Assembly (NCBI GenBank): GCA_024684065.1
Contig: JAIKXO010000100.1
Location: 1 to 21,955 of the forward strand
Direction of reading: 5' to 3'
Length of the DNA: 21,955 nucleotides
From: Lachnospiraceae bacterium
Lineage (GTDB): Bacteria; Bacillota_A; Clostridia; Lachnospirales; Lachnospiraceae
In this document: piece after piece, positions 1 to 21,955 of the stretch
Layout: every line of letters starts with the position of its first letter
Position numbering within the stretch: the stretch's first letter is position 1
Made by a program: the position numbers and the translations under genes
Notes under the pieces: model-generated
The model's database searches: none
Seen by the model: the letters and a program-made list of their open reading frames with translations, nothing else
What the model was told of the DNA's origin: nothing

Positions 1-302
1 TATCCGTTCTTATCCTCTGGTCTATGATACTGACCTACCACAGAACCTATGATTTTTTTGTGATAATAACCGTGCTGTCCTTCATGCACGTTCCAAAATG
101 CCCTGCATATATAAGGATATTATACTCTGCTGCTTTGATCGGGGTGTTCTTTGTTCTGCGGCTTTTTTCGGAATCTGTCCCCTCAAGGATCGCCGTCGGA
201 GCATTATATTATATATTAACAGTTTCAGTTACCATAGAGGCTTGCCGGCTCATAAACAGATACAGCGAAAAACCGGCTATGAAAGGAGAGATGGATGTCT
301 GA
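1..302 (+). CDS. C-terminal part of a polytopic membrane protein (possibly GT87/DUF2029-like glycosyltransferase)
   Basis: The frame is open from the left edge (reading from base 3) to a TGA at 300-302, so the gene begins outside the window. About 99 residues remain. They are very hydrophobic, with three probable membrane segments, and end in a short charged cytoplasmic tail. The segment WSMILTYHRTYDFFVIITVL resembles the 'YHRxYD' stretch I associate with GT87/DUF2029 polyprenyl-phosphate-dependent mannosyltransferase-type proteins. That family call is inference from a short motif. The stop overlaps the start of the following gtrA-like gene by 8 nt, so the two are probably translated together. 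Both neighbours and all genes to 10118 fit a surface-glycan locus. Confidence 0.55.
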   Translation, partial: SVLILWSMILTYHRTYDFFVIITVLSFMHVPKCPAYIRILYSAALIGVFFVLRLFSESVPSRIAVGALYYILTVSVTIEACRLINRYSEKPAMKGEMDV

Positions 303-798
303 AGACGCTAAAAGCGGAAAACTACTTAAACAGATCTTAAAATTCGGCGTTGTGGGAGGCCTGGCTTTCCTGATAGATTTTGCGGTATACACAATAGTCC
401 TTAAGCTCCTGCACTGGGAATACGGCTATATGGTAGCCGGTATCGCGGGCTTTTCAGTTTCCCTGATATTCAATTATATCGCAAGCATGAAATTCGTCTT
501 TGAATCAAAAGACGATATGGATAAAAAAAAGGAATTCTCGATATTTCTTATTCTGAGCCTTATCGGTATGGCTCTTAATTCACTGATCTTATGGCTTTAT
601 ATGGATGTCATGTATAAAAATTCCGATATTATACGGGCAGCGCACGATTCGCTTTTCGGGCTCCTCGACAGTATCCGCCTGAGAATTGCCAAAAGCCCTT
701 CCGAACTTGCCGCCTTAATGGCAAAGATAGTCGCAACTGCCATCGTAATGGTGTATAATTTTATTACGAGAAAAATATTCCTGGAGAAAAAAGAATAG
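295..798 (+). CDS. GtrA-like membrane protein
   Basis: A 167-residue protein matching the GtrA family in length and layout. It has four predicted membrane segments, at about residues 14-34, 42-62, 79-100 and 143-162. The opening KFGVVGGLAFLIDFAVYTIV and the FNYIASMKFVFESK stretch are typical of the family. GtrA proteins are thought to help flip polyprenyl-phosphate-linked sugars across the membrane for glycan decoration (known for phage/O-antigen glucosylation). The ATG has an AAAGGAGAG ribosome binding site about 6 nt upstream and overlaps the stop of the upstream gene. One unusual point is a loop of about 35 residues between segments 3 and 4 (residues 103-140). The usual partner, a GtrB-like GT2, is not adjacent, but DPM1-like GT2 genes lie at 2124 and, on the other strand, at 14717. 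Confidence 0.85.
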   Translation: MSEDAKSGKLLKQILKFGVVGGLAFLIDFAVYTIVLKLLHWEYGYMVAGIAGFSVSLIFNYIASMKFVFESKDDMDKKKEFSIFLILSLIGMALNSLILWLYMDVMYKNSDIIRAAHDSLFGLLDSIRLRIAKSPSELAALMAKIVATAIVMVYNFITRKIFLEKKE

Positions 799-842
799 AC
801 AGATCATGAAATTTCGATAATTTCCGCAAAGCGGTACTTTTT

Positions 843-907
843 CTGTTATTGCAGGGAAGCTTCGGTTCTGCCGGGAATATAACAGATATTTCAGGGGTAA
901 ATCCCCT
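843..907 (+). terminator. Stacked hairpins in the gtrA-lipoprotein gap, the last terminator-like
   Basis: The 133-bp gap between the GtrA-like gene and the lipoprotein gene contains a long imperfect hairpin closed by CTGTTAT (843-849) and ATAACAG (879-885). It is followed by a short hairpin AGGGG-TAAAT-CCCCT (893-907) that runs into TTTT. The second has the form of a weak intrinsic terminator or attenuator. A third small stem CCGC-AAA-GCGG lies just upstream, near 826-836. These could punctuate expression between the upstream membrane proteins and the secreted enzyme. Function is inferred from pairing only. Confidence 0.4.
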
Positions 908-931
908 TTTGCACAAAGGAGAGTAAATATT

Positions 932-2131
932 ATGAATATGAGAAAAAAAGCATTTACCGTTATACTACCGTTTCTTCTTGCAGTCGTCCTGTGGGGATGC
1001 GATGAAAACAGCCCTTCAGATACCATTACAATAGATATCCCCGCCAGTACGGAAAATGATATAACCGCCGGGGAACTCGGAACAAAAGAAGTGACGGAAG
1101 AGCAACCCGAGGAACAGCAACAGGAGCAGCAACAGGAAAATGAGGTTACCGTTAGCGGAAACGAAATAAACCCTTCCTCCGTTTCCGATAACCAGATAGA
1201 CGAAGAGATCAATGTCGTAGAGGAGGATAAGGTCAAAAAAACAGAGGACGGAAAGATTATCGTCGATCTTGTGATCTTCATGGGACAGAGTAATATGTCC
1301 GGTACCGGCGGAAATCCCAAATACGCCCCCACGGTTCCCGAGGGGCATGGATATGAGTTCAGGGCGGTCTCTGATCCTACAAGGCTGTATCCTATAACAG
1401 AACCATTTGGTATAAATGAAAACAATATAAACGGAATAATGGATTACGCAGTCGCAAAGAAAGGGAGTTTGGTATCCGCCTTTGCAAACAAATACTATGA
1501 AGAAACAGGCGTGCCGATAGTCGGGGTCTCCGCTTCGCAGGGAGGTACGGACACTCATTTCTGGATGAAAGAATCCACCGTTTCTGACCTTGTCGAAAGG
1601 GTACGCAGGGCACAGGTGTGGCTTGAAAGCAATAACTATTATATCAGAAAGCAGTATGCGCTCTGGCTTCAGGGTGAATCGGATTCTTTTCAGAATATCA
1701 CGATCGACGGATATAAACAGAATATGGACAATATAATAAGGCCCTTGTTCTTTGAGAAGATCCAGAAGGTTTTCATAATCACTACGGGCCGCAGCATTAC
1801 AAGCAAAGATTTCTATGATACGGTCATTGACGCCCAGATAGAGCTCTGCAAAGACAGCGGCTATTACGCTCTCGCCACGACCGTACTGTCCGCCGTAAGC
1901 ACCGAATATATGGTTGATGAGGTGCATTACAACCAGTCGGTTTTAAACCTCCTGGGAGAACAGTCAGCGGAAAGCGCCGCTTTCTATACAAACAACACCA
2001 GGGAAATGTGCCTTTATGATTATGAAAACCATGAAACCTATATACCTAATGGCTTTGATTATTCCGGAGAGGAGGAGGTCGAACCGCTTGACGTTAACAA
2101 CGAATGCGGTCTGACAAAGTATTATGACTAA
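932..2131 (+). CDS. Secreted lipoprotein with SGNH/sialate O-acetylesterase-like domain
   Basis: A 399-residue protein. Residues 1-23 form a lipoprotein signal peptide (positive MNMRKK, hydrophobic core, cleavage before Cys23 in VVLWGC; Trp at -2 is not the classic lipobox). Residues about 24-110 are a polar, Glu/Gln-rich, low-complexity linker, consistent with spanning the wall. From about residue 113 it resembles the sialate O-acetylesterase (SASA/DUF303) branch of SGNH hydrolases: GQSNMSG with candidate nucleophile Ser120, a Gly-containing block (SASQGGTDT), the LQGESD block at about 246-251, and the catalytic pair Asp329/His332 in DEVHYN. It probably removes acyl groups from an extracellular glycan; the substrate is unknown. 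Its place inside a polysaccharide locus suggests it edits O-acetylation of that polymer. AAAGGAG precedes the ATG; a start at 938 is also possible. The stop overlaps the next GT2 gene by 8 nt. Confidence 0.82.
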   Translation: MNMRKKAFTVILPFLLAVVLWGCDENSPSDTITIDIPASTENDITAGELGTKEVTEEQPEEQQQEQQQENEVTVSGNEINPSSVSDNQIDEEINVVEEDKVKKTEDGKIIVDLVIFMGQSNMSGTGGNPKYAPTVPEGHGYEFRAVSDPTRLYPITEPFGINENNINGIMDYAVAKKGSLVSAFANKYYEETGVPIVGVSASQGGTDTHFWMKESTVSDLVERVRRAQVWLESNNYYIRKQYALWLQGESDSFQNITIDGYKQNMDNIIRPLFFEKIQKVFIITTGRSITSKDFYDTVIDAQIELCKDSGYYALATTVLSAVSTEYMVDEVHYNQSVLNLLGEQSAESAAFYTNNTREMCLYDYENHETYIPNGFDYSGEEEVEPLDVNNECGLTKYYD

Positions 2132-2909
2132 AGACAGAATATTACTTTTCATACCTGCCTATAATTGCGAAAAACAGATAATCCGTGTTTTGGGCCAGCT
2201 TGACAATGATATCATGAGATATATCGAGCATGTTATCGTAGTAAATAACCTGAGCACCGATTCCACTGAAGAAGTTGTCCGATCATTTATGAAGAAGCAT
2301 CCGGATATTCCTCTCACCCTGCTTAGAAATAACGAAAACTACGGGCTGGGCGGATCTCATAAGGTTGCCTTTCAATACGCTGTAAAAGAGGGCTTTGACT
2401 ATATAATCGTGCTTCACGGAGATGACCAGGGAACGCTTTCCGACTTCATCCCCATCCTTAAGCATAAGGTATATAAAAAGCATGATTCCGTTCTCGGTGC
2501 CAGATTTATGCGAGAATCAAGGTTAAAGGGATATTCGCGTTTCAGGACCTTCGGAAATATCGTTTATAATTTCCTTTTTGCCTTTGTTGTAAGAAAAAAG
2601 ATCTATGACCTCGGTTCAGGACTTAACATGTATTCTACGGAAAGTCTCAGGGACGGATATTATATGGGATTTCCCGACAATCTGATGTTTAATTATGCCA
2701 TGATACTGGCAAGTGAATTCTATGACCAGGATATTGTTTTTTTCCCTGTCTCCTGGAGGGAGGATGACCAGAAAAGTAATGTAAAAATGCTCAGTCAGGC
2801 AGTGACGGTACTTAAGATGCTTTTTAAATATTACCATGACCCTTCCATTATCACAGAGGATTTCAGAGAACGCAGGATTGAAGTCTATGGAGCAAAAGAA
2901 ATAGATTAA
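2124..2909 (+). CDS. Glycosyltransferase family 2 (DPM1/polyprenyl-phosphate type)
   Basis: A 261-residue GT-A fold enzyme. LLFIPAYNCEKQI is the first strand and NLSTDSTEEV the nucleotide-binding loop. LHGDDQG puts metal-binding acidic residues at Asp100 and Asp101, and a GSGLNMYS stretch follows the acceptor region. The overall arrangement resembles dolichyl/polyprenyl-phosphate sugar synthases and related GT2 enzymes. Unlike many of these it has no C-terminal membrane segments, so it probably works at the inner membrane face with partner membrane proteins. It starts within the last codons of the lipoprotein gene (ATGACTAA overlap), implying translational coupling, and is followed after one base by the LPG-synthase-TM-like gene. 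The sugar donor cannot be told from sequence. Confidence 0.85.
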   Translation: MTKDRILLFIPAYNCEKQIIRVLGQLDNDIMRYIEHVIVVNNLSTDSTEEVVRSFMKKHPDIPLTLLRNNENYGLGGSHKVAFQYAVKEGFDYIIVLHGDDQGTLSDFIPILKHKVYKKHDSVLGARFMRESRLKGYSRFRTFGNIVYNFLFAFVVRKKIYDLGSGLNMYSTESLRDGYYMGFPDNLMFNYAMILASEFYDQDIVFFPVSWREDDQKSNVKMLSQAVTVLKMLFKYYHDPSIITEDFRERRIEVYGAKEID

Positions 2910-2910
2910 T

Positions 2911-3699
2911 ATGTTGCAGGCTTTATCATACATAGTCGTAGGGCTGATGATCGTCGCTCTTTTTCTTCTCATACATATATGCAAGATGATGAGGATGTAT
3001 TTAGTCCTGATAGACACGAAAATTGAATTCAGACGGTTTACCTTTGCCTACTTCAGAACCACTCTGATAAACCTTGTAATACCCTTCAAGCTGGGAGAGA
3101 TCTACAGGGCTGTTGTTTTTTACAGACTTTCAGGAAGCCTCAAGATAGGTGTGTTAAGCGTGATCGTCGACAGGTTTTTTGATACCCTGGCCCTGGTGCT
3201 TATAATCATTCCGCTTATACTCCTGTATCCTGATACGCTTTCCTTTGTTACCGTAATGCTCTCGGTGTTTCTGGTGGTTATTGTATTTATTTACAGAGTA
3301 TTTCCTCCTGCATACAGGTACCTTAATAATTATATCATCATTAACCGTACTTCAAAAAGATCCATGGCTGTCCTCAGGGTTCTCTCAATCCTCAGGGTCT
3401 GGTATGATTATGTCAGGAATCTTGTAAGCGGCAGATACTCGGTCATGCTCCTTCTTTCCTTCGGGGCATGGATCGTGGAGGGCATTCTTCTTCTCATCCT
3501 TTCAAGGTATGTAGGAATAAGTTTCGGCGCCAGGGAATTCTGTGAATATATCACTTCCATCCTTTCGTCCGGGCATGAAACAAGCATACAAAAGCCATAT
3601 ACCTGGATGTGCATAGTTCTGATCGCTGTCATGACGATAATAAGCGGAACAGTATATTTTATAAAAGGCGGAAAACCGTCTGAAAGGCCCGGCTCATGA
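2911..3699 (+). CDS. Lysylphosphatidylglycerol synthase TM-region/flippase-like membrane protein
   Basis: A 262-residue polytopic membrane protein with about six to seven hydrophobic segments. The stretch NLVIPFKLGEIYRAVVFYRL is the diagnostic 'lvPxxlGE-xR' signature of the LPG_synthase_TM (UPF0104) family, followed by VDRFFDTLAL. In MprF this domain flips lysyl-phosphatidylglycerol; stand-alone members commonly sit in surface-glycan loci and are proposed to be flippases or polyprenol-linked transport factors. No C-terminal aminoacyltransferase domain is present, so lipid lysinylation is not expected. At 262 residues it is somewhat short for the family (usually around 300 or more), and the region after residue 205 (SFGAREFCEYITS) looks compressed. 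The ATG is one base after the preceding stop with no convincing ribosome binding site, so it probably depends on coupling. It overlaps the next gene by 4 nt. Confidence 0.75.
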   Translation: MLQALSYIVVGLMIVALFLLIHICKMMRMYLVLIDTKIEFRRFTFAYFRTTLINLVIPFKLGEIYRAVVFYRLSGSLKIGVLSVIVDRFFDTLALVLIIIPLILLYPDTLSFVTVMLSVFLVVIVFIYRVFPPAYRYLNNYIIINRTSKRSMAVLRVLSILRVWYDYVRNLVSGRYSVMLLLSFGAWIVEGILLLILSRYVGISFGAREFCEYITSILSSGHETSIQKPYTWMCIVLIAVMTIISGTVYFIKGGKPSERPGS

Positions 3700-5150
3700 A
3701 AAAACAGATCACGATAATATATGATGATTTAAGACCGGTTTCTTCGGAAATAAGATCGATAACAGGTAAGAACAGCTTTGGCGCTACAATCTTAAAAAGA
3801 AAGACCTTCAGGGAAAGAACGGCCGAGCTTATAACGAAAATTGAGATTGTCGCCCAGGCAGTTTCAATAAGCGTCCCACAAAAGGCTTCATTTCCTGAGA
3901 TAAAAGACAAGTGCCTTCCGGTTGTACGTCTGTTTTCCGATTTCATAATAAACGATCTGAATAAAATTGAAATACTTTTTGAAAAAGCCTGTTACGCGGA
4001 CCGGATATACCGGATAAAAGACGATTATGAAAACGACGCTTCAAAAAAGCATGCGGAAATAAAACGTTCAGGAGGCCTGTGCGCTGTAATCTACCCTTCT
4101 TATGAGCTCTACCGCGACAATGCGGATGAAGAAGAGCTTTCATCCTTTCCTGAGATCATTACCGAAGCGTTTATCGATCTTTCCGATATGAATAACTTCA
4201 GGCAGTATATTACCAGCGGTTTTGATGCCAGATTTTTTAATGCTCTCTCCGGTGATGAATACACCGTTGTAAAAAGCTCCTCAAATAAAAAGAAGATAAA
4301 GGCGGAATATGAATATTACAGGCTTTTGCCTGAAGAAATGCGGATGTGGTATGCACTGGCTTTTAACTACAGGGAAACGGAGTCGGAAGCATCATATACA
4401 ATGGAGCGCTTTCATTTCACCGATCTGGCCATACGCTATGTCCATGGAGCTATCGATGAAACGGAATTCTCCAAGATAATGGACAAGCTTTTTTTCTTTT
4501 TAAAATCCAGAAAGAAAAAAAGTGTCAGCAGCGAAGAATACGACAGACATCTTAAGGTCCTTTACGTTGACAAGGTCAAAAACAGGATAGAAGAATTAAA
4601 ATCAATGGATGAATTTGCCGGTATTGAATCCCTTTTAAGAACCGGTACAGACTTAGGCGGGATAGACCAAATCGTACAGAGATATTATTCTCTTTATGAA
4701 AAAATGATGGAAGGGCGGACCTTCGAGCACTGCCTCACCGTTGGACACGGTGATCTATGCTTTTCCAACATCCTGTATAATAAAGAGTCTGAAGTCCTTA
4801 AGCTTATAGATCCCAAAGGAGCTCTCAGTGAAGAGGAGCTTTATATGAATCCATATTACGACCTCTGTAAATTATCCCACTCCATTTGCGGATCTTATGA
4901 TTACTTTAACAGCGGACTGTTCGAGATAACCCTGTCAGATGAAAACAGGCTGAAGCTTTCCATAGATTCCGATAATGGAAGATACATTAAGATCTTTTCT
5001 GACAAGGCTCAGGAATACGGTTATGATTTCAGTCTGATCCGACTTTACGAAGCCTCCCTTTTTTTATCCATGCTTCCTCTTCATATTGACAGGAAGAAAA
5101 AAGTACTTGGTTTTATATTGAACGCGGTAAAGATAATGGATGCTTTATGA
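3696..5150 (+). CDS. Protein with aminoglycoside-phosphotransferase-like kinase domain and unknown N-terminal domain
   Basis: A 484-residue soluble protein. The C-terminal part (about 175-484) has the landmarks of the APH/choline-kinase fold: a candidate ATP-anchoring Lys193 in VVKSSSNKKK with Glu204 in the following helix, the catalytic loop HGDLCFSN (His351, Asp353, Asn358), and the metal-binding IDPKG (Asp372) followed by NPYYDLCKL. All key residues are present, so it could be an active small-molecule or sugar kinase. Residues 1-175 resemble nothing I can name; they alternate strands and helices and could be a degenerate transferase fold. It overlaps its neighbours by 4 nt (ATGA) and 11 nt at most, so it is firmly within the glycan operon. 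A role phosphorylating a sugar, polyol or lipid-linked intermediate is inference. No signal peptide or membrane segment is visible. Confidence 0.65.
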   Translation: MKKQITIIYDDLRPVSSEIRSITGKNSFGATILKRKTFRERTAELITKIEIVAQAVSISVPQKASFPEIKDKCLPVVRLFSDFIINDLNKIEILFEKACYADRIYRIKDDYENDASKKHAEIKRSGGLCAVIYPSYELYRDNADEEELSSFPEIITEAFIDLSDMNNFRQYITSGFDARFFNALSGDEYTVVKSSSNKKKIKAEYEYYRLLPEEMRMWYALAFNYRETESEASYTMERFHFTDLAIRYVHGAIDETEFSKIMDKLFFFLKSRKKKSVSSEEYDRHLKVLYVDKVKNRIEELKSMDEFAGIESLLRTGTDLGGIDQIVQRYYSLYEKMMEGRTFEHCLTVGHGDLCFSNILYNKESEVLKLIDPKGALSEEELYMNPYYDLCKLSHSICGSYDYFNSGLFEITLSDENRLKLSIDSDNGRYIKIFSDKAQEYGYDFSLIRLYEASLFLSMLPLHIDRKKKVLGFILNAVKIMDAL

Positions 5151-5223
5151 TCCGATAAATCTTTCCTTTTCTTTAGTATTTACCGGATATAACCGGCTCG
5201 CACCTGACCCTGGAGGACAAAAT

Positions 5224-6732
5224 ATGAATCTTCTTGAAGGTTTAGTACAAAATCTGAATGATCAAAACAGGAAACGTTTTGTAAGCTACTTAAAGCGTAA
5301 CGGCTTCAAGGCTTCATATTATAAGGTAATAGAAAAGCTCAAATGGGAAAGGGCCGAAGGGAACGGATCTGATTATGATAAGCAAAAGCCGGATGAGGAT
5401 GAACTGGCCAGGCAAAGATGCACCGAGTTTCCATACAAATACAAAATCAGCATCGTTGTCCCTGCTTATGAAACAAATACGGCTTTCCTAAAGCAAATGC
5501 TCAGCTCCGTACTTAAGCAGACTTATACGGAGTGGGAGCTTTGCATAGCTGACGGCAGCAAATCCGACAATGTACAGAATGTCGTCATGGACACCATAGG
5601 AAGGAACAATGATCAGCTCATAGGCAGCAAGATAAAGTATCAGCGCCTCAGAGAAAACAAGGGTATATCCGGAAATACCAATGCCGCGCTTTCAATGGCT
5701 AACGGCGATTATATCGGTTTTCTCGATCATGATGACGTGCTTACCCCCGATGCCCTTTATGAAACTGTAAAGGCTCTGAATGATACAGTATATAAAAGCG
5801 GAAATATCACCCTTAACAGGACTCATCTGTTATATTCGGATGAAGACAAGATAAACGAAGATGTTTCCCGTTATTTTGATACTCATATAAAACCCGGATT
5901 TGATATAGACCTTATAAGAAGCAATAACTATATCTGTCATTTCCTTGTTGTTTCATCGGAGGTCATAAAAAAGACCGGAGGATTCCTTAAGGAATATGAC
6001 GGGGCTCAGGATCATGACCTGATATTCCGCTGTATAGAACAACTTGATCCTTCGAATATACGTCATATCCCAAAAATCCTTTACCATTGGCGGGCCCACG
6101 AGGTTTCAACTGCCCTGAGCCCTGATAACAAGCTATATGCCTATGAGGCAGGAAAACGGGCTATAGAGGATCATCTCAAAAGATGCGGCCTGAAGGCAAG
6201 GGTCTTATATACCGAACACCTTGGCTTCTTCAGGGTCAGATACGATCCGTCAGATCTGAGATATATTTCCATGACACCCGGCGAATTAGCGCTTTATAAT
6301 GCGGATATGCTTGAAAGCCTTCCTGCTGATGCTATCATGCTGATAGACAGCAAGGTTAAGCCCATCGGAAGCGACTGCATTGAAGAGCTTTTGGGAAATA
6401 TGGTCAGGGAAGAGGTTGGCGCCGTCGGAGGAAAGCTGCTTTCTAAGGATGGCAGGGTTGACAATGCCGGTTTCATGTATGATGACTCCGGAAAGCTTAA
6501 ACCCCGTTTCAAAGGGATGAACAGTCATTTTTCCGGATATATGCACAGGGCATCCATACAGAACAGGGTCGACAGGCTGGATAAAAACTGTATCATGCTG
6601 AAAAAGAGCGCCCTTATGGAATGGCTGTCGGATGGTAATTCCTTAGACCTCAAAAAAGATTTCAATAAAAACCGCCTTCCGGAAAAATACATTTATGTAT
6701 ACGATCCTTTTGCAAAATTCCGCCGGATCTAA
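5224..6732 (+). CDS. Tandem GT2 glycosyltransferase (second domain degenerate)
   Basis: I start this gene at the ATG at 5224 because GGAGGA (5212-5217) lies 6 nt upstream. An in-frame ATG at 5140 would add 28 residues of poor quality and has no ribosome binding site. The product is 502 residues. The first GT-A domain (about 60-320) is complete: ISIVVPAYE, an ADGSKSD loop, FLDHDD (Asp168-Asp171), YSDEDKI, and the acceptor-side GAQDHDLIFRC and LYHWRAH. It resembles O-antigen/rhamnan GT2 enzymes. The C-terminal part (about 330-502) aligns by eye to the later half of a second GT2 domain (EEVGAVGGKLLSKDGRVDNAG). However, its N-terminal nucleotide-binding strands are missing and the expected acidic motif reads LIDSKV, so it is probably catalytically dead. 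It may serve in assembly or polymer-length control. Confidence 0.8.
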   Translation: MNLLEGLVQNLNDQNRKRFVSYLKRNGFKASYYKVIEKLKWERAEGNGSDYDKQKPDEDELARQRCTEFPYKYKISIVVPAYETNTAFLKQMLSSVLKQTYTEWELCIADGSKSDNVQNVVMDTIGRNNDQLIGSKIKYQRLRENKGISGNTNAALSMANGDYIGFLDHDDVLTPDALYETVKALNDTVYKSGNITLNRTHLLYSDEDKINEDVSRYFDTHIKPGFDIDLIRSNNYICHFLVVSSEVIKKTGGFLKEYDGAQDHDLIFRCIEQLDPSNIRHIPKILYHWRAHEVSTALSPDNKLYAYEAGKRAIEDHLKRCGLKARVLYTEHLGFFRVRYDPSDLRYISMTPGELALYNADMLESLPADAIMLIDSKVKPIGSDCIEELLGNMVREEVGAVGGKLLSKDGRVDNAGFMYDDSGKLKPRFKGMNSHFSGYMHRASIQNRVDRLDKNCIMLKKSALMEWLSDGNSLDLKKDFNKNRLPEKYIYVYDPFAKFRRI

Positions 6733-6771
6733 ATTATTAATTTTAGATTTAATTATTTGAAAAGCCTTAAA

Positions 6772-7755
6772 ATGATTGAACTGCACAACAATAACGGATA
6801 TAAAATAATAGATGTTATTATTCCGAATTACAACGGCGGAAAATACCTGGAAGACTGCCTCGCCTCCCTGAGAGAACAGACCTTTAAACATTTTTCAGTC
6901 TTTGTTATCGACAACGCTTCAACTGACGGAAGCGACCTGATCGTGAAAGACAGGTTCCCGGAATATAACATTATCCGCCTGGACAAAAATTACGGCTTTG
7001 CCCGGGCTGTCAACGAGGGTATCAGGCAATCCGATGCAGAATATATTATTCTGTTAAACAATGATGTCATTGTTAATAAAAAATTTATTGAAAATTTATA
7101 TAAAGCAATAGATAATAGTAACAATGTGTTCTCATATCAGGCGAAAATGCTGAACATGTTCGCCCGTGACAGAATAGATTCCGCCGGTGATCTGTATTGT
7201 GCGTTAGGCTGGGCTTTTGCCCTCGGAAAGGATCAAAGCTCCCATAAATATGATAAGGAGGCAACGATCTTCTCATCCTGTGCCGGGGCGGCGATCTACA
7301 GACGCAGGCTTTTTGATGCAACAGGATATTTCGACGAAAAACATTTTTGTTATCTGGAGGATGTGGATCTCTCATTCAGGGCAAGAATTAACGGATATTC
7401 CAACCGCTTCTGCCCTGACGCCATTGTTTATCATGCGGGAAGCGGCACCTCCGGGTCAAGACATAATGAATTTAAGGTTTTTTTAGCCGCAAGAAACAAT
7501 ATATATCTGCTGTATAAGAACCTTCCGCCGATAATGCTTTTTATAAACCTGCCCTTGTTATTGGCAGGGCATCTTATAAAATTTGGGTATTTTATAAAAA
7601 AGGGATTTGGAAGAGCTTATTTTAAGGGCATTGTCAAGGGCTTTTGCCTGTGCAGGGAGAATAAAAGAGTCGTTTTCAAAAAAGGCAGTTTCCCGAACTA
7701 TTTAAAGATCCAAAAAGAACTGTGGATCAACACCATACGAAGGATAACCGGATAG
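6772..7755 (+). CDS. Glycosyltransferase family 2, WbbL/rhamnosyltransferase-like
   Basis: A 327-residue GT2 of the COG1216 type. VIIPNYNGGKYLEDCL is the first strand region, IDNASTDGS the nucleotide loop, LLNNDV the metal-binding motif (Asp98), and YLEDVDLSFRARINGY the late ED-containing acceptor motif. A hydrophobic, basic C-terminal tail (about 240-285) probably attaches it to the membrane. The family commonly transfers rhamnose or related deoxyhexoses, but the donor is not determined here. The start is uncertain: an in-frame TTG lies at 6757 and an ATG at 6772, neither with a good ribosome binding site. I prefer the ATG. It follows the tandem GT2 after a 39-bp AT-rich gap. Confidence 0.82.
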   Translation: MIELHNNNGYKIIDVIIPNYNGGKYLEDCLASLREQTFKHFSVFVIDNASTDGSDLIVKDRFPEYNIIRLDKNYGFARAVNEGIRQSDAEYIILLNNDVIVNKKFIENLYKAIDNSNNVFSYQAKMLNMFARDRIDSAGDLYCALGWAFALGKDQSSHKYDKEATIFSSCAGAAIYRRRLFDATGYFDEKHFCYLEDVDLSFRARINGYSNRFCPDAIVYHAGSGTSGSRHNEFKVFLAARNNIYLLYKNLPPIMLFINLPLLLAGHLIKFGYFIKKGFGRAYFKGIVKGFCLCRENKRVVFKKGSFPNYLKIQKELWINTIRRITG

Positions 7756-7795
7756 AACCTCGCAATCATCCGGATTTTTACAGGTAAGATTTGTT

Positions 7796-9196
7796 ATGAT
7801 AAAGGATAATCAGGCGATCTTCAACAGGCTTCATATCGTTATGGATGCGGCTATAATCGCCGGGGCTTACGCCCTGGCGTGGTATTTCAAGTTTAAAAGC
7901 GGTCTCATCTCCTATTCCATCGGTCTTCCGACCAGATACTATTTTCGCGCGCTGTATTATATTATTCCCGGATATCTGTATCTCTATTACCAGTTCAATC
8001 TTTATCATTCCAAGCGCGCTTCGGGTAGAAAAGCTGAATTTGTCAATATCATCAAGGCTAACACGATAGGAGCTTTAGCGATCATCGTTGTGCTTTATAT
8101 GATCGACCAGCCTCATTTTTCCCGCTCTATGATATGGATATTCTGGGCGTTCAATATCATACTTGAGACCTTCTTCCGCAACATAATCAGATATATTCTC
8201 AGGTTTTTCAGAAGACGCGGCTATAATATCAAGTATGTCCTTCTCGTCGGATATTCCAAATCCACGGAATCTTACATAAACAGAATACGGTTAAACCCTC
8301 AATGGGGATATGTGGTACGGGGCATCCTTGATGACAAAATGCCAAGAGGGACCATGTACAAAGGAGTAAAGGTTCTTGGAGCGATAGATAACCTGTCCAT
8401 TATCCTTCCGGAAAACAAGCTTGACGAGATCGCTATCACCCTTTCACTTTCGGAATACGGAAGGCTCGAGGAAATCGTCGCAAAATGTGAAAAATCGGGT
8501 GTTCACACCAAGTTCATCCCGGATTACTCCGGCATAATCCCAAACAAACCCTATACCGAGGATATTCAGGGGCTTCCGGTCATCAATATCCGTCATGTGC
8601 CTCTTACCAACACGATGAATGCCGTGTTTAAGAGGGCGGTCGATATAATCGGATCACTGATAGGCATAGTGATATGCGCGCCGCTCATGACTGTTATAGC
8701 GATCATCATCAGATGTACCTCAAAGGGTACAGTGATATATTCACAAGAGCGGGTAGGGCTTCATAACCAGCCTTTTAAAATGTATAAATTCAGGACCATG
8801 ATCGAACAGACCGAAGAGGATGAAATGACTATCTGGACCGTCAAAGACGATCCCAGGGTGACCAAAGTGGGTAAATTCCTCCGAAGAACAAGCCTTGATG
8901 AGCTTCCCCAGTTTTTTAATATTTTTACCGGAAAAATGAGTCTCGTCGGTCCAAGGCCCGAACGATCTTCCTTTGTGGAGAAATATCAGGAGGAGATCCC
9001 CCGTTATAATATCAAACACCAGGTCAGGCCCGGGCTGACCGGCTGGGCACAGGTTAACGGATTAAGAGGCGATACCTCTATAGAAAAAAGGATAGAATAC
9101 GATCTTTACTATATAGAAAACTGGACCATGGGCTTTGATTTCAAAATAATGTTCATGACCATATTTAAAGGCTTTGTAAACGAAAATGCTTATTGA
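7796..9196 (+). CDS. Undecaprenyl-phosphate sugar-1-phosphate transferase (initiating polyprenyl glycosylphosphotransferase)
   Basis: A 466-residue integral membrane enzyme of the WbaP/WcaJ/CpsE polyprenyl glycosylphosphotransferase group. The N-terminal half (about 10-130) has four to five membrane segments, followed by a cytoplasmic CoA-binding-like domain (about 145-255, with [18 protein letters not shown]) and one further hydrophobic segment (about 285-305). The C-terminal catalytic domain carries YKFRTM, SLDELPQ with the Asp368-Glu369 dyad, [24 protein letters not shown] and a terminal DLYYIENW. Such enzymes transfer a sugar-1-phosphate from a UDP-sugar to undecaprenyl phosphate, committing the repeat unit to synthesis. 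This makes it the likely first step for the glycosyltransferases around it. The ribosome binding site is weak (AGGTAAG). The stop codon lies in a small hairpin. Confidence 0.9.
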
Positions 9197-9212
9197 TCTT
9201 CCGATGAAGATC
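9195..9212 (+). repeat. Perfect 7-bp hairpin spanning the end of the initiating-transferase gene
   Basis: GATCTTC-CGAT-GAAGATC forms a perfect stem with a 4-nt loop directly over the stop codon region. There is no T-run after it, so it is not a classic terminator. It might protect the 3' end of the message or reduce read-through to the next GT2 gene. Function is inferred. Confidence 0.4.
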
Positions 9213-9251
9213 GATAACCTATGACATTTCCCTGGATATCTTCGCAGCCAT

Positions 9252-10118
9252 ATGTCCGTAATGAATAAAAAACCTATCATAGATGTGATCATCCCCGTAT
9301 ATAAGCCCGATAACAAGCTTACGGCGCTTCTTGACAGGTTAAAAAGACAATCTGTCCGGCCCGAGAAGATCATAATCATGTATACAAAGGAAAGTGAATC
9401 CGATCTCTGTCCGTTAAAAGACCCGGGTCTTGAGATCCACGAGCTCTCAAAGGACGATTTCGATCATGGCGGGACAAGAAACGAAGGCGCGGGCTTCTCC
9501 AATGCCGAATACATGCTTTTTATGACCCAGGACGCTGTTCCTTCGGATAATCTGCTTGTTGAAAAGCTTTTAGAAGGCTTTAAATCCGATAAGACGGCCG
9601 TCTGCTACGCAAGACAGCTTCCGAGAGAGAATGCATCGCTTTCGGAAAGATTTTCAAGAGAATTCAATTACCCGCCCGTAAGCCTGACAAAGAACGGGAA
9701 AGACCTCAAAACCCTTGGAATAAAAGCCTTTTTCTGCTCCAATGTCTGCGCGATGTATGACAGGGAAATCTTTAACCGTCTTGGGGGGTTTACTGACAGA
9801 ACCGTCTTCAACGAGGACATGATCTATGCCAGAAAGGCGCTGGATTCAGGATATGATATTGTATACAAAGCAGATGCATCGGTAATCCATTCACATGATC
9901 TTACAAATATGGATCAGTTCAGGCGAAATATGCTCATAGCCAGGTCACAGAAGGCGTATCCCGAAGTATTCGGCGACGTATCCTCCGAATCGGAGGGGAT
10001 ACGTTACGTCAGAGAGGCATATTCATACTTCAGACAAAACAAAAAGGGATATTATATCATACCCTTCATCATAACCTGCGGTTTCAGGTTTGCCGGCTTC
10101 AGGCTGGGAAAGCTCTGA
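9252..10118 (+). CDS. Glycosyltransferase family 2, rhamnosyltransferase-like
   Basis: A 288-residue GT2. VIIPVYKPDNKL opens the GT-A fold. DFDHGGTRNEGA and MTQDAVP (Asp94 as candidate metal ligand) are characteristic of the bacterial rhamnosyltransferase-like GT2 group. FNEDMIYARKAL supplies the late acidic motif and IHSHD follows. The RfbN/RgpB-like assignment rests on the DFDHGGTRN motif; the sugar is not proven. The start could be 9252 or the ATG three codons later (9261). Neither has a clear ribosome binding site, which may mean low expression or read-through from the initiating-transferase gene 55 bp upstream. It is the last gene of the + strand locus and converges on nagB. Confidence 0.82.
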   Translation: MSVMNKKPIIDVIIPVYKPDNKLTALLDRLKRQSVRPEKIIIMYTKESESDLCPLKDPGLEIHELSKDDFDHGGTRNEGAGFSNAEYMLFMTQDAVPSDNLLVEKLLEGFKSDKTAVCYARQLPRENASLSERFSREFNYPPVSLTKNGKDLKTLGIKAFFCSNVCAMYDREIFNRLGGFTDRTVFNEDMIYARKALDSGYDIVYKADASVIHSHDLTNMDQFRRNMLIARSQKAYPEVFGDVSSESEGIRYVREAYSYFRQNKKGYYIIPFIITCGFRFAGFRLGKL

Positions 10119-10152
10119 TTTTCTTAAATAAAATTAAAATTTCCACGAAAAC

Positions 10153-10186
10153 GAAACGGATTAAATGCATGCATTTAATCCGTTTC
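10153..10186. terminator. 34-nt perfect palindrome between convergent genes
   Basis: Bases 10153-10186 read identically on both strands, with 17-bp arms starting GAAACGGATT. The palindrome sits midway between the stop of the last glycan gene (10118) and the stop of nagB (10217). It would form a long hairpin in RNA from either strand, so a bidirectional terminator is the simplest reading. Neither side has a compact U-tract: the minus-strand exit is followed by a loose T-rich stretch and the plus-strand exit by a mixed sequence. A DNA-level role, such as a protein-binding site, is possible. Confidence 0.5.
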
Positions 10187-10216
10187 CGCAAATACTCTTT
10201 AACTGCCTTTTTTGGA

Positions 10217-10948
10217 TCAGCCTTTATAGCCTATCTCGTCTGCGAGCTTCTTCTCGATCACGACTATGGCATCCCTGTGAAGACGCATAAAGGTCGCAGG
10301 GCACTTTGGATCGATCTTGTCATCCATAAGAAGCTTCTTAGCTGCGTCCTGCTTGTTACCGTTGATTATCATAAGCAGGGTTTTCGCCTTCATGATAGAA
10401 CCCATACCCATCGTCACGGCATATCTCGGAACCTCGTCGCGGCTTTCAAAGAACCTGGTATTGGCATCGATGGTGCTGTCCTCAAGGGTTTCCTTATGAG
10501 CCTTCTCGTAAAGGAATTCTCCCGGCTCATTAAAGCCCAGATGTCCGTCGGGCCCGACCCCGAGAACCTGAAGGTCGATATCCGTCCTGTCAAGGATATC
10601 ATTGAATTCCTTAAGATTTTCCTCTACATCTCCCGTCCCCTTTGCCACATAGGTATTGGCCTTGTCAATATTGATATGGTCAAAAAGGTTATCATCCATG
10701 AAAAATCTGTAGCTCTGGGGATGTGTAGGCTCAAGGCCCACATATTCATCAAGATTTACCGAATGAACCTTCGAAAAATCAAGTCCTTCCTCACTGCACC
10801 TCCTCGAAAGCTCCTTATACATTCCTACCGGGCTTGATCCCGTTGCAAGCCCCAAAGTACATTCGGGATTTTCCCTCACAAGCTTCTCAATGATATCTGC
10901 CGCCTTCTTTGCTCCTTCTTCGTAAGTCTCTGCAACTATCACCTTCAT
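10217..10948 (-). CDS. nagB: Glucosamine-6-phosphate deaminase
   Basis: A 243-residue NagB, the usual length for the short Gram-positive form without the E. coli allosteric tail. It converts glucosamine-6-phosphate to fructose-6-phosphate and ammonia. The phosphate-binding LATGSSPVGMY, the NLDEYVGL segment with Asp67, and GVGPDGHLGFNEPG with Asp134, His136 and Glu141 match the known E. coli catalytic residues Asp72, Asp141, His143 and Glu148. An excellent AGGAGGAG ribosome binding site lies just upstream. It is the third gene after glmM and the beta-helix protein on the same strand. The cluster therefore holds enzymes acting in opposite directions on the GlcN-6-P pool: GlmM draws it into cell-wall precursors and NagB returns it to glycolysis. 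Confidence 0.95.
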   Translation of the reverse strand: MKVIVAETYEEGAKKAADIIEKLVRENPECTLGLATGSSPVGMYKELSRRCSEEGLDFSKVHSVNLDEYVGLEPTHPQSYRFFMDDNLFDHINIDKANTYVAKGTGDVEENLKEFNDILDRTDIDLQVLGVGPDGHLGFNEPGEFLYEKAHKETLEDSTIDANTRFFESRDEVPRYAVTMGMGSIMKAKTLLMIINGNKQDAAKKLLMDDKIDPKCPATFMRLHRDAIVVIEKKLADEIGYKG

Positions 10949-11065
10949 ATCTCTCCTCCTCTATAAAAATCTTCCTGATCCTTTGTTTATACTGCAGGCT
11001 TTTCCTTTCTGCCTCCGGAAAGTCCCGGTAAAGGCTTTTTTACCCGGTTCGCCTTAATGCTTCTG

Positions 11066-11731
11066 TCAATCCTCTTTTGCGACTATATTCCCCGCATCCT
11101 TATATATACTGTTCTCCGGAACGACACCCCTGACGCTTGATACGGGATAAACGTTTGTGTCTCTTCCGATAACGGTCCCGGGATTTAATATGGTGTTGCA
11201 GCCTACTTCAACCCTGTCGCCAACTAAAGCGCCTACCTTCTTTCTCCCCGTTTCTATAAGCTCGTCACCGTTCTTTATCACGACAAGCTTCTTATCGGAC
11301 TTGACATTGCTCGTTTTGGACCCTGCTCCCAGGTGGGATCTGTATCCGAGTATTGAGTCTCCGACATAATTATAATGAGGAACCTGGACGTTATCAAAAA
11401 GTATAACATTCTTAAGTTCGGTTGAATTACCGACAACACAGTTATCTCCCACAAGAGCCGAGCCTCTGATAAATGCCCCGGGGCGTACCTCTGTTCCATG
11501 CCCTATTATACAGGGGCCCGCAATATAATTATTGGGATAAAGCTTTGCGTCCTTGGCAATCCACACGTCCTCCTGCGGATGGTCGTATTCATCAGGGCTT
11601 AAAGATGCACCTGTTTCAAGGATAAGCTCCTTTATCCCCTCTAACGCCTCCCATGGATACTTAAACTGCTTAAGGTAATCTGCAGCTTTAGTATGGGAAA
11701 GGTCATAAAGATCATTAATCGTCAGCTTCAT
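11066..11731 (-). CDS. Left-handed beta-helix acyltransferase-like protein (GlmU C-terminal-like, stand-alone)
   Basis: A 221-residue protein. I use the start at 11731 because GAGGAGG sits correctly upstream; an ATG at 11746 would place the ribosome binding site inside the coding region. Residues 1-50 are helical. From about 55 to 210 there are hexapeptide repeats (for example YIAGPCIIGHGTEVRPGAF) that build a left-handed beta-helix. VPHYNYVGDSILG keeps His119 at the position of the GlmU acetyltransferase catalytic histidine, and GAGSKTSNVK matches the GlmU GAGTITCNYDG stretch. A 20-residue insertion with KNGDELIETGRKK interrupts the helix, as in GlmU. The N-terminal uridylyltransferase domain of GlmU is absent. 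Lying between glmM and nagB, it probably acetylates or binds an amino sugar phosphate. Neither the acceptor nor the acyl donor is known. Confidence 0.8.
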   Translation of the reverse strand: MKLTINDLYDLSHTKAADYLKQFKYPWEALEGIKELILETGASLSPDEYDHPQEDVWIAKDAKLYPNNYIAGPCIIGHGTEVRPGAFIRGSALVGDNCVVGNSTELKNVILFDNVQVPHYNYVGDSILGYRSHLGAGSKTSNVKSDKKLVVIKNGDELIETGRKKVGALVGDRVEVGCNTILNPGTVIGRDTNVYPVSSVRGVVPENSIYKDAGNIVAKED

Positions 11732-11772
11732 TTTACTCCTCCTCATATCTGTTTTACGATCCTACAGCTTCA

Positions 11773-13128
11773 TTATCCCCGAACCCTTATAAGATGGCCC
11801 GAAGTCTTCATCGCCTCGATTATCTCATCAACGCATTTTTCGCAATCTTTATAGGTTGAAGCCTCTGACATTACCCGGAGTACCGGCTCTGTTCCTGAAG
11901 CCCGAAGCAGCACCCGCCCGTCATTTCCAAGGAAGGCCGTGGTGTCGTCAACAGCCTTCTTAACGGCCTCATCCTCAAGGGTCGATTCCTTATCATCGAC
12001 CTCAACATTCTTCAGCACCTGAGGATACATCTTAACCTCTGATGAAAGTACCGAAAGAGGCAGCTGTGTCTCTACCATAACCGTCATAAGCATAATGGCC
12101 GTCACAAGACCGTCACCTGTATGGGCATATTTTCTGAATATAACATGTCCGGACTGTTCTCCGCCGATCATATGGTTATTAGCCTTCATATTCTCATAAA
12201 CATATCTGTCGCCGACCTTGGTCTTCTCATAATCGATGCCCGCGTTATCAAACGCCTTGTAAAGACCAAAATTGCTCATTATCGTGGTTACCACGGTATT
12301 GCTCGGAAGCATTCCCTTGCTCTTAAAATACTTGGCGCAGATATACATGATCGTATCTCCGTTTACGACATCACCGTACTCATCAACAGCCAGGCACCTG
12401 TCCGCATCCCCGTCAAAGGCAAAACCGACATCAACCTTATTCTCCCGGACATATTTCTGAAGCCCCTCGATATGTGTCGAGCCGGCATTCGCGTTGATAT
12501 TCATCCCATCCGGAGTATTATTCATTACATAGTTCTTGGCGCCCAGAGCGTCAAATACGGCACGTCCGATCATCCAGGCGCTTCCGTTGGCACAATCGAG
12601 CGCAACCTTGCGGTTTTCAAATGAAACAGGCGCTATCGAAGTAAGATATCCGATATATCTGTTTCTTCCCGAATAAAAGTCGATCGTCTGGCCAATCTTA
12701 TCCTCGATCGCGGGAGTAACCTCGGAAATCTCGCCGTCGATATAACGTTCCACCATATCCTGGACTTCATCCTCCATCTTCTCTCCCTCGGCATTCAGAA
12801 GCTTTATGCCGTTATCATAGAAGGGATTGTGGCTTGCAGATATCATAATACCGCAGTCAAAGCCTTCAGTCCTTGTGATATAGCTTACACAGGGCGTGGT
12901 AGTTACATGCAGAAGGTATGAGAGCCCTCCCGTTGAAGTGATGCCTGCGCTGAGCGCATTTTCAAACATATACGAGGACCGCCTTGTATCCTTCCCGATA
13001 ACGATCTTTGCAGGCCTCTGTTTGCTGTAATACCATCCAAGGAACTGTCCGATCTTAAAAGCATGTTCAGCTGTAAGCACAACGCCTGCTTTACCGCGGA
13101 ACCCGTCCGTACCGAAATATTTACCCAT
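11773..13128 (-). CDS. glmM: Phosphoglucosamine mutase (GlmM), internal start form
   Basis: A 451-residue GlmM of standard family length when started at the ATG at 13128, which follows a strong GGGGAGGAG ribosome binding site about 6 nt away. It interconverts glucosamine-6-phosphate and glucosamine-1-phosphate on the way to UDP-GlcNAc. MGKYFGTDGFRG is the canonical N-terminus, SASHNP carries the phosphoserine (Ser99), the FDGDADR metal loop lies near residue 238, GGEQSGH is the sugar-binding loop and RASGTEP (near residue 407) the phosphate-binding loop. The frame has no stop upstream and continues without interruption into a helix-turn-helix domain (see 13129-13335), so a 520-residue fused form is also possible. 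The next genes on the strand are the beta-helix acyltransferase and nagB. Confidence 0.93.
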   Translation of the reverse strand: MGKYFGTDGFRGKAGVVLTAEHAFKIGQFLGWYYSKQRPAKIVIGKDTRRSSYMFENALSAGITSTGGLSYLLHVTTTPCVSYITRTEGFDCGIMISASHNPFYDNGIKLLNAEGEKMEDEVQDMVERYIDGEISEVTPAIEDKIGQTIDFYSGRNRYIGYLTSIAPVSFENRKVALDCANGSAWMIGRAVFDALGAKNYVMNNTPDGMNINANAGSTHIEGLQKYVRENKVDVGFAFDGDADRCLAVDEYGDVVNGDTIMYICAKYFKSKGMLPSNTVVTTIMSNFGLYKAFDNAGIDYEKTKVGDRYVYENMKANNHMIGGEQSGHVIFRKYAHTGDGLVTAIMLMTVMVETQLPLSVLSSEVKMYPQVLKNVEVDDKESTLEDEAVKKAVDDTTAFLGNDGRVLLRASGTEPVLRVMSEASTYKDCEKCVDEIIEAMKTSGHLIRVRG

Positions 13129-13335
13129 TTTTCTCTCCTCCCCGGCGGAACCTGATCCGCCTCCCCTTGCTTCTTTTGTTCTTCCGTCATATGGCCGCTT
13201 CGCATCCTCGGGAATAAGCCAGAGCTTCCCTTCCTTTTTAGCGCCCCCGATCTTTCCGTCCCTGCACAGCATTGTGATACGTCTTTCGGCCATACTCCAT
13301 TTTCCGGCCGCCTCATGAACGTCAATAAATTTCAT
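13129..13335 (-). CDS. Helix-turn-helix (excisionase/MerR-like) domain fused in frame ahead of GlmM
   Basis: These 69 codons lead straight into glmM with no stop. The ATG at 13335 has its own AAAGGAGAG ribosome binding site. Residues 1-54 (MKFIDVHEAAGKWSMAERRI, then TMLCRDGKIGGAKKEGKLWL and IPEDAKRPYDGR) look like the small winged helix-turn-helix domain of the excisionase/MerR-like group widespread in Clostridia: helix, turn, recognition helix, then the GK(L/S)WLIP wing. Residues 55-69 are a Gly/Ser/Glu linker whose codons double as the GlmM ribosome binding site. Long (HTH-GlmM, 520 aa) and short (GlmM, 451 aa) products are both predicted. An ATG at 13422 is excluded because it lies upstream of the -10 box. 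The domain is a candidate self-regulator given the operator-like repeats at 13424-13522. A lost stop codon or sequencing error is the main alternative. Confidence 0.72.
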
Positions 13336-13400
13336 TTGGCTCTCCTTTGCTAAACAATGATCACATAGCAGATCACGGATCCAATCTATGTCACGATATA

Positions 13401-13429
13401 TTTGTACATCGGTGCGGGTCATTTGTCAA
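13401..13429 (-). promoter_or_regulatory. Sigma-A-type promoter of the HTH-glmM operon
   Basis: On the minus strand a perfect -35 TTGACA (13424-13429) is separated by exactly 17 nt from TACAAA (13401-13406, 4 of 6 matches to TATAAT). Transcription would begin near 13394, about 60 nt before the HTH start codon at 13335. The -35 is embedded in the first of the TRTCAAG half-sites, so a bound regulator would block polymerase. Confidence 0.65.
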
Positions 13430-13522
13430 GTTATTTTTCAAATTTTATATCAAGTTATAATTATATATCTTGACATTTGATTTTTATAACTTGATATATC
13501 ATAGTGTTTTTGTATTTTGACA
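13424..13522. promoter_or_regulatory. Operator-like array of TRTCAAG half-sites
   Basis: Five related 11-mers lie in 99 bp. TGTCAAGTTAT (13424-13434) and TATCAAGTTAT (13448-13458) point one way. TGTCAAGATAT (13465-13475), TATCAAGTTAT (13486-13496) and the weaker TGTCAAAATAC (13512-13522) point the other way. The second and fourth extend to a perfect 14-bp inverted repeat (13447-13460 and 13484-13497). Centres are about 24, 17, 21 and 26 bp apart, near multiples of two helical turns. The first overlaps the glmM-operon -35 box. This is the layout of a repressor operator. The binding protein is not shown, but the adjacent HTH domain is the obvious candidate. TTGACA-like sequence explains part of the similarity in three copies but not in the two TATCAAGTTAT copies. 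Confidence 0.6.
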
Positions 13523-13646
13523 AACGGATCATTCCTTTATTGCACTACCGGCCGGGAAAACCCTTCCGGTGCCGCGTCCTTTACCATATACTCACTTAAG
13601 GGGATCATAAAGCGTTTCTCTCGGAAGAAAGAGAGATTTATCCCGC

Positions 13647-13676
13647 AAAAAAGCCCCGAAAACATGGCTTTTCGGG
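13647..13676 (-). terminator. Intrinsic terminator, minus strand
   Basis: Read on the minus strand, CCCGAAAA-GCCATG-TTTTCGGG forms an 8-bp stem with a 6-nt loop, followed after GC by six T residues. It would end transcripts coming from ispD and its upstream genes, and separates them from the glmM promoter about 220 bp further on. Confidence 0.8.
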
Positions 13677-13696
13677 ACCTTTCTTAAATAATATTA

Positions 13697-13863
13697 TGAT
13701 ATCAGGGTAAAAAAGCCTGAACCCACGGCAAGCATGCCTGACAGTGGGTGAAAGGCTTTATGACCCGCCGCAAAATGAGCAAAAAGCAGAGAAGGGGCCT
13801 CACGGATTGCGAATATCGGGGAGCGTGATGGACATGCGAAGCACCAAACCACGCCTGATATCA
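13697..13863. ncRNA. Candidate structured RNA segment, unidentified
   Basis: TGATATCAGG (13697-13706) and CCTGATATCA (13854-13863) make a perfect 10-bp closing stem around 147 nt. Inside, AAGCCT (13713-13718) pairs with AGGCTT (13753-13758), and ACCCAC (13721-13726) pairs with GTGGGT (13744-13749), giving a strong two-part hairpin. A TCACG...CGTGA stem follows near 13800-13827. On the minus strand the first hairpin is followed by six T residues (13709-13714) and looks like an intrinsic terminator for the ispD transcript; on the plus strand the segment looks like a free-standing multi-stem RNA. I tried to match SRP, 6S, tmRNA, RNase P and common riboswitch cores and found none. The strand and function remain open. 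Confidence 0.35.
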
Positions 13864-13903
13864 CTTTTAGCCTTCATATCATATTATCCGGCTGTCAAAA
13901 ATC

Positions 13904-13940
13904 CTCTTCGGACGAAAAAACGTGCTTTACGCCCGAAAAG
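13904..13940 (-). other. 11-bp hairpin just downstream of ispD
   Basis: On the minus strand CTTTTCGGGCG (13940-13930) pairs with CGTCCGAAGAG (13914-13904), with two G-T pairs and a 15-nt loop ending in six T residues inside the hairpin. It begins 18 nt after the ispD stop. The T residues are in the loop rather than after the stem, so it is more likely a 3'-end stabiliser than a terminator. Confidence 0.4.
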
Positions 13941-13957
13941 GACCATTATATTTTCAA

Positions 13958-14656
13958 TCACAGATACAGTTTTATCAGTTCGATATCTTCGGGAGTCGTC
14001 ACCTTGATATTCGTATAGCTCCCTTCACACAGCTTTACTCTCTTCTCACCGAATCTTTCCATCACCATGGCGTCATCTGTTATCCGGATCCCCTGAGCAT
14101 TCAGTTCATCCTCTTTCTGCAAAAGAGTCTCATATGCTTTTTTTATTGCCTGATACTCAAAGGCCTGCGGAGTCTGGATGATATAAACGGACGAACGGGG
14201 GGGTGTCCCAGTGACAAACCCTTCCTCATCTGCTGTTTTTACGGTATCCTTGACAGGAACGGATGCTATTGCGCTTCCGTATCTGACCACCGTGTCAAAC
14301 GTCCGTTTCAGGATCTCCTCCGAGATATTGGGTCTTGCTGAATCATGAATAAAGACATAGTCTGTATCCGGTCGCAGCGCCTTAAGTCCGCAGGCAACGG
14401 AATGATACCTTTCCTTTCCCCCTTCAGTGATCGCTGATACTTTATCAAAGCCATATTTATCAACGATCTCCTCCCTGCAATAGTCCGTTTCATTTTTTGA
14501 AGTTACCAGGACGATCTCATCAATAAAGCTTTCCTGGAACGCTTTCAGCGAGTAATAAAGGAGGGGAAAACCATTGATCTGTATAAACTGCTTTGCCGTG
14601 TCAAGATTCATCCTTCTGCCTCTTCCGGCGGCAAGCACAACAGCGGCACATTTCAT
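13958..14656 (-). CDS. ispD: 2-C-methyl-D-erythritol 4-phosphate cytidylyltransferase
   Basis: A 232-residue IspD from the ATG at 14656 (MKCAAVVLAAGRGRRM). It joins CTP and methylerythritol phosphate in the non-mevalonate isoprenoid pathway, which feeds undecaprenyl phosphate used by the glycan enzymes in this window. The signature pieces are present: AAGRGRRM nucleotide loop, KQFIQING, HDSARP, the TPQAF stretch, TDDAMVMERFG and the closing NIKVTTPEDI. The usual Pro of the PKQ motif is Ala (TAKQF), a mild change. A longer reading from 14713 would add 19 residues but these come from a dispersed repeat copy, and the ribosome binding site AAGGAG (about 12 nt before 14656) supports the shorter form. 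No ispF follows; a terminator region lies downstream. Confidence 0.93.
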   Translation of the reverse strand: MKCAAVVLAAGRGRRMNLDTAKQFIQINGFPLLYYSLKAFQESFIDEIVLVTSKNETDYCREEIVDKYGFDKVSAITEGGKERYHSVACGLKALRPDTDYVFIHDSARPNISEEILKRTFDTVVRYGSAIASVPVKDTVKTADEEGFVTGTPPRSSVYIIQTPQAFEYQAIKKAYETLLQKEDELNAQGIRITDDAMVMERFGEKRVKLCEGSYTNIKVTTPEDIELIKLYL

Positions 14657-14673
14657 AAACTTTATATACTCCT

Positions 14674-14713
14674 TACTGCACCGATTTGCGAAGCAAATCG
14701 TGTGCTTAGGCAT
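14674..14713 (-). repeat. Dispersed multi-hairpin repeat, copy A (40-nt fragment)
   Basis: About 34 of 40 positions match the corresponding end of copy B (15662-15701). It contains only the last hairpin of the element, here perfect: CGATTTGC-TTC-GCAAATCG. It lies in the gap between the GT2 gene and ispD, in the same orientation as the other copies, and its end (CAGTAAGGAG on the minus strand) supplies the ispD ribosome binding site. Confidence 0.7.
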
Positions 14714-14716
14714 TCC

Positions 14717-15652
14717 TTAAATCTTTTCTTTCTCTTCCGAAACCGCTCTGTATAGTTCCAGTTCAAAATCCTGGCGGTTTTTCTGATAGATCGTATTGAG
14801 CTGTATGCCCGTAAACAACGATTGCAGCGCCGCCAAAAATGTAAATCCGCATACGATAAGGGTGGGGAATCTTAGAACCAGTCTGGTTTCAAAGTATTCT
14901 ACCAGGATCGGGATAAAAAACGCGACCGATATTATGGCAAGGACTGCCGATATGGCTCCGAAATATTCCATGGGACGATAAGTCCGCATGAGCCTTAATA
15001 TGGTCCTTATCACCTTAAAGCCATCAGAAAATGTGTTAAGCTTTGATTCACTCCCTGACGGCCTGTCCCGGTAATCAATAACGATGTTTTCTATATGCAT
15101 ATTCTTATCGACCGCATGAATGGTCATTTCGGTCTCGATCTCAAAACTTCTTGACAGAACAGGAAAGGTCTTTACAAACCTGTAGCTGAAAGCACGGTAT
15201 CCCGTCATGATATCCTTAATATCCGTGTCAAACAGGATATTGATGAGCTTTTTTACTAAAGCATTCCCGAAATTATGAAAAGCTCTTTTATTCTCGGAGT
15301 AATATGTTGATGAAAGCCGGTCTCCCACAACCATATCGGCCTTCTTTTCAAGCACCAGATCCGCCATTTCGGAAGCGTTCCCCGCAGGATAGGTATCGTC
15401 ACCGTCAACCATGATATAGCACTGCGCATCTATCTCGGAGAACATCCTCCTTATAACGTTCCCCTTACCCTGCTGGTATTCATGCCTGACTATCGCCCCT
15501 GCTTCCTTTGCAAGCTCTCCGGTACCGTCAGTGGAATTATTGTCATAGACATAGATCTTCGCCTCCGGAAGCGCCGTCTTAAAATCAGAGACCACCTTAT
15601 ATACTGTTTTGCTTTCATTGAAACATGGGATCAAAACCGCTATCCTGTCCAT
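14717..15652 (-). CDS. Glycosyltransferase family 2, DPM1/GtrB-like with two C-terminal membrane segments
   Basis: A 311-residue protein from the ATG at 15652, chosen because GAGGA lies 5 nt upstream; a longer in-frame reading to 15724 would run into a dispersed repeat. The GT-A domain has AVLIPCFNESKTV, DNNSTDGTGELA, MVDGDDTYP (Asp83, Asp85) and the MTGYRAFS stretch typical of dolichyl/undecaprenyl-phosphate sugar synthases. Two hydrophobic segments (about 220-242 and 250-275) anchor it. Members transfer a sugar from a nucleotide donor to a polyprenyl phosphate. That substrate links it by logic to ispD (precursor supply) and to the GtrA-like protein at 295, the usual partner type. The sugar is not known. 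Confidence 0.87.
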   Translation of the reverse strand: MDRIAVLIPCFNESKTVYKVVSDFKTALPEAKIYVYDNNSTDGTGELAKEAGAIVRHEYQQGKGNVIRRMFSEIDAQCYIMVDGDDTYPAGNASEMADLVLEKKADMVVGDRLSSTYYSENKRAFHNFGNALVKKLINILFDTDIKDIMTGYRAFSYRFVKTFPVLSRSFEIETEMTIHAVDKNMHIENIVIDYRDRPSGSESKLNTFSDGFKVIRTILRLMRTYRPMEYFGAISAVLAIISVAFFIPILVEYFETRLVLRFPTLIVCGFTFLAALQSLFTGIQLNTIYQKNRQDFELELYRAVSEEKEKI

Positions 15653-15661
15653 ACGTATCCT

Positions 15662-15783
15662 CACTGCACCGATCTGCACAGCAAATCGCGTGCTCAGGCA
15701 TAAACGAAGCTTATGCCGTTCCAATTCGGCATTTTCTTTAGCAAATATCGAATAAGTCCGGGCTGTTTACAGAACGGATCATT
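15662..15783 (-). repeat. Dispersed multi-hairpin repeat, copy B (122 nt)
   Basis: It aligns along its whole length with copy C (20726-20849), differing by one single-base gap and scattered substitutions. On the minus strand it starts AATGATCCG and ends GGTGCAGTG. It holds a stem GGCATAAGC-TTC-GTTTATGCC, a shared TGCCGAATTGGAACGGCA pairing, and CGATTTGC-TGT-GCAGATCG. Several differences from copy C keep base pairing through G-T pairs. It fills the gap between tsaD and the GT2 gene, ending at that gene's ribosome binding site. Confidence 0.8.
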
Positions 15784-15843
15784 TTCTTTTGAAAAAAGAA
15801 TTTATGGATCAATCCGCAGATAATCTGCAGCCGGCTGACAAGC

Positions 15844-16881
15844 TTAACCTCCAAGCCTGAGATTCGGCACGGCATTAAGATCAAATCCGGAACGTACTCC
15901 CCTTAAATAACTGTAATATCCGGAACAGGCGATCATAGCGGCATTATCGGTGCAGTATACCGGTGAAGGACAGTAAAATTCTATTCCTTCCCTGTCGCAT
16001 GCCTCCTTCATTGAGGTACGCAATGCGGAGTTTGAAGCAACGCCTCCCGCTAAAGCCAGCTTCTTCTCATTCCTTTCTTTTGATGCCGCGATCGAATGTT
16101 CTACAAGCACATCCACGACTGCTTTCTGGAATGATGCCGCCACATCCGGCACGGAGATCTCTTCCCCCTTCATCTCAGCACTGTTCAGATAGTTCAATAC
16201 GGCTGATTTAAGCCCTGAAAAACTGAAATCATATATCGAATCCGAAACCTTCGCTCTCGGGAAGAAAACCGCGCACGGATCCCCTTCCCTTGCCTTCATA
16301 TCTATCTTGGGACCGCCCGGGTAACCCAGTCCCAAAGCTCTCGCCGCCTTGTCAAACGCTTCTCCCGCGGCATCGTCCCTGGTCCGCCCAAGCACCTCAT
16401 ATGATCCATAATCCGAGACATTGACAAGATGGGTATGTCCCCCGGAAACAACAAGTGACATAAACGGAGGTTCAAGCTCTTTATGCTCCAAATAATTTGC
16501 GCAAATATGACCTTCTATGTGATGGACTCCGACAAGGGGAAGACCTGAAGCAAAGGAAAGCGATTTGGCAAAAGAAACTCCGACAAGCAGGGCTCCGACA
16601 AGTCCCGGACCATAAGTCACCGCGACAGCATCAATATCCTTAAGCCCCACATCAGCATCAAGCAGGGCTTTTTCAGTAACCTGACTTATTTTTTCTATAT
16701 GTTTTCTCGATGCTATTTCCGGGACCACTCCCCCGTATATGGTATGAAAATCTATCTGTGAATATATTACATTTGAGAGTACTTCCCTTCCGTTTTTCAC
16801 TACCGACGCGGCAGTTTCATCACAGGAGGTCTCTACCCCCAAAACAATAATATCGTCTTTATCCCTGATCACCCTGGTCAT
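15844..16881 (-). CDS. tsaD: tRNA N6-threonylcarbamoyladenosine synthase subunit TsaD
   Basis: A 345-residue TsaD, normal length. With TsaB and TsaE it transfers the threonylcarbamoyl group from threonylcarbamoyl-AMP to A37 of ANN-decoding tRNAs (t6A). The ASKHA ATPase core shows [22 protein letters not shown], the metal ligands His121 and His125 in [34 protein letters not shown] and the late AGGVASN and CTDNAAMIA motifs. The ATG at 16881 follows GGAGG with almost no spacing and overlaps the upstream gene by 23 nt; a GTG at 16872 has better spacing (9 nt) and could be the true start. The partners tsaB and tsaE are on the same strand 1.6-4.4 kb upstream. tsaC is not in the window. Confidence 0.95.
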
Positions 16882-17455
16882 CCTCCGAAACGAGATCCCA
16901 GCCGACTATCCTCCAGTGCCCTTCAAAGTCCTTTCTCAAAAGATACTTCTCATGCACGGGAACTATCGTTGTACCTATCTTCATGGAATAATAACAGCTC
17001 AGCCTTGCCCATTCATATCCATCAAAGCTGTCGTACTCCACATCGGCGGCAGAAGCTATGGAATAACTTGATATTGACCTGCCTTCCGCCTTATATCTTT
17101 CAATATCCTGTTTTAAAGACTGAAGGAACTGTTCGTCAGTCTGGTTCTGCACAAGCTCATAATCCAAAAGCTCCCTTGACTTCAGCGCAAGCTCGTCAAG
17201 TTCATCCTCGGTGTAGGTCTCCCCGTAAAAGCACCGCGTATATTCGCTGTACAGCTTCACTACCTCCTTTGGAGTCGGAGGATATGAAGTGTTCAGATTT
17301 CTTGACAAAAGCTGCTCGACCACGCTCATCTTAACACCGTCATCTATATTCTTCGGACGTCTGTTTGCCAGAAGGGCAAAAGCCCCGACAATGAGCGCAC
17401 AAAGAACACCCAGTATGATTATCTTTTTCACATTGGTGCTCCCGGCTTTTACCAT
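16859..17455 (-). CDS. Hypothetical membrane-anchored protein
   Basis: I do not recognise this 198-residue protein with certainty. Residues 1-10 are basic and 11-30 form one membrane segment ([20 protein letters not shown]), so the rest is probably outside the cell. The outer part has a helical, acidic middle (about 60-115) and ends in beta-rich sequence with [18 protein letters not shown], which suggests an NTF2-like or Cystatin-like fold (weak inference). The ribosome binding site is weak (AAGGA, 11 nt). It overlaps tsaD by 23 nt, so the pair is probably co-transcribed, but no link to t6A synthesis is evident. An uncharacterised Lachnospiraceae family is the likely home. Confidence 0.75.
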
Positions 17456-17524
17456 AATGATTACTATCCTTACAATAATACTTTTGTATAAATATTCAGG
17501 ATCCGAAAAGAGCGCTCTGCATTT

Positions 17525-17565
17525 TCGGAAATAACAGGCTTATTAAGCAAAACCTGTCTGCATGA
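17525..17565 (-). terminator. Possible terminator or hairpins after rnz
   Basis: On the minus strand, just past the rnz stop, ACAGG pairs with CCTGT around an inner GCTTA-A-TAAGC, followed by the modestly T-rich TATTTCC. A second stem CCGAAAA...TTTTCGG lies just beyond, near 17502-17527. Together they may end or weaken transcription before the small membrane-anchored protein gene. There is no strong U-tract. Confidence 0.4.
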
Positions 17566-17567
17566 TC

Positions 17568-18479
17568 TTATTCCTCTGTAAACTTTAATGTTACGGATCT
17601 TCCGTCCTTAGCCGCTATAGTATTACCGAATATCCTTCTTGCATCGTTTTCGTAATTCTTCGGATAGGCAAGGGAGGGTGAATAATGAGTAAGCCAGAGC
17701 TCCTTTACCTCCGCCCTTTTTGCAAGGTCCGCCGCTTCATAAAAGGTCATGTGCTTATGTTCTTTTGCCTTATCCTCCGAATCCGGTTCGCCATACATCC
17801 CTTCGCAGATAAACAGATCCGAACCTGCTGCGTTTTGCACTATGGAATCGACCGGCCTGGTATCCGTACAGTAGGTAAGCTTGATGCCCTTTCTCTCAGG
17901 CCCTAAAACCATATCCGGGGTATATGTTCTTCCCTCCGAATCTATAGTCTCCCCTTTTTGCAGCCTGCTCCACAGCTTTAACGGTATATCAAGGCTTTTT
18001 GCCCTCTCTGCATCGAATCTGCCTGCCCTCTTTATTTCCATCGAATAACCATAGCAGGTCACGTTATGACTTACCTTAAACGCGGTCAGGCAAAATCCTT
18101 CAAAAGCAACTGTCTCCGGATTATCCCTGAGCTCATGATAAACGATATCGAAAGGCAGTTCGGGACAGATCACCCTGAGCGCCTCCACAACCCTTTTAAG
18201 CCCCTTCGGGCCTATCATGGTAACTGGCTTTGACCGCTCCGCATTGCCCATCGATAATAAAAGTCCCGGCAACCCGCTTATATGGTCCGCATGGTAATGG
18301 GTAAAGCAGATAACATCTATGGGATTAGCGCTCCATCCCTTCTTTCGCATTGCTATCTGCGTACCTTCGCCGCAGTCTATCAAAATGCTTGCGCCGTTAT
18401 ATCTAAGCATCAGGGATGTAAGCCACCTGTACGGAAGCGGCATCATTCCGCCGGTTCCAAGCAAACATACATCTAACAT
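17568..18479 (-). CDS. rnz: Ribonuclease Z (tRNA 3' processing endonuclease)
   Basis: A 303-residue short-form tRNase Z of the metallo-beta-lactamase fold. It cleaves the 3' trailer from pre-tRNA. GTGGMMPLPYRWLTS is the N-terminal substrate segment. FTHYHADHISGLPGLL gives zinc ligands His61, His63, Asp65 and His66. Further ligands are in KVSHNVTCYGY, TYCTDTRP and the final LTHYSPS. A flexible-arm region typical of RNase Z lies in the centre (about 145-200). CAGGAG precedes the ATG by about 9 nt. It sits among t6A genes, so this part of the operon is devoted to tRNA maturation. Confidence 0.93.
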   Translation of the reverse strand: MLDVCLLGTGGMMPLPYRWLTSLMLRYNGASILIDCGEGTQIAMRKKGWSANPIDVICFTHYHADHISGLPGLLLSMGNAERSKPVTMIGPKGLKRVVEALRVICPELPFDIVYHELRDNPETVAFEGFCLTAFKVSHNVTCYGYSMEIKRAGRFDAERAKSLDIPLKLWSRLQKGETIDSEGRTYTPDMVLGPERKGIKLTYCTDTRPVDSIVQNAAGSDLFICEGMYGEPDSEDKAKEHKHMTFYEAADLAKRAEVKELWLTHYSPSLAYPKNYENDARRIFGNTIAAKDGRSVTLKFTEE

Positions 18480-18482
18480 AAA

Positions 18483-18516
18483 AAATCGCTCCTGATGAAA
18501 TGATGATCACGGTAGA
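18483..18516 (-). other. Small hairpin between tsaB-rimI and rnz
   Basis: The gap between the stop of the tsaB-rimI gene and rnz contains ATGATC-TACC-GTGATCAT on the minus strand, a short stem with no T-run, followed directly by the rnz ribosome binding site. It may modulate rnz translation; nothing stronger can be said. Confidence 0.3.
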
Positions 18517-19725
18517 TCATTCCCGTTTCCAGAAGATCAGGGCATTCTCTCTGGGCTTTTCATAAAAATCCTTCCGTTCCCCTTCAACTTTAAAGCCCGC
18601 GCCCTCGTAGAGCTTTATAGCGCTGACATTACTCTTTCTGACTTCTAAGGTAAACTGCCTGCCTCCAAGTCTTCTTCCCTCATTAAGCACCGATCTTAAA
18701 AGCCGTTTTCCATAGCCCCTTCCCCGGAAACCTTCTTTAACAACAACATTTGTGATCTCTATGTCTCCTGCGATCTCCCTTATGCCGGCCCCGCCAATGA
18801 TCACCCCATCCTTCTCGATCACAAGATAGGACATATTATCTCTTTCTATCATCTCGAGGAAGTCTTTTTTTCTCCACGGCATCGAGAAGGTCTCCTCCTC
18901 GATCCCTGAGACCTGGTCAGCGTCATTTTCAGTCATCCGCCTGATCACAATGAGGTCTTCTTTATTATTATCAAAAAGTGACTTCCCCGTATCCTTTTGG
19001 GACGATTCCTTCAGCTCCCTCTCCGCCTGTGACAACCGCAGATATTCAGGTCTATGCTCTTTTCCTGTCTCATACCTGCCCATTTTATAATATATGGCGG
19101 CAAGGGCTCCCAAAGCTGCGGCACGCTGTCTCTGCATAAAGGGAGGGGCTATCTGAAACGGCTGATCAAGCCTGCTTCGGATCGCCTCTTCATACACAGG
19201 AACACCATCTCCAAGAAACAGTATCTTTTGATCACAACCGGTTAAAGTAAGCTTTTTTATCAGCTCGTCTATTCCTAACGGACACTGGGGCATTATTACC
19301 TTAAGCTCCCCGTACTCCTCAATAAAACCATACTTTTCATTAAAAGCATAGATACCCGTATAAACCTGGTCTCTTCTCGCGTCCATTACAGGACACACGA
19401 TCCCCTCATAACCCCAGGCATTCATTGCCAGCGCATCTACGGTCGGAACCGGTATAACCGGCTTATTCAGGGCAAAGGCAAGTCCCTTTACGGTCGCAGA
19501 GCCTATTCTGAGCCCCGTAAACGAGCCGGGCCCTTTTGAAACGGCGATCGCATCTACAGAAGACAGATCAAGCTCTGTCATCCTGCAGATCTCCGCTATC
19601 ATCGGAAGCAGGGTCTGCGAATGTGTCTTTTTATGATTGACCGTATATTCGGCTGTCATGACAGAATCCTCTATGATCGCGGCGCTTGCCACAAGCCCTG
19701 AGGATTCAACCGCAAGTATCTTCAT
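18517..19725 (-). CDS. tsaB-rimI: TsaB-RimI fusion (t6A dimerisation subunit plus N-terminal acetyltransferase)
   Basis: A 402-residue two-domain protein. Residues 1 to about 235 are TsaB, the inactive TsaD-like partner: MKILAVESSG, SKGPGSFTGLRIGSATVKGLA and PVMDARRDQVYTGIY. Residues about 236-256 are a polar linker. Residues about 257-402 are a GNAT acetyltransferase of the RimI type: EEETFSMPWRKKDF, the acetyl-CoA loop RGRGYGKRLL (334-343) and LEVRKSNVSAIKLYEGAGF. In E. coli, RimI acetylates ribosomal protein S18, and tsaB and rimI are separate genes. Fusions of these two are known from other Clostridia. It overlaps tsaE by 20 nt and precedes rnz, consistent with one operon. Confidence 0.93.
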   Translation of the reverse strand: MKILAVESSGLVASAAIIEDSVMTAEYTVNHKKTHSQTLLPMIAEICRMTELDLSSVDAIAVSKGPGSFTGLRIGSATVKGLAFALNKPVIPVPTVDALAMNAWGYEGIVCPVMDARRDQVYTGIYAFNEKYGFIEEYGELKVIMPQCPLGIDELIKKLTLTGCDQKILFLGDGVPVYEEAIRSRLDQPFQIAPPFMQRQRAAALGALAAIYYKMGRYETGKEHRPEYLRLSQAERELKESSQKDTGKSLFDNNKEDLIVIRRMTENDADQVSGIEEETFSMPWRKKDFLEMIERDNMSYLVIEKDGVIIGGAGIREIAGDIEITNVVVKEGFRGRGYGKRLLRSVLNEGRRLGGRQFTLEVRKSNVSAIKLYEGAGFKVEGERKDFYEKPRENALIFWKRE

Positions 19726-20212
19726 CTGATTTCCTGAACACCCTTATCCGTCTGTAATCCGTTCCCTTTTTTAGATCTTTCTCTATCCTGATCACCACCG
19801 TATCTTCGGGCAGAAGCTCATATACCATATCGGCCCATTCCACAAGGGATACCCCCTCACCAAAGATATACTCCCAAAATCCGGTTTCCTCTAACTCATC
19901 AGGATCCTCAAGCCTGTATACATCAAAATGGTATAAAGGAAGCCTTCCGTCTTCATAGATACTCAGTATGGTAAACGTCGGGCTGTTTACATATTCGCTT
20001 ATACCAAGACCCTGTGCAAAGCCCTGCGCAAACACCGTCTTTCCCGCGCCGAGATCTCCGATAAGAGCATATACACCGCCTTTTACGGCCCGGCTGCCAA
20101 GTTCCTTCGCAAATTCAGCAGTCTCAAGGCTTTTATTGGTTTCCTTTTCCAGAGGCCTGAACGCAGCTGCGGGGATAACTGCCTGAGACTTTTCATTATC
20201 TTCTGTCATCAT
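19706..20212 (-). CDS. tsaE: tRNA threonylcarbamoyladenosine biosynthesis ATPase TsaE
   Basis: A 168-residue P-loop ATPase. It supports the TsaB-TsaD complex in t6A synthesis. IGDLGAGKT (Walker A, residues 51-59) is followed by the family-specific SPTFTILSIYE, HFDVYRLEDPDELEE, and LVEWADMV. The N-terminal 20 residues are a non-conserved extension. The start is one of two adjacent ATGs (20212 or 20209). The first overlaps the stop of the YcxB-like gene, and no clear ribosome binding site is visible, so translation is probably coupled. The 3' end overlaps tsaB-rimI by 20 nt. Confidence 0.94.
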   Translation of the reverse strand: MMTEDNEKSQAVIPAAAFRPLEKETNKSLETAEFAKELGSRAVKGGVYALIGDLGAGKTVFAQGFAQGLGISEYVNSPTFTILSIYEDGRLPLYHFDVYRLEDPDELEETGFWEYIFGEGVSLVEWADMVYELLPEDTVVIRIEKDLKKGTDYRRIRVFRKSDEDTCG

Positions 20213-20685
20213 AGCTTGATGTTTACCTTTTTAGGATCTACATGGGAAGAGATCATCTGTACCACGGAAAGCTTCAGGTCGCCCAGATCTTCTAAAGGAA
20301 ACAGGCTTGCACGGATCTTATTTGTATAAAGAATTATATTTTTCCTGGTGGATACAACCTTAGCCACAGCCTCCCAGGGAGCCGAATCGGATTGCTCGCA
20401 GACAGTTATCTCTATGCCTTCGTCGGAAAGCCTGTAATGCTGGGGCTGATTGAATGCGGGCGACAGCATCTGCTTCTTTGCCTGCATGTACAAGGCAACG
20501 GGGAGATAAAAAACTATGACCACGCCGGCTATCAGGTAAATAACCTTATAGGAAAGAAAAAAACCGACTATCAGCAGAAAGCCGACCAATTCGCCAAGGA
20601 TTCCGGAAAAACTCGTAAAAATCTGGTAAAGCATATAATCATATAATTTGGAAACTGTCATATTGACATCAAATTCCACACTCAT
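20209..20685 (-). CDS. YcxB-like membrane protein
   Basis: A 158-residue protein from the ATG at 20685 (MSVEFDVNMTVSKLYDYMLY). Two adjacent membrane segments lie at about residues 32-50 and 54-70. The C-terminal cytoplasmic part (about 85-158) matches the YcxB pattern: YRLSDEGIEI, the SAPWEAVAKVVSTRKNIILY stretch and a closing LF-PLEDL region. Function is unknown for the family. An upstream in-frame ATG at 20733 starts inside dispersed repeat copy C and is rejected. The ribosome binding site is poor (GGGGGCG about 9 nt upstream). It overlaps tsaE by 4 nt, so it may be the first gene of the t6A operon. Confidence 0.78.
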   Translation of the reverse strand: MSVEFDVNMTVSKLYDYMLYQIFTSFSGILGELVGFLLIVGFFLSYKVIYLIAGVVIVFYLPVALYMQAKKQMLSPAFNQPQHYRLSDEGIEITVCEQSDSAPWEAVAKVVSTRKNIILYTNKIRASLFPLEDLGDLKLSVVQMISSHVDPKKVNIKL

Positions 20686-20725
20686 CCCAATACGCCCCCG
20701 AAAGACAGATTTACAACGGTAACCG

Positions 20726-20849
20726 CACTGCATCGGTTTTCAAAGCAGATCGTGTACTTAGACATAAACTTCAGTTTATGCCGTATCAATTCGGCATTTG
20801 CTTTAGCAAATGTCGAATAAGTCCGGTCTGTTTTTCAGACCGGATCATT
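20726..20849 (-). repeat. Dispersed multi-hairpin repeat, copy C (124 nt)
   Basis: On the minus strand it runs AATGATCCGG to ATGCAGTG and contains successive hairpins: CCGGTCTG-AAAAA-CAGACCGG, CATTTGC-TAAA-GCAAATG, and GGCATAAAC-TGAA-GTTTATGTC (with one G-T pair), plus the alternative pairing TGCCGAATTGATACGGCA. It lies between ribU and the YcxB-like gene, in the same orientation relative to transcription as copies A and B. There are no target-site duplications I can define and no coding capacity, so it is a MITE- or REP-like element by form. Confidence 0.8.
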
Positions 20850-20902
20850 ACCGCATGATACCTATCATATAATAATACCATATCTTCCCATGAGATACAA
20901 TT

Positions 20903-21535
20903 TTAAGATTGTGTCCGGGTCCCTTTTATGATAGGGGAAATACGTTTATAGATAAGAAGTGTGATAAGCACGCTTACCATGCCCTTCACGAAGGTAAATG
21001 GCGCATTAAACATAAGAAGGCATTTAAGAAGAGAATCAGCCCTGGGATTTATAGCCTGATACATGGAAAGGATAGCATCTATCGGCATAAACCTGGTATA
21101 TGCCGGATATACTATATAATAATTGGACGGCACACTGATCACTGCCATTACAAGAGCTCCGATGAAAGAACCGATGACCGCGGTACTTTTACTCTTTCTC
21201 TTTGAATAGATCAATCCCGCAGTGCATACAAACGAAGCTCCCAGAATAAAATTTGACAACTCCCCTACTCCCCCGGTCTGCGAAACAAATAGATGAAGCA
21301 GGTTTTTGATCAGGCATATCGCAACCCCATACAATGGTCCCATGGCAAACGCTCCTATAAGAGCGGGAAGCTCCGAGATATCCATCTTTATAAAGGAAGG
21401 CATAAGCGGGATATTAAAATCAAAAAACATAAGTATAAAGGCCAAAGCGGAAAGCATCGCGGTAACAGTCATATACCTGATATTTAAAGCCGTACGCGGT
21501 CCTCCGTTTTTCCCGTTTGAATTTTCAGCGCTCAT
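20903..21535 (-). CDS. ribU: Riboflavin transporter, ECF substrate-specificity component (RibU-like)
   Basis: A 210-residue protein from the ATG at 21535, which has an AGAGAGG ribosome binding site 6 nt upstream. An in-frame start at 21595 would lie inside the promoter. It has about six membrane segments from residue 20 onward. MDISELPALIGAFAMGPLYG and LIKNLLHLF are hallmarks of the riboflavin-binding S component, and SNYYIVYPAYTRFMP follows in the middle. It would bind riboflavin outside and use a shared ECF energising module encoded elsewhere. No FMN riboswitch is visible upstream. The gene is followed by repeat copy C and then the YcxB-like gene. Confidence 0.9.
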   Translation of the reverse strand: MSAENSNGKNGGPRTALNIRYMTVTAMLSALAFILMFFDFNIPLMPSFIKMDISELPALIGAFAMGPLYGVAICLIKNLLHLFVSQTGGVGELSNFILGASFVCTAGLIYSKRKSKSTAVIGSFIGALVMAVISVPSNYYIVYPAYTRFMPIDAILSMYQAINPRADSLLKCLLMFNAPFTFVKGMVSVLITLLIYKRISPIIKGTRTQS

Positions 21536-21581
21536 ACAATACCTCTCTTTCAAATTCAAAATATACTGCCATGCGTCCGAG

Positions 21582-21608
21582 TTTATATAAAACAATATTT
21601 TTTGTCAA
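21582..21608 (-). promoter_or_regulatory. Promoter of ribU
   Basis: On the minus strand TTGACA (21603-21608) is followed by TATAAA (21582-21587) with 15-nt spacing, or by TAAACT with 17-nt spacing. The start of transcription would be near 21575, about 40 nt before the ribU ATG, leaving little room for a riboswitch. Confidence 0.55.
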
Positions 21609-21715
21609 GCCTGCAGACACGTATCGGAATTCCCCGGTCAAACGCACAGATATATTTACCTGTTATGGTCTCGTACCGGTTAAGTATAATAATTGTATCG
21701 ATTGTTTTGCAAGTC

Positions 21716-21744
21716 TTGTTTGAACATCTTAAATATTATATAAT
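21716..21744 (+). promoter_or_regulatory. Promoter of the CDP-alcohol phosphatidyltransferase-like gene
   Basis: A perfect -10 TATAAT (21739-21744) lies 17 nt after TTGTTT (21716-21721), a partial -35. The transcript would start about 80 nt ahead of the ATG at 21831. The promoter diverges from the ribU promoter across about 110 bp of AT-rich DNA. Confidence 0.5.
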
Positions 21745-21830
21745 AACAGCTGTCAAAAGTGTACGGATTATTTCATCATGTTTATCGGAGATCATACTAA
21801 TACCGCCATCCACTAAAGGAGAATCTGAAA

Positions 21831-21955
21831 ATGGAAAAGAAGCCTTTAGGCTATTACGATTATACGGTCATACTTACTTATTGCGCCATGCTCTTTGGTT
21901 TTTCCGGGGTCATGCTTTCTATTGAAGGCCGGTTCTGGAAAGCCATTGTCTGTCT
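21831..21955 (+). CDS. Probable CDP-alcohol phosphatidyltransferase (phosphatidylserine synthase-like), 5' end only
   Basis: The gene runs off the right edge after 41 codons. AAGGAG (21816-21821) precedes the ATG by 9 nt. The visible sequence MEKKPLGYYDYTVILTYCAM and the following hydrophobic residues resemble the first membrane segment of Clostridia CDP-alcohol phosphatidyltransferase (PssA-like) proteins, in which a 'YDYTVILTY' opening is common. The catalytic DGxxAR motif would lie beyond the window, so the call is a family guess. If right, it makes an acidic phospholipid precursor at the membrane. Confidence 0.6.
   Translation, partial: MEKKPLGYYDYTVILTYCAMLFGFSGVMLSIEGRFWKAIVC

Follow-up and report, generated by a model that had tools for sequence, protein, structure and literature searches.

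Some enzymes carry a DNA-binding domain, remain active and repress the genes of their own pathway, as is the case for BirA, NadR and PutA. In the ROK regulators NagC and Mlc an HTH is joined to a sugar-handling kinase fold, and NagC controls amino-sugar genes. GlmM, which makes glucosamine-1-phosphate for the cell wall, is normally treated as a housekeeping enzyme. A further design is BzdR, described in PMC3602430 as an XRE HTH placed on a shikimate-kinase fold whose enzymatic activity has been lost. The locus presented here suggests that in some gut and rumen bacteria an enzyme with a DNA-binding domain, in this case GlmM, probably controls its own operon.

The DNA analysed (the window) consists of the 21,955 nt of contig JAIKXO010000100.1 from a Lachnospiraceae bacterium, and its features are collected in Table 1. 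The first-pass annotation of the window had described a glmM frame open upstream through an HTH-like domain to ATG 13335, with a Shine-Dalgarno of its own there and a strong ribosome binding site at the canonical GlmM start (13128). The frame proved to be uninterrupted over 520 aa down to 11773 and both ribosome binding sites were recovered. Another ATG is located further upstream on the minus strand, at 13422, where the frame is still open, but since the predicted -35 and -10 boxes flank this codon, ATG 13335 is the likely start.

Table 1. Features of the HTH-glmM locus in the window
Feature	Position	Strand	Basis
HTH-glmM, 520 aa, full-length product	11773..13335	minus	one open frame; 34 homologous fused loci
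Winged HTH domain (Xis/MerR/BldC-like), residues 1-52	13180..13335	minus	AlphaFold model, Foldseek (weak E), dN/dS
Linker, residues 53-69; last codons encode the internal Shine-Dalgarno	13129..13179	minus	pLDDT <50
GlmM catalytic part, residues 70-520; predicted 451-aa short product	11773..13128	minus	TIGR01455; four in-clade unfused relatives encode just this part
Long-form Shine-Dalgarno AAAGGAGAG	13340..13348	minus	precedes ATG 13335
Internal Shine-Dalgarno GGGGAGGAG	13135..13143	minus	precedes ATG 13128; duplex energy -10.8 kcal/mol
Hexapeptide (left-handed beta-helix) protein, like the acetyltransferase half of GlmU; second gene	11066..11731	minus	PF00132, 60.1 bits
nagB, glucosamine-6-phosphate deaminase; third gene	10217..10948	minus	PF01182
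Putative operator array, six sites with at most one mismatch from TAWCTTGACA	13389..13522	minus	motif count, spacing
Array sites	13522..13513, 13496..13487, 13475..13466 (inverted), 13457..13448, 13433..13424, 13398..13389 (direct)	minus	
Predicted -35 box TTGACA, within the fifth operator site	13424..13429	minus	sequence prediction
Predicted -10 box TACAAA, 17 bp spacer	13401..13406	minus	sequence prediction

The enzyme part is a complete GlmM, matching TIGR01455 with 528.5 bits (cut-off 447.55) over model positions 1-441 of 442. An alignment of 43 of the 46 fusion proteins showed the motifs SASHNP, DGDADR, GEQSGH and RxSGTEP, which we take to be the catalytic serine and the metal, sugar and phosphate loops of GlmM, to be invariant or nearly so. 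The enzyme part has the same fold as, and 43-46% identity to, the ordinary GlmM structures of Bacillus subtilis (7ojr), Bacillus anthracis (3pdk) and Staphylococcus aureus (6gyz), which comprise about 445 residues and have no DNA-binding part.

The N-terminal extension stays below the cut-off of the profiles tried, with 17.6 bits for HTH_59 and 15.2 bits for HTH_17 (both cut-offs 27) and 12.9 bits for the excise profile (cut-off 28.8), while the HTH of one galactokinase fusion (L040, see below) passes HTH_17 with 33.3 bits. A search of PDB sequences with the HTH profile gave no match up to E 1. The structure prediction that had been proposed as a check yields a winged helix, with a mean pLDDT of 88-92 over residues 1-50 in the AlphaFold model and the predicted layout E3-5 H6-13 H17-26 E33-35 E38-42, i.e. 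two helices followed by a beta wing. The best PDB matches in Foldseek are lambda Xis chains, at weak E values from 0.12 (TM by target 0.74), with BldC (E 0.93) and a MerR protein further down and none reaching E <0.001. Among these closest solved folds Xis and BldC are both small proteins without an enzyme part, and cooperative multimeric DNA binding is reported for lambda Xis in PDB entry titles and for Streptomyces BldC in PMC5859096. The linker is predicted to be disordered and the model thus gives no evident allosteric coupling between the two parts. In 11 non-independent pairs, the HTH gave a dN/dS of 0.125, the linker (last 6 codons omitted) 0.55 and GlmM 0.028.

When analysing the end of the linker it was found that its last codons read AAAAAGGAGAAA..ATG, or a close variant, in most fused genes. 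The pairing of this internal Shine-Dalgarno with the anti-Shine-Dalgarno reaches -8 kcal/mol or lower in 33 of 35 fused genes, the exceptions being L030 and L031 (-5.6 kcal/mol); the same value is reached by 6% of 575 other in-frame ATGs, by 4% of random codon positions and by 60% of the upstream HTH starts. In synonymous recodings with pooled codon usage the mean was as strong in 0 of 500 sets (z -5.9, a value that is nominal only because the sequences are related). For individual genes, between 0.4% and 64% of the recodings were equally strong, making single genes mostly unremarkable, because the codons for Lys-Lys-Glu themselves resemble a Shine-Dalgarno. Lys-Glu is written AAG-GAG in 27 of 31 cases in the linker and in 35 of 143 elsewhere. 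In two genes (L026 and L029) the linker residues have changed to Lys-Gly-Arg and the DNA still reads AAAGGAAGG, which argues that the site is kept rather than the protein sequence. Among the 46 fusion proteins, the residue at the internal start is Met in 40, Val in five, possibly representing GTG starts, and neither in P0038.

An internal start that is a little-used relic of the fusion event, with only the long form of importance, is an alternative reading. A gene that once stood alone would be expected to begin with a strong Shine-Dalgarno, P0038 no longer has the internal start and the synonymous coding of individual genes is often not unusual. Such a relic is nevertheless improbable, as 33 of 35 genes retain the Shine-Dalgarno despite the dN/dS of the surrounding linker, including versions written in changed residues. 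The conserved site and start support the earlier proposal of two products from one frame, and we infer that both forms are produced.

To describe the distribution of the fusion, a protein search was performed with residues 1-100, giving 2407 matches at E <=0.001. Among the 120 of these that were listed, at least 45 clusters (P0002-P0046) start with an HTH-GlmM fusion; P0018, P0019 and P0021 among these are short or chimeric, P0019 terminating in the domains of another protein, and P0047 is a cut fusion. Contigs were scanned with the HTH part using a single peptide pattern, ERR[IV]T[MAL]LCR[DN], so that fusions with other letters are missed; L145 and L174, with the letters QRRIT, were recovered separately. 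The scan revealed 49 loci, of which 34 are HTH-GlmM and 12 HTH-galactokinase, together with L047, L048 and L049. All 34 HTH-GlmM records are titled Lachnospiraceae and most are metagenome assemblies, though the title of one, AC3007 (L005), carries no MAG label and presumably stands for a cultured isolate. The fused frame can be read to the GlmM stop in 32 of the 34, while the contigs of L009 and L011 end 231 and 79 residues into the frame.

A stop or frameshift between the HTH and GlmM in close relatives had been named in advance as a finding that would refute the proposal. Within this readable part none of the 34 loci has one, and the same uninterrupted extension is present at 34 further GlmM loci of the family. 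This rules out a single sequencing error or assembly artefact in the window.

GlmM copies were counted at E 1e-100 in 32 genomes jointly holding 33 of the fused loci. A single match was found in 31 of them (30 full and, in G009, a fragment) and three in G001, which is probably a mixed MAG. A second, housekeeping GlmM could accordingly be ruled out for most genomes at this threshold. Since 30 of 32 genomes have no full GlmM other than the fused copy, the fused gene must, as far as found, supply the enzyme, and mutase activity of HTH-GlmM is therefore expected from its genomic context. In a wider sample of the family 285 of 299 genomes have a GlmM match, at least two of those listed beginning at query residue 1, and in the genus of G005 14 of 48 genomes match at E 1e-150, eight of these 14 being fused.

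Downstream of the fused glmM, nagB is found in 29 of 29 and the hexapeptide gene in 27 of 29 loci with enough sequence. In the window the hexapeptide protein matches the C-terminal part of TIGR03992 under its cut-off, NagB scores 231.6 bits with TIGR00502, slightly under the cut-off of 236.9, and the gene after nagB is on the opposite strand. A glmS gene is present in 31 of the 35 genomes tried (30 fused and five unfused) and lies directly past nagB on the same strand in eight of them (G004, G005, G019, G024, G025, G026, G027 and G032). NagB is usually catabolic, and its position in one operon with the biosynthetic glmM (13335-10217), joined by glmS in those eight genomes, would place both directions of amino-sugar flow under joint control.

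When analysing the region upstream of the fused genes (300 bases each for 35 genes, 240 in L026) a repeated element, TAWCTTGACA, appeared. With at most one mismatch it occurs 131 times, 97 of them exact, against 1.7 expected from dinucleotide shuffles, and each fused promoter holds three to six sites, at least three in 35 of 35; the flanks of the same loci contain 88 sites in 390,704 bases. The motif was selected after inspection of these same promoters, which makes the unfused glmM genes the real control. The spacing is 21-24 bp for 39 of 44 pairs of neighbouring direct sites and 18-20 bp for 28 of 32 convergent pairs, about two helical turns. This putative operator array is new beyond the first-pass annotation, which had proposed a DNA-binding GlmM from the protein part.

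In all 35 promoters the TTGACA of a direct site is followed, 16-18 bp on, by a best -10-like hexamer; TTGACA is the -35 consensus in itself, and the choice of promoter considered solely the TTGACA inside sites and spacers of 16-18 bp. In the window, L001, L010 and L019 one additional site is located further downstream of the chosen promoter, and in the window this site (13398..13389), downstream of the -10 box, may be a chance match. As one half-site holds the -35 box, binding would most likely block RNA polymerase and repress the operon. An activator, which would assist RNA polymerase where the -10 box is weak, would make sense of the chosen -10 being TACAAA, a poor match, in 21 of the 35 promoters, of the sites placed upstream of the -35 box and of the different promoter region of in-clade unfused relatives (see below), which the loss of an activator would need. 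However, the -35 box with its 16-18 bp spacer inside a site in every promoter, bearing in mind that only such TTGACA was considered, favours occlusion, and the long 19-bp spacer that goes with MerR-type activation is absent within the 16-18 bp examined. Activation is for these reasons regarded as unlikely, and repression is the reading followed below.

Other elements were noted around the promoter. A terminator-like inverted repeat with a T-run was seen by eye upstream of HTH-glmM in L001, L002, L003, L010 and L025, among others; its left arm overlaps the -10 box, and in L001 it reads CTGCGGTACAAATG ... CATTTGTACCGCAG. At Rfam gathering scores the leader of glmM showed no riboswitch, and the one match in the window is a Clostridiales-1 RNA (RF01699; 13697-13863, plus strand, 77.2 bits, cut-off 48), situated divergently upstream of HTH-glmM; we know of no function for this family.

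Genome-wide, 20 matches with both half-sites intact were found in 30 genomes and all of them, judged by eye, are on the contig of HTH-glmM. Four other direct-repeat matches were inspected, three of them inside open frames and one intergenic. The latter (G007 C167:1412-1440, L155) is a site pair with TAACTTGACA, flanked according to inspection by eye by genes for an Xre-like HTH and an ATP-binding-like protein; it is a possible second target of HTH-GlmM, and the glmM operon may thus not be the sole one. A palindrome, TGTCAAGTATTTTTTCTTGACA, which occurs exactly on either strand in nine of the 30 genomes (by eye), was ruled out as a site of the GlmM-type HTH, since it precedes ylxM-ffh in the four cases inspected (exact in L152 and L153, as variants in L154 and L163). 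These two genes were named by recognition, and as ylxM presumably encodes an HTH-like protein the palindrome may be a YlxM operator.

The same HTH is also present on other enzymes. Galactokinase domains were identified in all 12 HTH-galactokinase loci (L032, L033, L035, L036 and L038-L045), whose records are titled Clostridia, Clostridiales, Ruminococcaceae/Ruminococcus, Candidatus Flemingibacterium, one Bacilli and one Lachnospiraceae. In 7 of the 12 promoters the sequence T(A/G)TCA lies exactly 14 bases before TTGACA, forming a palindrome of the glmM half-site (two of these loci, L043 and L045, are near-copies); among 455 background TTGACA sites, mostly coding, the palindrome was seen at six. 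No obvious internal Met was seen by eye where the kinase part begins. L048 carries the HTH on an AAA-ATPase/nuclease. No protein of this HTH family other than HTH-GlmM was found in 17 of 28 genomes, and the remaining 11 have 14 further matches; the seven of these 14 that were inspected, in five genomes, are small stand-alone paralogues of weaker similarity and have no array.

To compare fused and unfused genes a GlmM tree of 57 rows was made, with L011 and the too short L009 left out. The 35 fused rows form one clade (100/100) with four unfused rows, and the latter (L169 with L173, L171 and L188) are nested at three places, which can be read, from the tree, as one gain and three losses of the HTH; the starred branches require at least three changes and the best tree has four. 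In these four relatives the HTH is wholly absent, not broken, GlmM begins where the internal start lies and a different promoter region replaces the array. Their genomes retain glmM, the hexapeptide gene and nagB (the L171 locus stops 45 residues into nagB) and have no HTH of this family, bar one match in G376. In a larger protein tree the unfused P0066, P0068, P0069, P0085 and P0119 also fall inside the fused clade (support 85) and may be true losses or gene calls made from the internal start.

Two upstream sites were found in none of 22 unfused glmM genes and one site in four of them, and in a separate survey none of 29 unfused loci had more than one. The array thus accompanies the fusion, which argues for a DNA-binding GlmM as earlier proposed. 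Fused genes being one clade, a single ancestor could have had both HTH and array by chance, the array belonging to another regulator and the association reflecting shared ancestry alone. Against this, both HTH and array are absent in three nested lineages, all contrasts having the same direction (a sign test on three independent contrasts gives p 0.25, too few for significance), the same half-site precedes HTH-galactokinase and the intact half-site pairs are all on the HTH-glmM contig. Another regulator is accordingly considered very improbable.

Taken as a whole, HTH-GlmM is in our judgement quite likely to be a bifunctional autoregulator, probably a repressor, of its own amino-sugar operon, accompanied by a DNA-blind GlmM from the same frame; the comparative sequence evidence given above is the basis for this. 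One frame would give HTH-GlmM and, via the internal ribosome-binding site, plain GlmM. The long form would be a working phosphoglucosamine mutase that also binds the TAWCTTGACA half-sites before its own operon. Each GlmM dimer would present two HTH domains to half-sites separated by about two helical turns, and binding of several dimers could be cooperative; the cooperative DNA binding of Xis and BldC fits such a half-site array. Binding would depend on how much HTH-GlmM is present, or on whether the GlmM domain carries a ligand or a phosphorylated serine, and the short form, catalysing without binding DNA, may form mixed dimers that weaken repression.

A simple amount sensor, with repression proportional to its own level, no metabolite sensing and a short form that is merely enzyme supply, is a substantial possibility though one we hold below an even chance. 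Plain negative autoregulation explains the comparative evidence equally, and neither linker conservation nor the model gives a hint of allostery. On the other hand autoregulation alone would not require an HTH attached to the enzyme, and both HTH-galactokinase and a second type of GlmM fusion suggest that joining to the enzyme has been selected. In the latter (P0061 and P0122) an unrelated Xre-type HTH is fused to GlmM, and the design thus apparently had two separate origins; in P0122 Met is absent at the position of the internal start. HTH domains similar to this Xre type also occur on PF05685 proteins, presumably Uma2, and on PF00501/PF14535 ligase-like proteins. More tentatively, and short of what we would call probable, the winged HTH and its half-site would be a plug-in module that makes direct autoregulators of the sugar enzymes GlmM and galactokinase. 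In GlmM the feedback gain would then depend on translation, with DNA-binding and DNA-blind enzyme from one frame forming mixed dimers, and the ratio between the two starts would act jointly with the ligand state of the essential enzyme on the expression of the amino-sugar operon.

If GlmM has both a DNA-binding domain and an operator of its own, the feedback from the synthesis of a cell-wall precursor to transcription would be very short, and a dual start would offer a simple genetic means to split the catalytic and regulatory roles of an enzyme. With domain and array so tightly associated, the claim of DNA binding can be tested directly.

The first-pass annotation knew of no regulator of this design. 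In the open PMC literature, as far as titles and the openings of abstracts among the matches listed go, neither HTH-GlmM nor HTH-galactokinase appears, so the statement stands for GlmM in that literature; as a class, enzyme-HTH autoregulators are known and to that extent it does not hold. HTH-GlmM shares with the ROK regulators NagC and Mlc an HTH on a sugar-handling fold, but it lacks the kinase fold, and no ROK match was found among its Pfam and NCBIfam matches up to E 1. Like BzdR, it has a metabolic enzyme fold and an HTH connected through a linker; unlike BzdR it keeps the catalytic motifs, and in 30 of 32 genomes no other full GlmM was found beside it. The closest likeness is to BirA, NadR and PutA, as HTH-GlmM has putative operator sites at the genes of its own pathway. 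It differs from these in its GlmM enzyme, its Xis/BldC-like HTH, its half-site array and a second start for a DNA-blind enzyme; HTH-GlmM would work like BirA, NadR and PutA, from different parts.
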